From: Exiguobacterium acetylicum DSM 20416 | Lineage (GTDB): Bacteria > Bacillota > Bacilli > Exiguobacteriales > Exiguobacteriaceae | DNA length: 64,000 bases | Direction: 5' to 3' | Assembly: GCF_000702605.1 (NCBI RefSeq) | Contig: NZ_JNIR01000001.1 | Coordinates: 2,346,501 to 2,410,500 of the forward strand | Part shown: positions 1-64,000 of the stretch, piece by piece | How the letters are laid out: each line of letters begins with the position of its first letter | How positions within the stretch are numbered: position 1 is the first letter of the stretch | Translations under genes and position numbers: made by a program | The notes under the pieces: generated by a model | What the model was told of the DNA's origin: nothing | The model's database searches: none | The model's input: the letters and a program-made list of their open reading frames with translations, nothing else

Positions 1-2
1 AT

Positions 3-2231
3 GAGCAAGGAAAAGAATATGCGACAGCGACGCGTCAAATCTATGACGATTACTTCGGAACATCGCTTCCACTCCTGAATGAATACGTTGAAGGAAAAAA
101 AGACGGGAAAATCAATGAAGACTTCGTTGATCCGAATACGCTCGCTGCTCTCTCCAACGGGAAAGACCTGTTCACCGAAAATGGTACGTTACGTGGATCG
201 GTCAGCTTATCAGATGCTGATGTCGACATGACACGGATTGATACGTTACTTTCGGATTATCTAACGTTGATTCAAGGCAAGGAAGTCGATGCAAAGAATA
301 ATCTTCTTGGCGAAATGCGTGTTGCCCAGTTCATCTGGCTGTCGAATCTCGTCGTCTTGATTCTCGTCCTCTTCTCGCTCGTTCGTCCGTTCATCAGCCG
401 CGTCACGAAACAGGTCAATACACTGTCTCGCGATAGTGCACTCCTTGCGACGGGGGAAGATATTCAAGCAATTCCGTTGCCTAAACGCAAGGATGAGCTG
501 CATACGTTGACGGCATCGTTCAATCAGATGGCAGCGTCGATTGCAGATAACAAGGTCCATATGCTGGCGAAGAACGAGGAGCTCCAAGCGCAACAGGAAG
601 AACTCGTCGCCCAGCAAGAAGAACTGCAAGCACAGCAGGAAGAACTCGAAGAAGCACTCGATATCACGCTTCGTAGCGAACAACATCTGAAGTATCGCAA
701 TGAATTGACAGAGACACTCGCCTCCCGCGAGACATTGACGGCATATCCAGAAATCATTGAAAAGCTTGTCTCGATCACGCATTCTGAAATCGGTGCCCTA
801 TTGTTCCTTGATCAACAAGAAGTTCGCTCGACGATCGATTACGGAATGACAGAAGAGATGGTCGGCCGTCTTGTCTCTGACGATCAATCGCTCTTGCACC
901 GGGCACGTCTTTTGAAGCGTCCCGTCCATTCATCGAAACAGGTCGCGCACGAGAGTCCGCTCCCGTATCCATACTATATGTATGAAGTCGCAGTGCCGGT
1001 GCTTGATCCGACGAAAGAGCACATGATTGCCTGTATCTATCTCGTCCGCTACCGTGATGCTTTCACGACGGAACAAATGAATGACATCCTGTCGTTCTCG
1101 CATCAATTGTCCCTCTCGCTCTTACGGATGGGCATTTATGAGGAAATGATCCGCGAGAAGAACAAGACGACGCAACTGTTGAACTCGATTCGCGAAGCTG
1201 TCGTCTATATCGAACATGAGACGGATGAGTTGCTCGTCAACGAACCCCTCATGACGTTATTCCCGGAAGTACCGACTCAGTTCGAAGACGAAGAACGCTC
1301 TGCTTTTGAGCAAGCGATGCAAGCATTAGCGGATATCATTGATGAACCGGCAGCGTTCGAGCGCTATATCGAACAAATCGTTGAACTGAATTTACCGAAA
1401 GACAGCTTAATCGTCTCGATCCGAAAGCACAGCACGTATATTCAGATTTACGCCGAGAAGATTGAAGTCGACGGCATGTGGGTCGGTACGATGCTCGTCC
1501 TGCGCGACGTGACGAAGGAAACGGAAGCCGAGCGGATGAAGGAAGAGTTCGTCTCAACCGTCTCCCATGAATTGCGGACACCGCTCTCTTCCATCTATGG
1601 CTTCACGGAACTGATGCTCAACAAACGGTTCGAGGAAGAACGGCAACGGAAGTATCTCCAGACGATTCACTCGGAGACTGGTCGCCTGACGACGCTCGTC
1701 AATGATTTCCTCGACGTCCAGCGGATGGAGTCGAGTGAGCACCGCTATGAGATGTCGACATTCGATGTCGTCGAACTGGCCCAGGACTTGATCGAGTTTT
1801 ATGATGTCTCGCATGAAACGCATAAGATTGACTTTGAGGCACGGGGACCGATCATGATTGACGGTGATGCGGAAAAGATGAAGCAATTGCTGAACAATCT
1901 GCTCAGTAATGCCGTCAAGTACTCGCCAAGTGGGGGTACAGTCTTGATACGAATTTCAAACGAACTCGGTTTCGCCCAGATCCGGATCCAGGATGAAGGC
2001 ATCGGCATTCCGCAAGAGGCCCTTCCGAAACTATTCGATAAGTTCTATCGTGTCGATAACTCCGAGACACGAAAAATCGGCGGAACCGGTCTTGGTCTGT
2101 CGATCTGTAAGGAAATCGTCAAACACCATAACGGGACGATTGATGTCGAATCCGTCGTTGGTGTCGGATCGACCTTTACGATTCGTTTCCCGATCGCTGT
2201 TATCTCGACGATCCTTACGTATGAAGATTAA
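3..2231 (+). CDS. Membrane sensor histidine kinase (5' end outside window)
   Basis: The reading frame is open from the first codon in the window, so the gene starts upstream and the N-terminus is missing. An ATG at 228 lies inside the sensor region and is not a convincing start. In order I see an extracytoplasmic segment, a transmembrane helix (FIWLSNLVVLILVLFSLV, about codons 110-128), a HAMP linker, a coiled coil of repeated QAQQEEL-type heptads, a GAF-like region, a PAS-like region, a HisKA helix with the phospho-acceptor His in VSHELRTPLSS, and a HATPase domain with the N box (NNLLSNAVKYSP), G1 box (DEGIGIP) and G2 box (GGTGLGLSI). These elements make it an autophosphorylating sensor kinase at the membrane. 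No response regulator is adjacent on the visible side, so the partner and stimulus are unknown. Confidence 0.9.
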   Translation, partial: EQGKEYATATRQIYDDYFGTSLPLLNEYVEGKKDGKINEDFVDPNTLAALSNGKDLFTENGTLRGSVSLSDADVDMTRIDTLLSDYLTLIQGKEVDAKNNLLGEMRVAQFIWLSNLVVLILVLFSLVRPFISRVTKQVNTLSRDSALLATGEDIQAIPLPKRKDELHTLTASFNQMAASIADNKVHMLAKNEELQAQQEELVAQQEELQAQQEELEEALDITLRSEQHLKYRNELTETLASRETLTAYPEIIEKLVSITHSEIGALLFLDQQEVRSTIDYGMTEEMVGRLVSDDQSLLHRARLLKRPVHSSKQVAHESPLPYPYYMYEVAVPVLDPTKEHMIACIYLVRYRDAFTTEQMNDILSFSHQLSLSLLRMGIYEEMIREKNKTTQLLNSIREAVVYIEHETDELLVNEPLMTLFPEVPTQFEDEERSAFEQAMQALADIIDEPAAFERYIEQIVELNLPKDSLIVSIRKHSTYIQIYAEKIEVDGMWVGTMLVLRDVTKETEAERMKEEFVSTVSHELRTPLSSIYGFTELMLNKRFEEERQRKYLQTIHSETGRLTTLVNDFLDVQRMESSEHRYEMSTFDVVELAQDLIEFYDVSHETHKIDFEARGPIMIDGDAEKMKQLLNNLLSNAVKYSPSGGTVLIRISNELGFAQIRIQDEGIGIPQEALPKLFDKFYRVDNSETRKIGGTGLGLSICKEIVKHHNGTIDVESVVGVGSTFTIRFPIAVISTILTYED

Positions 2232-2237
2232 TCATTC

Positions 2238-2267
2238 GACCGTTCACATCAGTGGATGGTCTTTTTT
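2238..2267 (+). terminator. Rho-independent terminator of the histidine kinase gene
   Basis: A stem of gaccgttcac pairing with gtggatggtc (with G-U pairs) around a short loop is followed by six Ts, starting seven bases after the stop codon. Confidence 0.7.
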
Positions 2268-2330
2268 GTCGTTAGATCGGATAAGACGCGGGGTATAGTC
2301 AAAAGCGCATTATTTTAAGGAGGAATCAAC

Positions 2331-3179
2331 ATGCAACTTGGATGGATTGGTTTAGGACATATGGGTGTACCGATGGCAAAACGTCTACTCGACGGTGGTC
2401 ATGACTTGGTCGTCTACAACCGGACGTATGAAAAAACAGCTCCTTTAGTAGAGAAAGGCGCAACGGCTGTCAAAGAGGCACGAGATGCGGTCCGTCAGAG
2501 CGACATTCTTTTCATCATGTTAGCTGACGGACCGGCTGTTGCGTCCGTTCTCGAAAATGTGAAAGAGGATCTCGATGGTAAGACAATCGTCAATTTGAGC
2601 ACAATCTCACCAGAAGAAACGAAGGAGATGGCTCGTCTCGTCGAAGAGCATAACGGTACGTATCTCGAATCTCCTGTATCAGGTTCTGTTCCAGTCGCAG
2701 AAAATGGTCAGCTCGTCCTGCTTGCTGGTGGTGACGTGAAAGTCATCGCGACTTGTCAGCCGTATCTCGACTTACTCGGCAAGGAAACGATTCATTTTGG
2801 AGCGCACGGTACGGGAAGTGCGGCGAAACTCGCCATTAATTTGTTGCTTGCTGTCGTCGGTCAAGGGGTTGCGGAGACATTACTCCTTGGAGAAGGTGCA
2901 GGACTTGAAAAAGAGAAGTTGATTAAGATGATCAGTGCTTCCGGCATGAATACGCCGCTCTTCACCGGCAAACGCGACATGTACCGGAAGAATGACTTCC
3001 CTTCCGCCTTCCCACTCCGGCTGATGGCGAAAGATCTCGGGCTTATCACGGCAGAAGCCACACGCCAACGGCTTGAGCTCCTCCTTGCCCAAGCGACGAA
3101 CGCTAGCTACACTGAAGCGAAACCTGATTATGGTGATGCTGATATGGCAGCAATTTATCTTGCCTTACAGGAAAAATAA
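2331..3179 (+). CDS. NAD(P)-dependent beta-hydroxyacid dehydrogenase (3-hydroxyisobutyrate dehydrogenase family)
   Basis: This 282-residue cytoplasmic protein opens with a Rossmann nucleotide-binding motif (GWIGLGHMGVPMAKRL). It carries the family substrate-binding signature SPVSGSVPVAENGQL near residue 118 and a catalytic lysine in GTGSAAKLAINLLL near residue 165. Family members oxidise beta-hydroxyacids such as 3-hydroxyisobutyrate, tartronate semialdehyde or related compounds; the substrate cannot be read from the sequence. The closest B. subtilis counterpart by length and motifs is probably YkwC. The start is fixed by aaggagg eight bases upstream. It is a single-gene unit between two terminators and converges on the flagellar genes. 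Confidence 0.85.
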   Translation: MQLGWIGLGHMGVPMAKRLLDGGHDLVVYNRTYEKTAPLVEKGATAVKEARDAVRQSDILFIMLADGPAVASVLENVKEDLDGKTIVNLSTISPEETKEMARLVEEHNGTYLESPVSGSVPVAENGQLVLLAGGDVKVIATCQPYLDLLGKETIHFGAHGTGSAAKLAINLLLAVVGQGVAETLLLGEGAGLEKEKLIKMISASGMNTPLFTGKRDMYRKNDFPSAFPLRLMAKDLGLITAEATRQRLELLLAQATNASYTEAKPDYGDADMAAIYLALQEK

Positions 3180-3181
3180 CG

Positions 3182-3224
3182 AAAAGGGTGATGCCTCTCG
3201 ATTTGAGAAGCACCACCCTTTTGA
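3182..3224. terminator. Bidirectional terminator between the dehydrogenase and flhP
   Basis: aaaagggtg pairs with caccctttt, with an inner ctctcg/tgag pairing. A and T runs on the two sides suit both convergent genes. Confidence 0.75.
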
Positions 3225-3231
3225 TTTGCAA

Positions 3232-4014
3232 TTATTTAAGAGACGTAACGATTCCCATCATCTGATCACTCGTCATCAAGGCTTTCGAGTTGAACTGATA
3301 CGCCCGCTGGAGCTGCGTCAAGTTCGTCATCTCAAGCGCCATATCGACGTTTGATGTCTCAAGTCGGCCGACCGTCAATGGATTGCCCGCTGCATTCTGG
3401 TATTGTCCGGTTGCTGTAAACAAACCACCACCGACTTCCGTCAACTCACCGTAGTTTGGAATGTCCGCGACACCTACTCGAGCGAGGACACGTCGATCTC
3501 CGTTTAGGATTCCCGTGATATTGCCATCCTTGTTCAGTTCAATCTCCGTCGCGTTCGCTGGCAAAACGATTGGATCATTCGCCTGGTTGATGACGGAGCG
3601 TCCGGCATCATCCGTCAGCAGGACTTGTCCGTTCGCTTGTGGCGACAACTGAAAGTTCCCGTCTCGCGTGAACTTCGTCACGCCATCCGTATCGACGACA
3701 CCGAAGAAATGATGTGGATTCCCAAGTGCAGCATCGAGTTTTCGGTCTGTCGTCCGGAACGTTCCGACGCCAAAGCGTGTCGCTTCGTTTGCGACGTAGC
3801 CTCCGACACCGAGTCGAAGTCCTTCTGGTGTCGTCAACGGACCTGGTGTAAAACCTGTCGCTTGGTTGTTGATGTTACGGACGAGCAGTTCATTAAACTG
3901 AGCATCCCGACGTTTATAGCCGTTCGTATCGACGTTAGCTAAGTTTTGACCGGTCGTATCGAGCTGCTTTTGCAACTGTCCCATCGTACTTGCGGATGTA
4001 TAGATTGATTGCAT
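3232..4014 (-). CDS. flhP: Flagellar rod/hook basal-body protein FlhP (FlgG family)
   Basis: The 260-residue protein has the N-terminal rod/hook signature with TGQNLANVDTNGYKR and the C-terminal family end (LTQLQRAYQFNSKALMTSDQMM) that forms the coiled-coil D0 domain of FlgG-type proteins. It is exported by the flagellar type III apparatus and polymerises into the distal rod. The start is set by aggaggatacg just upstream. It follows flhO by 12 bases, so the two are one transcript. In B. subtilis the pair lies directly behind mbl; here mbl is about 5.6 kb away with three unrelated genes between. Confidence 0.88.
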   Translation of the reverse strand: MQSIYTSASTMGQLQKQLDTTGQNLANVDTNGYKRRDAQFNELLVRNINNQATGFTPGPLTTPEGLRLGVGGYVANEATRFGVGTFRTTDRKLDAALGNPHHFFGVVDTDGVTKFTRDGNFQLSPQANGQVLLTDDAGRSVINQANDPIVLPANATEIELNKDGNITGILNGDRRVLARVGVADIPNYGELTEVGGGLFTATGQYQNAAGNPLTVGRLETSNVDMALEMTNLTQLQRAYQFNSKALMTSDQMMGIVTSLK

Positions 4015-4026
4015 CGTATCCTCCTA

Positions 4027-4815
4027 TTAGCGAACGCGTCCGATTTCGGAAACAGCCTTCTCCGCTGTCCGGTCGTACGCTTGAATGACTTTTTGATTGG
4101 CTTCGAACTGGCGCAGACCGGCATTCATCTCTGCCATCGTCTGTTCCACTTCAACGTTTCCGAGTTCGAGTACACCTTGATCGACTCGGACGTTTCCTGC
4201 ATTCAACGGATCAGCGGAACGGAACAAGCCGTTTCCTGTTCGCTCGAGCGTCTCCGGTTGATCCGTTACGACAAGACCCAAGTTTCCGATTGCTTGACCG
4301 TTCCCATCTGTAACAGCACCGTTCGCGTCAACGAGGAAGTCTTCATTGACGACGTTGAGTGGTTGTCCGTTCGTATCGAGGACGAGATCATTCTCTGTCG
4401 TCCGTAGTAGCCCGTCTTGTCCGACGGCGAACTGTCCGTTCGTCGTATAAAGGGTCTCTTCGTCTCCTGTCAGCGGATCCTGGTGACGGATCGTAAAGAG
4501 CGGTGCCCCTTCAAGCGAACTGATTTGTAGATCTGTCGCATTCCCCGTCTCCGTGATCGAACCTTGCGTGAAGTTCGGGGTCGCTGCCTGTATGAAGACA
4601 CCGGTCGCGAGCTTTCCGACCGTCGCGACTCCCCGCACACCTGTCAGTTCATTGTTTGCTGTCTGCTGGATCAGCATCTCCGGAAACGTCCGGAGTGACG
4701 CCTGATCAGCGCGGAAGCCCGGCGTCCGCGCATTCGCCAAGTTATTGCTGAGCATTTCCTGTTGGCGTTGTAATGCCTGCATCGCATTCGACGCCGTGTA
4801 CATTCCTCGTAGCAT
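4027..4815 (-). CDS. flhO: Flagellar rod/hook basal-body protein FlhO (FlgF/FlgG family)
   Basis: The 262-residue protein begins MLRGMYTASNAMQ and has the rod signature LSNNLANARTPGFRAD at residues 21-36. The C-terminal region ending with VEQTMAEMNAGLRQFEAN matches the FlgF/FlgG D0 helix. Together with FlhP it should build the rod of the Gram-positive flagellum. The start is preceded by gaggagatgaacgc. A sigma-D-like promoter lies about 50 bases upstream, in keeping with a late flagellar gene. Confidence 0.87.
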   Translation of the reverse strand: MLRGMYTASNAMQALQRQQEMLSNNLANARTPGFRADQASLRTFPEMLIQQTANNELTGVRGVATVGKLATGVFIQAATPNFTQGSITETGNATDLQISSLEGAPLFTIRHQDPLTGDEETLYTTNGQFAVGQDGLLRTTENDLVLDTNGQPLNVVNEDFLVDANGAVTDGNGQAIGNLGLVVTDQPETLERTGNGLFRSADPLNAGNVRVDQGVLELGNVEVEQTMAEMNAGLRQFEANQKVIQAYDRTAEKAVSEIGRVR

Positions 4816-4861
4816 GCGTTCATCTCCTCATTGACTTCATGTTCAATTCTTTCCTCTCAGT

Positions 4862-4887
4862 ATATCGGTCGACTTGACGTGAATTAT
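4862..4887 (-). promoter_or_regulatory. Candidate sigma-D (flagellar sigma-28) promoter for flhO-flhP
   Basis: Read on the minus strand there is ATAA, 14 bases, then ACCGATAT. The -10 element matches GCCGATAT at 7 of 8 positions; the -35 (TAAA in the consensus) is weaker. The gene context supports it. Confidence 0.5.
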
Positions 4888-5041
4888 GAGTTTTTTTGAA
4901 CAAAAAGGTAATGTTCGGAAGAGATGAATCAAAAGACCTATTAGAATCACGTTCGCCTTTTTTTTAATAGATTACATATTAAAAATTGACAAATATTGTT
5001 ATGATATAAACAACAAAAACATGATCCTCGAGGTGAAACCT

Positions 5042-7900
5042 ATGAGCTTCTTTAAAAAACGTGCCACTGAACGAACTGTGCCTGGGTCTTTGGATTTATA
5101 CACACTGTCCGACGTCACTTATTTTTTGGAAAATCATCCGGATGCCGTCTATACGATGGATACGAAGGGTCACTTCATTTCCTTCAACAATAAATTTCCG
5201 CTCCTGCTTGGATACGATCGGGATAGTCTTCAAAAGCTTCATTTCGAGACATTTTTGAAAGCGAATGAAGTCGAGACGGTCAACCAATTCAAGAAGCGGG
5301 TCTATGCTGGTGAAACCGTCCATTTCACGACGACGGTTCGACATAAAGATGGTCATTGGCTGACCTTGAACGTCACGAACATCCCGATTTACGATCAACG
5401 CGTCATCATCGGTCTCTACGGGATTGCCCGTGATGTGTCACACCACCAAGAACTCCGAACCGATTATCAGCGTCTCTTGATGAAAGACCGATTGACGAAC
5501 TCGATCGAGGGCGTCAGTTTCGTTGAATACTTCCCGACGTCAAAAGAAGTCGCCACGTCCCCTTCTCTCGCCACACTATTACAACTCTCCAAAAAACATT
5601 TAGTGAAGATGGATGCCTACGACTTTCTTGAAGAAATCCACCCAGAAGATCGAACGATTTTTCGCGAACAAAGTCTTGCACTTCATAAAGGCCAAATTCC
5701 GACCTTCGCGATGCAATTACGAATGGGACGTAGAAGTCGTTTCCAAAAGATCGTCCACTGTGAAGGTGTCGTTCAGACGGATACGATTCCCAGTTCGATT
5801 CTCTTCATCCTCAAGGATGCGACACCTCTCATCCAACTTGAACAAGAACGGGATCTGGCGATCGCATCCCTCAAGAAGTTTTTCACGTCACTGCATACGA
5901 CGGCGTACGAACACCGTTATAGTGATGATTCCGTGACCTTCCATGCTGCCGGTTTTCTCGAACCATACACTGATTACCTTCGGCGGATCGAACAAGATCA
6001 TCAACTGTGGACGAAACTCGTCTCAGCAGAAGACCTCGTCATCATGAAAGACGCGTATCCAAAAATTCGCCAAGGTGAAGTCGTTCGACTCGTTTACCGT
6101 CTAAACTATCCCGATCGCCAATTCTGGGTCGAAGAGACGTGTATCCCGATCATCGATGCACATGGTGAAGTTCTCGGTCACTATGGTGTCTCGACCGACA
6201 TCACGCGTCTAAAGGAACAACAGCATGAGATTTGGCACCTCTCGATGCATGACCCAATCACCGATTTACCCAATCATGCCTTTACGTTAGAACAGGTTCG
6301 GGAATTATTGAAGCATCGTTCCCCCTTCACTTTATTAACGGTCACGTTTAATCAACACAGCCGTCTCGCTGAGCGATTCGGTCACGAAATCGGGGAAGAG
6401 TGGATTCGACAGACGAGCAACGCCGTGAAAAAGCTTATCAAAAAAGAGGTATTCATCGGTCATCTGTTTGGGGATAAATTCCTCATTATTCTAAAAGGAA
6501 AGATCGACGAGACACGGGCGATCGGTCTTGCCAACCAACTGCTCGAGCTGACGCATCACCGGTTCGACGTCTTATCCTACGAATTGTTTTCGAAGGTCTT
6601 CATCGGCATCACCTACTCCGTCCATCATGATCATACAGCGGAAGAACTGATTAAACAGACCTATACAGCACTCCGACGTGCGAAGTCGATTTCTAAAAGT
6701 AACTTCCAGTTCTATTCATCGAAACTCGACATCACGATGTATCGCCGTTATCAACTCGAACGCGATTTGCGACATGTCATCAGTCAGAACCAGCTGTTCC
6801 TTGAGTATCAACCGAAAGTCGATAGTTGGAGCGGACGTATTGTCGGTGCGGAAGCATTGATTCGATGGGATCACCCGGAATGGGGACGACTTGCGCCAAA
6901 GGACTTCCTGTCGCTTTCGGAAGAGAGTGACCTCTATATCCACATCGGGGACTGGGTACTCGATCAAGCCTGTCGATTGATTCGTGATCTGCTCGATGAA
7001 CAACCGGAACATGTCGTTCCGCTCTCGATCAACTTATCGCCTAAACGATTGTTTTACGGCGATTTCGCGAATATCGTCGAACGACACTTAAAGAAACACG
7101 GTGTGCCCAGTCACCTCTTAGAAATCGAACTCCTTGAATCAGATGTTCTACTCGAAGGCGGACAAGTCCTTGAGACACTCGATCGTCTCGTTGATCTCGG
7201 TGTCAAACTCTCACTCGATGATTTCGGAACGGCTTACTCTTCGATTTCCTATGTCCAGCGTTATCCGGTGCATTGTTTGAAGATTGATCGATCGTTTGCG
7301 ATTCATGCCGAACATGATCCAAAGAGCCTCTCTGTCATTAAAAGTGTCATCTATATGGCAAAGGAATTCGGTTTGACCGTCGTCGCGGAAGGCATCGAGA
7401 ACATGCAACAGTTGAATCTGTATCGCGATTTAGAATGCGACATGATTCAAGGCTATCTTTTCAGTAAACCGGTCGATATCGAGACGTTCAAGCAGTTGCT
7501 TGCAAACGGCACCCTTTATCCAAAAGATACGGGCACCGCTCCACCGAAGGAGCCGATTTTAAGCCTTCATGCGAAGGTGACGATTTCGAAGCTGAACGGA
7601 CAGCCAATCCAAGTCGGATCGTCTCCGATCTTAATCAATCGTTGTACGAATCGGACGATCTCTTTCTATTCCTCGATTCGTCTACCGGTAAAGCATAAAC
7701 TGGAGCTCTCTCTGCAACTGCATCACCTGACACATCCTGATATCTTTATTGAACCGACGTCGATTTCAGAACTCGATAACGGTCTCTTCTACTACGTCGC
7801 TGACTTCCAAGTTCGCGCCTTGTCTCTCATCGTCCAAGAACAGTTAAATCATTCCCATCATTCCCGCGTCGATGACTTCTTCAAACAATCGACTGTATGA
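5042..7900 (+). CDS. PAS-PAS-PAS-GGDEF(degenerate)-EAL c-di-GMP phosphodiesterase with extra C-terminal domain
   Basis: The ATG at 5042 is chosen because gaggtg lies nine bases upstream; an ATG at 5021 has no site. The 952-residue protein has no membrane segment. It holds about three PAS-type sensor domains (roughly residues 25-130, 140-265, 275-395), a GGDEF domain (about 395-560) whose signature reads FGDKF, and an EAL domain (about 575-815). The EAL domain has the key motifs intact: AEALIRW, the Asn of INLSPKR, the Glu of EIELLESD, DDFGTAYSS, the Lys of LKIDRSF and the Glu of VVAEGIEN. It should therefore hydrolyse c-di-GMP, with the broken GGDEF acting as a regulatory domain. The last 120 residues are beta-rich and could be a diverged PilZ-like module (see NRCTNRTISFYSS), but this is a guess. 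Confidence 0.85.
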   Translation: MSFFKKRATERTVPGSLDLYTLSDVTYFLENHPDAVYTMDTKGHFISFNNKFPLLLGYDRDSLQKLHFETFLKANEVETVNQFKKRVYAGETVHFTTTVRHKDGHWLTLNVTNIPIYDQRVIIGLYGIARDVSHHQELRTDYQRLLMKDRLTNSIEGVSFVEYFPTSKEVATSPSLATLLQLSKKHLVKMDAYDFLEEIHPEDRTIFREQSLALHKGQIPTFAMQLRMGRRSRFQKIVHCEGVVQTDTIPSSILFILKDATPLIQLEQERDLAIASLKKFFTSLHTTAYEHRYSDDSVTFHAAGFLEPYTDYLRRIEQDHQLWTKLVSAEDLVIMKDAYPKIRQGEVVRLVYRLNYPDRQFWVEETCIPIIDAHGEVLGHYGVSTDITRLKEQQHEIWHLSMHDPITDLPNHAFTLEQVRELLKHRSPFTLLTVTFNQHSRLAERFGHEIGEEWIRQTSNAVKKLIKKEVFIGHLFGDKFLIILKGKIDETRAIGLANQLLELTHHRFDVLSYELFSKVFIGITYSVHHDHTAEELIKQTYTALRRAKSISKSNFQFYSSKLDITMYRRYQLERDLRHVISQNQLFLEYQPKVDSWSGRIVGAEALIRWDHPEWGRLAPKDFLSLSEESDLYIHIGDWVLDQACRLIRDLLDEQPEHVVPLSINLSPKRLFYGDFANIVERHLKKHGVPSHLLEIELLESDVLLEGGQVLETLDRLVDLGVKLSLDDFGTAYSSISYVQRYPVHCLKIDRSFAIHAEHDPKSLSVIKSVIYMAKEFGLTVVAEGIENMQQLNLYRDLECDMIQGYLFSKPVDIETFKQLLANGTLYPKDTGTAPPKEPILSLHAKVTISKLNGQPIQVGSSPILINRCTNRTISFYSSIRLPVKHKLELSLQLHHLTHPDIFIEPTSISELDNGLFYYVADFQVRALSLIVQEQLNHSHHSRVDDFFKQSTV

Positions 7901-7902
7901 AA

Positions 7903-7945
7903 AAAGCTTCCATCCCCTTAATCAAACGGGAATGGAAGCTTTCCT
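7903..7945. terminator. Bidirectional terminator between the EAL gene and the MFS gene
   Basis: aaagcttccat pairs perfectly with atggaagcttt across an 18-base loop, with A and T runs on the outer sides. It touches the stop codons of both convergent genes. Confidence 0.8.
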
Positions 7946-9144
7946 TAGTTATTCGGATTTTTGTTCAAGACAGCAGTCTGCGTCCGCTCAAGCACGGCAT
8001 TCGTGATGACGATCAAGCCGGTGAAGAGGAACAACGCTTCAAAACCGAAGTGACCAGCAATTTGTCCACCTGCCAGTGGTCCGAGGAAGTTCCCCATGAA
8101 CTGTGCAGACTGGTTATATCCGAAGATACGACTTGACGCATTCGCTGGCGTATTCTTCCGGAGCAATGTCTGTACCGACGGCATCAGTGCTGCTGTCGCA
8201 AAACCAATTCCCATCCGTAAGACGATCAATTGACTTGTATCCGTAACGAATGCTTGCGGAATCAAGAAGGCCGCAAAGACGAGTAACGCAAAGAATAAGA
8301 CGCGTTCTGCACCAATCTTATCTGACAGACGACCGAGTCGTTGCGCTGCGATTAAGGCCGCGATACCAGGTGCCGAAGCGACAATCCCGGATAATAGTGC
8401 CAGACGTTCTGTACCAGGACTGAGTTCCCGAACGTACAGCGACAGGATCGGACTAATCGATTGTGCCGCGAACTGAATCAGGAACGTCGTCAAGAACAGA
8501 CTTAAGATAAGTTCCGGATGACGAAGCGATTGGATGATTTCCTTCGCGGACGCCATTTTTTTGACTTCCATTGGGACGAATTCTTCTTTGACTAAGAAGT
8601 AGGTCACGAGGAAGGTAATGAAGAGCGGAACGCTCGTAAAGAGAAAAACGGGTCGAAGCCCAACAACGTCGGCGAGGAATCCTCCAATGAGAGGTCCTAG
8701 CAATCCACCGGCAATCCCACCGGTCGACAGGGTGCCGAGCGCCCAGCCACTTTTCTCTTTTGGGGTTTGGGAAGCAACGAGTGTAATCCCGGCTGAGATG
8801 AATCCGGATACGGCTCCCATGACAAGACGTAAGAAGACGAGTTGATAGACGTCTTGAACAAAACTAATCAAGAACATGACGATCGACATACCAAGACTTG
8901 CTCGGAGCAACATCAGCTTCCGTCCTTTTCGATCGGCGAGACGTCCCCAGATTGGTGAGACGATCGCAGCGACGAGGAAGGTTGCACCAAAGGCGATACC
9001 GGACCAGGTCGTAATATCTTGTCGGCTGTCGACACCGAGTTCTTCAATGAATAAAGGCAAAAACGGTAATACGAGACTGAGGGCGGCGGCGGTCAAAAAA
9101 CTACCGAACCAGACGACGACTAAATTTCTTTTCCACAATGGCAT
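7945..9144 (-). CDS. Major facilitator superfamily drug-efflux-type transporter
   Basis: The 399-residue protein has about twelve hydrophobic helices and MFS motif A in the loop between helices 2 and 3 (GRLADRKGRKLML). The TLSTGGIAGGLLGPLIGGFL segment resembles motif C of 12-helix drug:proton antiporters. It should export small hydrophobic compounds across the cytoplasmic membrane; the substrate is unknown. I place the start at 9144 (MPLWKRN) because aaaggaag lies ten bases upstream. A longer in-frame extension to 9240 lacks a site and runs through the promoter. The start codon sits inside a perfect inverted repeat, and a second palindrome lies in the promoter, suggesting control by a local or global repressor; none is encoded beside it. 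Confidence 0.85.
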   Translation of the reverse strand: MPLWKRNLVVVWFGSFLTAAALSLVLPFLPLFIEELGVDSRQDITTWSGIAFGATFLVAAIVSPIWGRLADRKGRKLMLLRASLGMSIVMFLISFVQDVYQLVFLRLVMGAVSGFISAGITLVASQTPKEKSGWALGTLSTGGIAGGLLGPLIGGFLADVVGLRPVFLFTSVPLFITFLVTYFLVKEEFVPMEVKKMASAKEIIQSLRHPELILSLFLTTFLIQFAAQSISPILSLYVRELSPGTERLALLSGIVASAPGIAALIAAQRLGRLSDKIGAERVLFFALLVFAAFLIPQAFVTDTSQLIVLRMGIGFATAALMPSVQTLLRKNTPANASSRIFGYNQSAQFMGNFLGPLAGGQIAGHFGFEALFLFTGLIVITNAVLERTQTAVLNKNPNN

Positions 9145-9149
9145 TGTGG
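9133..9149 (-). promoter_or_regulatory. 17-base perfect inverted repeat enclosing the MFS start codon
   Basis: CCACAATG and CATTGTGG flank a single central base; the MFS ATG (9144-9142) is inside. In RNA it could hide the start codon, or in DNA it could be an operator related to the promoter palindrome (shared TTGTG/CACAA half-sites). Confidence 0.5.
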
Positions 9150-9195
9150 CATCACTTCCTTTTAATTGACAATTCGTTTCAATGCAACAACTTTT

Positions 9196-9224
9196 AATAT
9201 ACACTTCACATTGTGAAATGTCTA
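9196..9224 (-). promoter_or_regulatory. Candidate promoter with palindromic operator for the MFS gene
   Basis: On the minus strand TAGACA, a 17-base spacer and TATATT form a sigma-A-type promoter. The spacer holds the palindrome TTCACA-A-TGTGAA (9205-9217), the usual position for a repressor operator. Confidence 0.55.
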
Positions 9225-9324
9225 GGATTTGAACTGTCAAAGTGTAGAACGGGACCTTTGATGCATATAAACTAGTGTACTACGACCGATAGTAAGGTAA
9301 TCCACACGAAGGAGTGAAATTGAA

Positions 9325-10194
9325 ATGAAACGCTTTTTGATTGGCGTAGTCTGTCTATCGTTGCTTCAATTCGGACTACCACTCAAGAGTTCAGCTGCCG
9401 TTTCCGTCACTCGTCACACGGTCATCTGGTCCATCCCAGAGGCCAAATCCATTTCAACGAAGATCAATCAGCTGGCAAACAGACAGATGAAACGTGTCTA
9501 TCTGCATGTCGCTGTCGAGGGTGACCGTACTCTCTACCGAACATTCGTTGAAAAAGCGCATGCTGTCGGAATCGAAGTCTATTTTTTATTCGGACAGCCA
9601 CGCTGGATCACAAACGAAGGAACGACAGCTCGACCGAACGTCGAGGATCCACTCGCCTGGATCTCGACCTATCAACAGGAAACGATCAGTCATCCGGATG
9701 GCATCAGCGTCGATCTCGAACCGTATGCCTTACCTGAGTGGGAGACGGACCAGCCACGTGTCATCGCCTCCTATGAACGCATCTTACTCGCCTTCCGCGA
9801 GAAAGCGTCTGCTGAAGGATTACCACTGCAACTGTTCCTCCCGTTCTGGTTCCATACCGTACAGGATGCGAACAGTCGCCCTCTCAGCGAATGGGCAATG
9901 GATCTTGCTGACGAAGTCACGTTGATGAGTTACCGGACCGTCTATGGTGGTGGTAACGGACTTGGCGCCATCACGATGACCGATGCACTCCATGCCGCAA
10001 GCAACAATCATACTTTATCGTATGCGATCGAGTTCACCGAACTCCCAGAGACGCCGGATATCACGTTTTACGGTAAGACACGAACGCAGTTGAATCAGCT
10101 CGTCAATCAGACGATGGCCAGTTCGCTGCCGCCAAGTGCGATCGTCTATCATGATTTTGAATCCTACCAAGCGTTCATGCGTAGTACGCAGTGA
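9325..10194 (+). CDS. Secreted protein of unknown function, TIM-barrel hydrolase-like
   Basis: The 289-residue product has a signal peptide (MKRFLIGVVCLSLLQFGLPL then cleavage near AA-VS, residues 1-25). The mature part alternates strands and helices and includes conserved-looking acidic segments: YLHVAVEG, GISVDLEPYALPEWE, and LADEVTLMSYRTVYGGG. The DLEP and MSYR elements resemble positions seen in glycoside-hydrolase-like (alpha/beta)8 barrels, so an extracellular sugar- or cell-wall-acting role is possible, but I cannot assign a family. The start is supported by aaggagtg upstream. A structured RNA element begins 33 bases after the stop codon and probably ends the transcript. Confidence 0.75.
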   Translation: MKRFLIGVVCLSLLQFGLPLKSSAAVSVTRHTVIWSIPEAKSISTKINQLANRQMKRVYLHVAVEGDRTLYRTFVEKAHAVGIEVYFLFGQPRWITNEGTTARPNVEDPLAWISTYQQETISHPDGISVDLEPYALPEWETDQPRVIASYERILLAFREKASAEGLPLQLFLPFWFHTVQDANSRPLSEWAMDLADEVTLMSYRTVYGGGNGLGAITMTDALHAASNNHTLSYAIEFTELPETPDITFYGKTRTQLNQLVNQTMASSLPPSAIVYHDFESYQAFMRSTQ

Positions 10195-10227
10195 GAACAT
10201 AAAGATTTGAAACGAAGGCACAGGAAA

Positions 10228-10380
10228 AAAGACTTGCTATCATTGATCCGACTCCTCCAGGAAAAAGCGCAAATTTTTGCGCTGTCAGAGACAAACAAGA
10301 CCCGGGTTCACTGTTATACGAACAGTGAAGACTGGCTTGTGTCTCGCCTGAGGAAAGCGGGTCAAATGGAGCAAGTCTTT
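10228..10380 (+). ncRNA. Dispersed structured RNA element, copy A (unrecognised family)
   Basis: An 11-bp perfect outer stem (AAAGACTTGCT with AGCAAGTCTTT) continues inward through CATT/AATG and GATCCG/CGGGTC. Inside are P2 (CCTCCAGG, 10254-10261, with CCTGAGG, 10347-10353, one bulged base), hairpin P3 (AGCGCAAA/TTTGCGCT), P4 (GAGACA-aa-CAAG with CTTGTGTCTC) and hairpin P5 (TTCACTGTT/AACAGTGAA). Single-stranded blocks GGAAAA, GTCAG, AAGACCCG and GGAAAG recur in copies B and C. It follows the secreted-protein gene in the same direction and is followed by a T-rich run, so it may also act as a terminator. Function unknown. Confidence 0.75.
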
Positions 10381-10406
10381 CTTTTCTTCAACATCGTCCA
10401 AAAATG

Positions 10407-10445
10407 AAAAGTGGTCCTTCCCATTACTGAGAAGAACCATCTTTT
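10407..10445 (-). terminator. Terminator of mbl
   Basis: On the minus strand AAAAGATGGTTCTT pairs imperfectly with AAGGACCACTTTT, followed by Ts, 17 bases after the mbl stop. Confidence 0.65.
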
Positions 10446-10462
10446 AATTCATCTCGATGTTC

Positions 10463-11443
10463 TTACTTTCCGAGGTTATCGAGCATGATTCCTGTACCGC
10501 GTGCGACACATAACATCGGATCTTCTGCGATCAGAACCGGTAGACCAAGTTCTTTTGCAAGCAGTTGATCGATTCCGTCCAGCAACGCGCCCCCACCCGT
10601 TAGGATGATACCACGATCGATGATGTCCGCTGCAAGCTCCGGTGGTGTCTTCTCGAGCACACGTTTCGTTGCTTCGACGATCTCCATCGCTGCTTCCGCA
10701 AGCGCATCGTGCATCTCTTCTGATGTCACCGTGATGTTGTGTGGTAAACCCGTCACGAGATTGCGTCCGCGAATATCCATCTGCTCGCTCCGTCCGTCTT
10801 CTGAAACAGTAGCAACCGTCGTCTTGACGGCTTGTGCCGTCCGTTCTCCGATGATGAGCTTATGTGTATCCTTGATCGAACGGATGATGTCGTGGTCGAA
10901 ACGATCTCCTGCGACTTTGATCGTCTCCCCGCATACGATATCCCCCATTGAAAGTACGGCAACATCCGTCGTTCCGCCACCGATATCAATGACCATGTGC
11001 CCTGCTGGCATCCAAATGTCCATACCGGCACCGACTGCTGCGACCTTCGGCTCGACTTCGAGAAAGACTGTCTTTGCGCCTGATTTTTCACCGGCTTGAC
11101 GAATTGCCTTCGCCTCAACCGTCGTGATGCTTGCTGGTGTACAGATCAACATCCGGACTCCACCGAACATCTTACGGACTTCAATCTTATCGATGAAATG
11201 GCGAAGCATTGCTTCCGTCATTTCAAAATCAGCAATGACACCGTCTTGAAGTGGTCGAATGGCCACGATGTTCCCCGGCGTCCGCCCTACCATCAAGTGT
11301 GCTTCCGTACCTACCGCATGAATCTTACCTGTTGCCTTATCGATCGCGACGACCGATGGCTCATCGAGGACGATGCCTCTACCTTTGACATGAATGACGA
11401 CGTTCGCCGTCCCTAAGTCGATTCCGATATCTCTTGAAAACAT
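10463..11443 (-). CDS. mbl: Rod-shape protein Mbl (MreB-like actin)
   Basis: The 326-residue protein starts MFSRDIGIDLGTANVVIHVK, the phosphate-1 loop of bacterial actins, and is very close to B. subtilis Mbl (MFARDIGIDLGTANV). It has the phosphate-2 region VIDIGGGTTDVAVLS and the adenosine motif GIILTGGGALLDGID. Mbl polymerises at the inner membrane face and guides sidewall peptidoglycan synthesis. aaaggagagcacacgag precedes the start. In B. subtilis spoIIID is directly upstream and flhO-flhP directly downstream; here murA is the upstream neighbour and spoIIID is missing. Confidence 0.93.
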   Translation of the reverse strand: MFSRDIGIDLGTANVVIHVKGRGIVLDEPSVVAIDKATGKIHAVGTEAHLMVGRTPGNIVAIRPLQDGVIADFEMTEAMLRHFIDKIEVRKMFGGVRMLICTPASITTVEAKAIRQAGEKSGAKTVFLEVEPKVAAVGAGMDIWMPAGHMVIDIGGGTTDVAVLSMGDIVCGETIKVAGDRFDHDIIRSIKDTHKLIIGERTAQAVKTTVATVSEDGRSEQMDIRGRNLVTGLPHNITVTSEEMHDALAEAAMEIVEATKRVLEKTPPELAADIIDRGIILTGGGALLDGIDQLLAKELGLPVLIAEDPMLCVARGTGIMLDNLGK

Positions 11444-11514
11444 CTCGTGTGCTCTCCTTTACCCACTGGCTATTCTTCCAAAATATAGAACGTCGTTTGG
11501 ACGTCTAACCCATT

Positions 11515-11526
11515 TATGTATACATA
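11515..11526. repeat. 12-base perfect palindrome upstream of mbl
   Basis: TATGTATACATA lies about 75 bases before the mbl start, near an extended -10-like TGC-TAGAAT on the minus strand (11534-11542). It could be an operator or chance in AT-rich DNA. Confidence 0.3.
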
Positions 11527-11612
11527 CCTTTCAATTCTAGCATATGCCCCCTCGTGAAACGACTTTCTTTTTCGGCTTTTCGGATTTCATTGTCGTCCTT
11601 TTCAAAAGACGA

Positions 11613-11651
11613 CAAAAAAGAGCATCTCCCGAAAATGGGATGATGCTCTTA
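11613..11651 (-). terminator. Terminator of murA
   Basis: On the minus strand AAGAGCATCATCCCA pairs with TGGGAGATGCTCTT-type sequence (one mismatch) and is followed by TTTTTT, ten bases after the stop. Confidence 0.85.
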
Positions 11652-11660
11652 TATAAGTGC

Positions 11661-12965
11661 TTAAAGTTTTGTTGCAGCTGTTTCTTCAACGACTGCTACT
11701 TCTTCAGTCACACGTTCTACGTCTGCACCAAGTGCTTGTAACTTCAAGTGGAAGTCGACGTATCCACGGTCGATGTGGTGAAGTGCACCAACGCGTGTTT
11801 CGCCTTCAGCGATCAACCCTGCTGTGACGAGTGCTGCCCCTGAACGAAGGTCCGTTGAAAGAACTTCTGCGCCTTGCAACTGTACGCCACCGTTGATGAT
11901 CGATGAACGACCTTCAATCTTGATGTCAGCGTTCATACGACGGAATTCTTCAACGTGCATGAAACGGTTCTCGAAGACTGTTTCCGTGATGACCGATGTG
12001 CCGCCTGCTTTGAGGACGAGTGCCATCATTTGTGCTTGAACGTCTGTCGGGAAACCAGGGTGTGGCATCGTCTTGACGTCAACTGCTTCAAGTTTTGCTG
12101 GACCGACGACACGGAGACCTTCTTCCGTATCCGTGATCTTAACGCCCATCTCTTCCATCTTCGAGATGAGTGGACGAAGGTGTTCGCGCTCAGCGCCGAT
12201 GACTTCGACATCACCTTCAGTGATCGCTGCTGCGATCATGAACGTACCTGCTTCGATCCGGTCAGGAATGACGTAGTGTGTTGCACCGTGTAATTTCTCG
12301 ACGCCTTCGATGCGGATCGTTTCTGTACCTGCACCGCGGACTTTTGCGCCCATTGCGTTCAAGAAGTTAGCAAGGTCAACGATTTCTGGTTCTTTTGCGA
12401 CGTTCTCGATGACTGTCGTTCCTTCTGCGAGTGTCGCAGCCATCATAATGTTCTCTGTCGCACCGACTGATGGGAAGTCAAGATAGATTTTTGCACCTTG
12501 GAGACGACCGTCGACTTGTGCCTCAACAAATCCGTTTCCGATGATCGTTTTTGCGCCCATTGCTTCGAATCCTTTCAAGTGAAGGTCGATTGGACGTGAA
12601 CCGATCGCACAACCACCTGGCATTGCAACACGTGCGCGACCGAGGCGTGCGAGTAATGGACCCATGACGAGAATCGAAGCCCGCATTTTACGAACGTACT
12701 CAAGTGGTGCCTCATCTTTGAGGTCCGGCTCAGCATTGACCGTCACCGTGTTTGCTTCTGCATCGAACTCGACTTCTGCGTTCAAGTTGCGTAAGACGTT
12801 ATTGATTGTATAGACGTCTGCTAGACGTGGTACGTTTTGAAGAACCGATTGTCCCTCCGATGCAAGCAATGTCGCGACAAGTGTTTTTAAGACCGCGTTC
12901 TTTGCACCTTCTACTTTGACTGTTCCAGCTAATTTACGTCCGCCACGGACAACGATTTTTTCCAT
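11661..12965 (-). CDS. murA: UDP-N-acetylglucosamine 1-carboxyvinyltransferase MurA (primary copy)
   Basis: This enzyme transfers enolpyruvate from PEP to UDP-GlcNAc, the first committed step of peptidoglycan synthesis, in the cytoplasm. The 434-residue protein has the substrate-binding EGAKNAVLK near residue 20, the catalytic loop [18 protein letters not shown] with its active-site Cys (target of fosfomycin), and the catalytic Asp in [12 protein letters not shown]. The start [11 protein letters not shown] at 12965 is chosen over an upstream extension because aggag precedes it. The position near atpC and mbl corresponds to murAA of B. subtilis. Compare the second, cysteine-less paralogue at the right edge. 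Confidence 0.95.
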
Positions 12966-13216
12966 TCTCCCTACTCCTCTGCTTCGTTTCTGTTCTAGTA
13001 TGTTCAATTCGTGATTGGTGAGGATCATAGTTGGAATTCAACGAATGTTAGAAAAGAAACTTCCCTATAGTTGATCTCTTACTCCAAAGCCAATACGACG
13101 TTTCGATTGTAATGTTAGATGATTGCTAAATGACTGTGTTCCTTCATTGAAAGAGCAGTGTCCTGTTCCATGTTAAAACAAATTACCATTTCAGGGTTTA
13201 CAATGCAGTTACAAGT

Positions 13217-13450
13217 TCACCCGATTAAAAACTGAAGACGTTGTGCAAAGCCGGCATAATCCAGTAAAAAGCGCGCTACGATGGATCCAAGTGCAATTGC
13301 TAGAATCGTTCGCAAGGCTACCGCATGCGGTCCTTTAGGATGTTGCAGGATTTTCTCCCATTTGACTGGTAACAAGGACCACCAGGCGAGTAAAATCGCC
13401 ACAATGTAGACCAGCATACTAACTAACGCACTCACACCAATAGATGTCAC
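13217..13450 (-). CDS. DUF1146 small membrane protein (YwzB-like)
   Basis: The 77-residue protein has two hydrophobic helices (residues about 7-27 and 44-65) with the central WSLLPVKWEKILQ and GPHAVALRTILAIALGS segments typical of DUF1146. It starts with GTG, preceded by gaggtg at eight bases. Genes of this family sit between atpC and murA in many Bacillales, as here; B. subtilis calls it ywzB. The function is unknown. Inverted-repeat termination downstream is not obvious. Confidence 0.8.
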   Translation of the reverse strand: MTSIGVSALVSMLVYIVAILLAWWSLLPVKWEKILQHPKGPHAVALRTILAIALGSIVARFLLDYAGFAQRLQFLIG

Positions 13451-13722
13451 TTTCGTTGCACCTCTTCTTCATAGTTTCTTCAACTCTACTATGATTTCAT
13501 AAAATGAATGATTGCGCAAACAAAAAAGAACACGCTGAATTAATTTTAGCGTATAAAATATATTTATTGAAGATAAATTTGGTCTTCTACTGAAAAAAGG
13601 TTGAAGAATTCGTGAAGACGAGGCATATATTGTACTTTTACATTTTTTCAGTATTTTAAACCTGTATCCTTCATCGTGTTGCGAAAACGGTTGCCATACG
13701 AAAAATCATTGACGTTTCATAC
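13451..13722. other. AT-rich intergenic region between atpC terminator and DUF1146 gene
   Basis: No coding frame with a ribosome site. It is AT-rich and presumably holds the promoter of the DUF1146 gene, but I cannot pick one box pair with confidence. Confidence 0.5.
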
Positions 13723-13758
13723 AAAAAAACCCCGGTTCCGCGAACGGAACCGGGGTTT
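13723..13758 (-). terminator. Strong terminator of the ATP synthase operon
   Basis: AAACCCCGGTTCCG, loop CGAA, then its perfect 14-base complement, followed on the minus strand by a T run. It begins seven bases after the atpC stop. Confidence 0.95.
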
Positions 13759-13765
13759 CATCAAA

Positions 13766-14179
13766 TCAATCGCGACCGTAGTCTTTCAAGCTGAGACGGT
13801 TAACTGCTCGTTTCAGTGAAAGTTCAGCACGCTTGAATTCGAGTTCTGATAATTTCGTGTCCTGGAGACGACGTTCTGCACGAACCTTCGCAGCTGCAGC
13901 CCGGTCGTAGTCGACCTTGTCTGCTTGCTCCGCAGTTTCCGCAAGAACCGTTACAGTATCCTGGCGCACTTCCATAAAGCCACCGCTGATAGCGATCAAC
14001 GTGCGTCCGCCATCTTCGTGGCGCAACTTCAAGATGCTGATGTCGAGTGGTGTTACGAGTGGGACGTGGTGCGGGAGAACCCCGATTTCACCAGAAATCG
14101 TCTTCGCAACGACCATACGGACATCGCCATCATACACTTCGCCATCCGGGGTGACGATATTGACATGAAGTGTGTTCAT
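13766..14179 (-). CDS. atpC: F1 ATP synthase epsilon subunit
   Basis: The 137-residue subunit has the N-terminal beta-sandwich ([45 protein letters not shown]) and the C-terminal two-helix hairpin that regulates ATPase activity. It belongs to the central stalk with gamma. It is the last gene of the atp operon, 26 bases after atpD, directly before the operon terminator. Confidence 0.95.
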
Positions 14180-14205
14180 CTCAAGTCCCCCTTATGCTTT
14201 GTCAC

Positions 14206-15639
<1,434 letters not shown>

Positions 15640-15660
15640 CTATCGTTACGCCAGTCGGGA

Positions 15661-16518
<858 letters not shown>

Positions 16519-16554
16519 TCACCACCTTGTTAGTATCAAGAGCGTTCCGCCGGA

Positions 16555-19188
<2,634 letters not shown>

Positions 19189-19276
19189 CTACATAAGGGA
19201 GCCTAAGCTCCCGTGACGGTTCACTCAAACGTTGAACGAATAGCGCCCTATGTAGTCCGTTCTCGTTAATCGTGGA

Positions 19277-19564
<288 letters not shown>

Positions 19565-20308
19565 TTAATGGTCGTGCGCTGCCTTATGTCCGATGTAAAC
19601 CATCGTCAAGATAAGGAAGATGTACGCTTGGATACCACCGATGAAGAGTGAGAATCCTTGCCAGATCAACATCGGGATACCCGAGATGATCGCGCCGATT
19701 GGTCCGAGGAATTGGAAATCGTTCGTACCAGAGACGATACCGATCGAAAGAATGATTCCGATCATGATTTCACCAGCGAAGATGTTTCCGTAAAGACGAA
19801 GACCGAGCGTCAACGTGTTTGCAAACTCCTCGATGATGGTAATGATAAACATCGGCGTCATGAATGTTTTCGCATAAGCGCCGAAGCCTCGCATCTTCAC
19901 ACCGTAGTAATGACTTAAGACTACTACGAGAGATGAAAGTGCCAGTGTCACGTAAGGATCTGCAGTTGGTGAGTTGAACCAAATGTAGTGTCCAGTCACG
20001 ACGTTGAATGGGAGACCCATGATGTTGGACACAAGGATGAACAGGAATAATGTCATTCCGAACGTAAGGAAGCGACCCCCTGTTTTCCAGTCCATCGTGC
20101 TGCTGATGATTCCGCGAACGAATTCAAGGAACATCTCCATCACGTTTTGAGCACCGGTTGGCTTCATCACAAGACGTCGCGTACCGGCCACGGCAATCAA
20201 GAAGACGAGAGCAGCAGCAATCAATACTGTGATCAAGTTCGTCCAGCTACCGTACAGAACGAAGTCACCCCAGAGTGGGATTTCGTAAAGTGGCATTTCG
20301 TGGTTCAT
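19565..20308 (-). CDS. atpB: F0 ATP synthase a subunit
   Basis: The 247-residue membrane protein has five to six helices and the conserved stator Arg in LTLGLRLYGNIFAGE. It forms the proton half-channels against the c ring. The start MNHEMPLYEIP at 20308 is chosen because aggtg lies nine bases upstream; a GTG at 20320 overlaps it. It starts 8 bases after atpI ends. Confidence 0.94.
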   Translation of the reverse strand: MNHEMPLYEIPLWGDFVLYGSWTNLITVLIAAALVFLIAVAGTRRLVMKPTGAQNVMEMFLEFVRGIISSTMDWKTGGRFLTFGMTLFLFILVSNIMGLPFNVVTGHYIWFNSPTADPYVTLALSSLVVVLSHYYGVKMRGFGAYAKTFMTPMFIITIIEEFANTLTLGLRLYGNIFAGEIMIGIILSIGIVSGTNDFQFLGPIGAIISGIPMLIWQGFSLFIGGIQAYIFLILTMVYIGHKAAHDH

Positions 20309-20316
20309 TTGACTAT

Positions 20317-20703
20317 TCACCTCTTTTCCCGCTTGAGTTCGTGAGTCAAGAACTCACAAAATTGTATGACGTGGCCGGCGAGAAGGCCTATTACCACCGC
20401 AGTTAATGACAATTCAGTTTGATATTTCAAACCGATCATCACACAAAGTACCGCGACCGCCATGCGTGAAACGGTCCCTCGAGACACTGGCTTACGCCCC
20501 GTCTCGATTACACGATACATCCGATCGACGCTGAGTCGTTGAAGCGTCAAGATCAGAAAGCTGCCAGTTCCACCAAGTGCTAGTCCATAGATGACTGGAT
20601 CACTCGGGCGTCCGATGAGCAGCAGGACAGCCAGGATTCCGTAAAAGAGTCCAAACCATCGTAAGTACGCACGATACAACGCATCTTGAAGGATGATGTT
20701 CAT
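20317..20703 (-). CDS. atpI: ATP synthase protein I
   Basis: The 128-residue protein has four hydrophobic helices (for example YRAYLRWFGLFYGILAVLLL and AVAVLCVMIGLKYQ), as in AtpI, which assists c-ring assembly. The start at 20703 follows ggggag; a longer frame reaching 20967 overlaps the upstream gene out of frame and is not real. The start overlaps the stop of atpZ by the ATGA arrangement. Confidence 0.85.
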   Translation of the reverse strand: MNIILQDALYRAYLRWFGLFYGILAVLLLIGRPSDPVIYGLALGGTGSFLILTLQRLSVDRMYRVIETGRKPVSRGTVSRMAVAVLCVMIGLKYQTELSLTAVVIGLLAGHVIQFCEFLTHELKREKR

Positions 20704-20918
20704 GTCTTCTCCCCTAACAAGTGCCTGATCATGGCGATCATGCAAAGAATGCCGATGAAAATCCCGATGAACACGGCGAACGTCGCACCCATTTTTTCCC
20801 ACCATTGTTGTTGTTCCCCATAGTTCCCAACCAAAAAGCCAATGACGATCGGTGCAGCCAGTGCCGTCGAAATTTGCGAGGCCATGACCATACTCTTCGC
20901 GAGCCCACTTTGGCGCAC
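20700..20918 (-). CDS. atpZ: AtpZ/AtpI-family small membrane protein
   Basis: I start this 72-residue protein at a GTG (VRQSGLAKSMVMAS) with gggggg just upstream; in-frame codons above it have no site. It has two membrane helices (ISTALAAPIVIGFLVGNY and GATFAVFIGIFIGILCMIAM). Proteins of this family lie at the head of atp operons and are linked to Mg2+ handling or assembly in Bacillus. The start choice is an inference. Confidence 0.75.
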   Translation of the reverse strand: MRQSGLAKSMVMASQISTALAAPIVIGFLVGNYGEQQQWWEKMGATFAVFIGIFIGILCMIAMIRHLLGEKT

Positions 20919-20994
20919 TAGAGACGACCCCCTTTTTTCCCAATTGTGAGTTCTTTTTCTTTCCCACAATTTGCGGATTTTCATACTAGTCAAG

Positions 20995-21022
20995 AATACA
21001 ATGAAGCAGCTTTCATAGTCAA
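20995..21022 (-). promoter_or_regulatory. Candidate promoter of the ATP synthase operon
   Basis: On the minus strand TTGACT, a 16-base spacer, then TGTATT. It lies about 80 bases upstream of atpZ. Other weak box pairs nearby cannot be excluded. Confidence 0.35.
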
Positions 21023-21142
21023 ATGAATTCACAATAAAAACAGAGCCGAAAAACCTATACATATCAACGATTGATAAGGTTTTCACAGATGTCATCCGTG
21101 CAAGTCATTTCACGAAGATGTGAAGAAAATATGTAGTACTAT

Positions 21143-21184
21143 CAACGGTTAAAGAGATTGTTCATATGGTGAACAAAACCGTTG
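21143..21184. repeat. Nested inverted repeat upstream of the ATP synthase operon
   Basis: CAACGGTT pairs with AACCGTTG, and inside it GTTCA pairs with TGAAC around a five-base loop. It lacks a T run. It spans the stop codon of a possible 80-residue frame on the minus strand and could be an attenuator-like or protein-binding site. Confidence 0.45.
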
Positions 21185-21391
21185 AATAGTAACGTTATAT
21201 CGTGCCCGTTCAACCGAAACAAGACCTCTAAAATTGATTTGTGTCGATTTTGTGAAAAAACATTTTTTGTTCACAATTGAAAACGCTTCCGAATCGGGAC
21301 ATAAAAACAGCTCTGACATCTGTTTGTAACAATACATTTCAACGATTTCCATTTTTTCAATCGTGCGGTACGTCACAGCTTGAATCGTCAT
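21149..21391 (-). CDS. Possible small protein of 80 residues, unrecognised
   Basis: This frame has an ATG preceded by aaaggaaacg, a reasonable ribosome site, and ends inside the nested inverted repeat. The product (MTIQAVTYRTIEKMEIVEMY...) has four cysteines and no clear membrane segment or known motif. Its codons are richer in T and A than neighbouring genes, so it is either a recent arrival or a chance frame in a 760-base region without other genes. Without a homologue I keep it only as a candidate. Confidence 0.3.
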   Translation of the reverse strand: MTIQAVTYRTIEKMEIVEMYCYKQMSELFLCPDSEAFSIVNKKCFFTKSTQINFRGLVSVERARYNVTIQRFCSPYEQSL

Positions 21392-21532
21392 CGTTTCCTT
21401 TCCAGTTTCAAGGTCATCTGGTTTTACATTTTCTAAACAAATGGGCTGATTTTAGTGGAAATGACAAAAATAATATAGCTCTTTCATGCAAGAAGCTACA
21501 TATACTAGTATTTTATCTTGTTTTGAATTCCT

Positions 21533-21673
21533 CACGCTTCCTTCACCCGCTTTCCTCAGGCGAGACACAAGCCAGGATTCACGTTCCTCCCGGTCCGTGA
21601 ATTCGGGTCTTGTTCGTCTCTGACAGCGCGACAAGTCGCGCTTTTTCCTGTAGGAGTCGGGTGATGACACGTG
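21533..21673 (-). ncRNA. Dispersed structured RNA element, copy B (unrecognised family)
   Basis: On the minus strand the inner P1 stem is CACCCG/CGGGTG, where copy A has GATCCG/CGGGTC, so the pairs change but pairing holds. P2 is CCTACAGG/CCTGAGG, P3 AGCGCGAC/GTCGCGCT, P4 GAGAC-ga-ACAAG/CTTGTGTCTC and P5 ATTCACG/CGTGAAT. The outer stem is short (CACG/CGTG beyond an internal loop). It begins 10 bases after the wecB stop codon in the same orientation. No T run follows, so it is not an ordinary terminator. Confidence 0.75.
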
Positions 21674-21683
21674 CTGTCCTACT

Positions 21684-22817
21684 TCATTGTGTGAGTAACG
21701 GTGCCGGCGCTTCCCCTTGACCAAAGTGATGCAGGATCGCTTGGACGATGCGTTCGGACGCATGACCGTCGCCATACGGGTTCGAGGCATGCGCCATTTC
21801 TTGATAAAGTGTTTCGTTCGTCAACAGTTCGGTCGCCATCTGATAGATCGTCTCTTCTTCCGTACCGGCAAGCTTCAACGTTCCGGCAGCAATCCCTTCC
21901 GGACGCTCCGTCGTATCCCGTAAAACGAGAACAGGTACACCAAGTGACGGCGCTTCTTCCTGTACGCCACCTGAATCAGTCAAGATTAAATGCGCACGGC
22001 TCGCGAAGTTGTGGAAGTCGAACACGTCGAGCGGAGCAATCAACGAAATCCGGTCATGCCCCTCAAAGACCGTCTTCGCTGCTTCTTGAACGACCGGATT
22101 GAGGTGGACCGGATAGACGACATGCGTATCCGGGAACGCATCGACGAGGCGACGAATCGCTCGGAACATCTGATGCATCTTCTCCCCTTGGTTCTCACGA
22201 CGATGTGCCGTCATCAAGATCAACTTCCGGTCCCCGACCGTCTCGAGCATCGGATGGACGTAATCGGATTGGACGGTCGTCTGCAGAGCATCGATCGCCG
22301 TATTCCCCGTGATGTAGACACCAGTGTGACGATTTTCGGATGCGAGATTCGCTGCAGCTTGCGCTGTCGGAGCGAAATGTAAGTCCGCAAGCGTCGACGT
22401 CAACTGACGATTGACCTCTTCCGGGAACGGCGAGTATTTATTGTATGTCCGCAGTCCCGCCTCGACGTGACCGACCGCGATCTGATTGTAATAGGCAGCA
22501 AGGCTTCCGACAAATGTCGTCGTCGTGTCGCCATGGACGAGGACGAGATCCGGCTTGATTTCCTTCATGATCGCATCGAGTCCTTCAAGACCACGCGTCG
22601 TAATATCGACGAGTGTCTGACGTTGCTTCATGATATTCAAGTCGTGATCCGGTTCAATCTCGAACAAATCAAGCACTTGATCGAGCATTTCACGGTGCTG
22701 GGCAGTAATCGTAACATGAACATCAAAAGCAGGGTGTTGCTTCAGGGCATTGACGAGCGGTGCCATCTTGATAGCTTCCGGTCGTGTCCCGAAAATCGGC
22801 ATGATTGTAATCGGCAT
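21684..22817 (-). CDS. wecB: UDP-N-acetylglucosamine 2-epimerase (non-hydrolysing)
   Basis: The 377-residue GT-B-fold enzyme interconverts UDP-GlcNAc and UDP-ManNAc for wall polymer linkage units (teichoic acid). It begins with the family signature MPIFGTRPEAIKMAPLV and has VVHGDTTTT-like LVHGDTTTTFVGSLAAYY, VGHVEAGLRTYNKYSPFPEE, TAHRRENQGEKM and LTDSGGVQEEAPSLG. The start at 22817 follows ggaggaagtcacc; the longer frame upstream crosses the upp terminator. B. subtilis equivalents are named mnaA/yvyH. Downstream is RNA element copy B. Confidence 0.94.
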   Translation of the reverse strand: MPITIMPIFGTRPEAIKMAPLVNALKQHPAFDVHVTITAQHREMLDQVLDLFEIEPDHDLNIMKQRQTLVDITTRGLEGLDAIMKEIKPDLVLVHGDTTTTFVGSLAAYYNQIAVGHVEAGLRTYNKYSPFPEEVNRQLTSTLADLHFAPTAQAAANLASENRHTGVYITGNTAIDALQTTVQSDYVHPMLETVGDRKLILMTAHRRENQGEKMHQMFRAIRRLVDAFPDTHVVYPVHLNPVVQEAAKTVFEGHDRISLIAPLDVFDFHNFASRAHLILTDSGGVQEEAPSLGVPVLVLRDTTERPEGIAAGTLKLAGTEEETIYQMATELLTNETLYQEMAHASNPYGDGHASERIVQAILHHFGQGEAPAPLLTQ

Positions 22818-22892
22818 GGTGACTTCCTCCTTTTTTCCTTTTTTCATTAAAGCATACTTCAGCAGTCTTGCGCAGTTTACGAAATAGCAACG

Positions 22893-22924
22893 AAAAGACC
22901 GCAGATCATCGTCTGCGGTCTTGT
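22893..22924 (-). terminator. Terminator of upp
   Basis: AAGACCGCAGA and TCTGCGGTCTT pair perfectly around a short loop, with Ts on the minus-strand 3' side. Confidence 0.85.
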
Positions 22925-22941
22925 TGTGTATCTTACTGTTT

Positions 22942-23571
22942 TTACTTCGTTCCGAAGAGACGGTCTCCTGCATCACCGAGTCCTGGGACGATATATCCGT
23001 GGTCATCCAACTTCTCGTCGAGTGCCGCGAGATAGATGTCGACGTCCGGGTGTTCTTCTTGAACGCGTTTGACGCCTTCAGGTGCTGCACAGAGACATGC
23101 GAGCTTGATGCTCTTTGCCCCTTGTTTCTTCAGTGAGGAGATGGCGTCTGCCGCCGAACCACCTGTCGCAAGCATCGGGTCAACGACGACGAAATCACGT
23201 TCTGCGACGTCTGTCGGAAGCTTGAGGTAGTATTCCGTTGGCTCGAGTGTCTCCGGGTCACGGTACAAACCGATGTGACCGACTTTGACGTTCGGCATCA
23301 TGCGGAGCATGCCGTCGACCATACCGAGACCGGCGCGGAGAATCGGGACGATCCCGAGTTTCTTGCCTTCGATCATCTTTTGCGTCGTCTTCGTGACCGG
23401 TGTCTCGATCGCGACATCTGTGAGTGGAAGGTCACGTGTGATTTCATATGCCATCAATGAAGCCACCTCGTCGACAAGTTCCCGGAATTGTTTCGTTCCT
23501 GTTTCGACTTTACGCATGATCGTCATCTTGTGCTGAATCAATGGGTGATCAAATACATGTACTTTACTCAT
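22942..23571 (-). CDS. upp: Uracil phosphoribosyltransferase
   Basis: The 209-residue enzyme converts uracil and PRPP to UMP in pyrimidine salvage. It has the PRPP-binding loop [13 protein letters not shown] near residue 131 and the uracil-binding C-terminal [16 protein letters not shown]. The length equals that of B. subtilis Upp. The start [11 protein letters not shown] at 23571 follows ggagaggagatgcaaaca; an earlier in-frame ATG overlaps that site. In B. subtilis upp lies next to glyA; here five genes (23.6-28.6 kb) separate them. Confidence 0.95.
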
Positions 23572-23643
23572 TGTTTGCATCTCCTCTCCATTCTCTTTTC
23601 GCATTGTACTCTAAAAACGTACTGCTTGGGAACTGTTTTTTCG

Positions 23644-24603
23644 TCAGTTCCCGAGCGTACTCTTCCCTGATAGAATTGCTTTTGCGGCGTAAGACCATTC
23701 ATTGTCCGGTTGTTTCGCGAGTTCTTGCAAGGTCGCACGATAATCACCTTTTTTATATTTTTGTTCATAGACCGCTTGCATCCAGAGGACGTCACTCATG
23801 TATCCGGACTTCGGGAAATCTTTCCGATAGGCAATATAATCCGCCTGTGTCGTCTGCTTGAGCTTTCCGGCAGCGATCAACTTATAGAAGCGTGCCATAC
23901 CTGCTGTCTCTTTGTTCGTCAAGACGGATCCGGTCAAGACACTGTCTGCTCGTTTGTAGTCTTTCGCCTGAACAGCAGCAACCCCTTGCTCGAGCGCGTC
24001 TTTCGCAGACACTTTTGGCTCCTGCGTTTCCGTTTTTGTTTCCTTCTTCTCTGGCTTGATCGCTTTCGCCTTCTCTTGCTCACTTGCCAACTGTTCGTTT
24101 TTTTCTTTTAACTGTTCGACTTCCGTTTGCAACGCTGCGAGTTGTTGCTCGACCTCTGTTTGTTTCGTTGCGACCGGTGTTGTGGCAGGTTCGCTATCCA
24201 ACTGTGTCCAGACGAGAATGAGAGAGACGACAGCAACGGCTCCACCAATCCACCACTGGTTCATTTTTCCGAGTCTCTTCCAGTCTTTCAATTGTGGATG
24301 ATTCTGAACCGTCATCGGAAACGATGACAGTCGTTTCTGCACAATGCGTTTTCCGCCTGCTTTTCCTGCAATCGCCAGGCGATAACGATAGACTTCTGCT
24401 GGCATCGGTAAGGTCTTCCACTGCTCGAAACGAGCATCTGCCTGTTCATAAAATCCTGCCTGTTGCATGATGACGATTGCTTTGAAATCTTCGAGCATCC
24501 GGTGATATTCCCGGCGCTCGCAGCTTTTATGTGTAAACCATTCCGTCAATCGTTCGGTCTGGATGGCTTGTAATTCACTTTGAATCAAGGCTGTCAAATT
24601 CAC
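23644..24603 (-). CDS. Unrecognised membrane-anchored coiled-coil/TPR-like protein
   Basis: I do not recognise this protein of about 319 residues. An N-terminal cytoplasmic part of about 118 residues precedes one membrane helix (WWIGGAVAVVSLILVWTQL), then a charged coiled coil (VEQQLAALQTEVEQLKEKN, residues about 150-190), then a helical repeat region resembling TPRs (AKDALEQGVAAVQAKDYKRA; DYRATLQELAKQPDNEW). The GTG at 24603 is my start because gggtgg lies about eight bases upstream; another GTG at 24615 has no proper site. The topology suggests a scaffold with an extracytoplasmic TPR-like part. It follows hrtA after a terminator and is its own unit. Confidence 0.6.
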   Translation of the reverse strand: MNLTALIQSELQAIQTERLTEWFTHKSCERREYHRMLEDFKAIVIMQQAGFYEQADARFEQWKTLPMPAEVYRYRLAIAGKAGGKRIVQKRLSSFPMTVQNHPQLKDWKRLGKMNQWWIGGAVAVVSLILVWTQLDSEPATTPVATKQTEVEQQLAALQTEVEQLKEKNEQLASEQEKAKAIKPEKKETKTETQEPKVSAKDALEQGVAAVQAKDYKRADSVLTGSVLTNKETAGMARFYKLIAAGKLKQTTQADYIAYRKDFPKSGYMSDVLWMQAVYEQKYKKGDYRATLQELAKQPDNEWSYAAKAILSGKSTLGN

Positions 24604-24701
24604 ATTTATTTCCACCCTTATCTTTTTTTACTATGGTTAAGTATAACAAAGATAACGCTTCCGCAAATGGTCCGTTTCCCCTATCTTGTGGACAAATCAT
24701 C

Positions 24702-24748
24702 AAAAAAACCTTTTGCTTTTACATGCACTGACGCACGAAAGCAAAAGG
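24702..24748 (-). terminator. Terminator of hrtA
   Basis: On the minus strand CCTTTTGCTTT pairs with AAAGCAAAAGG and is followed by a run of seven Ts, about ten bases after the hrtA stop. Confidence 0.85.
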
Positions 24749-24757
24749 AAAAGTCGT

Positions 24758-25426
24758 TCAGCTATGAGAATAGGATCGGGATGCTGTCGCTTCCGTGATC
24801 CGCCCATCTTCAATCTGCCAAATCCGGTCACAGACGTCAAGCATCCGTTCGTCATGCGTGATGACGATGACGGTCTTGTTCGACTCACGCGCTTGTTGTT
24901 GCAACAGTTCCATCACCCGGCGACCGTTCGGGTAATCGAGACTTGCCGTCGGTTCATCCGCAAGTACAAGGCGTGGTTCATTAACGAATGCCCGGGCAAT
25001 CGCGACACGTTGTCGTTCGCCACCTGATAAGGCGTGCGGCAAATGGTCTTTCCGGTGCTCGAGTCCGAACACCGCGAGCGCCGATGTCACGTCAACGGTT
25101 CGCCCCGCTTCCTGCGCGACCAGCTCCAGTTGCTCTCCTGCTGTCAAAAATGGTACGAGATGCGATTCTTGAAAGATGAACCCGACTTCTTCGAGACGCA
25201 AACGACGACGTTCTTCGTCCGTTGCTTCACTGACGCACGTATCATCAAAGTAGACGGCACCGTTCGTTGGTGTCTGTAACAATCCAAGCAGCTGGAGTAA
25301 TGTACTTTTCCCACTACCGCTCGGTCCGACGAGGGCAATCAACTCACCCGCTTCTGCCTGTAAGTTGATGTCATGCAGAACCGTCATCTCACCATAACTT
25401 TGCTCAATCTGATTTAATCGAATCAT
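24758..25426 (-). CDS. hrtA: ABC transporter ATPase, HrtA-like (heme efflux)
   Basis: The 222-residue ATPase has Walker A GPSGSGKST, the Q loop FIFQESHLVP, the signature LSGGERQRVAIARA, Walker B LVLADEPTASLD and the switch His in VITHDE. Size and type match the LolD/MacB-like ATPases. Its neighbours (FtsX-type permease and an HssS-like kinase with HssR-like regulator) indicate the HrtAB system that protects Firmicutes from excess heme. The start MIRLNQIEQ follows ggaggaatgaacgg and overlaps the permease stop by ATGA. Confidence 0.82.
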   Translation of the reverse strand: MIRLNQIEQSYGEMTVLHDINLQAEAGELIALVGPSGSGKSTLLQLLGLLQTPTNGAVYFDDTCVSEATDEERRRLRLEEVGFIFQESHLVPFLTAGEQLELVAQEAGRTVDVTSALAVFGLEHRKDHLPHALSGGERQRVAIARAFVNEPRLVLADEPTASLDYPNGRRVMELLQQQARESNKTVIVITHDERMLDVCDRIWQIEDGRITEATASRSYSHS

Positions 25427-26451
25427 CCGTTCATTCCTCCCATCGCATCTGCCGCTTCGAGTTTCTTGACCATCCGTAACGGAACGAGCGCACCGAAGAT
25501 TGCCGTTACGAGTAAAATGCCGCCGTACATCAGACTGGTCGACCATTCAAAACGGAATGGAAGATCCGCCGGTAAGAAACGACTTGTTAAATAGGTGATG
25601 GCGACGCTGACAGCAAAGGCGAGGCTCGTCAAGAGGATGACTTGTACGAGTAGACTCGCACCCATCGTCCGGGTCCGGATGCCGATTGCCTTCAAGACAC
25701 CGAGCTGTTTCATCTTCTGCATCGTCAAGATATAGAAGAAGGCAGTCAGAATCAATGCCCCGATGACAACGAGTGCGACCCGCATCATCTGGAAGGAGTT
25801 TTGCTCCGCTGCATAGCCTGGTACGTTCTCAACGACTGCTTGTTTTGAGAAGACGACTTGATCCGTTTGCAACGACTGACCGATATACGCTGAGACGTAT
25901 GATGCCCCCATCTTCGATTGCCATGCTTGCCAAGATTCATCCGTCATCCAGAGGACAGGTGCGTGACTATAACGTCCGTCCGTTACTGTACCGGCAATCC
26001 GGAACGTCTCTTTCGTCCGAAAATCCTTGATCGTATCGCCGACACGGGTTCCGCGTTGCTCTGCATACGCAGCATCGACGAGAACTTCACCTTTTTGCAA
26101 CGATTGCAGCTGTTTTGGACCATAGTTCGTCGTCTGTGGTAACGCAAAGACCGTCACATCATCCTTCGTTCCATTCTTCTTCTCAAGCACCATGTTCTGG
26201 ACACCGAGTGCTTCCGCGCCCTTTGGTGTCTCATCCGCCTGTAAGAACGAACGGGTCAGCTGCCCTTCCGCATCTTTACTCAGTGCAAACTGTTCGACCG
26301 GTAGATTACGGACGGCAGCCCCATTGTCGTAGGCCAGCCCGTCCGCAAGACCGGTGATCATCAAAATCAATAAGACGATCAACATCGTCACGATCGTCAT
26401 CCAACTGAATCGTCCTTTCATCCGGACGAGTTCTTTCCACCCTAGTTTCAT
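25423..26451 (-). CDS. hrtB: FtsX-type ABC permease, HrtB-like (heme efflux)
   Basis: The 342-residue protein has the topology of HrtB: one N-terminal helix (WMTIVTMLIVLLILMITGLA), a large extracytoplasmic domain (about residues 45-225), and three C-terminal helices. With HrtA it would expel heme from the membrane. aggagggatcacgca precedes the start. The gene lies 75 bases after hssS, and this gap holds a direct-repeat operator that fits HssR. Confidence 0.82.
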   Translation of the reverse strand: MKLGWKELVRMKGRFSWMTIVTMLIVLLILMITGLADGLAYDNGAAVRNLPVEQFALSKDAEGQLTRSFLQADETPKGAEALGVQNMVLEKKNGTKDDVTVFALPQTTNYGPKQLQSLQKGEVLVDAAYAEQRGTRVGDTIKDFRTKETFRIAGTVTDGRYSHAPVLWMTDESWQAWQSKMGASYVSAYIGQSLQTDQVVFSKQAVVENVPGYAAEQNSFQMMRVALVVIGALILTAFFYILTMQKMKQLGVLKAIGIRTRTMGASLLVQVILLTSLAFAVSVAITYLTSRFLPADLPFRFEWSTSLMYGGILLVTAIFGALVPLRMVKKLEAADAMGGMNG

Positions 26452-26486
26452 TGCGTGATCCCTCCTGTATGTTCGCTACAGGATTG

Positions 26487-26519
26487 ATGATACGACTGCA
26501 ATATGAACGGAACATGAAC
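26487..26519 (-). promoter_or_regulatory. HssR-type direct-repeat operator and -10 box for hrtBA
   Basis: On the minus strand GTTCATGTT-cc-GTTCATATT (26519-26500) is a tandem repeat of a 9-mer, similar to the GTTCATATT direct repeat I recall for staphylococcal HssR. A TATCAT -10 follows eight bases later, with the repeat overlapping a poor -35, as expected for an activator-dependent promoter. Confidence 0.7.
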
Positions 26520-26526
26520 GCACGCG

Positions 26527-27882
26527 TCAAATGCGTAAAAAAGTCAATGTCACAGTCAGACCGGATGAATCAGACGACAAGTTCGCGTCCCCACCAAGTT
26601 GGCGCATCGTCTCTTTAACGATCGCAAGCCCGAGTCCCGTCCCGCGCGACGTTCGGGATGCATCGCCTTGATAAAAGCGTTCAAAGGCATGTTCCATCTG
26701 TTGTTCGGTCATACCTGGTCCTTCGTCCTTGATTCGGACGATGACCTGATTCACTTGTTCTTCCGCTTGAATATGAATCGTCGCTCCTTCGGCTGAGACT
26801 GAGACGGCGTTTCGAATGACATTTTGGAAGACATGTTCGAGCGCACTGGCATCTGCTTGAATCTGTAGTGCTGGCGATACACCGAGTGCGACAGCGATGC
26901 CTTGCTCATCCAGCTGAAAGGCAAGTGTTGTGAGTGTCGTCTCTAGACTCGTTCGTAGATCAAGTAATTGTCGTTTGAAGCGCCGTCCTTCATCAAGCTT
27001 CGCTAAGATCAATAATTGACGCGTCAGCTCCGACATTCGCGCTGCCTCTTGTTGAATGATCGTCCGTTTCGCTTCATCCTCGCTTGCGACATGTAATTGT
27101 CCAGCGTACCCTGAGATCGTCGTCAGCGGCGACTGAAATTCATGCGAGACGTTTGCAACGAACCGGCGTCGTTCCGTATCAGACGCTTCGACTGCCGTTG
27201 CCATCTCGTCAAAGCGTCGGGACAGTTCTCCAATCTCATCGCGTGCCTTCGTTCCGACGCGGATTCCGTAGTCACCGTCCGCCATCTGTTCCGTCGCTTT
27301 TGTCAGGCGCCGGATCGGACGCACGAGATACCGGATTGAGAAGACGAGCAAGAGAAAGCTGATCACGACAAGCAGTCCGAGGAACAGACCAACAAACAGG
27401 TGCAACTCACGGATCTGCCGACTTAAGTCCGGACGGACGAAGATCGCGTCCGTTCCTTGCGATGTTTTGACTGATGTGCCGTACGTATTGATGACCTCGT
27501 TATCGAACAGACCGAGCAGGAACAGATGGAACGGATACTCGCGCATCCCGTAATACGGGTGACCGTTCTTCACTTGCTCGATGACTTGACTCGAAAGCGT
27601 TTCATTGCGAAATGTGTTTCCGTAACGCTCGATTCCGTCATCTGTTTGTACATATAGTTGAAAGCCAGTTGCTTGTAACATCCGGTAAAACGATTCCGTC
27701 TTTCCGTCACCGTGCGTCTCGTAATAATCGATCGCTGTCTCGACCGCTTCCTCGACTTTTTGGCTATAGCTGTCCTGCCAGAACGAATAGTAGGCGATGT
27801 TACTGATTAAAAGAGCAAGCAGGGCGGACACGAGTAAGACGACACAGACGAGTCCGACAATCTTTGTATAGAGGCTCCTCAT
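26527..27882 (-). CDS. hssS: Sensor histidine kinase, HssS-like (heme sensing)
   Basis: The 451-residue kinase has two membrane helices (about residues 8-30 and 163-186) flanking a sensor domain of about 130 residues, then HAMP, HisKA (His in NVSHEFQSPLTT) and HATPase (NVIRNAVSVS, DEGPGM, GTGLGLAI). The sensor domain contains YGNTFRNETLSS, PFHLFLLGLFDNEV and AIFVRPDLS. These line up with what I remember of S. aureus HssS (YGEPFREDTLSQ, PFALFVTGFFDN, AVFMRPDIG), which supports a heme-stress role beyond the genomic context. It overlaps the regulator gene by four bases. Confidence 0.85.
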   Translation of the reverse strand: MRSLYTKIVGLVCVVLLVSALLALLISNIAYYSFWQDSYSQKVEEAVETAIDYYETHGDGKTESFYRMLQATGFQLYVQTDDGIERYGNTFRNETLSSQVIEQVKNGHPYYGMREYPFHLFLLGLFDNEVINTYGTSVKTSQGTDAIFVRPDLSRQIRELHLFVGLFLGLLVVISFLLLVFSIRYLVRPIRRLTKATEQMADGDYGIRVGTKARDEIGELSRRFDEMATAVEASDTERRRFVANVSHEFQSPLTTISGYAGQLHVASEDEAKRTIIQQEAARMSELTRQLLILAKLDEGRRFKRQLLDLRTSLETTLTTLAFQLDEQGIAVALGVSPALQIQADASALEHVFQNVIRNAVSVSAEGATIHIQAEEQVNQVIVRIKDEGPGMTEQQMEHAFERFYQGDASRTSRGTGLGLAIVKETMRQLGGDANLSSDSSGLTVTLTFLRI

Positions 27883-28547
27883 GCTTCGACCTCCAACCGG
27901 TACCCGAGTCCGCGAACGGTCTCGATCTTCACCTGATTCGTCTCCTTTAAGCGTCCACGAAGTCGTTTGATGTGAACATCAATCGTCCGATCGTCTCCCA
28001 TGAAATCAAGTCCCCAGACGTGTTCGATCAATTCTTCGCGGCTGAAGACCCGTCCCGGAAAACTTGCCAGCTGATGTAATAATTCGAACTCGCGCCGCGG
28101 GAGTGTCCACTCGGTCGACTGGATCGTCACGAGCTGACTGCGTTTATCAATCGTGACATCCCCGAGATGTAGGACGGGTTGCGCCGCTTTTTGATAGCGC
28201 CGAGCCACGGCGTGAAGCCGAAACACTAATTCTTCCGGATCGAACGGCTTTGTGATGTAATCATCAGCACCTGCTGCAAAACCATCTCGCTTATCCGTTA
28301 GTTCACCGAGCGCCGTCAGCATCAAGATCGGGATGTCCCCGTTTTGCCGTAATCGCTCACACAGGACGAGACCGGTCTGCCCGGGGAGCAAGACGTCGAG
28401 CACGGCTGCTTCAAACGTCATCGTCTCGATCCAAGCGAGCGCTTCGTTTCCGTCTGCTGTCGCTCGGACGGAATGTCCATCGGCTTGTAACGTTGAACAG
28501 ACGAGTGCTTGAATATGTGGATCATCTTCAACGACTAGAATATACAT
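27879..28547 (-). CDS. hssR: OmpR-family response regulator, HssR-like
   Basis: The 222-residue protein has a receiver domain with the phospho-acceptor Asp in AAVLDVLLPGQTG (near residue 52), the acidic pair VVEDD, Thr and Lys of MLTALG and YITKPFD, and a winged-helix DNA-binding domain (REFELLHQLASFPGRVFSREEL, VDVHIKRLRGRL-like). It should be phosphorylated by the adjacent kinase and activate hrtBA through the direct repeat. aaaaaggaggcgtacg precedes the start. Confidence 0.86.
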   Translation of the reverse strand: MYILVVEDDPHIQALVCSTLQADGHSVRATADGNEALAWIETMTFEAAVLDVLLPGQTGLVLCERLRQNGDIPILMLTALGELTDKRDGFAAGADDYITKPFDPEELVFRLHAVARRYQKAAQPVLHLGDVTIDKRSQLVTIQSTEWTLPRREFELLHQLASFPGRVFSREELIEHVWGLDFMGDDRTIDVHIKRLRGRLKETNQVKIETVRGLGYRLEVEA

Positions 28548-28572
28548 CGTACGCCTCCTTTTTTAGACAAAC

Positions 28573-28617
28573 AAAAATCCCCTTCCCCTTCTCATAACGA
28601 AAAGGACGAAGGGGATG
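28573..28617 (-). terminator. Terminator of glyA
   Basis: On the minus strand ATCCCCTTC and GAAGGGGAT-type arms form a long imperfect stem followed by TTTTTG, starting five bases after the stop. Confidence 0.75.
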
Positions 28618-28621
28618 ACGG

Positions 28622-29881
28622 TCACCCGCGCTCTGGGTAGAGTGGGAAACGACCTGTCAAAGCAACGACACGCTCGCGTGCTTGTGCGAGAACGTCTGCT
28701 TCTTCTGGATGGTTCAAGACGAGTTCGATCAACTCGGCGATTTCTTTCATCTCGGCTTCCTTGAAGCCACGTGATGTCATCGCTGCCGTTCCAATCCGGA
28801 TACCACTCGTGACGAACGGGCTCGCTGGATCGAACGGAATCGTGTTCTTGTTGACCGTGATGCCGGCTTCGTCAAGTGCATGCTCTGCGAGTTTCCCTGT
28901 GATACCGAGCGGTTGTAAGTCGACGAGGAGCAAGTGATTGTCCGTTCCGCCTGAGACGATCCGGAGTCCACGCTTCGTCAATTCCTCACCGAGGACTTTT
29001 GCGTTCGTGACGACTTGACCGATGTAGTCCTTGAACTCTGGTGCAAGAGCTTCACCGAACGCGACAGCTTTCGCGGCGATGACATGCATGAGTGGACCAC
29101 CTTGGATGCCTGGGAAAATGGCTTTATCGATTGCTTTCGCATGCTCTTCTTTACAGAGGATCATCCCACCACGTGGACCACGCAACGTCTTATGCGTCGT
29201 CGTCGTGACGAAGTGTGCATGCTCGACTGGGTTCGGGTGCTGACCTGCTGCGACAAGTCCAGCGATGTGTGCCATGTCGACCATCAAGTAAGCACCGACG
29301 CTGTCTGCGATTTCACGGAAACGTTTGAAGTCGATGACACGCGGATACGCCGATGCGCCCGCGACGATTAATTTTGGTTTATGCTCTTCTGCTAATTTCG
29401 CGACGACATCGTAATCAATCATCTCTGTCTCTTGATCGACACCGTATTCCACGAAGTTGTACTGGACACCGGAGAAATTGACGGGGCTACCGTGCGTCAG
29501 ATGGCCACCGTGCGAGAGGTTCATCCCGAGGACCGTATCGCCCTGCTCGAGAATCGTGAAGTAAACCGCCATGTTCGCTTGTGCACCCGAGTGTGGTTGC
29601 ACGTTCGCGTGCTCCGCACCGAAGATTTCCTTCGCGCGGTCGCGTGCTAAATTCTCAGCGAGATCGACATACTCACAGCCACCATAATAACGACGACCTG
29701 GGTAACCTTCTGCGTACTTGTTCGTCAAGACGCTGCCTTGTGCTTCCATGACAGCTTGCGAGACGAAGTTCTCGGATGCGATCAATTCGATGTTATCCCG
29801 TTGACGACCTAGTTCCTGGCGCATTGCCGAAAAGAGTGCCTCATCTTGTTGTTTCAGATACGTAAGCGGTGTTTGTTCCAT
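28622..29881 (-). CDS. glyA: Serine hydroxymethyltransferase
   Basis: The 419-residue PLP enzyme converts serine and tetrahydrofolate to glycine and methylene-THF. It shows the PLP-lysine segment [15 protein letters not shown] near residue 226, the cofactor-binding [15 protein letters not shown] near residue 93 and the N-terminal [11 protein letters not shown] motif. gggggaattcag precedes the start. It has its own terminator and follows a terminator from ywlG, so it is transcribed alone. Confidence 0.96.
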
Positions 29882-29958
29882 CTGAATTCCCCCATTTCAT
29901 TTCGATAGACCTATCTTAACACGAATGTTTCGTTCCCGGCATCCCTAAAAAGAACATC

Positions 29959-29987
29959 AAAAAAGCAAGGGGTGCGCAACCCCTTGC
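29959..29987 (-). terminator. Terminator of the prfA-ywlG operon
   Basis: GCAAGGGGT and its complement ACCCCTTGC pair around GCGCA, with a T run on the minus strand, six bases after the ywlG stop. Confidence 0.9.
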
Positions 29988-29992
29988 ATCAA

Positions 29993-30532
29993 TCATTCGT
30001 ATTTAGCACGTGCTCCACCGATTAATTTCGGTCGTGTCACGGCTGCCGTCACATGTGCCTCACCGATTTCCTTGTGCGGCAAGCGCACTGGAATCGCGAC
30101 AGCTTTCAAGTGCATGCCGATGAACGTATCGCCGATATCGATTCCGGCGTCTGCCTGAATCGCTTCGACGACGACCGGTGCCGAGAAGCGTTGATACGCA
30201 GCACTCGCCATCGATCCACCTGCTTCCGGAACGGGAACGACCGTTACTGGATCAAGTCCGAGTCGTTCTGCCGTTTGCCGCTCAAGTGTCAATGCTCGGT
30301 TGATGTGCTCACAGCCTTGGAAGGCAAGATCGACTTGATGCGACCGACGAAAGGCATCGAAGACATCGAACAAGGCGTCCGCGACTTCCGGTGAACCAGC
30401 TTTGCCGATTTGTTTACCGATGACCTCACTCGTCGAACAGCCGATCACGAGCAATTTTCCTTTTAAGGAAAATCGTTCATCCAGAGCGTTCAGTGCTTCT
30501 TCTAAATCGTGCTGGATGCGTGTCAAGTCCAT
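29993..30532 (-). CDS. ywlG: UPF0340/DUF436 family protein YwlG
   Basis: The 179-residue protein matches the small conserved YwlG family (CSTSEVIGKQIGKAGS near residue 32; AFQGCEHINRALTLER near residue 70; VPEAGGSMASAAY near residue 104). Its biochemical role is not established. It ends the prfA operon; the start shares one base with the rpiB stop, so translation is coupled. The conserved Cys and His suggest a metal or catalytic site, which is inference. Confidence 0.88.
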   Translation of the reverse strand: MDLTRIQHDLEEALNALDERFSLKGKLLVIGCSTSEVIGKQIGKAGSPEVADALFDVFDAFRRSHQVDLAFQGCEHINRALTLERQTAERLGLDPVTVVPVPEAGGSMASAAYQRFSAPVVVEAIQADAGIDIGDTFIGMHLKAVAIPVRLPHKEIGEAHVTAAVTRPKLIGGARAKYE

Positions 30533-30972
30533 TACTTCACCTCATAATCTGAGATTTTGCAAACGCGGTTCTCATGACGCCCGCCTTCGAATTCCGTTTC
30601 AAGCCAAAGTTGTGCGATCTCACGAGCCAGTCCTGGACCGATGACGCGTTCGCCCATCGTCAAGATGTTCGAATCGTTGTGCTGACGCGTCGCTTTCGCA
30701 CTGAACGTATCATGGACGAGTGCTGCTCGGATGCCCTTGACCTTGTTCGCTGCGATTCCGATCCCGATGCCTGTTCCACAAATCAAGATACCACGATCAA
30801 ACTCTCCGTTCGCGACTGCCTCAGCGACTGGAATCGCGACATCCGGATAATCGATCGAGTCGGCTGAATGCGTACCGAAGTCCGTATAGTCGATGCCGAG
30901 CTCTTGTAAGAGGTCGTTGATTTCTGCCTTTAACTTAAAACCGCCATGATCCGCGCCGATTGCTACTTTCAT
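30532..30972 (-). CDS. rpiB: Ribose-5-phosphate isomerase B
   Basis: The 146-residue enzyme interconverts ribose-5-phosphate and ribulose-5-phosphate (or a related aldose pair). It has IGADHGGFKLK at the N-terminus, the catalytic Cys in ILICGTGIGIGIAANK near residue 65, and the phosphate-binding His and Arg in TRQHNDSNIL and GGRHENRV. It starts five bases after ywlE ends. Confidence 0.93.
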   Translation of the reverse strand: MKVAIGADHGGFKLKAEINDLLQELGIDYTDFGTHSADSIDYPDVAIPVAEAVANGEFDRGILICGTGIGIGIAANKVKGIRAALVHDTFSAKATRQHNDSNILTMGERVIGPGLAREIAQLWLETEFEGGRHENRVCKISDYEVK

Positions 30973-30977
30973 CTTTA

Positions 30978-31493
30978 CTATTCCCCCGTTTGTTTAGGTT
31001 GTTTTTTCGGAAGTTTCCGTGCATCCGGAGCTTTTCTTCCGTTTCCGTTCTGCGTCAATTTTAACACAAGACGGTTGACGAGGGGTTCGAGTTCATTGCG
31101 TACTTGACGATAGACATTCATCGATCCGCCGTACGGGTCGTTGATATCCCGTTCAAGCCCTGTCACGTATTCATATAAGGTGAACGTCCGTTCCTTCAGT
31201 TCCGGATACCGTTCACCGACTTCCTGCTTGTGCTGACGCGTCATCGTCAAGATGATGTCAGACCAACGTCCGAGTACATCATCAAAGACTTGCGTATAGT
31301 GCTCGAGTTCGATACCGCGCTCACGTAACACTTGTAAGGCGTTCTCGGACGCATCAAATCCTTGCATCGAACGTAGTCCTGCTGAACGGACGTCGAATTC
31401 CTGATCAGCGACCTTAGAGCGTAGTAACGCCATCGCCATCGGGCTACGGCATGTATTTCCTGTACAGATGAATAAAACGCGACGTGTGCTCAT
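30978..31493 (-). CDS. ywlE: Low-molecular-weight phosphatase, protein-arginine-phosphatase type (YwlE)
   Basis: The 171-residue enzyme carries the CX5R active loop as CTGNTCRSP near residue 9. Thr within the loop (C-T-G-N-T-C-R) is what distinguishes arginine phosphatases such as B. subtilis YwlE, which reverse McsB arginine phosphorylation, from tyrosine phosphatases. The general acid Asp lies in DINDPYGG near residue 118. The start MSTRRVLFIC at 31493 follows gaaggaggatacgg; an earlier ATG overlaps that site. Confidence 0.9.
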   Translation of the reverse strand: MSTRRVLFICTGNTCRSPMAMALLRSKVADQEFDVRSAGLRSMQGFDASENALQVLRERGIELEHYTQVFDDVLGRWSDIILTMTRQHKQEVGERYPELKERTFTLYEYVTGLERDINDPYGGSMNVYRQVRNELEPLVNRLVLKLTQNGNGRKAPDARKLPKKQPKQTGE

Positions 31494-31510
31494 CTCCGTA
31501 TCCTCCTTCT

Positions 31511-32509
31511 TCAAGGGCGAATGACCCGACCACCTGCTGCTTTATGGAGGCGGTTGCGGACCGCAAGCCCCACCCCTTCTTCTGATAGGTCTCGTACAAA
31601 AATCTGATCCACCGTCGTCTGATCAAATCGCCGTAAACAATCGTAAAGACGTTGTGCCGCCGTCTCCATCGAGTTACCAAGGAAGCAGCGAACATCTGCG
31701 TCGACATCCTCCCCATCAAACAGGAGAACGCCCGTCTTGTGTCCGGTTTGTCGTGCATCATCGATGAGTTGCTGTAAGAATGAAAGATCTCCCTCAACTA
31801 CGGACAGTGTTGCTTCCGGTGCATAGTGAGTATATTTCATCCCGGGTGCCTTCGGTGTAACATCTTTCATCGATAAGGCAGGATCGAGTGTGACAGGACC
31901 GATGACCGACTCGATTTGTTCGCGTGTCACGCCGCCCGGTCGTAAAATCGCCGGTGGCGTCATCGTACAATCGATGACAGTCGATTCGACCCCGATGCCC
32001 GTTTCCCCTCCATCGACGATCGCAGCGATGCGTCCCGAGAGGTCATGTGCGACGTGCGCAGATGACGTCGGTGAAGGTTTTCCGGAACGGTTGGCACTCG
32101 GTGCTGCGAGACCCAACCCTGTCGCCTCAATCAAGCGAAGCGCGAGCGGATGGTCTGGCATCCGTAATCCGATCGTATCTAGTCCTGCTGTGACGAGTGT
32201 GGATGCGGTGCCGTTCGATTCGAGGATGATCGTCAAGGCTCCTGGCCAGAACGCCTCCATCAAACGTGCCGCAACATCTGGAATGTGCGTGACGAACTGA
32301 TGTGCCTGTTCTACGGATGCGACGTGGACAATCAGTGGATTGTCAGAAGGTCGACCCTTCGCGGCGAAGATTCGCCGAACAGCCGCTTCGTTCGTTGCGT
32401 CCCCTGCGAGACCATAGACAGTCTCGGTCGGCATCGCCACGACCTCTCCTTCCTGCAATAACCGAACTGCTTCATCCATCGTCTGTAAGTCAATCATTTC
32501 CGTCTTCAC
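31511..32509 (-). CDS. ywlC: Threonylcarbamoyl-AMP synthase (Sua5/YwlC)
   Basis: The 332-residue protein joins threonine, bicarbonate and ATP to threonylcarbamoyl-AMP for t6A37 modification of tRNA. The YrdC domain has MPTETVYGLAGDA, KGRPSDNPLIVHV and AAPSANRSGKPSPTSS; the extra C-terminal Sua5 domain follows a PGMKYTHYAPEA linker near residue 223. I favour a GTG start at 32509 that overlaps the prmC stop (GTGA) with aaagga nine bases upstream; a TTG nine bases earlier is the alternative. In B. subtilis spoIIR, ywlA and ywlB lie between this gene and prmC; here nothing does. Confidence 0.92.
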   Translation of the reverse strand: MKTEMIDLQTMDEAVRLLQEGEVVAMPTETVYGLAGDATNEAAVRRIFAAKGRPSDNPLIVHVASVEQAHQFVTHIPDVAARLMEAFWPGALTIILESNGTASTLVTAGLDTIGLRMPDHPLALRLIEATGLGLAAPSANRSGKPSPTSSAHVAHDLSGRIAAIVDGGETGIGVESTVIDCTMTPPAILRPGGVTREQIESVIGPVTLDPALSMKDVTPKAPGMKYTHYAPEATLSVVEGDLSFLQQLIDDARQTGHKTGVLLFDGEDVDADVRCFLGNSMETAAQRLYDCLRRFDQTTVDQIFVRDLSEEGVGLAVRNRLHKAAGGRVIRP

Positions 32510-33354
32510 GCTGTACAATCCTTTCGTTCCGCATACACGATACGGTCTTTACCGTTTATATCTTTTAAAATACCCGTTTCCGCATTTGGATAACGTTCTT
32601 TTAACATCATTTGCACTTCTGGTCCTTGATTGTGTCCAATTTCAAACGCAATCAGTCGGAAATCGTCGCGTAGGACCCGTCCACTCTCTTCGACGAGACG
32701 TCGGTAAAAGACGAGACCGTCTTTTCCGCCAAACAGGGCGAGATGCGGTTCATGATCGAATACGACTTCACTGAGTAATTCCTCTTCCTCGATATAAGGA
32801 GGATTCGAAACAAGCACCCGCACGGAATTATCCGCAAGTGGCGCTAGTAAATCTCCTTCAAGGAACGTCACGTCTCCACCAAGCGCTGCTTGATTTTGCT
32901 TCGCGACCGTAATAGCGGCCGGTGAAATATCGACAGTCGTGACCGGTTGCTCGAGTTCGAGGGCGAGCGTGATTCCGATCGCTCCACTCCCAGTTCCGAT
33001 GTCGACGATCTGTCCCGCGGTGAACGACTCACGTTTGAGACGCTCCGTGACGAAGACGATCAACTCTTCCGTTTCCGGTCGTGGAATCAAGACATCCGGT
33101 GTGACACGGAAATCCCGCCCATAAAACGGCTGATAGCCGATTAAATGCTGAACGGGCACGCCGTGAACATGAGCAAGCAAGTATTCACTGAACCGTAAAT
33201 CCTGCTCTGGTGTCAATTCATCGGATAGACGGACAAGGAGTCCGGTCCGGTCGACATCCAAGACGTGCATGAGTAACCATTCGGCACTTGAACCCTCGCG
33301 TCCTGCTTGTTCCATCATCGTTTTTGCCTCATTTAGACGTTTTGCGATCCGCAT
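32506..33354 (-). CDS. prmC: Release factor glutamine methyltransferase
   Basis: The 282-residue enzyme methylates the Gln of the GGQ motif of release factors. It has the SAM-binding motif VDIGTGSGAIGITLALE near residue 118 and the amide-methyltransferase signature SNPPYIEEEEL near residue 184. Its start shares one base with the stop of prfA, whose product is its substrate, so synthesis is coupled. Confidence 0.94.
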   Translation of the reverse strand: MRIAKRLNEAKTMMEQAGREGSSAEWLLMHVLDVDRTGLLVRLSDELTPEQDLRFSEYLLAHVHGVPVQHLIGYQPFYGRDFRVTPDVLIPRPETEELIVFVTERLKRESFTAGQIVDIGTGSGAIGITLALELEQPVTTVDISPAAITVAKQNQAALGGDVTFLEGDLLAPLADNSVRVLVSNPPYIEEEELLSEVVFDHEPHLALFGGKDGLVFYRRLVEESGRVLRDDFRLIAFEIGHNQGPEVQMMLKERYPNAETGILKDINGKDRIVYAERKDCTA

Positions 33355-34412
33355 CAGTTTGCCGCCTCCGATGCCCGTGCCTGATGTTCCATGACGAGCG
33401 TATCGATGACTTCATCCATCTCGCCTTGCAAGATTCGGTCAAGCTTTTGAATCGTCAATCCGATGCGATGGTCCGTCACGCGATTTTGTGCGAAATTATA
33501 CGTCCGGATTCGTTCCGAACGGTCACCCGTACCCACTGCCGACTTTCGTTTTTCATCATATTCAGCTTGATGTTCGCGTTGAATCTTATCGTAGACACGC
33601 GCGCGCAAGACCTTCATCGCTTTTTCCTTGTTCTTGATTTGCGACTTCTCATCCTGACAGCTGGCGACGATTCCCGTCGGCACGTGCGTGACACGGACAG
33701 CGGACTGTGTCGTATTGACGGACTGGCCACCCGGTCCACTCGACGTAAACGTATCGACTCGGACATCCTTATCGTGGATTTCGACTTCGACATCCTCTGC
33801 TTCAGGCAACACAGCGACGGTTGCCGTCGATGTATGAATCCGTCCACCGGATTCCGTTGACGGAACGCGTTGGACGCGGTGTGCCCCGTTCTCGTACTTC
33901 AACTTCGAATAAGCACCCGTTCCTTTGATAATGAAGATGATCTCTTTGTAGCCACCGAGTTCCGTGTAGCTTGCATCGATGATCTCAATCTTCCAGCTCT
34001 GTTTCTCAGCAAACTTCGAGTACATCTTGAAAAGGTCACCCGCAAATAAGGCTGCCTCGTCTCCGCCTGCCGCACCACGAATCTCGACGATGACGTTCTT
34101 ATCGTCATTCGGATCCTTCGGTAATAATAAAGCTTTCAGCTTGGCTTCGAGCTCTTTGATCTCCGGCTCAAGCATCGCGACTTCTTCCTTCGCAAGGTCG
34201 CGCATCTCAGGATCCGTTAACATCTGGCGTGCCTCTTGATAAGCTTCCATCTTCTCGCGGTAGACGCGATAGGTCTCAACGGTCGGCGCAAGTTGTGACT
34301 GCTCCTTTGAGACCTCTCGCAATTGATTCGTATCATTGATGATGGCTGGATCAGCCAACATATCATTCAGTTTTTCATAACGGTCCTCTAACGCACTCAA
34401 TCGATCCAACAT
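33354..34412 (-). CDS. prfA: Peptide chain release factor 1
   Basis: The 352-residue factor ends translation at UAA and UAG. It shows the catalytic GGQ in [17 protein letters not shown] and the codon-recognition region near [14 protein letters not shown]. The ATG at 34412 ([10 protein letters not shown]) is chosen because aggaagg is nine bases upstream; other in-frame ATGs above it are too close to or before the site. It heads the operon prfA-prmC-ywlC-ywlE-rpiB-ywlG. Confidence 0.95.
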
Positions 34413-34446
34413 CTCGGTCATCCTTCCTGGCGGTTCTTCTGTCGTC

Positions 34447-34455
34447 AGTATAGCA
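34447..34455 (-). promoter_or_regulatory. Candidate extended -10 promoter of prfA
   Basis: TGC-TATACT on the minus strand, 35 bases before the prfA start, has an extended -10 form; no good -35 is visible. Confidence 0.4.
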
Positions 34456-34498
34456 AATATTGCGATCGATGGCGTCATCGTCTTCTTGAAAAGAAACG

Positions 34499-34527
34499 TT
34501 GACAGACGGGTTTTAAATTCCTATAAT
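34499..34527 (+). promoter_or_regulatory. Consensus sigma-A promoter of the YtrA-type operon
   Basis: TTGACA, exactly 17 bases, TATAAT: a perfect match to the vegetative consensus, so it must be held off by a repressor under some conditions. Confidence 0.9.
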
Positions 34528-34529
34528 TG

Positions 34530-34552
34530 GTGTATTAATTGAATTAGTACAC
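34530..34552 (+). promoter_or_regulatory. Operator-like palindrome for the GntR/YtrA regulator
   Basis: A 23-base imperfect palindrome with arms GTGTATTAATT and AATTAGTACAC lies directly after the -10 box and before the ribosome site, where an autoregulating repressor would block initiation. Confidence 0.65.
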
Positions 34553-34568
34553 TTAAGGAGGTGAAGAA

Positions 34569-34937
34569 ATGTTCACCGTTGATCCGAAAAGTCCGTTACC
34601 GATATATGAACAGTTGGTCGCTCAAATCATCCGCTCGATTGCCCGTGGTCTACTCCGCTCCGGCGAACAGATGCCATCCGTCCGTGAACTTGCCGGTACA
34701 CTCCTTGTCAATCCGAACACTGTCTCCCGCGCCTATCAGGAACTCGAGAGCCGCAACTTCATCGTCACGATGCGCGGTAAAGGCTCCTTCATCTCAGACA
34801 TCCCACTTCATGAAGTCAAACAAGCCGCCATCCAAGATCCACTCATCCGCCTTTGTGCCATCGCCGACGAATTATCCATCTCAAACGAAGAACTTTATCA
34901 ACACATTTTACACATAAGGGAGGATTCCTCATGTTGA
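34569..34937 (+). CDS. GntR-family transcriptional regulator, YtrA subfamily
   Basis: The 122-residue protein has an N-terminal winged helix (PIYEQLVAQIIRSIARGLL, then PSVRELAGTLLVNPNTVSRAYQELES as the recognition helix region) and a short C-terminal helical part, the form of YtrA-type regulators, which control linked ABC transporters, often cell-envelope-stress related. aaggaggtgaagaa is a strong ribosome site. The next gene starts before this one stops. It likely represses its own operon through the palindrome in front. Confidence 0.88.
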   Translation: MFTVDPKSPLPIYEQLVAQIIRSIARGLLRSGEQMPSVRELAGTLLVNPNTVSRAYQELESRNFIVTMRGKGSFISDIPLHEVKQAAIQDPLIRLCAIADELSISNEELYQHILHIREDSSC

Positions 34938-35797
34938 CCGTTTCTCATCTGACGAAACAAATTGACCGTACCATGATTTATGAAAATGCATCCTTCACCC
35001 TGCCGGCAGGAACGATTACTGCCTTGATTGGTCGTAATGGTGCCGGAAAAACGACATTACTGAAAACACTCGTTGGAGCGCTCGAGCCGACCCGCGGGAA
35101 AGTCGAATGGAATGGTGAGTCGATCCATCACGTTCCGAAGACGCGGGAGCACCTTTTCCTCGTTCCGGATTCTGTTTCCGTCTACCGCCAGATGACGCTC
35201 GGTGAACTGATCAACTTCTACCACGTCTTTTATCCGAACTTCGAGAAGACATATATCGAAAACTACTGCCGCTCGTCGAATCTCGATCGCGGACGTCGCG
35301 TCACTTCTTTATCGAAGGGACAAGCCCAATTGTTCCTTCTCCAACTCGCGTTTGCAACGAATGCCCCCGTTCTGTTGCTCGATGAACCAACCGATGGACT
35401 TGACCGGATCAATAAACGTGATTATCTGAAACAACTCGTCTCGTTACTTGCGGAGCGTCAGACAGCCGTTCTGATTGCTTCCCATCAACTCGAAGAACTC
35501 GATTCCCTTGCCGACCGCGTCATGACGATCGAAAAACACCTCGTCCGCGAACCGAAGGCACTCGATGATGCCAAAGCTAGCATGCAGAAATGGCAAGTCG
35601 TCTACGAAGACGTTCCAGAGCTCAGTCATGCCGATCTCCACGTCTTATCCCAAACGGGTCGGGTCGTGACGTTACTCGTCTTATCCGATGCAGGCGCGCA
35701 GTATCTTGAAACGACGCGTCCTCTATTAAAGGATGCTTTGCCGGTGCAGATGGAAGATTACTTCTTAGGGACATTTGGAGGGAAACGACATGGTTAA
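34931..35797 (+). CDS. ABC transporter ATP-binding protein
   Basis: The 288-residue ATPase has Walker A GRNGAGKTT near residue 37, signature SLSKGQAQLFLLQLA, Walker B VLLLDEPTDGLD and switch His in IASHQLEEL. A C-terminal extension of about 80 residues follows, as in YtrB/YhcG-type transporters. The start at 34931 follows agggaggattcctc and overlaps the regulator gene by seven bases. It works with the permease encoded next; the substrate is unknown. Confidence 0.88.
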   Translation: MLTVSHLTKQIDRTMIYENASFTLPAGTITALIGRNGAGKTTLLKTLVGALEPTRGKVEWNGESIHHVPKTREHLFLVPDSVSVYRQMTLGELINFYHVFYPNFEKTYIENYCRSSNLDRGRRVTSLSKGQAQLFLLQLAFATNAPVLLLDEPTDGLDRINKRDYLKQLVSLLAERQTAVLIASHQLEELDSLADRVMTIEKHLVREPKALDDAKASMQKWQVVYEDVPELSHADLHVLSQTGRVVTLLVLSDAGAQYLETTRPLLKDALPVQMEDYFLGTFGGKRHG

Positions 35798-36764
35798 GCA
35801 ATTGATCCGCTATCACATCAAGCAAGGCATCTGGCCACTCGCTTGTTTTATTCTACTGGCGATCTTCAGTTATGGGTTCGGCAGTTATACCGTTATCAAT
35901 GAATTTGAAAAATACGATGTGTCTCAGCAACCCGAGCTACTCAACACCGTACTCGTCAGTCCGTTTTTCGCTGGATTCGCTGCAATTCTGATTGCGGTCT
36001 TTGCAATCCTGATGCTCGGTTCGGAGCGTGGGAGTGGTCGCAGCCTGATTTTACATGCGTTGCCGTTCCCGAAGGTCTGGCTGTTCTGGATCAAATGGGC
36101 GATTGGCGTCGTGACGTTGATCGTCTTCCCGATCATCGGCTTTTTCGTCAGTTGGTCATTACTGCAAGGATTCGGTATCAATCCGTTTGATTACGTCACG
36201 TGGTCGTCACTCCTTCAAGATTTTGGTCTATTCCTTCTATTTGATGTGACGATTTTAACAATCTTCTTATTCGCCGGAACAGTTGCCGGTGACATCATCG
36301 GACAACTGTTACTCGGAACGTTCTTCTTGTTCTTGAATTACTTCACGTATTTCAGTATCTATGCTATCGGTCAACTGGGTTTTGGCGTGGGCTATGAAGA
36401 GTTAGACAAACCAACAAGCTTTTTGATGACGATCACGACGCCATTTGCGCTCTTCTTCGAGTACAATACCGATTTCAACATCACCTATGCTGTGTTGTTC
36501 AGTTTAGCCTTGACGGTCATCTTACTGATTTTCGGTAGTCGTCTCTATGTCAAAGGTGCGAACGAACGTCTCGGGCGTTTCACGATTTTCCCAAAATTAC
36601 ATCCAGCACTCATCATCACCTTCTCGATCTATACGACAATCCTACTCGCGGGAATCATCGGTCTGATTTCGTCCGAGAATCAATTCCTGTACTGGCTCGC
36701 AATCGCGATTCTCGCCTGGCCGACGTTCAGCTCTTATCGTCGGATGATTGGGTGGAGTCGCTAA
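35790..36764 (+). CDS. ABC transporter membrane subunit
   Basis: The 324-residue protein has about six to seven hydrophobic helices (for example WPLACFILLAIFSYGFGSY, FAGFAAILIAVFAILMLG and LALTVILLIFGSRLY). It lacks a solute-binding domain, so export or signalling is more likely than uptake. The start MVKQLIRYH follows ggagggaaacgac and overlaps the ATPase gene by eight bases. It is the last gene of the operon; a terminator follows. Confidence 0.82.
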   Translation: MVKQLIRYHIKQGIWPLACFILLAIFSYGFGSYTVINEFEKYDVSQQPELLNTVLVSPFFAGFAAILIAVFAILMLGSERGSGRSLILHALPFPKVWLFWIKWAIGVVTLIVFPIIGFFVSWSLLQGFGINPFDYVTWSSLLQDFGLFLLFDVTILTIFLFAGTVAGDIIGQLLLGTFFLFLNYFTYFSIYAIGQLGFGVGYEELDKPTSFLMTITTPFALFFEYNTDFNITYAVLFSLALTVILLIFGSRLYVKGANERLGRFTIFPKLHPALIITFSIYTTILLAGIIGLISSENQFLYWLAIAILAWPTFSSYRRMIGWSR

Positions 36765-36773
36765 TGCAACGAA

Positions 36774-36813
36774 TGGACCTTCTGAAATGACTTTTCAGAA
36801 GGTCCATTTTTTT
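36774..36813 (+). terminator. Terminator of the YtrA-type ABC operon
   Basis: TGGACCTTCTGAAA and its perfect complement TTTCAGAAGGTCCA flank a five-base loop, followed by seven Ts. Confidence 0.95.
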
Positions 36814-36824
36814 GTCATCGATTC

Positions 36825-36862
36825 TTCACAAAGCTTTACAAACGATAAACATGGATTTCACA
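36825..36862 (+). promoter_or_regulatory. Pho box (PhoP-binding direct repeats) upstream of phoA
   Basis: TTCACA, TTACAA, AAACAT and TTCACA recur at 36825, 36836, 36847 and 36857, i.e. with the 10-11 base period of the TTAACA-type PhoP box. Phosphate starvation should therefore induce the phoA operon. Confidence 0.7.
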
Positions 36863-36934
36863 TTCTATCCGTAAGGTGGAGTTTGTAGGTCGTATCGATC
36901 ATCAAACCCCAGCACCTTTCGAGGAGGAACCCTT

Positions 36935-38293
36935 ATGAAATTAAAACGTATCATTCCGATTTTTGCCTTATCAACCCTTTCCCTCAGTACGATGTTCTCG
37001 ATGCCTGAAGCAGAAGCAAAGACGAAACCTGTTAAATCACCGGAAATCCGGAACGTCATCTTCTTGATCGGCGACGGGATGGGGGTCTCGTATACATCAG
37101 CACATCGTTACTTAAAGAACGATCCATCGACACCGGTTGCTGAAAAAACAGCGTTTGACCAATACCTCGTTGGTCAACAGATGACTTATCCGGAAGATCC
37201 GAAGGAAAACGTCACCGATTCCGCCTCCGCAGCAACAGCGATGTCATCCGGCATCAAGACGTATAATGCAGCGATTGCCGTTGATAACGATAAATCGGAA
37301 GTCAAGACCGTCCTTGAAGCAGCGAAAGAACGTGGTAAGTCAACAGGACTCGTTGCAACATCGGAAATCACGCATGCGACACCTGCTTCGTTCGGTGCTC
37401 ATGATGAGAGCCGAAAGAACATGAACGCGATCGCAGACGATTACTTCAAGGAACGCGTCAATGGGAAGCATAAAATTGACGTCATGCTCGGTGGCGGTAA
37501 GTCGAACTTCGTCCGTCCGGATGTTGATTTGACGAAAGCATTCAAAAAAGACGGTTACAGTTACGTCACGGATCTGGATCAATTGCAAGGTGATAAAAAC
37601 AAACAAGTCCTCGGTCTGTTCGCAGATGGTGGATTACCAAAACGGATTGACCGCGAAAACTCGGTCCCATCACTTGAACAAATGACGAACTCTGCCATTA
37701 AGCGACTCGACTCGAATAAAAAAGGATTCTTCCTGATGGTCGAAGGTAGCCAAGTCGACTGGGCCGGTCATGACAATGATATCGTCGGTGCCATGAGTGA
37801 GATGGAAGACTTCGAGCGGGCATTCAAAGCCGCGATCGCATTTGCAAAGAAGGATAAACATACACTCGTCGTCGCGACAGCTGACCACTCAACGGGTGGA
37901 TATTCAATCGGTGCAGATGGCATCTATAACTGGTTCGCTGAACCGATCAAAGCGGCAAAGAAAACACCTGACTTCATGGCGCAAAAAATCGTCGATGGTG
38001 CGGACGTCCGCAAGACGTTGACGACGTATATCGATCAGGACAAACTCGCCTTGACGGACAAAGAAATCGATAGCGTCTCCCGCGCTGCTGAATCGAAGAA
38101 ATTACTCGAGATCGATAATGCGATTGAAGAAATCTTCAACGAACGCTCGCATACAGGCTGGACTACAGGTGGACATACAGGTGAAGACGTACCGGTCTAT
38201 GCGTTCGGTCCTGCTAAAGAACGTTTCGCGGGACAAGTCGACAACACGGATCACGCGAAAATCATCTTCGATCTCTTGAAATCGAAGAAATAA
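36935..38293 (+). CDS. phoA: Secreted alkaline phosphatase
   Basis: The 452-residue enzyme has a signal peptide (residues 1-28, cleavage near AEA-KT). It shows the metal Asp in FLIGDGMGVSYTS, the nucleophile Ser in VTDSASAATAMSSG near residue 93, ADHSTGGYS with Asp/His zinc ligands near residue 315, and the last zinc His in TTGGHTGEDVPV. It releases phosphate from organic esters outside the membrane. gaggaggaaccctt precedes the start, and a Pho box lies about 75 bases upstream. A lipoprotein gene follows within 12 bases. Confidence 0.94.
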   Translation: MKLKRIIPIFALSTLSLSTMFSMPEAEAKTKPVKSPEIRNVIFLIGDGMGVSYTSAHRYLKNDPSTPVAEKTAFDQYLVGQQMTYPEDPKENVTDSASAATAMSSGIKTYNAAIAVDNDKSEVKTVLEAAKERGKSTGLVATSEITHATPASFGAHDESRKNMNAIADDYFKERVNGKHKIDVMLGGGKSNFVRPDVDLTKAFKKDGYSYVTDLDQLQGDKNKQVLGLFADGGLPKRIDRENSVPSLEQMTNSAIKRLDSNKKGFFLMVEGSQVDWAGHDNDIVGAMSEMEDFERAFKAAIAFAKKDKHTLVVATADHSTGGYSIGADGIYNWFAEPIKAAKKTPDFMAQKIVDGADVRKTLTTYIDQDKLALTDKEIDSVSRAAESKKLLEIDNAIEEIFNERSHTGWTTGGHTGEDVPVYAFGPAKERFAGQVDNTDHAKIIFDLLKSKK

Positions 38294-38304
38294 GGAGAAT
38301 GTTC

Positions 38305-38952
38305 ATGAGACAGATACTTGCTACTTTGATGCTCGGGACGGTGCTCGCTGGTTGTGGCACTTCAGCATCACAAGACACACCAAAAGAACCAGCGTCTGCG
38401 AAACAGGAGCAGCCGGTATCGCTTGAAAAAACAAGCGCCTACGTTCCAAACCCGCAAATTCCAGACGATCGCGATTTGACAAAAATCGATCAGACCGTCA
38501 CGGATGATAAGGGCGACCTGACGCTTAAACAATTCAAACGAGTGAACGAAACACGGAAGATTGGTCCGATCGAGATGACGATCGAAGAGATCAAAGTCTT
38601 TCATGCTCGCCCAAGCTACGGCATGATTGATTTCTTCCACGGTTTCACGCACGATGAATCCTTCGACTTGATCAAGACACGCGTCACGATCAAGAATACG
38701 AGTGATGAACCGGTCACGTTCAATCCGGTCGCCCACTTTAAGCTCGGTGCCGCAACTGAAAAGACGCTTGAAGACGACGTCTATTTAGAGTCGCTCGCGA
38801 AGACATACGCTCCGTCCGAATCACGAAGCGGTAACTTCGGCTTCATTTTGGAACAACCGGTTGATTCGATTGAACTCTTAACAAGTGACGTCCTAGATAA
38901 AAAACAAGATGTCCTCAAAAAAGGCACGACATTTTCGACGTCTCTTCGTTAA
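38305..38952 (+). CDS. Lipoprotein of unknown function, co-transcribed with phoA
   Basis: The 215-residue precursor has a lipobox LAGC with Cys at residue 18, so it is anchored to the outer membrane leaflet. The mature part looks like an immunoglobulin-like beta sandwich of the DUF4352-type (VTIKNTSDEPVTFNPVAHFKLG; PSESRSGNFGFIL). The ATG at 38305 is used because ggag is seven bases upstream; the ATG at 38299 is too close to it. Sharing the phoA transcript suggests a phosphate-starvation role, which is inference. Confidence 0.75.
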   Translation: MRQILATLMLGTVLAGCGTSASQDTPKEPASAKQEQPVSLEKTSAYVPNPQIPDDRDLTKIDQTVTDDKGDLTLKQFKRVNETRKIGPIEMTIEEIKVFHARPSYGMIDFFHGFTHDESFDLIKTRVTIKNTSDEPVTFNPVAHFKLGAATEKTLEDDVYLESLAKTYAPSESRSGNFGFILEQPVDSIELLTSDVLDKKQDVLKKGTTFSTSLR

Positions 38953-38971
38953 CACTCATTCCTGCTTTTAC

Positions 38972-39020
38972 GCTCCATCTGTTTTTTCGGGTCATGCCCG
39001 GACGACAGGTGGAGCTATTT
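38972..39020 (+). terminator. Terminator-like hairpin after the phoA operon
   Basis: GCTCCATCTG pairs with CAGGTGGAGC (one G-U) and encloses a second hairpin, CGGG-tcat-gCCCG; TATTTT follows. Confidence 0.6.
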
Positions 39021-39049
39021 TGATGCCTGCAATCGTTCCATGCTACACT
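39020..39049 (+). promoter_or_regulatory. Candidate promoter of treR
   Basis: TTGATG, 18 bases, TACACT, 34 bases before the treR start. Confidence 0.45.
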
Positions 39050-39082
39050 AAAAGCACTATTTGAATGCAAAGGACGGATGAT

Positions 39083-39790
39083 ATGCCGAAGTATTTAAAC
39101 ATCTACCATGAGCTCGCGCAACGTATTCAGGAAGGGACACTTCCTGCTGAGACGAAGTTGCCGTCAGAAACAGAGCTGATGCAGGAGTTCGAAGCAAGTC
39201 GCGGAACGGTCCGAAAAGCGATTGATGCCTTGCAAGAGAAAGGCTTCGTCCGCAAACACCAAGGGAAAGGTGTCTTCGTCCTGTCGCAAGAAGCGATTGA
39301 GTTCCAATTCAATGGGATCGTCAGCTTCTCGGAAGCCCATCGCCGGATGGGGCGACATGTCGTTGAAACGGATGTAGTGTCTTGCGAAGTCCTCTCCGCC
39401 TCTGCTGAGCTCGCTTCGTTATTACATGTGGCACAAGGAACGAACGTGACACGCGTCGAGCGCATTCGTCAAATTGATGGTGAACGGGTCATCCGTGACA
39501 TCAATCATTTCGTGACCGCACTCGTGCCTGGACTGACTACTGACATCGCTAAAGGTTCGATCTATCAGTACATCGAAGAGACACTTGGTCGGCAGATCAG
39601 CTACGCAAAACGAAAAATCGAAGCTCGCCCTGCGACAATGGAAGACCAAGAACGACTCGACCTTCACGATATGACGCATGTCATCGTTGTCACGAACGAT
39701 ACGTATTTCTATGAAGGACAACATTTCGAACGGACGGAATCGCGTCACCGGCTCGATAAGTTTCAGTTCACTGATATTGCCCGTCGTTGA
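39083..39790 (+). CDS. treR: Trehalose operon repressor TreR (GntR/HutC family)
   Basis: The 235-residue protein has a GntR winged helix (LPSETELMQEFEASRGTVRKAIDALQEKGFV near residues 27-57) and a UTRA effector domain (VERIRQIDGERVIRDINHF; YQYIEETLGRQISYAKRKIEARPA). TreR proteins bind trehalose-6-phosphate and repress trehalose genes; the following PTS and phosphotrehalase genes fix the identity. The start MPKYLNIYHEL follows aaggacggatgat. Two palindromic operators lie between this gene and treP. Confidence 0.9.
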   Translation: MPKYLNIYHELAQRIQEGTLPAETKLPSETELMQEFEASRGTVRKAIDALQEKGFVRKHQGKGVFVLSQEAIEFQFNGIVSFSEAHRRMGRHVVETDVVSCEVLSASAELASLLHVAQGTNVTRVERIRQIDGERVIRDINHFVTALVPGLTTDIAKGSIYQYIEETLGRQISYAKRKIEARPATMEDQERLDLHDMTHVIVVTNDTYFYEGQHFERTESRHRLDKFQFTDIARR

Positions 39791-39850
39791 ATATAGGCTG
39801 CAAGATGAGGGAATTCGTAGATGACGGATTCTCTCTTTTTTATTCTCCCC

Positions 39851-39893
39851 AACTTATCTATATAAGTTCTTGACCAACTTATATAGATAAGTT
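39851..39893 (+). promoter_or_regulatory. Paired TreR operators before treP
   Basis: AACTTATCTATATAAGTT (39851-39868) and its exact reverse complement AACTTATATAGATAAGTT (39876-39893) flank the -35 box; each is itself a near palindrome. Two half-turn-related sites suggest cooperative or looping repression. Confidence 0.75.
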
Positions 39894-39898
39894 AAGAT
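39870..39898 (+). promoter_or_regulatory. Promoter of treP-treA
   Basis: TTGACC, 17 bases, TAAGAT. The second operator fills the spacer. Confidence 0.75.
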
Positions 39899-39913
39899 AA
39901 GTGTGCGCAGATA

Positions 39914-39927
39914 AGAAAACGTTTTCA
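39914..39927 (+). promoter_or_regulatory. Catabolite-responsive element (cre) for CcpA
   Basis: AGAAAACGTTTTCA matches the palindromic cre consensus (W-G-W-A-A-N-C-G-N-T-N-W-C-A) and lies just after the promoter, where CcpA blocks transcription when glucose is present. Confidence 0.75.
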
Positions 39928-39972
39928 TTTTAAAAGTGGTCGAGTATGTCACTTCCAAAAAGGAGCATCGAG

Positions 39973-41412
39973 ATGAAACCAAACTATCGTCAGATTGCAG
40001 AGCAAATCATTGAGAACATCGGAGGTAAGGAGAACGTTGAGCAGGCAGCTCACTGTGTCACCCGTCTTCGTTTAACGCTTAAGAATCAAGAGCTTGTCGA
40101 TCAAGAAGCCTTACTTGAAGTTCCGCTCGTCAAAGGCGCGTTCTTGAACGCGGGTGTCTATCAAATCGTCATTGGTGCCGGAGACGTCGACCGGGTCTAT
40201 GCAGAATTCATTCAATTAACCGGTTTACAGGCAACAACGATCGCAGATGTTAAATCGTCTGGCGCTGCCAAGATGAATCCGTTCCAAAAGTTGATCAAAG
40301 TCTTTTCTGATGTCTTCATGCCTATCATCCCGGCGATCATCGTTGCTGGTCTCTTAATGGGAATCAATAATCTATTCGGTATCGAGTTCGGTGGCAAGAC
40401 GATGATCGATCGTTATCCGAACTTACAAGGACTTTGGGATCTCATCAATATGATGGCAAACACCGCCTTCGTCTTCCTGCCGGCACTCGTCGGTTGGTCA
40501 GCGACGAAACGCTTTGGTGGAAGTGAGATTCTCGGAATCGTCATGGGTCTGATGCTCGTTCACCCAGATCTCTTAAACGCTTGGAACTACGGACAAAGTG
40601 CTCTAAAAGGTGAAATCCCGACATTCAACATTCTCGGTCTCTTTGAAATTGAAAAAGTTGGCTATCAGGGACAAATCCTCCCTGTGCTCGCCGCTGCTTA
40701 TGTTCTCAGTACGATTGAACGTTGGCTCAAACAACGCGTACCGAATGCGATTCAATTACTCGTCGTACCGATTACGACGATCACGTTGACCGGCTTCCTC
40801 GCTCTTGCCGTCATCGGACCGGTCACGCGTCAAGTCGGTGACTGGATTACGATCGGTGTCGTCAATACGTTCGAAGCTGTTCCGTTACTCGGTGCCTTAC
40901 TCTTTGGCGCACTCTATGCGCCGCTCGTCATCACTGGCATGCACCATATGTTCATCGCCGTTGACCTACAGTTGATTGGACAAAGTGGCACGACGTTCAT
41001 CTGGCCGATGATCGCGATTTCGAACATCGCTCAAGGTTCAGCAACACTTGCGATGCTTTTCCTTGCGAAAAACGTCAACGATAAGAATATGGCGTCGACG
41101 TCGGCACTCTCTGCTTACTTCGGGATCACGGAACCAGCGATGTTCGGGGTCAATCTCCGGTTCAAGTATCCGTTTTACGCAGCACTCGTCGGCTCTGCCA
41201 TCGCGTCAGCTTTCATTGCCGTCAGTGGCGTTCTCGCTCCTGCGATTGGTGTTGGCGGACTACCAGCTTTCATTTCGATCGTACCAGGCTCGATTTTATC
41301 GTTCATCGTCGGCATGGTGATCGCGATCATCGTCCCTGTCGCCTGTACGTTCCTGTTCCACTATGTCTCAACGAAACGCGCAAAAAAAGCTGCCCTGAAA
41401 AAAGCAGCGTAA
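39973..41412 (+). CDS. treP: PTS trehalose-specific EIIBC component
   Basis: The 479-residue transporter takes up trehalose as trehalose-6-phosphate. The N-terminal IIB domain has the phosphorylated Cys in AAHCVTRLRLTL near residue 28; a linker is followed by a IIC domain of about ten helices with the glucose-superfamily motifs GITEPAMFGVNLR and ITGMHHMFIAVDLQL. No IIA domain is attached, so a separate glucose-type IIA must serve it. The ATG at 39973 follows aaaaaggagcatcgag; an earlier ATG at 39946 has no site. Confidence 0.93.
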   Translation: MKPNYRQIAEQIIENIGGKENVEQAAHCVTRLRLTLKNQELVDQEALLEVPLVKGAFLNAGVYQIVIGAGDVDRVYAEFIQLTGLQATTIADVKSSGAAKMNPFQKLIKVFSDVFMPIIPAIIVAGLLMGINNLFGIEFGGKTMIDRYPNLQGLWDLINMMANTAFVFLPALVGWSATKRFGGSEILGIVMGLMLVHPDLLNAWNYGQSALKGEIPTFNILGLFEIEKVGYQGQILPVLAAAYVLSTIERWLKQRVPNAIQLLVVPITTITLTGFLALAVIGPVTRQVGDWITIGVVNTFEAVPLLGALLFGALYAPLVITGMHHMFIAVDLQLIGQSGTTFIWPMIAISNIAQGSATLAMLFLAKNVNDKNMASTSALSAYFGITEPAMFGVNLRFKYPFYAALVGSAIASAFIAVSGVLAPAIGVGGLPAFISIVPGSILSFIVGMVIAIIVPVACTFLFHYVSTKRAKKAALKKAA

Positions 41413-41433
41413 TTCTAGAAAGGTGTGTATCTC

Positions 41434-43074
41434 ATGATCACGACAACCGATTGGCGCAAATCCGCCGTTTATCAAATCTATCCGAAGAGTTTTTATAGTC
41501 CGGAGGGCAAAGCGACCGGTACGTTACGCGGCGTAACCGCCAAACTCGATTATCTGGCGGATCTTGGTGTCGATTACCTCTGGTTGACGCCGGTCTATGC
41601 CTCACCGCAAAACGACAATGGCTATGATGTCAGTGATTATTATGCAATTGATCCATCTTACGGCACGATGGACGATTTTGAGACGTTACTTGCAGAAGCA
41701 AAACAACGCAGTTTGTCTGTCATGATGGACATCGTCGTCAATCACTGTTCGACGTCACATGCTTGGTTCGAAGAAGGACGTCATCCGGATAGTCCCTATC
41801 ACGACTACTTCATTTGGCGCGATACACCGAACGACTGGGTATCCAAGTTTGGCGGTCCCGCTTGGTCATTTGACGAGGTAGCTGGCAAGTATTACTTGCA
41901 CCTATTCGACAAGACGCAAGCGGATCTGAACTGGGAAAATCCACGTTTACGGGAAGATGTTTACAACATGATGCGCTTTTGGCGCGATAAAGGGGTCAGC
42001 GGCTTCCGACTCGATGTCATCAATTTGATCTCGAAGACGCCAGGTCTTCCGAACGATCCAGCAGGAGACGGACGTGCGTATTATACGGACGGACCGAACG
42101 TCCATGATTACTTGCAAGAAATGAACGCAGCAGTTTTTGCCGGACACGATCTCATGACGGTCGGTGAGATGTCGTCGACGTCGCTTGATCACTGCCTTCG
42201 TTATTCGTCGCTTGATGAACAAGAACTGAAGATGACGTTCAACTTCCATCATTTGAAGGTCGATTATCCGAACGGTGAAAAATGGACAGCAGCACCGTTT
42301 GATTTCAAGCAACTGAAACAGATTTTCTCCGACTGGCAATCCGGCATGAACGGACAAGCTTGGAACGCGATCTTTTGGTGCAACCATGACCAGCCACGCG
42401 TCGTCAGCCGGTTTGGTGACGACGTCACGTATCGCGTTGAAAGTGCGAAGATGCTCGCGACGACACTTCATGGCTTACAAGGAACACCGTATATCTATCA
42501 AGGAGAAGAGATCGGCATGCCGAATCCGGACTTCACGGACCTATCTGACTACCGCGATGTCGAGACATTGAACGCGTATCAGGAAGCTCGGAACAACGGT
42601 GTAGCGGAAGAAGCGATTCTCGCTGCGATTCGTCAAAAATCACGTGATAATGCGCGGACGCCGATGCCATGGTCAGACGCACTCAACGGTGGCTTTAGTA
42701 CAAGCGATCCGTGGATACCGGTCTCGCCGACGTATGACCAGATCAATGTCGAGTCGGCTGTCGCAAACCCTGACTCGGTCTATCATCATTACAAACGATT
42801 GATTCAACTCCGTAAACAGTATGACGTGCTCACGGATGGTTCGTACCGTCTGTTGACACCAGACGATCCGTCACTCTGGGCGTACGAACGCGTAACGAAC
42901 GAGGAAGAGTTGCTTGTCGTTTCGAACTTCTACGGAACAGACACGACGTTCACGTTACCTCGTGACGGGTCGGACTATACGGTGTTGATTCACAATTATC
43001 AGCAGATACAGACAGAGGGTCAAACTCTGACGTTACATCCTTATGAATCCTTGATGCTTTATCGTAAAAAGTGA
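41434..43074 (+). CDS. treA: Trehalose-6-phosphate hydrolase (phospho-alpha-(1,1)-glucosidase)
   Basis: The 546-residue GH13 enzyme splits trehalose-6-phosphate into glucose and glucose-6-phosphate. Catalytic residues are visible: nucleophile Asp in SGFRLDVINLIS near residue 199, acid Glu in TVGEMSSTS near residue 250 and the transition-state His-Asp in WCNHDQPRVVSRFGDD. The N-terminal region has YQIYPKSF and MDIVVNHCS. The ATG at 41434 follows gaaaggtgtgtatctc, 21 bases after treP, completing the operon. B. subtilis names it treA; E. coli treC. Confidence 0.94.
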   Translation: MITTTDWRKSAVYQIYPKSFYSPEGKATGTLRGVTAKLDYLADLGVDYLWLTPVYASPQNDNGYDVSDYYAIDPSYGTMDDFETLLAEAKQRSLSVMMDIVVNHCSTSHAWFEEGRHPDSPYHDYFIWRDTPNDWVSKFGGPAWSFDEVAGKYYLHLFDKTQADLNWENPRLREDVYNMMRFWRDKGVSGFRLDVINLISKTPGLPNDPAGDGRAYYTDGPNVHDYLQEMNAAVFAGHDLMTVGEMSSTSLDHCLRYSSLDEQELKMTFNFHHLKVDYPNGEKWTAAPFDFKQLKQIFSDWQSGMNGQAWNAIFWCNHDQPRVVSRFGDDVTYRVESAKMLATTLHGLQGTPYIYQGEEIGMPNPDFTDLSDYRDVETLNAYQEARNNGVAEEAILAAIRQKSRDNARTPMPWSDALNGGFSTSDPWIPVSPTYDQINVESAVANPDSVYHHYKRLIQLRKQYDVLTDGSYRLLTPDDPSLWAYERVTNEEELLVVSNFYGTDTTFTLPRDGSDYTVLIHNYQQIQTEGQTLTLHPYESLMLYRKK

Positions 43075-43102
43075 TGCATCTCTCGTTGTTCTCTTGATCA
43101 AA

Positions 43103-43156
43103 TAAAAAGGGAAATCACCATCCGATTACATGACCCGGAACGTGATCTCCCTTTTC
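43103..43156. terminator. Bidirectional terminator between treA and the alanine symporter gene
   Basis: AAAAGGGAAATCAC pairs with GTGATCTCCCTTTT (one mismatch), with A and T runs on the outer sides. Confidence 0.85.
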
Positions 43157-43198
43157 TCATACTTCATCATACACGAACTCGTTTTTAGAGCATGTATC

Positions 43199-44557
43199 CT
43201 ACGAAACCTTCCGATTCGCTTCTTCTCGTTTCAACTGTTCGCGGAACAGTCGTGTCTCGGCAATAACGACACCAGACAATCCAATTAAACCAATCAAGTT
43301 CGGAATCGCCATCAATCCGTTGAAGACATCGGAAATCGCCCAGACCATGTTCAAGTTCGTCGTCATCGCACCTGCTCCGGCAACTAAGACGAACAGGATG
43401 CGGTACGGTAGGATTGATTTTTGACCAAACAGATAATAGATCGATTTTTCCCCATAATATGACCACCCAAGGACCGTCGAGTAAGCGAACATGACGAGAC
43501 CGATCGTAACGATGTATTTCCCAGCAGGACCGAGGAAGACTTCGAAGCTCGCCGTCGTCAATTCAACACCCTCCAATTTCGTATCGAGCTGCCCTCCCAT
43601 GACGAGCGTCAGGCCCGTGATCGAACAGACGACCAATGTATCGAGGAACACTTGCGTCATCGAGACGAGCGCTTGACGCCCCGGGAAGTCCGTCTTCGCA
43701 GCAGCGGCTGCGATCGGTGCTGAACCAAGTCCTGCTTCGTTCGAGAAGACACCACGCGCGACACCGTAACGAATTGCCGCCCCGATTGCCCCACCCGTGA
43801 TTGCCTCATTTGAGAACGTACTACTGAAGATCGTTGAAATCGCACCTGGAATCAGATCATAGTTCATGATGAGAATCAGCAAGCCACTTCCGACATAGAA
43901 GAAAATCATGAACGGAACGAACAGACTGACGACTTTCCCAATTGACTTGACCCCACCGAGAATGACAACACCCGTCAGTACCATCAATACAATCCCCGTC
44001 ACGTAAAGTGGCACATCAAACGTTGATTTCATCGCGAGGGCGACCGAGTTCGTCTGGACCCCGTTTCCGATCCCGAACGCAGCGATCGAAGCGAACGCGG
44101 CAAACAAGACACCGAGCCATTTCTGCTTCAGTCCACGCTCGAGGTAATACATCGGTCCCCCTGCCATCTGTCCTTTTTCATCAACGACACGATATTTGAC
44201 GGCAAGAATCGCTTCCGCGTATTTCGTCGCCATCCCGAACAGACCGGACAGCCACATCCAGACGATCGCGCCTGGTCCCCCGAGGACGACGGCGGTTGCG
44301 ACACCGACGATATTTCCCGTACCGACGGTCGCAGCCAGTGCCGTCATCAACGCTTGAAAGTGACTGATGTCACCTTCTGACTTATCGTCCTGATGCTTTG
44401 AAAACGCAAGCTTCAGCGCATACGGCAGTTTGGTAATTTGAATGAATCCTAAGCGAATCGTCAAGTAAATCCCCGTACCGACCAACAGAATGAGTAACGG
44501 TGGTCCCCATACGATATCGGACACCGCACTAATCCACTCACTAAATGAATTTCCCAT
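43199..44557 (-). CDS. Sodium:alanine (or glycine) symporter, AGCS family
   Basis: The 452-residue protein has about eleven membrane helices and the family signature GGPGAIVWMWLSGLFGMATKY cut as GPGAIVWMWLSGLFGMATK near residue 92. EAGLGSAPIAAAAAKTDFP near residue 270 is the second conserved AGCS segment. It imports alanine or glycine with sodium. gggaggtaagaag precedes the start. It is a single gene between convergent treA and the divergent chemoreceptor gene. Confidence 0.9.
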   Translation of the reverse strand: MGNSFSEWISAVSDIVWGPPLLILLVGTGIYLTIRLGFIQITKLPYALKLAFSKHQDDKSEGDISHFQALMTALAATVGTGNIVGVATAVVLGGPGAIVWMWLSGLFGMATKYAEAILAVKYRVVDEKGQMAGGPMYYLERGLKQKWLGVLFAAFASIAAFGIGNGVQTNSVALAMKSTFDVPLYVTGIVLMVLTGVVILGGVKSIGKVVSLFVPFMIFFYVGSGLLILIMNYDLIPGAISTIFSSTFSNEAITGGAIGAAIRYGVARGVFSNEAGLGSAPIAAAAAKTDFPGRQALVSMTQVFLDTLVVCSITGLTLVMGGQLDTKLEGVELTTASFEVFLGPAGKYIVTIGLVMFAYSTVLGWSYYGEKSIYYLFGQKSILPYRILFVLVAGAGAMTTNLNMVWAISDVFNGLMAIPNLIGLIGLSGVVIAETRLFREQLKREEANRKVS

Positions 44558-44745
44558 TCTTCTTACCTCCCTTTATGAGATATGTAGTTCCTTACCATTT
44601 TTTCAGAATTTACTGATAATTGTCAAACTATTTTTTCATGAAACTATTTTACGTTTTAATTTTTTTGATAATAAGTAAATTTTTTACTTGCGAAGTTATA
44701 ATCAAGAAAATAAATAGTTCATCTTGCAAAAAAGGAGCGAATCAT

Positions 44746-46449
44746 ATGAAGATTAAAACGAAGCTTATCTTATTGTCCTCCATCCTTTTGCTAAGCTTGA
44801 TTGGCGTCGGACTGTACGGCGGATTCTCGCTCGACCACGTCGACAAACAGAGTCAGACCATCACGTCCTCCTGGATTCCTGGTCTGAACTTATCCCATGA
44901 AACGAACACGGCACTGTCTGATTTGCGACGTGTCGAATTATTACACATTCAAGAAAATGATCCAGAGATCAAAGCCGGTTATGATAAGCGTGTCAAAGAC
45001 GGTTTAGCGACCGTTGACGCGAATCTCGCGAAATACGAGAAAACGATTTATTTAAAAAGCGATCGCGAACTGTTCAATGATCTCACGAAAAAATGGCAAA
45101 CTTTCAATGAGACGACTGATCGTCTTCTCGCCCTCAGTACACCAGAAACCCAAAAAGAAGCAGTCACCTATTATGAAGGTGAGAGTCGTGATTCATACTT
45201 CGCTGTCTCTGATCAATTAACGAAAATCGTGAAATACAATAATCAACAAGCGAAAATAAATGGTGATGCTATCACAAGTTCTGCCAATACAGCTCATATC
45301 CTTCTCTTCACGATCATCGGTGTCGTCGGATTACTCGGTGTCATCTTCACCGTCTTGATTTTACGCTCGATCTTCGGTCCACTCCGTCAACTGCAGGCGA
45401 AAACGCATGAACTGGCAACACAAGGCGGCGACTTGACGGCTCAACTCGACGTCGTGCGTGATGATGAAATCGGACAAATCGCCCAGTCGATGAATCAATT
45501 CATCGCCCACTTACGGACGATCATCATTCAAGTCGATGATACAGCAACCCACGTCGTATCGACCTCACGTCACGTCTCCGGTCGAATCAGCGAACTCGAT
45601 CAGGATATGGCGTCGACTTCCCATACGATCGAAAACTTATCAGCCGGTATGCAGGAGACAGCCGCCTCTGCCGAAGAGATGAACTCGTCTGCTGTCGATA
45701 TGGAAGCGACGATTCATGATATCGTCTCTAGTGCAGAAGCGAACGGAAAACGGGCGCAAGAAGTCGGTGGGCGTGCTGAATCACTTCAAGTCGTTGCAAC
45801 AGAAGCGAAACAGACCGCGAATCACATCCTTGCCGAGACGAAAAGTAAACTCGAGGACGCGATGGCACGTGCGAAAGCCGTCAAAGAAATTTCCGTCTTA
45901 TCGGATGCGATTCTCTCAATCGCCGCACAAACAAACCTATTGTCCCTTAACGCTTCGATTGAAGCAGCACGCGCTGGTGAAGTCGGTCGTGGCTTCGCCG
46001 TCGTCGCCGATGAGATTCGTAAACTTGCCGAAAGTAGTCGGGATACTGTCGAACAAATCCAAGATGTCTCGATTTCTGTCATCGAGTCCGTTGAACACTT
46101 GAACGCCGCGTCCGGCGAGATGCTCTCCTTCATCGATACGAAGGTCGTTAAGGACTATGATTTATTCGAAGACGCCTCCGTTCAGTATCGAAATGACGCA
46201 CAATTATTCGGTGATGCAGCGGAACACTTCGCTGCCCAAGCCGGTCAACTTCAGGAACTGACAGCGAACATGCTTGGTGTCATCCACGATGTTGCCGTCA
46301 CCGTCAATGATGGTGCGCAGGGAACACAATCGATGTCGGAGCAAATCAATCATTCCGTCCAAGCGTTCCGAGATGTCCATGAACAGACTTCCGTCAGTCA
46401 ACAACAGGCGGAAGCACTAAAGGATGTTCTCCGCCAGTTCCAAGTCTAA
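44746..46449 (+). CDS. Methyl-accepting chemotaxis protein
   Basis: The 567-residue receptor has an N-terminal membrane helix (residues 7-26), an extracytoplasmic four-helix-bundle domain (about 30-185), a second helix ([19 protein letters not shown]), a HAMP domain ([18 protein letters not shown]) and a cytoplasmic signalling coil. The hairpin tip is intact: [20 protein letters not shown] and [15 protein letters not shown], which contact CheA/CheW. The ligand is unknown. The ATG at 44746 follows aaaggagcgaatcat; upstream in-frame codons lie in the promoter region, where a TATAAT sits at 44697. Confidence 0.93.
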
Positions 46450-46452
46450 ACG

Positions 46453-46497
46453 ACAAGCCCCTCGTCTTCACATCAGAAGAGAGGGGCTTGTTTTTTC
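46453..46497. terminator. Terminator of the chemoreceptor gene
   Basis: ACAAGCCCCTC pairs perfectly with GAGGGGCTTGT, with an inner tcttc/gaaga pairing, followed by six Ts. Confidence 0.93.
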
Positions 46498-46502
46498 ATT
46501 TT

Positions 46503-47324
46503 TTACTGTCCAGCACCTGTGAGCGGTTGTGCATCTTTTGCTTCTGCTGGTAGTTTGATTTCGTCAATCTCATTGAATTTCGAGAATGTCGACTCGTTCT
46601 TCATATTGAACTCGGTCTCTTTTTCAATCGCAAATACCATATCCATGTCGAGTGACTTCGGATAGAACGTCTTCGCATCATACGTCATCTTGTAGTTCAT
46701 CTTTTTATAATCGATGCTATCCATCGCATCTTTCATCTGCGCCATCTGTCCTGTCTGTTCGAGTGAATCCTTCATGAAGGCTTTCAGGTCATCCCCACTC
46801 AGCTTAACGTCGATTTGATAGACATCGCCCTCTTTTTTCGCTGTCCAATTATCTTTGTATTTCTTTAGGAGCTGCAAGTTTTGTTCCGTCGATGCCGATG
46901 ATTCCATCGCTTCGACCATCTCGCCTAGCTCCGACACATCTTGAACGATCCATTGTCCGTTTTGCGAGAGATACATTTTATCGTCAACGATGTAACTTTC
47001 AATCGTCACGTCTTTCCCGTCTTCAGGATTTTTCATCGTCATCGTCTGCTTCATCGCGAGTGGCTTTTGAATGATATCTGCTGAAACCTTCTGATCCATC
47101 GCCATCTCACCTGCTTTAGAGCTGACTGTTCCGTCCATGTGGAACGATTTGATGTCCTCTTGAGCGGCTGTCGCTTTCTTTAACAGCTCTGTGTTCGAGA
47201 GTTCCCCCGACTTCGTCGAACCAGATCCGCTGCCACTACCTGAATCCGTCTGTCCATCTTGGCATCCGGCAAGTCCAATCGATGCTGCGACAATCCCGGC
47301 TGCTAACCACCTTGTTTTCTTCAT
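46503..47324 (-). CDS. Envelope lipoprotein, DUF6612/LppX-like, behind a SigW-type promoter
   Basis: The 273-residue precursor has a lipobox GLAGC (Cys near residue 21) and a Gly-Ser linker. The mature domain (LKKATAAQEDIKSFHMDGTVSS; QNGQWIVQDVSELGEMV; YKKMNYKMTYDAKTFYPKSLD) resembles LolA/LppX-fold lipoproteins common in Firmicutes. The start MKKTRWLAAG at 47324 has aaaggagg eight bases upstream; the ATG six bases earlier is too close. The upstream ECF promoter suggests induction by envelope stress. Ligand and function are unknown. Confidence 0.78.
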   Translation of the reverse strand: MKKTRWLAAGIVAASIGLAGCQDGQTDSGSGSGSGSTKSGELSNTELLKKATAAQEDIKSFHMDGTVSSKAGEMAMDQKVSADIIQKPLAMKQTMTMKNPEDGKDVTIESYIVDDKMYLSQNGQWIVQDVSELGEMVEAMESSASTEQNLQLLKKYKDNWTAKKEGDVYQIDVKLSGDDLKAFMKDSLEQTGQMAQMKDAMDSIDYKKMNYKMTYDAKTFYPKSLDMDMVFAIEKETEFNMKNESTFSKFNEIDEIKLPAEAKDAQPLTGAGQ

Positions 47325-47358
47325 ATTCATTTCCTCCTTTATACGCGTTACCCTGATT

Positions 47359-47384
47359 TACGAAAAACATTGGAAAATGTTTCA
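47359..47384 (-). promoter_or_regulatory. ECF sigma factor promoter (SigW-type)
   Basis: On the minus strand TGAAAC, exactly 16 bases, CGTA: identical to the B. subtilis SigW consensus. The -10 is 34 bases before the lipoprotein start codon. Confidence 0.8.
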
Positions 47385-47491
47385 AAGTTTCTTTAGTAGA
47401 CCATTACCGTTCTCCTTCAAAACGAACCCTCAAATTTCAAATCTACTATCCTTTTTTTGAAATTTGGTTCAGTGCTCGTGAGATTTTTGCA

Positions 47492-47530
47492 AAAAAAACA
47501 GGCTGACGGAAACTTCCATCAGCCTGTTTC
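47492..47530 (-). terminator. Terminator of the riboflavin operon
   Basis: On the minus strand AAACAGGCTGATGGAA pairs with TTCCGTCAGCCTGTTT (one G-U), followed by eight Ts, seven bases after the ribH stop. Confidence 0.93.
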
Positions 47531-47537
47531 TGGTTTG

Positions 47538-47996
47538 TTAAATCGTCCGTAAAAGATTCGCCATCTCGATTGCGGAAACCGCTGCTTCGTAACCTTTGTT
47601 CCCAGCTTTCATACCGGCACGTTCGACTGCTTGCTCGATCGAATCCGTCGTCAGGACACCGAAGATGATCGGTACGCCTGTGTCGCGTGATGCACTCGCG
47701 ACACCTTTCGCGACTTCGTTACAGACGTAATCATAGTGTGACGTCGCCCCACGGATGACGGCGCCAAGTGTGATGACTGCGTCATACTTGCCGCTTTTCG
47801 CTAACTTTTCCGCGACGAGTGGAATCTCAAATGCCCCAGGAACCCACGCTGTATCGACAGCATCCGCTGCAACACCGTGGCGGCGGAAAGCGTCGTTTGC
47901 TCCACCGACGAGTTTTGATGTGATCAATTCGTTAAAACGTGCTGCGACGATTGCGACGCGTAGTCCTTCTCCTGTTAAGAAACCTTCGTAGATCAT
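47538..47996 (-). CDS. ribH: 6,7-dimethyl-8-ribityllumazine synthase
   Basis: The 152-residue enzyme condenses 3,4-dihydroxybutanone phosphate with the ribityl pyrimidine to give lumazine, the precursor of riboflavin. It shows [50 protein letters not shown] with the catalytic His, and [17 protein letters not shown]. Its ATG overlaps the ribBA stop by four bases. It is the last gene of the operon. Confidence 0.95.
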
Positions 47997-49183
47997 GATG
48001 TGTGTCCTCCTTGGATGTCGAGCCAGTGCCCGAGTTTCGTTTGTTTTGTTTTCAGATAGCGCTGATTTTCTGGTTCAGCCGGTACTTGATGGGGTACACG
48101 TTCGATGACTTCGATCCCTTCTTGTTCGAGCACCCGTTGTTTATCCGGATTATTCGTCATCAAGCGGATCTTCGTCACGCCGAGATCGCGCAACATGTTG
48201 GCCGCGACCGTATAGTCACGCATGTCCGTCGGATAACCGAGTGCATGGTTCGCTTCGACTGTATCAAGTCCTTGTTCTTGTAACTCGTACGCTTTTAACT
48301 TCGCCATCAGACCGATGCCGCGTCCTTCCTGACGTAAATACAAGACGGCTCCACCTTCTCGTTCGATCCGTTCGAGTGCCGCATCGAGTTGCGGTCCACA
48401 ATCGCAACGCTTCGAACCGAAGACGTCCCCCGTCAGGCATTCCGAGTGCAGCCGGACGAGCATGCCGTCGTGCGCTTCACCCGACAAGACAGCGACGTGT
48501 TCTTTATCGTCTTGCGTCGTATAGCCGATCATCCGGAAAGCTCCGAACGTCGTCGGAAGTAACACTTCCGCTTCCCGCGTCAATGGACGCTCGAGGTACG
48601 CGACGAGTGCTTCGATCGTAATCAGTTTTAAACCGTGTTCTTCCTTATAGAGAAGTAGATCATCCACCCGTGCCATCGTGCCGTCTTCCTTAATAATTTC
48701 ACAGATGACGGCGATCTCATCGCTGCCGGCAAGACGGGCAAGATCAACGCCCGCTTCCGTATGTCCGCGTCGTTCCCGGACACCGCCTTCTTTTGCGATC
48801 AACGGGAAGATATGACCTGGTCGTTTAAACTGTTCCGGTCCATCGGTTAGCATCCGCTGGATCGTTAGCGACCGTTCTTCAGCGCTGATACCGGTTTTCG
48901 CGTCTTCATGATCGATACTGAGTGTGAAGGCAGTCCCATGTGGGTCCGTATTATTCGCTGTCATAGGAGCAAGTTCGAGTCGTTGTGCAATCCGCGGACT
49001 GACTGGTACGCAGACGAGTCCTTTTCCATGCGTGATCATGAAGTTGATGTTTTCTGGTGTCGCGTGTTCCGCGAGCATGACGAGATCGCCCTCATTCTCA
49101 CGGTCCTCATCATCACAGACGATGATCGGTCGTCCGTTCTTCAAATCTTCTATTGCGTCTTCAATCAAGTCGAATCCATTCAT
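47993..49183 (-). CDS. ribBA: Bifunctional DHBP synthase / GTP cyclohydrolase II
   Basis: The 396-residue protein combines two entry reactions of riboflavin synthesis. The N-terminal DHBP synthase has [19 protein letters not shown] near residue 24 and [13 protein letters not shown] near residue 141. The C-terminal cyclohydrolase II has the zinc cysteines in [19 protein letters not shown] near residue 252 and [18 protein letters not shown]. Its start shares one base with the ribE stop. B. subtilis calls it ribA. Confidence 0.95.
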
Positions 49184-49809
49184 TACATGTCGCCTCCTAA
49201 GAATGCTGCCCAGTCCGTCTGCTTCTCATGCTGCGTGAAATGATAGAGATGTTTCGCCATCATGTCACACTCGATATTGACGACTGCACCGCTTGCCAAT
49301 CGATCAAACGTCGTCACTTGACGTGAGTGCGGAATTAATGAAATCGAGATTGTTTCCGGCGTGACACGTTGCAACGTCAGGCTCGTGCCGTTGATTGCGA
49401 TCGAGCCTTTTGGAATACAATACTTTTGCCACGATCCGACATCAAACGTATAGACCATCGCTTCTCCATCCGGTCGCCGACTAATCAGCCGTGCTGTGCC
49501 GTCGATATGTCCACTGACGAAATGACCGCCGAAGCGACCGTCTGCCGGCATCGCCCGTTCAAGTTGCAACGGGCTGCCGACCCGGTACGTGCCGAGGGCT
49601 GTTGACCGAATCGTGTCATGGACGGCATCGGCCGTAAAACCAGTCGGGCTCATCGACGTGACGGTCAAACAAATCCCGTCGACGGCGATGCTGTCACCAA
49701 TCTTCGTTCCTTCGAGCACCCGGTGCGCTTCAATTTCAAGCGCTAATCCATTCGGTCGCGGAATCTTTCGTTTTAAGGTCCCGACTTCTTCAATCAATCC
49801 GGTGAACAT
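49183..49809 (-). CDS. ribE: Riboflavin synthase, alpha chain
   Basis: The 208-residue enzyme dismutates two lumazine molecules to riboflavin. It has the N-terminal [12 protein letters not shown] and two tandem lumazine-binding barrels ([18 protein letters not shown] in the first, [20 protein letters not shown] in the second). The start overlaps ribD by 16 bases. B. subtilis uses the name ribB or ribE for this gene. Confidence 0.94.
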
Positions 49810-50834
49810 GTCGTCTCCTCCTTTCGGATGTACGTCAGATGGAGATCCGGTCCGACCGTTTCGATTTGGTCGATTTGAAACCGATCTTCGATATCGTGTT
49901 GACTGTTCCAGGCATTGCCTTCAAAAATCGATGGGGCTTGATAGACTTCAAGCCGATCGACGAGATCCGCCTCAAGGAAAGCGGCTTGAATCGTTGGTCC
50001 ACCTTCAATCAAGACACTGCGGATGTCTTGTTCGTATAAGCGTTTCAAAATCGCTTCTGGCGTCTCATATTCACCGACGAGGACTGTCACTTGATCATGA
50101 CTGACCCGCGGAACACTCGTCAGCCAGTAGGTTGGATTTTTACCATCGTGGAAGACTTGCGCCGTCTCCGGGACCCGACCACGGCGATCGACGATTACTC
50201 GAATCGGTTCGATGCCTGACGCCGCGCGTAATGTCAGTGCCGGATCATCGATAAGGACCGTCTCACTGCCGACGAGGATTGCATCGTGGCGTCCGCGCAG
50301 GGCGCGACCGTTCTCGCGTGCTTCTTCTGACGTGATCCAGCGTTGTTCACCTGTCGCTGCGATCCCGTTCATCGTCTGAGCGATTTTGACGGTCACGGTC
50401 GGACGTTTTCGTTCGATCGTCTTCCAGAATTCCGTGTAGAGAGCTTCTGCCTCATGTCGTAACAAGCCGACCTCGACTTCGAGTCCCGCGTCTTGTAGGC
50501 GTTTGATTCCTGAACCGGCGACGATCGCATGTTTGTCTTCCGTTGCGACGAAGACCCGTTTGATTCCGGCTTGTAGAATCGCTTCCGTGCATGGTGGTGT
50601 CTTACCGTGATGATTGCACGGCTCAAGCGTCACGTAGAGATCAGCACCACGGGCGGCTTCTCCTGCCATTCGTAAGGCTTCGACTTCCGCGTGCGGACCA
50701 CCGGCAAACCGATGTGCACCAAAGCCAATGATGCGTCCTTGTTTGACGATGACACAGCCGACACTTGGATTCGGACTTGTTTGTCCGTGTAACATATGTG
50801 CTAATTGCATGGCATAACTCATCATCTGTGACAT
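49794..50834 (-). CDS. ribD: Bifunctional riboflavin deaminase/reductase RibD
   Basis: The 346-residue protein has an N-terminal cytidine-deaminase-like domain with the zinc motif HAEVEAL and PCNHHGKTPPCTEAI (residues about 50-85), and a C-terminal reductase domain (TVKIAQTMNGIAATG; DAILVGSETVLIDDPALTLR). It carries out steps two and three of riboflavin synthesis. The ATG at 50834 follows gaaaggagtgaacgcg; the frame continues upstream into the riboswitch expression platform and is not coding there. Confidence 0.94.
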   Translation of the reverse strand: MSQMMSYAMQLAHMLHGQTSPNPSVGCVIVKQGRIIGFGAHRFAGGPHAEVEALRMAGEAARGADLYVTLEPCNHHGKTPPCTEAILQAGIKRVFVATEDKHAIVAGSGIKRLQDAGLEVEVGLLRHEAEALYTEFWKTIERKRPTVTVKIAQTMNGIAATGEQRWITSEEARENGRALRGRHDAILVGSETVLIDDPALTLRAASGIEPIRVIVDRRGRVPETAQVFHDGKNPTYWLTSVPRVSHDQVTVLVGEYETPEAILKRLYEQDIRSVLIEGGPTIQAAFLEADLVDRLEVYQAPSIFEGNAWNSQHDIEDRFQIDQIETVGPDLHLTYIRKEETTCSPD

Positions 50835-50854
50835 CGCGTTCACTCCTTTCAAAT

Positions 50855-50886
50855 GAAAAAAAGACGCCCCTTGAAAAAGGGGCGTC
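50855..50886 (-). terminator. Riboswitch-controlled terminator before ribD
   Basis: GACGCCCC and GGGGCGTC pair around a short loop and are followed on the minus strand by seven Ts, about 20 bases before the ribD start. Confidence 0.9.
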
Positions 50887-50997
50887 TGTATAGAAGGGTT
50901 CACGAAATACACGGTTCGCTCCCTGCATTTTTTCATGCAGAAAGAGACCGTCTCCTGAAAACATTTTTTCAGAAAACAGCTTGAATCGCGTCGTTTC

Positions 50998-51137
50998 GTT
51001 CTTCTCCCATCCGGACTTTACCGTCGGCCCTGGAATCTCACCAAGTCAGCCATGATGCGTACATCATGGGTCGCGGGCTCGTCGATCGATTGATCGCATC
51101 ACCGCCGGTTGGGATTTTCACCCTACCCCGAAGAACT
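50998..51137 (-). promoter_or_regulatory. FMN riboswitch (RFN element)
   Basis: The minus strand shows the RFN landmarks in order: TTCGGGGTAGGGTGAAA, CCCAACCGGCGGTGAT, AGCCCGCGACCC, GATTCCAGGGCCGACGGT and AAAGTCCGGATGGGAGAAG. When FMN binds, the downstream terminator forms and the ribDEAH-type operon is shut off. The 110 bases between aptamer and terminator contain alternative hairpins (for example TTTTCTGAAAAAATG) for the switch. Confidence 0.96.
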
Positions 51138-51272
51138 GGATTATTGAGTTATACAACTTTAGCCTAGCATATCTTTTTCAAGAAAACAAAGCGCAAATGC
51201 TTCTGTCTTGTCTCTTTTTTGATTTCGCTCCAGTTCTGTCATCTCTCACCAATTCGTCATCGACTACATCGC

Positions 51273-51313
51273 AAAAACGACTGGATCACCTGATAACAGT
51301 GTGTCCAGTCGTT
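51273..51313 (-). terminator. Terminator of the metNIQ-M20 operon
   Basis: ACGACTGGA pairs with TCCAGTCGT across a larger loop, with a T run on the minus strand, ten bases after the stop. Confidence 0.8.
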
Positions 51314-51322
51314 GTTTTCCGC

Positions 51323-52528
51323 TTACAAATACCCGTTCTTCCGGTCGTGGAATTCTTGAGCAATCGCCCCGCGCGTCCGTTCATCCGCAAGGACACGAAG
51401 TGCTGTCCGAGCGAGGATTTTTGCCCCCGTGATTAATGCTTCATCCCCAGCTGCTGAACGGGCCGCTTCTTTGAATGCCTCCGTATGGGCGACGAGATCA
51501 TCTGGTCCAATCTTGATATACGGATGGATTGTCGGAATGACTTGACTGATGTTACCGGCATCCGTCGAGCCAAGCCCCGGGCGTTCGTCCAAGTGAACGA
51601 TTTCGCCGAGCGCCTCTGCTTCTTCTTGGAACAGACGATCGAACGTCCGGTTGAAGACGAGGTTATCGACCTCATTTTGGAAGGCGATGACATCGAGCGT
51701 CGCCCCTGTCGCAAGCGCTGCGCCTTCAGCAACGGCTTTGACTTTTTCCGTGACGGCATTCAGTCGTTCCCGTGTCGTCGCCCGGATGAAGAAACGTGCT
51801 TTTGCGTATTCCGGGATGATGTTCGGTGCATCGCCACCATGCGTGATGATTCCGTGGATCCGGACATCGTCCGGTAACTGCTGACGTAAGGCATTGATGC
51901 CGTTGAAGAGTTGGATGACAGCGTCGAGGGCGTTGATGCCTTCTTCCGGTGACGCCGCAGCATGCGCCGGACGACCCGTAAAGGCAAAGTCGAGCGGATC
52001 GACTGCAAGCGAAGAACCCGTGATCCGTGTTTGTCCGGACGGATGGACCATTAAGGCTGCATCGATTCCTTCCAGCAACTGATGTTTGACGAAACTACCT
52101 TTCGCACTACCGTTCGGTCCACCTTCTTCGGCCGGTGTTCCCAGCACGACGACACTTCCACCGACTTCATCGAGCACTTTACTAAGTGCGATCGCTGCCG
52201 CAACACTCGTCGTACCGATGATATTATGACCGCATGCGTGCCCGATGCCTGGCAACGCATCGTATTCTGCCAGAAAGGCAATCGTCGCGCCTGATCGGTC
52301 GCTCGACTTCTTCGCGAAAAATGCTGTATCGTGCCCCGCGACACCAAGTTCTACCGTAAATCCTTCAGCCGTCAGACGTTCCGCATGGAGCCGCGAAGCA
52401 AAGAATTCCTCGTTCCCGATTTCCGGAGTCGCATGAATTCGGTGACTCGTCTCAAGGTACGATTCTCGTTTTTGTTCGATATCTTGTTCAATCGTCTCTA
52501 CCCATGTCGTGCGTACTGGTGTCGTCAT
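51323..52528 (-). CDS. M20-family amidohydrolase in the methionine uptake operon
   Basis: The 401-residue protein is an M20D-type peptidase/aminoacylase: it has the zinc-binding segment GIGHACGHNIIGTTS near residue 100, the catalytic Glu in TPAEEGGPNGSAKG, a dimerisation domain and the C-terminal STDAGNISQVIPTIHPYI. Relatives cleave N-acylated amino acids or amino-acid conjugates. Its place 22 bases after metQ, under the same SAM riboswitch, suggests it frees methionine or cysteine from an N-acyl or conjugated form after import; this is inference. The start MTTPVRTTW is preferred, with ggag about ten bases upstream. Confidence 0.85.
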   Translation of the reverse strand: MTTPVRTTWVETIEQDIEQKRESYLETSHRIHATPEIGNEEFFASRLHAERLTAEGFTVELGVAGHDTAFFAKKSSDRSGATIAFLAEYDALPGIGHACGHNIIGTTSVAAAIALSKVLDEVGGSVVVLGTPAEEGGPNGSAKGSFVKHQLLEGIDAALMVHPSGQTRITGSSLAVDPLDFAFTGRPAHAAASPEEGINALDAVIQLFNGINALRQQLPDDVRIHGIITHGGDAPNIIPEYAKARFFIRATTRERLNAVTEKVKAVAEGAALATGATLDVIAFQNEVDNLVFNRTFDRLFQEEAEALGEIVHLDERPGLGSTDAGNISQVIPTIHPYIKIGPDDLVAHTEAFKEAARSAAGDEALITGAKILARTALRVLADERTRGAIAQEFHDRKNGYL

Positions 52529-52550
52529 GCTATCCACTCTCCTTTTGAAA

Positions 52551-53369
52551 TTATTCGCCGATGTCGCTTAGTGGGACGAACGTCGGGATCGTACTGCCTT
52601 TGTATTCTTTTTTGATGAAGGCCGCGACATCTTTTTGTTGGTACAGCGACGCGATTTTTTTCAGTTCTTTTTTATTCTTGTCTTCCGTCCGTGTTGCGAT
52701 GATGTTGATGTATGGTTTGGCGGTCTCGTTCTCATGGACGATCGAGTCCTTGATCGGGTTGAAGCCGGCGTCAACGGCAATGCCATTGTTGATGATTGAT
52801 GCCGCGACGTCCGGTAAGACGCGTGGCGTTTGCCCGGCGACGATCGGAACGATTTTCAGCTTCTTCGGATTCTCGACGATCTTATCGACTGAACCGTTGC
52901 CATCAAAGTCGTCCGGTAACTTGATCAAACCGGCTTCTTGCAGTAACAAGAGGGCGCGTCCCATGTTCGTCGCTTCGTTCGGAACAGCGATTTTTCCGCC
53001 AGTTGGAATGTCTTTGACGTCCTTGTATTTATCCGAGTAAATCCCCATCGGTGCGATGACAGTCGTCGCAATCGGCGATAGCTTCAAGTTATGTTCTTTT
53101 TTGAAAGCGTTGAAGTAGGAAATCGTCTGGAAGGCATTGGCGTCGATCTCGCCCTCAGCCAGTGCCATGTTCGGCTGGACATAATCGGAGAACTTGACGA
53201 GCTCGATTTTGATGCCCTCCTTTTCTGCTTTTTTCGCGACATAGTCCCAAACTTGTGTGTCTGAACCGCTGACACCGAGCTTGATCGTCTTTTCGTCTTC
53301 TCCTGATGCTGCGCACCCGGCAAATAAAATCGTCGTGAGTGTTGCTCCAATTGCTACTGCTTTTTTCAT
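52551..53369 (-). CDS. metQ: Methionine ABC transporter substrate-binding lipoprotein
   Basis: The 272-residue lipoprotein has the lipobox LFAGC with Cys at residue 19 and the NlpA/MetQ fold motifs YVQPNMALAEGEIDANAFQT and VAVPNEATNMGRALLLLQ-like IAVPNEATNMGRALL. It captures methionine outside the membrane for MetI-MetN. It follows metI by 19 bases. Confidence 0.93.
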   Translation of the reverse strand: MKKAVAIGATLTTILFAGCAASGEDEKTIKLGVSGSDTQVWDYVAKKAEKEGIKIELVKFSDYVQPNMALAEGEIDANAFQTISYFNAFKKEHNLKLSPIATTVIAPMGIYSDKYKDVKDIPTGGKIAVPNEATNMGRALLLLQEAGLIKLPDDFDGNGSVDKIVENPKKLKIVPIVAGQTPRVLPDVAASIINNGIAVDAGFNPIKDSIVHENETAKPYINIIATRTEDKNKKELKKIASLYQQKDVAAFIKKEYKGSTIPTFVPLSDIGE

Positions 53370-53388
53370 GGCTGAATCGCTCCCTTGA

Positions 53389-54039
53389 TTAATGTCTTCT
53401 AATTTTTCGTGCGACGATGTTGCCTGTCGTCTGTAAGCCTTGGACTAAGATGACGAGAATTCCGACCGTGATGATCATGACTTTCGTGTCGAATCGTTGA
53501 TAACCATAAGTAATTGCTAAATCGCCCAATCCACCGCCACCAATCGCACCTGCCATCGCTGACGCCCCGATCAAGCCGATCGTCGCGATTGTTAAGTTCA
53601 GGATGAGTGAACCGAGTGCTTCCGGTAGGAGGAAGCGGAAAATCGTTTGAAACGGTGTCGCGCCCATCGCTTCTGCTGCTTCAAGAACGCCTTTATCGAC
53701 TTCGAGTAAAGAACTCTCGATCAGACGCGCCATGTACGGTGCAGCGTAAAAGACGAGCGGGACGATTGCGGCTTCTGTTCCGATCGATGTCTGAACGATC
53801 AAGCGCGTCAACGGGATGATCGCGACGAGTAAGATGATGAACGGAATCGAACGGAAAATATTGACGATACTGTTGAAGAACGTGAACAGCGGGACATTTT
53901 CAAGCAATGCGCCTTTTCGCGTGACGACAAGCAGGATACCGAGTGGTAAGCCGATCAAGGTCGAGAATAAGAGCGAAACGGATACCATCGTCATCGTCTG
54001 CAAAAATGCCGTCCAAATATCACTGTAATTAACTAGCAT
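53389..54039 (-). CDS. metI: Methionine ABC transporter permease
   Basis: The 216-residue protein has five to six membrane helices and the permease EAA loop VLEAAEAMGATPFQTIFRFLLPEA near residue 125 (given here as EAAEAMGATPFQTI). The typical GAIGGGGLGDLAITYGYQRF segment follows. The ATG at 54039 follows gaggtg by seven bases; the gene overlaps metN by 11 bases. Confidence 0.93.
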   Translation of the reverse strand: MLVNYSDIWTAFLQTMTMVSVSLLFSTLIGLPLGILLVVTRKGALLENVPLFTFFNSIVNIFRSIPFIILLVAIIPLTRLIVQTSIGTEAAIVPLVFYAAPYMARLIESSLLEVDKGVLEAAEAMGATPFQTIFRFLLPEALGSLILNLTIATIGLIGASAMAGAIGGGGLGDLAITYGYQRFDTKVMIITVGILVILVQGLQTTGNIVARKIRRH

Positions 54040-55057
54040 GGGCAAGCACCTCCTCGACTGTCACCTGTGCCTGATCGATATAGTGTAACGCTCGTTTTAC
54101 TTCAGCCGGCTCACCGATCAACTCGACGAGTAAGGTGCCAAACGGCGTATCCTGCAACTCTGTGATGCTCCCGTGCAAGATGTTGACATCGACATCGAAG
54201 CGTTTCGCGACTTGCGATAAGAGCGGCTGCCCCGTGTGATGTCCGAGAAAATGAATCTTATAGATTGGATGTGCATTTCGCGACTCGATCAACTGACGAA
54301 TCGATGCTGGAATTTCGTCATGCATGACGGACCGGACGAAGTTTTTTGCCGTCTCGGTCTGAGGGCTTGAAAAGACGTCGAAGACTGTTCCTGACTCAAT
54401 CAACTTTCCAGCTTCGATGACGGCGACCCGGTCGCAAATCTCCCGGATGACGCCCATCTCGTGGGTGATCAAGAGAATCGTGATCCCGTACTCGGCATTG
54501 ATGCGTTTTAATAACTGGAGAATATGATGCGTCGTCTGGGGATCAAGTGCTGATGTCGCTTCGTCACATAAGAGGACGGAAGGTTGCGTCGCCAGTGCCC
54601 GGGCGATGCCAACACGCTGTTTCTGTCCACCGGACAATTGATCTGGATAATGATCCGCCTTGTCCGAGAGATCAACGAATTCGAGCAACTCCGTCACTCG
54701 GCGGCGAATCTCATCTTTCTTGACGCCTGCGAGAACGAGTGGCTTTGCGACATTCGTAAATACTGTGTTCGCATTCAATAGATTGAAGTGCTGAAAGATC
54801 ATTCCAATCCGTTGTTTTGCTTGGCGTAATTTTTTCGGAGACAGTTGCGTTAAATCTTCCCCATCGACCGTCACCGTTCCTGATGTTGGTCGTTCTAACA
54901 GATTGACACAGCGGAGCAGTGAACTTTTTCCGGCACCGCTAAAGCCGATGACACCAAAGATTTCGCCTTTTTCGATCGTCAGGTCGACACCGTCGAGCGC
55001 TGCGATCGTCTGATCCTTCGTGACGTACGTTTTTTTGACTTGATGAAATGCGATCAT
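54029..55057 (-). CDS. metN: Methionine ABC transporter ATPase
   Basis: The 342-residue ATPase has Walker A GFSGAGKSS, signature LSGGQKQRVGIARAL, Walker B VLLCDEATSALDP and switch His in LITHEMGV. The C-terminal NIL domain (IHFLGHHTGQPLLSQVAKRF, residues about 260-340) binds methionine and gives feedback inhibition in this family. The start MIAFHQVKKTY at 55057 follows gaaggggga. It is the first gene of the operon after the SAM riboswitch. Confidence 0.94.
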   Translation of the reverse strand: MIAFHQVKKTYVTKDQTIAALDGVDLTIEKGEIFGVIGFSGAGKSSLLRCVNLLERPTSGTVTVDGEDLTQLSPKKLRQAKQRIGMIFQHFNLLNANTVFTNVAKPLVLAGVKKDEIRRRVTELLEFVDLSDKADHYPDQLSGGQKQRVGIARALATQPSVLLCDEATSALDPQTTHHILQLLKRINAEYGITILLITHEMGVIREICDRVAVIEAGKLIESGTVFDVFSSPQTETAKNFVRSVMHDEIPASIRQLIESRNAHPIYKIHFLGHHTGQPLLSQVAKRFDVDVNILHGSITELQDTPFGTLLVELIGEPAEVKRALHYIDQAQVTVEEVLAHAS

Positions 55058-55078
55058 TCCGTTTTCCCCCTTCATTCA

Positions 55079-55117
55079 ACAAAAAAGGTCCCTTCTTGAG
55101 AAACAAGAAGAGACCTG
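55079..55117 (-). terminator. Riboswitch-controlled terminator before metN
   Basis: On the minus strand AGGTCTCTTCTTG pairs with CAAGAAGGGACCT (G-U allowed), followed by six Ts. Confidence 0.9.
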
Positions 55118-55145
55118 GATCCGCACAGTGGCAGAATCCACTCCA

Positions 55146-55245
55146 CTCATCTCTCAGACATCTGTCTGATGGAATTGGCACAGTGCTCATAATGAGTCTG
55201 TTGCCGAGGTTTCGTAGGGCCAGTCCCTCCACCTCTCTGGATAAG
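55146..55245 (-). promoter_or_regulatory. SAM-I riboswitch (S box) of metNIQ
   Basis: The minus strand reads CTTATCCAGAGAGGTGGAGG, then ACTGGCCCTACGAAACC, TCGGCAACAG, a P3 stem, GTGCCAATTCCATCAG and GAGAGATGAG, all standard S-box landmarks. SAM binding should favour the downstream terminator and lower methionine import. Confidence 0.96.
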
Positions 55246-55309
55246 TATTGCGGTATGAAATTCGTATGTGTGGTGTTGCGTTGTTGCTTATGTCGTAAAA
55301 CTAATTTTT

Positions 55310-55338
55310 ACATTACGGGTCGAACCTTTAAAAGTCAA
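55310..55338 (-). promoter_or_regulatory. Promoter of the metNIQ operon
   Basis: On the minus strand TTGACT, 17 bases, TAATGT; about 65 bases upstream of the S box. Confidence 0.6.
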
Positions 55339-55406
55339 CCAACTTTGCAAAAATAATCCATTTGACGCATATCGATTGATTGACAAGTTATGGATTAGCT
55401 TAATGA

Positions 55407-55422
55407 ACGAATCGTGATTCGT
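55407..55422. repeat. Palindrome between the two divergent SAM-riboswitch units
   Basis: ACGAATC-gt-GATTCGT, seven-base perfect arms, ten bases upstream of the hydrolase -35 box. It may be an operator; no regulator is assigned. Confidence 0.4.
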
Positions 55423-55432
55423 CAAGAACGAT

Positions 55433-55462
55433 TTGACAAGTCATTTTTGGTCGTGCTACCAT
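55433..55462 (+). promoter_or_regulatory. Promoter of the SAM-riboswitch/hydrolase unit
   Basis: TTGACA, 18 bases, TACCAT, about 30 bases before the second S box. Confidence 0.6.
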
Positions 55463-55498
55463 CGTCTCAATGATTAATCCGACAATTCCAATATGATA

Positions 55499-55596
55499 TT
55501 TATCAAGAGTGAACGAGAGACCTGGCTCTATGACTTCACGGCAACCTGCAATCTGTAAGGTGCTCCGACCAGCAAAGCGCGGCTTTGGATGATACG
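55499..55596 (+). promoter_or_regulatory. SAM-I riboswitch (S box) of an alpha/beta hydrolase gene
   Basis: TTATCAAGAGTGAACGAGAG, CCTGGCTCTATGACTTC, ACGGCAACCTGCA, TGTAAGGTGCTCCGACCAGC and TTTGGATGATA follow the S-box order; TATC and GATA close P1. A terminator stem comes directly after, so this should be an OFF switch at high SAM. Confidence 0.9.
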
Positions 55597-55599
55597 GTG

Positions 55600-55643
55600 A
55601 AAAACTCGTGGGCGTCCAAGCAGTGACGTCGACGAGTTTTTTT
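55600..55643 (+). terminator. Riboswitch-controlled terminator before the hydrolase gene
   Basis: AAAACTCGT pairs with ACGAGTTTT around a structured loop, followed by further Ts, 23 bases before the start codon. Confidence 0.8.
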
Positions 55644-55665
55644 CATGAATGGAGGAAAAAGAGTA

Positions 55666-56424
55666 ATGATGAACTATCCTGTATTGACTGGTGCTGAAGC
55701 GTTTTATTTTCAAGGTGGACCGATTGGTATTCTAATCTGTCATGGTTTTAACGCCACTCCGCAAAGTGTCCGGGACGTCGGTGAGGCATTCGCCGCTGAA
55801 GGTTTTACCGTCTATGCCCCGCGCTTACGTGGACATGGAACGAACGTCCGCGAGTTTGAACAATCGACTGCTCGATGTTGGAAGCAAAGCCTGCAAGACG
55901 GCTATGAACGTTTACAAGAAACATGCGATCAAGTCTTCGTCATCGGTCAATCGATGGGTGCGACGCTTGCACTGTCGCTCGCCGCTGACGGGATTCCGTT
56001 TGCCGGCATCATTACGATCAATGCTGCTCTTTCCGTTCCTTCTTACGAAGCACTTTCGTTTGATGACGGTCCGCAATACTTACCGGAAGGGGCACCGGAC
56101 ATCAAGCGGTCTGCTTTCGAAATCATCTATGACCTCGTTCCGAGCCGTTGTGCGTTCGAACTCGTTCGTCTGATGGATGAGACGAAAGGACGCCTTGGAT
56201 CGATCTTTCTTCCAACCTTGATTCTTTACTCGGCGACGGATCACGTCGTTCCGCCGTCGAGCTCGGATTATCTGCATCAGCACATCGGAACGAATGATAA
56301 ACGAAGCTACTGTTTGCTCAACTCGTATCACGTCGCGACACTCGATCATGATCAGGATTTAATCGTTCGTGAGACGATCCGCTTTATCGAACGTTCAAGC
56401 CGGTTCTCGCAGGAAACAGGATAA
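55666..56424 (+). CDS. Alpha/beta hydrolase, carboxylesterase/lipase type, SAM-riboswitch controlled
   Basis: The 252-residue protein has the oxyanion-hole segment ILICHGFNATPQSVRDVGEA, the nucleophile elbow GQSMGATLAL near residue 93, an Asp in LILYSATDHVVPPSSS near residue 198 and a His in SYHVATLDHD near residue 228, i.e. a full Ser-Asp-His triad. It resembles bacterial carboxylesterases and monoacylglycerol lipases rather than homoserine acyltransferases. The start MMNYPVLTGAE at 55666 has ggagg ten bases upstream. Control by a SAM riboswitch suggests a role in methionine or cysteine metabolism, such as hydrolysing a sulfur-containing ester or thioester; this is inference. Confidence 0.85.
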   Translation: MMNYPVLTGAEAFYFQGGPIGILICHGFNATPQSVRDVGEAFAAEGFTVYAPRLRGHGTNVREFEQSTARCWKQSLQDGYERLQETCDQVFVIGQSMGATLALSLAADGIPFAGIITINAALSVPSYEALSFDDGPQYLPEGAPDIKRSAFEIIYDLVPSRCAFELVRLMDETKGRLGSIFLPTLILYSATDHVVPPSSSDYLHQHIGTNDKRSYCLLNSYHVATLDHDQDLIVRETIRFIERSSRFSQETG

Positions 56425-56466
56425 TAAAAAAACAGCTATTCTCTCCCCTCTGGAAACGAATAGCTG
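56425..56466 (-). terminator. Terminator of tdk (minus strand)
   Basis: On the minus strand CAGCTATTC pairs with GAATAGCTG and is followed by seven Ts. It begins just beyond the hydrolase stop codon. Confidence 0.75.
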
Positions 56467-56477
56467 CTACATCAAAG

Positions 56478-56504
56478 GACGACCTCGACCGGTTCGTCTT
56501 TTTT
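56478..56504 (+). terminator. Terminator of the hydrolase gene (plus strand)
   Basis: GACGA and TCGTC close a stem with inner CC/GG pairing, followed by six Ts; it ends three bases from the tdk stop. Confidence 0.6.
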
Positions 56505-56506
56505 GT

Positions 56507-57124
56507 TTAATTTTCTTGGTGCTGCACCGATTGGAGCGGCTTCGGTTTTCCAGGCACCTCATGGCAATGCCGGCACCGTGGTTCATACGATTCTGAAGCA
56601 CCGACTAGGATGATCGGATCATCATAGTTCGCTGGTTTTCCATCAATCAACCGTTGTGTCCGAGAAGCCGGATCACCACACGACAGACAGATGGCTTGCA
56701 GCTTCGTCACGAATTCTGCGCGCGCCAGTAATTCCGGCATCTTGCCGAATGGCTCTGCCCGGAAATCTTGATCAAGGCCTGCACAAATGACGCGTTTTCC
56801 GTCTTGTGCGAGTGCTTCGATGACTTGTACGATCTCATCATCAAAGAATTGAACTTCATCGATTCCGACGATTTGTGTTTCCTCCGCTACTGCTGCGTAG
56901 AGATCGCGACTCGTCGCCATCGGAATCGCCACGACGGAGTTGCCGATATGAGAGACGACATGCTCTTCATGGTACCGGTCGTCGATTGCCGGCTTGAATA
57001 CTTGAACGGGCAGTTTGCCGTACTGCGCCCGTCTAACACGACGAATCAACTCTTCCGATTTCCCGGAAAACATACTGCCACAAATTACTTCGATCCAGCC
57101 GTACTGATTTATTACATGCATCAT
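56507..57124 (-). CDS. tdk: Thymidine kinase
   Basis: The 205-residue type II kinase phosphorylates thymidine in the salvage pathway. It has the P-loop [15 protein letters not shown] near residue 15, the DEVQFFD Walker B/catalytic Glu near residue 90, and zinc cysteines in CLSCG and CRHCH. I start at 57124 ([10 protein letters not shown]) with agaggac upstream; the next ATG is equally possible. The frame upstream to 57211 has no site. Confidence 0.93.
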
Positions 57125-57304
57125 CGTCCGACACCGTCCTCTAAAAATAGTCACTTTAACGAGTATAGCCCGAAACGGTATCGAGAAAAAGGGTTGACTT
57201 CCGGAAATCAAAATTCATTTTTTCTTTACCTAGAATTTTTGTCCTTTCATTCCAACCGTCCCCTATTTCCTGTACACTGAAGAAGAAGACTCTCACGAAA
57301 GAAG

Positions 57305-57955
57305 GTGTCCCCGATTCATCATCTCTTACATGACATCCTGCACCAATATGGTGCCCTTGGTCTCTCCGTCCTTCTCGCAGGTGGTATCGTGGGATTGCCG
57401 GTTCCTGATGAGACCCTACTCGTCCTGTCCGGTTTTTGGATGCATCAAGGCAATCTACCACTCGTCGGTACGATTCTCGCCGCTTACGCCGGTAGTTGCA
57501 TCGGGATGACGATCAGCTATTTACTCGGATTAAAACTCGGTATGCCACTACTGCATCGTGTCGGACCGAAAATGCGCATCTCAGAAAAACATATTCTTTC
57601 CGCTGAAGCCGGATTTCGTCGTTACGGAAAATCGGTCTTGATCATCGGTTACTACATACCCGGTCTCCGCCAACTCTCTGCCTTTTTTGCAGGTGTCTCG
57701 AAAATGCCATTTCGCGTGTTTGCAAGTTACGCGTATACAGGTGCGTTGATTTGGATCAGCGTGTTCTTAGGTGCCGGCTACTTCGTCGGTCGTCATCTCT
57801 CGTTCCACAAAGTCATGGATTATATCTTGGCACATCCGGAAGTCATGCCGTATTTAACTGGAATCGCCGGTGGAATCGCCTTCTCGTTCGTCTTGAAGAC
57901 GTATCTCGCTTACCGTTCACAATTCAGTCTATACAAAAACAGCCTGCTTCCGTAA
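57305..57955 (+). CDS. DedA-family membrane protein
   Basis: The 216-residue protein has four to five membrane helices and DedA hallmarks: PVPDETLLVLSGFW near residue 32, SYLLGLKLG, and GYYIPGLRQLSAFFAGVSKMPF near residue 116 (given as YIPGLRQLSAFFAG). DedA proteins act as lipid scramblases or flippases for undecaprenyl phosphate or phospholipids and support membrane homeostasis. The start is uncertain: the GTG at 57305 lies inside the only ribosome-like sequence (agaaggtg), so an ATT codon nine bases later may be the real initiator. Its stop codon lies inside the loop of the downstream terminator. Confidence 0.8.
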   Translation: MSPIHHLLHDILHQYGALGLSVLLAGGIVGLPVPDETLLVLSGFWMHQGNLPLVGTILAAYAGSCIGMTISYLLGLKLGMPLLHRVGPKMRISEKHILSAEAGFRRYGKSVLIIGYYIPGLRQLSAFFAGVSKMPFRVFASYAYTGALIWISVFLGAGYFVGRHLSFHKVMDYILAHPEVMPYLTGIAGGIAFSFVLKTYLAYRSQFSLYKNSLLP

Positions 57956-57975
57956 TGGAGGCAGGCTGTTTTTTA
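57936..57975. terminator. Bidirectional terminator overlapping the DedA stop codon
   Basis: AAAAACAGCCTGC and GCAGGCTGTTTTT pair around ttccgtaatgga; A/T runs on both sides serve the DedA gene and rpmE2. Confidence 0.92.
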
Positions 57976-57990
57976 AGAACCGACAAGTAA

Positions 57991-58236
57991 TTACTTGCGG
58001 CCGTATTTTTTGTTGAAGCGATCGACACGACCATCTGCCGCGTTGAACTTTTGACGACCTGTGTAGAATGGGTGCGAGTCTGAAGACACATCCACACGGA
58101 TGAGTGGGTACTCGTTACCATCTTCCCAAGTGATTGTTTCGTTCGAAGAACGAGTAGAACCGCTTAAGAATTTGTACTCAGTCGTTGAATCCATAAATAC
58201 TACTTTGTTGTAGTTAGGGTGAATTCCTTGTTTCAT
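57991..58236 (-). CDS. rpmE2: Ribosomal protein L31, type B (zinc-free)
   Basis: The 81-residue protein begins [19 protein letters not shown] and has [10 protein letters not shown] and [11 protein letters not shown], the L31 pattern. It lacks the CxxC zinc pairs of type A L31 and is longer, so it is the zinc-independent form (YtiA in B. subtilis). In B. subtilis the gene next to rho encodes the zinc form; here the zinc-free type holds that place. aaggagagaaatcaacc precedes the start. Confidence 0.92.
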
Positions 58237-58327
58237 GGTTGATTTCTCTCCTTCCGCCCTGGTTCATTTGCTGAGCCAGAGTAAGTTACCTTCCTATACT
58301 AAACGATTTTTTTATGCGTCGCAATAG

Positions 58328-59701
<1,374 letters not shown>

Positions 59702-60055
59702 GTTCTTCACCTATTCTTTATAAATTCAACTGCATTCAGCATACTTCCATACATACAGCAGGAGGTATGTAATTTTATTCGTGAACTAAAGGTATCATAT
59801 TTTTTTTGATTCGTCGTCAACAATCCTTTGCGTTTCTTACTTTGTAATATTCAAAGATATTATTTCAGTTATGTTACAAAAACATCTGTTTTGTCTTCTA
59901 ACTGAAAAAACGTTTTCAAGTGTGCTCGTGCTAAGATATTCCTGCAGACAAAATTCTTACACAGTTGTAAGGTAGACTGCTTAATCACACACTTAATGAT
60001 TTCATCATATAACTTACGGACGCAACACACTACATTAAACGGAGGAATTCTTAAC
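59702..60055. other. Intergenic region between rho and the NlpC/P60 gene
   Basis: About 350 bases with no gene, AT-rich. I see a small inverted repeat CTTACA-cagt-TGTAAG at 59956-59971 and a cre-like GAAAAAACGTTTTCA near 59903-59917. The promoters of rho (minus) and the NlpC gene (plus) must be here, but I cannot assign boxes firmly. Confidence 0.5.
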
Positions 60056-60733
60056 ATGAAACGTTTTCTAGCATCGATCGCGACGGCAGCCTTAGTGGTT
60101 TCAGGTTTTACATCAGTGGGTACAGGTAAAGTTGAAGCAGCGACAGTCACGAAAGTCAAGATCACGGACAACGGTCTTCGTGTTCGGACAGCACCTTCTA
60201 CGAAAGCAAGCATCGTCGGGAAAGTCAACGCTGGTCAAGTCTTTACATACAAAGGCAAATCAGGCAGCTGGACAAAAATCTCATACGGCGGTAAAACACG
60301 CTATGTCTACTCACAGTACACAAAGACATACAAATCATCTTCTAGCGCTAAAAAATCAACGAGCTCTTCTTCTAAACGGACGAAAATCCTGAGCGAAGCA
60401 GCAAAACATAAAGGTACACCTTATGTATGGGGCGGAACGACGACTCGTGGATTCGACTGCTCTGGTTTCACAAGCTACGTGTACAAGAAAGCGGCTGGTA
60501 AAACATTGCCACGTACGTCTTCTTCACAATATTCTTCTTCTAAGAAAGTCAGTGTTTCAAAAGTACAACCAGGAGATCTTGTCTTCTTCTCACACGGTAG
60601 CGGCATTCAGCACGTTGGGATCGCAACAAGCAAGTCAAGCATGGTCAACTCAGAAACAGGTGGCGTTAAATACTCAAGCTTCAAATCAGGGTACTGGGGT
60701 TCACGCCTTGTCGGCGCAGGATCTTACCTATAA
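60056..60733 (+). CDS. Secreted NlpC/P60 peptidoglycan hydrolase with SH3 domain
   Basis: The 225-residue precursor has a signal peptide (MKRFLASIATAALVVSGF, cleavage after VEA, about residue 29), a bacterial SH3 domain (DNGLRVRTAPSTKASIVGKV, residues about 35-95), a Ser/Lys linker, and an NlpC/P60 domain (about 105-225). The catalytic Cys is in GFDCSGFTSYVY, the His in GIQHVGIA and the polar residue near NSETGG. It should cut peptide stems in the wall, probably D-Glu-to-diamino-acid bonds. The start follows ggaggaattcttaac. Confidence 0.9.
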   Translation: MKRFLASIATAALVVSGFTSVGTGKVEAATVTKVKITDNGLRVRTAPSTKASIVGKVNAGQVFTYKGKSGSWTKISYGGKTRYVYSQYTKTYKSSSSAKKSTSSSSKRTKILSEAAKHKGTPYVWGGTTTRGFDCSGFTSYVYKKAAGKTLPRTSSSQYSSSKKVSVSKVQPGDLVFFSHGSGIQHVGIATSKSSMVNSETGGVKYSSFKSGYWGSRLVGAGSYL

Positions 60734-60744
60734 TTCATCATCTC

Positions 60745-60778
60745 AAAGCGGTTGAGCATTGGCTCGATCGCTTTTTTT
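60745..60778 (+). terminator. Terminator of the NlpC/P60 gene
   Basis: AAAGCGGTTGAGC pairs with GCTCGATCGCTTT (G-U and one mismatch), followed by a T run. Confidence 0.85.
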
Positions 60779-60804
60779 CATCTCATTCATAAGGAGGAAA
60801 TAGG

Positions 60805-61572
60805 ATGCATGTCTTAATCACAGGTGCTTCAAGAGGTCTTGGTCGTGAATTCGCTTATCTGCATGCACGACAAGGGGATCACGTCCTGCTCGTCGGACGC
60901 GATGCGACAGCACTCTTCGAAACGAAGTTCCATGTCGAGCGACTCGGTGGAACGGCAACCGTCTTTCCGTATGACTTAACGAAGCGGACGCATCGTCTTG
61001 CACTGTTTCGGGCAACGGAACACATTCCGGTCGACTGCGTCATCAACAATGCTGGAATCGGCGTCTTCGGTTCCTTCCTTGAGACCTCGTTTGAAGACGA
61101 GTCTCGAATGATTGCTTTGAACATCGAAGCATTAACACACGTAACGAAGGTCTATGCCTCTCGCATGAAAGAACAGGGAATCAAAGGACGGATCGTCCAT
61201 CTCGCTTCAACGGCTGCATTTGAAGGTGGTCCATGGCTGAGTGTCTACTACGCGACGAAAGCCTACGTCCTTCATTTCTCGGAAGGATTAACGGAAGAGC
61301 TTGCAGCAGACGGGATTCAAGTCAGCGTCGTCTGTCCGGGCGCGACACATACCGGTTTCGAATCAGCAGCAAACCTTGAACAATCTCGGCTGTTCTTGCG
61401 ACCGGGAGTCATGGATGCTCCGACGGTTGCGCGTATTGCCTACCGCGGCTATATGAAGGGGAAAACGTTCATCGTTCCTGGCTTCGGGAATGCCTGGTAT
61501 ATCTTTTCGACACGTTTTCTACCGCGTCGGTACGTCACCCGACAAGCAGGAGAAGTCCAGCGTCCGCGGTGA
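60805..61572 (+). CDS. Short-chain dehydrogenase/reductase
   Basis: The 255-residue enzyme has the cofactor motif TGASRGLGREFA at residues 6-17, the NNAGIG segment near residue 80, the catalytic Ser in HLASTAAFEGG and the YxxxK pair in YYATKAYVLHFSEGL near residue 149. Absence of an acidic residue after the second strand and Arg in VGRDA hint at NADPH. The substrate is unknown. aaggaggaaatagg precedes the start. RNA element copy C begins 32 bases after its stop. Confidence 0.87.
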   Translation: MHVLITGASRGLGREFAYLHARQGDHVLLVGRDATALFETKFHVERLGGTATVFPYDLTKRTHRLALFRATEHIPVDCVINNAGIGVFGSFLETSFEDESRMIALNIEALTHVTKVYASRMKEQGIKGRIVHLASTAAFEGGPWLSVYYATKAYVLHFSEGLTEELAADGIQVSVVCPGATHTGFESAANLEQSRLFLRPGVMDAPTVARIAYRGYMKGKTFIVPGFGNAWYIFSTRFLPRRYVTRQAGEVQRPR

Positions 61573-61604
61573 TAGTTATAATGTTCATTATTTCAATATT
61601 CATG

Positions 61605-61741
61605 ACGTTCATCCTCAACTCCTACAGGAAAAGGGAACGGGTTCAACGTTTCCGTCAGGGTAAGGTAAGACCCGGCATTTCGCATAAGTTGCGAGATGTC
61701 GCGGCTTACCTCCCGCCTGAGGAAAGTGAGGATATGAACGT
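61605..61741 (+). ncRNA. Dispersed structured RNA element, copy C (unrecognised family)
   Basis: The outer stem is ACGTTCAT plus CCTCA pairing with TGAGG-at-ATGAACGT, unrelated in sequence to the copy A stem but equally complementary. P2 is CCTACAGG/CCTGAGG, P3 GGGAACG/CGTTTCC, P4 GGG-ta-AGGTAAG with CTTACCTCCC, and P5 CATTTCGCA/TGCGAGATG. The blocks ACTCCTACAGGAAAA, GTCAG, AAGACCCG, GGCTT and CGCCTGAGGAAAG match copies A and B. It lies downstream of the SDR gene in the same direction, in a convergent gap before the glpX terminator. Confidence 0.75.
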
Positions 61742-61760
61742 TATCAGTTTTAAACATCAC

Positions 61761-61809
61761 CAAAAAAGAGTTGGCATTCCGGAGATGATCCGGAACGCCA
61801 ACTCTTTTC
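61761..61809. terminator. Terminator of glpX (also reads from plus side)
   Basis: AAAAAGAGTTGGC and GCCAACTCTTTT pair, with an inner TTCCGGA/TCCGGAA pairing. The minus strand ends in six Ts. Confidence 0.9.
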
Positions 61810-61850
61810 ATGTGTGGATCCAGACGTTCTCTTTGGGGAGTCGGTCTGTT

Positions 61851-62816
61851 TTACTTAATGACAAGCTTCGGTTTCTTCTTGAACGAGTGGATACCCTCGA
61901 CAAAGCGAACCGTTCCAGATTTCGCGCGCATGACGACAGAGTGTGTCTGACCGCCTTGCGCCGTGAACTGAACACCTTTCATCAATTCACTGTCCGTGAC
62001 GCCTGTCGCAGCAAAGATACAGTCATCTCCGGCAACGAGGTCGTCCATCATGAGGATCTTCGATGGATCTTCAATGCCCATCTTCTTGCACCGCTCGACT
62101 TCTGCCTCGTCTGCTGGTAACAAGCGTCCTTGGAGCTCACCACCGAGACATTTCAAGGCAACGGCAGCAAGAACGCCTTCCGGTGCACCACCTGAACCGA
62201 GTAAGATATCGATCCCTGTGTGCGGGAATGCCGTATTGATCGCAGCAGCGACGTCACCGTCACCAATCAAGCGAATCCGCGCCCCTGTTGCCCGAATTCG
62301 TTGAATGATCTCTTCATGACGTTCACGATCAAGGATCGAGACGACGACGTCTTCGATTTCCTTGTTCTTCGCCTTCGCGACTGCCGCGATGTTTTCTTCG
62401 ATCGTCGCATCCAGACTGATATGCCCTGCCGCTTCCGGACCGACTGCGATCTTATCCATGTACATATCCGGTGCGTGAAGCAAATCGCCTGCATCCGCGA
62501 CAGCGAGGACAGCAAGTGCGCCCCATGTTCCTTTTGCGACGATGTTCGTTCCTTCAAGCGGATCGACAGCGACGTCGAGTCGTGGTCCATACCCATTTCC
62601 TAGCTTTTCTCCAATGTAAAGCATTGGTGCTTCATCCATCTCGCCTTCCCCGATAACGACGGTTCCTTTCATCGGAATCGTATCGAAGACGTCACGCATT
62701 GCGCTTGTTGCCGCGTCATCCGCTTCATTCTTCAATCCTTTTCCCATCCAACGCGCAGAGGCAAGCGCTGCTGCCTCCGTGACGCGTACAAGTTCCATTG
62801 ATAGACTTCTCTCCAT
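61851..62816 (-). CDS. glpX: Fructose-1,6-bisphosphatase class II (GlpX)
   Basis: The 321-residue gluconeogenic enzyme removes the 1-phosphate of fructose-1,6-bisphosphate. It has the metal-binding [16 protein letters not shown] near residue 56, [11 protein letters not shown] near residue 81 and [16 protein letters not shown] near residue 183, the GlpX signatures. The start follows gagagggga. The rho-glpX-murZ order is as in B. subtilis, except that the NlpC and SDR genes now separate rho and glpX. Confidence 0.94.
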
Positions 62817-62848
62817 GTGTATGTCCCCTCTCCCTTGTTACAAATCGG

Positions 62849-64000
62849 TCAAATCGTTTCACGCCATACGAGGGCGCCTAGTTCCTTCAACTTCTGATCA
62901 AATCGTTCGTAACTCTGGTCAAGCACTTCTGCGTGGTGCAACGTCGTCTCCCCTGAAGCGAGAAGTCCCGCCAAGACAAGTGCTGCGCCACCGCGTGGGT
63001 CCGGTGCCTCGATTTCCGTACCAAGTAAGGTTTCTCCACCACGAATGATGATTGAGGCGTCTTCATGCGTGATCCGAGCGTTCAAGCGCCGTAGCTCCTG
63101 TACATGTCGGAAACGTTGCGGATACAATTTATCGACGACGATACTCGCTCCTTTTGCTTGCAACAATGCTGCCGAGATGACAGGTTGTAGATCGCTTGGG
63201 AATCCACCGTAGTGGAAGACACGAATATCGACCGGCTTCGCCTCCTGAAACGTCGCCGTGACGGAATCATCCGTTGCTTCGATCAACGCACCGTACCGCT
63301 CGAGTTTTTGGATGACGCTCTCGAGATGAAGCGGAATGACGTTGTCGACGGTGACGCGTCCAAGTGCCGCCCCCATCGTCAAGAATGTCCCTGCTTCCAT
63401 CCGGTCCGGAATCAAGGTATGCCGGCAACCACTTAGTTGCGATACGCCCTTGATTCGAATCTCGTCCGTTCCTGCCCCTTTGACGCTTGCCCCCATGTTC
63501 GTCAACATCGTACTGACGTCGATGACTTCTGGGTCATAGGCAGCATTTTCGATGACAGTGGTTCCTTCAGCGAAGACAGCGACGAGTAACGCACTGATCG
63601 TCGCTCCGAAAGACGGGAGATCGAGGTAAATCCGGTTGCCGACGAGACGATCGACGCGCATGTAATGGACGCCTTGCTCGTTACGTACAGAAACACCGAG
63701 ACGCTCTAGTGCTTTGATGTGTAAATCAATCGGTCGTGGTCCGATGGCATAACCTCCAGGCAGACCGACGACTCCTTGTTTGAATCTGGCTGCCAGAACG
63801 CTCATGAGGTAGATCGATCCGCGTAACTTGCGCGTCTCCGCACCCGTCAACGGCATCGATTCGACCCGACTTGGATCAATCGTCACCATATCGCCTTGAC
63901 GTGTCACGACCGCGCCGAGCGTCTCCAAAATCTCGATCATCGTCGCGACGTCGCCAATCTCCGGCATGCCTTCAAGAACGACCGTCTGATCCGTCAGGAG
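62849..64000 (-). CDS. murZ: MurA paralogue (MurZ/MurAB type) with Cys-to-Tyr at the active site; 5' end outside window
   Basis: The frame is open to the window edge, so the N-terminus is missing; about 383 residues are visible. The protein is an EPSP-synthase-fold MurA: it keeps the Arg of IGPRPIDLHIKALE, the catalytic Asp in GGFPSDLQPVISAALL, and the late Arg in DPRGGAALVLAGLLA. The catalytic loop, however, reads GLPGGYAIGPRP (codon tat on the minus strand) where active MurA has GGC. The position next to glpX is that of B. subtilis murAB. It may be an altered, fosfomycin-insensitive enzyme or a regulatory pseudo-enzyme. Confidence 0.9.
   Translation of the reverse strand, partial: LLTDQTVVLEGMPEIGDVATMIEILETLGAVVTRQGDMVTIDPSRVESMPLTGAETRKLRGSIYLMSVLAARFKQGVVGLPGGYAIGPRPIDLHIKALERLGVSVRNEQGVHYMRVDRLVGNRIYLDLPSFGATISALLVAVFAEGTTVIENAAYDPEVIDVSTMLTNMGASVKGAGTDEIRIKGVSQLSGCRHTLIPDRMEAGTFLTMGAALGRVTVDNVIPLHLESVIQKLERYGALIEATDDSVTATFQEAKPVDIRVFHYGGFPSDLQPVISAALLQAKGASIVVDKLYPQRFRHVQELRRLNARITHEDASIIIRGGETLLGTEIEAPDPRGGAALVLAGLLASGETTLHHAEVLDQSYERFDQKLKELGALVWRETI

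Follow-up and report, generated by a model that had tools for sequence, protein, structure and literature searches.

Copy C, an element of 137 nt in the window (the whole analysed stretch, 64,000 nucleotides of Exiguobacterium acetylicum DSM 20416), belongs to a family of dispersed hairpin repeats that is spread across the Bacilli and that, in its own genome and genus, lies mostly between convergent genes. Its members combine a branched core with a closing stem, P1, whose two arms pair within a copy and not between copies of different groups, covary in sequence and enclose a core that is found turned around in place at orthologous sites of related species. We lean toward the view that this is a gene-end hairpin repeat whose arms stay complementary through arm-to-arm template switching combined with selection for stem stability, and that the same process flips the element.

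The element in copy C and its relatives in the genome

The 3.28-Mb genome holds 24 full copies, copy C among them (Table 1). In the folded form, P1 with its 13 pairs is followed by P2, the hairpin P3 and, as a long arm, P4/P5; the 137 nt fold at -70.6 kcal/mol, compared with a shuffle mean of -37.9 kcal/mol, and none of 200 shuffles folds as well. A covariance model based on 11 of the copies has 26 matches in the source genome, 24 of them full, with the weak and unparsed L045 and L046 excluded from the count, and the covariance-model match to copy C reaches 115.3 bits on a stretch equal to window positions 61597-61748. Copies A, B and C have in common the motifs CTCC.ACAGGAAAA (CTCCTCCAGG in copy A), GTCAG, AAGACCCG, GGCTT and GCCTGAGGAAAG.

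Table 1. Positions of the element copies and of neighbouring features in the window
Feature	Position	Strand	Remarks
Copy A with own P1	10228-10380 (core 10251-10357)	+	
Copy B with own P1	about 21528-21678	-	
Short-chain dehydrogenase gene, left of copy C	60805-61572	+	Pfam adh_short
Copy C	61605-61741	+	
Copy C, P1 5' arm	61605-61617	+	ACGTTCATCCTCA; 13 pairs in the minimum-energy fold, arm-swap test
Copy C, conserved core	61618-61726	+	P2, A-rich junction, P3 hairpin, GTCA, P4/P5, AAG
Copy C, P1 3' arm	61727-61741	+	TGAGG at 61727-61731 and ATGAACGT at 61734-61741
Terminator-like hairpin, simple, bidirectional	61764-61808		Adjoins copy C and the glpX 3' end; read from sequence
glpX-type fructose-1,6-bisphosphatase gene, right of copy C, convergent	61851-62816	-	Pfam FBPase_glpX

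The 24 copies are of two kinds. Thirteen (kind i) have nearly one and the same P1, GAATGACGCGTC..CACGCC / GGCGTG..GACGCGTCATTC, and most of these sit within a larger unit that comprises a second hairpin and GGCTGACTCA/TGAGTCAG ends, while the other 11 (kind ii), copies A and C among them, have stems of their own. Copy C forms one group with L042, L043 and L044, which are related in both stem and core. Terminal repeats agree from copy to copy among the 13 kind-i copies and, as GTTGATT/AATCAAC, among many Bacillaceae copies, but not among the 11 kind-ii copies.

The kind-i end has 16 matches in the own genome with two mismatches allowed, and the matches inspected comprise element copies, a lone terminator-like hairpin and seemingly gene-internal matches. 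A role of these sequences as insertion-sequence ends found no support, with no transposase identified near the inspected matches, where Pfam was applied to the ORF left of L032 and gave a dynamin-like protein. At L305:1490-1530 the kind-i end occurs by itself, in the form of a simple terminator-like hairpin (GAGGCTGACTTATGCGTCAGCCTC), which hints that these ends could be stems of terminators as opposed to ends of a transposon. Next to the element, or fused with it, there is also another hairpin repeat, CGCTTCCTAGGGAAAAACAAGCAGG..GCGACCCTGCA..GCGCGATGCTTGTCCCAGGAAAACGATTCG, resulting in mosaics (L091/L092, L141 and L021/L023/L306).

Closing stems change in sequence and stay paired

An earlier reading made from the sequence only had proposed that copy C closes with a stem altogether different from that of copy A and equally complementary. 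This is borne out: the two stems are unrelated in sequence, copy C forms 13 pairs against 11 perfect pairs in copy A (AAAGACTTGCT at 10228-10238 with AGCAAGTCTTT at 10370-10380), and the arms of copy C pair with each other at -19.6 kcal/mol, and none of 40 exchanges for arms from other groups does as well. The copy C stem had been drawn with a gap on both sides, but what is present is a bulge of two nucleotides (61732-61733) on the 3' side only. The stem does not, however, differ in every copy: 13 copies share one that is nearly constant, and the stem type of copy C is common to L042, L043 and L044, so the contrast between copies A and C separates groups and not just loci.

Across the 11 kind-ii copies, the arms form their own duplex at a mean of -22.3 kcal/mol versus -10.4 kcal/mol for swaps between groups. 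The Bacillaceae forms behave alike, with -21.2 versus -10.6 kcal/mol for the eight distinct arm types that were retained from 62 parsed elements, though one of these (L152) is hardly better than its swaps, two of seven being as good. In the alignment of the 11 copies, both sides have changed at 17 of 36 pairs, compared with 6.4 in shuffles and 0 of 500 shuffles reaching 17, and P1 contributes changes of this kind at five of its seven pairs. The stem at locus A can moreover be followed between species, from AAGACTTGC/GCAAGTCTT in G000 over GAGGCTTGC/GCAAGCCTT in G010 to GAGGCTTGC/GCAAGCCTC in G002, so that two A-T pairs have become G-C, and G010 shows a G-T intermediate. This intermediate also fits a stepwise compensatory change without template switching.

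The unpaired junction nucleotides (AAAA, GTCA, AAG and the A bulge preceding CC) hardly vary and make up the most conserved columns, with a mean conservation of 0.935 over 19 columns versus 0.63 for the pairs of P1, P3 and P5 in 44 clusters; conservation and mispairs were counted on either 98 distinct rows of 105 or these 44 clusters. As a test for an RNA strand, the mispairs of P1 reveal no preference for G-U over A-C (14 versus 20), which is what one would predict were pairing important in DNA or on both strands, while P4 gives a weak signal (28 G-U versus 10 A-C).

Position at gene ends

Eighteen of the 24 copies in the own genome lie between convergent genes when assigned by hand (19 by automatic ORF calling, which miscalls copy B), as do 18 of the 28 copies placed in further genomes of the genus, and none of these 52 copies lies between divergent genes. 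The baseline of 259 gaps of at least 80 bases, taken from the window and 40 fetched stretches, includes 41 convergent and 61 divergent ones. Of 108 Bacillaceae-type copies, 21 lie between convergent genes, 56 between codirectional and 9 between divergent ones, while 17 fall within called ORFs and 5 are unresolved; the gaps of these stretches are convergent in 73 cases, codirectional in 290 and divergent in 93. The convergent bias of these copies is weak, and this counts against the reading that we favour. Copy A and the kind-i copies have a T-run after the stem, a feature of intrinsic terminators, whereas none was found directly after P1 of copy C when the sequence was read. Copy C instead adjoins a separate terminator-like hairpin, which is present at this site in relatives as well, and both observations weaken the favoured reading further.

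Inversion in place and element-free sites

Orientation was compared at 11 loci of the own genome; at two of them, B and L043, it could not be settled that the relatives hold the same copy, and neither enters the count of inversions. At four loci clearly, and at a fifth probably, the element is turned around at the orthologous site of another species. The cores at locus A lie on the opposite strand in G011 and G016, with 99.1% and 92.5% identity to copy A, respectively, and G017 has an inverted core at locus C that is 76.1% identical to copy C (70.2% for the next best copy), while other relatives hold only collapsed remnants of the inverted form there. Inverted cores are likewise found at L033 (91.7% in G016, 88.9% in G001) and at L036 (88.2% in G001). 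At L031, the whole kind-i unit is reversed in G001; copy identity rests on its place in this case because kind-i cores are so alike (94.2% versus 92.4% for the next copy). Orientation is unchanged wherever the element is present at L028, L030, L040 and L042, and a Bacillaceae-type element beside L028/L030 has opposite orientations in G001 and G011.

The alignment at locus A shows that what the two orientations share is the core together with roughly six bases of the inner part of P1, whereas the inverted forms have new outer arms on both sides that, judged by eye, still pair. Outer arms that are wholly different in the two orientations are seen at A, L033 and L036, and this weakens the favoured reading because a single flip within P1 does not explain it; outer-arm renewal at these loci may need several template switches or a recombinational replacement of the intergenic region.

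Species also differ in whether the element is present at orthologous sites. No sequence resembling P1 beyond what shuffles give was detected in nine element-free genome-sites at loci A, C, L042, L031 and L040, and element-free stretches of these five loci, folded for one genome each, all form a strong and simple terminator-like hairpin. We found no target-site duplication, and since the element-free sites differ across the whole terminator region, no clean empty site was seen in which one could be sought.

Distribution in the Bacilli

The family was found in all 19 genomes of the genus with 12 to 130 copies each, and this tenfold range (12 in G009, 99 in G007 and 130 in G015) suggests recent bursts. 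The first model gave weak matches in a sister genus, where 12 of 19 genomes match, and in other families of Bacilli. At least 120 stretches of named genomes match the exact pattern GACTCCTRCNGGAAAAGCG; nearly all of the 80 matches listed are from what we take to be Bacillaceae, Planococcaceae or Sporolactobacillus relatives. A wider model was made from 14 sequences, namely 13 such pattern matches and one Bacillaceae-type copy of G001, and the invariance of its 5' block is partly due to the retrieval by pattern. This wider form occurs in 81 of 299 Bacilli genomes and 26 of 118 genera, with 11 to 114 copies per genome in the ten genomes counted, and many Bacillaceae copies have GTTGATT/AATCAAC ends. 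In a draw of 299 genomes from the phylum, five match, three of which are Bacilli; the matches in the other two are marginal fragments, and a spread beyond the Bacilli was rejected accordingly.

Plasmids carry the element too, with 17 records from Bacilli genera matching a Lederbergia copy and none matching copy A or a kind-i unit, while no match to copy A or a Lederbergia copy was found in a phage collection. One carrier is very small, a Planococcus plasmid record of 1566 bases with a copy at NZ_CP025132.1:1008-1121. Tandem copies about 185-340 bases apart are seen in Peribacillus and a related Bacillus among the matches listed (L176, L190, L215 and L228).

Possible origins of the changing stem

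Template switching between short inverted repeats reportedly makes their arms alike and turns the spacer around (PMC8604942), and it can create RNA stems as well as maintain them (PMC8794818). In the reading toward which we lean, a conserved branched core under sequence-specific constraint would lie inside a closing stem that is free to change in sequence as long as its arms pair. The closed hairpin at gene 3' ends would most likely be a putative gene-end element working on both strands, which might block read-through and protect 3' ends beside or instead of ordinary terminators. Arm-to-arm template switching and selection against a broken stem would keep the arms complementary, and the same switching would turn the core around in place, with the core itself serving perhaps in protein binding or as a retained mobility signal. 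From the footprints of template switching, the lack of a G-U bias in P1 and the conserved junctions, we infer that P1 is kept by arm correction together with selection for a stable gene-end hairpin and that the core is constrained in its sequence. Selection on pairing, as proposed from the sequence, thus holds insofar as pairing is kept between copies (17 of 36 pairs) and across species at locus A, but selection on RNA pairing is not the sole reading since the element is inverted in place and template switching would yield both the matching of arms and the inversion of the spacer.

It is conceivable, though we would not expect it, that the invariant core is recognised as a folded nucleic acid by a host or mobile protein that moves and inverts the element, in which case the arms would be rewritten together by template switching and the closing stem made in place, neither inherited nor taken from a target hairpin. 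If true, a protein-recognised core with arms rewritten in place would be a test bed for compensatory stem changes produced by replication errors and not by selection alone. A functional RNA is usually proved by the covariation of its stems, yet in this family the stems covary across copies and loci while the element also flips, so that a mutational cause may lie behind the same data. Tens of copies in each genome, and a genus represented by 19 species, make selection on pairing separable from arm-to-arm correction.

We consider it rather unlikely that the element is a trans- or cis-acting structured RNA or a protein-binding motif with a functional core and P1 as its closing helix under ordinary RNA-pairing selection. 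Such an RNA would account for the almost invariant junction nucleotides, the covariation in the stems and the excess of G-U over A-C mispairs in P4, but it sits poorly with tens to more than 100 similar copies per genome that have no fixed gene neighbour and are often inverted relative to the neighbouring genes, with a P1 that has no G-U preference, and with the lack of any Rfam match above threshold.

We also doubt that the family is a small MITE-like mobile element with hairpin ends and a borrowed transposase that picks up or rewrites its closing stem, even though its 12 to 130 copies per genome in the genus, its variable presence at orthologous sites, its occurrence on Bacilli plasmids, the larger kind-i unit with its own ends and the GTTGATT/AATCAAC ends of many Bacillaceae copies would all suit this idea. 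Speaking against it, neither a target-site duplication nor, at the kind-i end matches inspected, a matching full insertion sequence was found, and no clean empty site was seen among the element-free sites. The sequence-only reading had argued against terminal inverted repeats from the differing stems; this argument is weakened because most copies share one stem and kind i lies inside a unit with its own repeated ends. Its other suggestion, that the core inserts into existing terminator hairpins and that P1 is the stem of the target, is very improbable and not supported. In its favour, element-free sites at L031 and L040 have a simple terminator-like hairpin in the place that the element takes in relatives, with short arm pieces GAGC/GCTCC flanking the L040 hairpin in G001. 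Against it, nine element-free genome-sites of five loci show no trace of P1, kind i brings the same P1 to every site, and copies C and A lie beside and not inside the local terminator-like hairpin.

Relation to known repeats and RNA families

REP, ERIC and Efa are dispersed structured intergenic repeats, and REP and Efa favour the 3' ends of genes. What sets the element apart from all three is a branched core with junctions that do not vary, enclosed by a stem that differs between groups and loci, and we know of no sequence relation to any of them. In chloroplasts, small hairpin-loop inversions turn the loop between short inverted repeats in place, much as a segment is turned in place here, but these are single loops whereas the element is a dispersed bacterial repeat family. 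Bhal-1 comes from a stem-loop survey that is reportedly the one of Cozzuto et al. 2008. As far as the excerpted text of that survey goes (PMC2267715), Bhal-1 is a stem-loop family of Bacillus halodurans with 36 copies of 74 bp that is intergenic and structured like the element, whose core, counted from GACTCC through GGAAAGC, is about as long, but the closing stem and the inversion are absent from the Bhal-1 description, by which alone the two were compared. Bhal-1 is perhaps the same core, an identity guessed from this description, and its name was not found elsewhere in the literature searched. The same excerpt describes bcr1 of Bacillus cereus, a repeat of 147-167 bp with features of a mobile element (PMC2267715), which by description resembles the element in size and in belonging to the Bacillaceae, and an excerpt of PMC1590033 names the REP, ERIC and Efa repeats. 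A full-text search for core strings of the element returned no paper. The kind of element, a dispersed structured gene-end repeat, is thus already known, and what is new within the literature searched is the combination of locus-varying closing stems and in-place inversion across the Bacilli.

No family of Rfam 15 matches the element at the gathering threshold, and the distant relatives L075-L080 gave only an unrelated L21 leader. The molybdenum cofactor riboswitch (RF01055) was the best match and was rejected, with copy C scoring 14.9 bits (E 0.39) versus a gathering threshold of 36 bits. A large structured repeat family that is absent from Rfam 15 could be used for annotating gene ends in Bacilli. 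The matches of the window at the gathering threshold are an FMN riboswitch, two SAM riboswitches and an L31 leader only, and the two SAM riboswitches stand back to back, 250 bases apart, at 55144-55247 (-) and 55497-55598 (+).

Follow-up and report, generated by a model that had tools for sequence, protein, structure and literature searches.

The secondary UDP-GlcNAc 1-carboxyvinyltransferase of Bacillota, MurAB or MurZ, has been linked to the degradation of the main enzyme, MurA or MurAA. In Listeria, deletion of murZ stabilizes MurA, and this effect is non-additive with that of clpC and lies downstream of ReoM; according to the discoverers, the reason why Bacillota keep a second MurA is open, and the role of MurZ in MurA degradation is "entirely unclear" (PMC7286690). 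In E. faecalis, MurAB binds IreB, loss of MurAB shields MurAA from proteolysis, and a MurAA-2IreB-MurAB complex has been proposed (PMC12077105). Crosslinking mass spectrometry in B. subtilis yielded MurAA-MurAB as a high-scoring paralogue-dimer model (PMC10090944; PDB 9a7b), and the MurA of P. aeruginosa has a regulatory function that is independent of catalysis (PMC9995270). At the active site, Arg397 contacts the phosphonate of fosfomycin along with Lys22 and Arg120, and in E. coli MurA the Cys115Asp enzyme is active and fosfomycin-resistant and the Cys115Glu enzyme is inactive (PMC4790336). In this study, we describe a MurAB with Tyr at the Cys115 position, which we refer to as Tyr-MurAB. 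Neither Tyr at this position nor a MurA pseudoenzyme was found reported in the open-access papers searched.

Gene, locus and origin

The window is a stretch of 64,000 nucleotides from Exiguobacterium acetylicum DSM 20416. Residue numbers are those of E. coli/E. cloacae MurA, transferred by alignment, unless the residues of Tyr-MurAB itself are named. The following features of the window are used below.

11661..12965, minus strand: canonical MurAA, with Cys115, Asn23 and Arg397 (profile, alignment and tree)
58328..59710, minus strand: rho, a member of the conserved order fba-tal-murAB-glpX-rho-tdk (comparison with Bacilli loci)
61851..62816, minus strand: downstream neighbor, a class II fructose-1,6-bisphosphatase gene that we take to be glpX from family knowledge (phmmer homology to Bacilli loci)
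62849..64000, minus strand: C-terminal 383 codons of Tyr-MurAB, the murZ/murAB orthologue (frame reading and profile match)
62915..62917, minus strand: Gln394, at the Arg397 position (Gln or Lys in the genus, Asp or Asn in the sister genus)
62993..62995, minus strand: Arg368, the kept Arg371, which is the "late Arg" of the first-pass annotation (alignment)
63749..63751, minus strand: TAT codon of Tyr116, at the Cys115 position of E. coli/E. cloacae MurA (Tyr in 38 of 38 Exiguobacteriaceae)

The first-pass annotation had placed a second MurA homologue with Tyr (TAT) instead of the catalytic Cys at 62849-64000, beside an intact MurA at 11661-12965, and all three observations are borne out. The protein scores 452 bits on TIGR01072 and thereby passes the MurA family test (curated cut-off, 392.7), the minus-strand frame reads PGGYAIGPRPID in the loop, and the MurA at 11661-12965 has its Cys. 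A further 96 coding bases of Tyr-MurAB, which include the codons for Lys22 and for the Gln at Asn23, lie past the window end; the complete gene (G000:C1:2409352-2410596) starts with GTG, encodes 415 amino acids and contains no internal stops. The top-matching NCBIfam model is NF009470 (MurZ/MurAB, PRK12830), on which the protein reaches 491.7 bits, below the cut-off of 552. Three genes of the genome have the EPSP-synthase fold, namely the canonical MurA of the window, AroA and Tyr-MurAB.

The Tyr-MurAB locus reads fba-tal-murAB-glpX-rho, the same order as in other Bacilli families, and the murAB-glpX order is conserved in Bacilli. Genes for an NlpC/P60-like SH3 protein and a short-chain dehydrogenase occupy window positions 59996-61572 between glpX and rho, unlike in most other Bacilli sampled, where these two genes are nearly adjacent. 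In a quick LG+G4 tree of 94 proteins, the Tyr-MurABs form one group (100) inside the MurAB clade (SH-aLRT 96), a placement in which long-branch effects are possible and for which the locus provides independent evidence. By locus and tree, Tyr-MurAB is shown to be the vertically inherited MurAB/MurZ orthologue of Exiguobacteriaceae; the standard murAB locus and the MurAB clade rule out a recent duplicate or a horizontally acquired copy. The stem branch of the Tyr-MurABs measures 1.2 changes per site compared with 0.24 for MurAA of the same family, which is approximately five times faster.

Conservation and distribution

Each of the 19 Exiguobacterium genomes, which include E. indicum, E. antarcticum and E. 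sibiricum, and each of the 19 genomes of the sister genus has one Tyr-MurAB orthologue with the Tyr kept, and the proteins are 63-100% identical. Exiguobacteriaceae alone represent the order in the genome collection, which thus offers no other family of the order in which intermediate states might occur. The first-pass annotation had proposed that Cys in close relatives would point to a sequencing error or a strain mutation; such a Cys was looked for and was absent. Because Tyr occurs in every relative, in all 38 species of the order that were examined, it is neither an error nor a strain mutation. The median dN/dS is 0.054 for Tyr-MurAB and 0.038 for MurAA (Nei-Gojobori, 65 species pairs), figures that are approximate since many dS values are near saturation. 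Because dN/dS is approximately 0.05, Tyr-MurAB is under strong purifying selection now and shows no decay, and together with the absence of stops this value rules out a pseudogene. The chance that the Tyr reflects a sequencing error, a strain mutation or a decaying pseudogene is accordingly negligible; nothing was found in its favor, and what such a case resembles is illustrated by an isolated Tyr elsewhere in Bacillota.

This isolated case emerged from pattern scans. In 399 Bacilli genomes from 145 genera, a Tyr-loop DNA pattern found the 38 Exiguobacteriaceae and, by chance, one non-MurA protein; thus, no Tyr-loop MurA was found in the 361 other Bacilli genomes. A wider Tyr/Ser/Phe/Leu pattern run against 398 Bacillota genomes returned one further Tyr MurA, in genome G560. 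For the genomes covered, the two scans rule out a widespread Tyr-MurA phenomenon. The G560 protein, from another Bacillota class, is a MurA of the dcw cluster with Cys115Tyr and with Asn23 and Arg397 intact (L170; L171 1644-2897), and relatives in the same genus have Cys (L181, L182), which indicates a lone substitution or an assembly error.

Two other active-site variants were observed. An additional MurA-like paralogue in family f77 (L186, L190, L179, L187, L188, L189) carries Tyr in place of Asn23, Asp in place of Cys115 (PGGDDIGPRP) and FFTDFQ around Asp305; it is a natural variant that perhaps belongs to the MurAC group of PMC9600426. In a Limosilactobacillus MAG, a MurA/MurAB (L068 5001-6257) has Asp where Cys115 is expected, which is the fosfomycin-insensitive type.

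Active-site residues

Residues were compared in an alignment of 18 representative Tyr-MurABs with 73 reference MurAs. All 73 references have Asn23 and Arg397, and position 115 is Cys in 72 and Asp in one. The references have 93 columns with an invariance of 95% or more; the Tyr-MurABs always keep 68 of these, partly keep 10 and have lost 15. The lost columns include Asn23 (Gln), Cys115 (Tyr), Val163 (Phe), the Glu at column 188 (Asp), Leu370 (Pro/Ala), Arg397 (Gln, Lys, Asp or Asn) and Gly398 (Ser). In the full set, Gln at Asn23 and Tyr at Cys115 occur in 38 of 38 Tyr-MurABs, and Arg397 is gone from all 38, with the same four residues in its place. Arg91 and the superfamily core of Lys22, Arg120, Asp305, Arg331, Asp369 and Arg371 are unchanged, as are the UDP-side residues Arg120, Pro121, Asp123, His125, Ser162 and Gly164. 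The first-pass annotation had described the remaining catalytic residues as kept, which is correct for Arg120, Asp305, Arg331, Asp369 and Arg371 and incorrect for Arg397 and Asn23, both of which are Gln. We take Asn23 to stand at the acceptor sugar, and its role and those of Arg91, Asp305 and the UDP contacts are presumed from general knowledge of MurA structures.

Judged by the residues of a competent MurA, Tyr-MurAB has neither Cys or Asp at position 115 nor the pair Asn23 and Arg397, and it does have Lys22, Arg120, Asp305, Arg371 and the UDP contacts. By descent it is a MurAB orthologue, and its residues speak against a competent MurA. Because Asn23, Cys115 and Arg397 are all replaced, Tyr-MurAB is likely to be without UDP-GlcNAc-enolpyruvate synthesis. 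An active, fosfomycin-insensitive MurA, in which Tyr would act as the acid in place of Cys, is a very improbable alternative. The activity and resistance of Cys115Asp enzymes speak for it; however, Glu at position 115 is already inactive (PMC4790336), a MurAA with Cys is retained, and Asn23 is missing together with Arg397, the partner of Lys22 and Arg120 at the fosfomycin phosphonate. The suggestion of altered chemistry with fosfomycin tolerance thus fares poorly, since the residues that hold PEP and fosfomycin were lost together and Cys115Glu is dead in E. coli, and fosfomycin tolerance via Tyr-MurAB is unlikely.

The intact superfamily core counts against a dead enzyme. In the AroA encoded by this genome, Ala stands where MurA has Cys115, Ser where it has Asn23 and Val where it has Arg397, and because AroA lacks these equivalents, their loss is no proof of inactivity for all enolpyruvyl transfer. 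Since the superfamily chemistry needs none of the three residues, a changed transferase that acts on another acceptor is a serious rival, although we consider it rather unlikely. Such a neofunctionalized enzyme would perform an EPSP-synthase-like, Cys-free enolpyruvyl transfer or a related step, with UDP-GlcNAc or another UDP-sugar as acceptor. The retained core and the AroA residues fit this proposal, and Gln23, Tyr116, Phe163, Asp188 and Ser395 are fixed in 18 of 18 representatives, as if constrained. However, position 397 varies among Gln, Lys, Asp and Asn and position 370 between Pro and Ala, unlike catalytically constrained sites; moreover, Cys115Glu kills E. coli MurA (PMC4790336), and the canonical MurAA is always alongside.

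An AlphaFold2 model of Tyr-MurAB (pLDDT 94.8, pTM 0.93) predicts the fold of an intact MurA, with TM scores of 0.97-0.99 to most MurA structures. Among PDB entries, the nearest is 9a7b, an integrative model of MurA2-MurA1, whose MurA2 chain matches Tyr-MurAB with a TM score of 0.99.

Canonical MurAA and the ReoM module

MurAA accompanies Tyr-MurAB across the family, Cys was present in all of the sampled MurAA loci in which it was read, and MurAA is presumed to be the sole UDP-GlcNAc enolpyruvyl transferase of the genome. In one sister-genus genome with 8% contamination (G022:C13:57603-58851), MurAA appears to be split over two frames, probably by an assembly frameshift. The genomic setting expected of a MurZ-type regulator is present alongside: ReoM/IreB was found in 38 of 38 Exiguobacteriaceae genomes, and ReoY and the PASTA kinase in all four genomes in which they were looked for. 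The one ReoM/IreB protein that was read has the Thr7-type motif and the SGDPAY loop. In a comparison of ReoM contacts, the position of Asn197 in Listeria MurA is Thr in Tyr-MurAB, as it is in 20 of 21 other MurABs, so that this residue does not set Tyr-MurAB apart.

Discussion

The explanation that we favor, with about an even chance of being correct, is that Tyr-MurAB is a MurAB without MurA catalysis that has been retained as a pseudoenzyme regulating MurAA. The first-pass annotation had offered an inactive regulator or an altered chemistry with fosfomycin tolerance, and the regulator is the better supported half, which the Asn23 to Gln change and the loss of Arg397 strengthen; the tolerance half finds no support. 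Lacking the acid/nucleophile, the Asn of the acceptor sugar and the Arg of the PEP phosphate, Tyr-MurAB would make no UDP-GlcNAc-enolpyruvate. Most likely, it would bind MurAA directly, via the ReoM/IreB dimer, or both, and help to present MurAA to ClpCP, which would change MurAA turnover. Peptidoglycan precursor flux would thereby track PASTA-kinase signaling, and binding of a UDP-sugar to what is left of the pocket may adjust the control of MurAA. This adaptor role, most likely in our judgment, is carried over by analogy from other genera.

It is doubtful, but worth weighing, that a dead Tyr-MurAB serves a role other than MurAA control, such as a UDP-GlcNAc/UDP-MurNAc buffer or a sensor that acts on another enzyme. 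The retained UDP and diphosphate contacts would suit such a role, and P. aeruginosa MurA regulates a different enzyme (PMC9995270); however, the links already described in Bacilli are those of MurAB with MurAA and with IreB.

If Tyr-MurAB regulates MurAA, the second MurA of a whole bacterial order has become a regulatory subunit of the first that binds UDP-sugar and performs no catalysis, a proposition that we regard as evenly poised, and such a subunit would be a natural separation-of-function form of MurZ. A lineage in which MurZ catalysis has apparently been removed and the protein is strongly selected renders the question of whether the role of MurZ in MurA degradation is non-catalytic directly testable. 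In addition, profile annotation labels Tyr-MurAB an active MurA on the basis of TIGR01072, and fosfomycin targets and peptidoglycan capacity would consequently be misstated family-wide.

Comparison with known systems

EPSP synthase (AroA) shares with Tyr-MurAB the fold and the core residues of the Lys22, Arg120, Asp369 and Arg371 type, and neither has the Cys; however, Tyr-MurAB has the MurA-type UDP-binding motif and shares 26% identity with the genome's own AroA. The natural Cys115Asp MurAs of Mycobacterium, Chlamydia and Borrelia likewise represent a natural change of the fosfomycin-target Cys. Their residue is Asp, and E. coli MurA with this residue is active and insensitive to fosfomycin (PMC4790336), whereas Tyr-MurAB has Tyr, has lost Asn23 and Arg397, and is accompanied by an intact MurAA. 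The P. aeruginosa MurA, an activator of LpxC, demonstrates that regulation by a MurA fold is separable from catalysis (PMC9995270), but it is one protein with two functions and another partner, and Tyr-MurAB is a dedicated paralogue.

Tyr-MurAB resembles the MurAB/MurZ of other Bacillota in locus, tree position, fold and UDP contacts; it differs in its score below the NF009470 cut-off, in the replacement of Asn23, Cys115, Arg397 and Gly398, and in its long stem branch. Listeria MurZ and E. faecalis MurAB are paralogues of the main MurA whose loss stabilizes that enzyme, and ReoM/IreB, ReoY and the PASTA kinase are common to these species and the Exiguobacteriaceae genomes checked. In E. faecalis, MurAB is catalytically active (PMC12077105), whereas the site of Tyr-MurAB is degenerate; therefore, a non-catalytic role is likely the one remaining.
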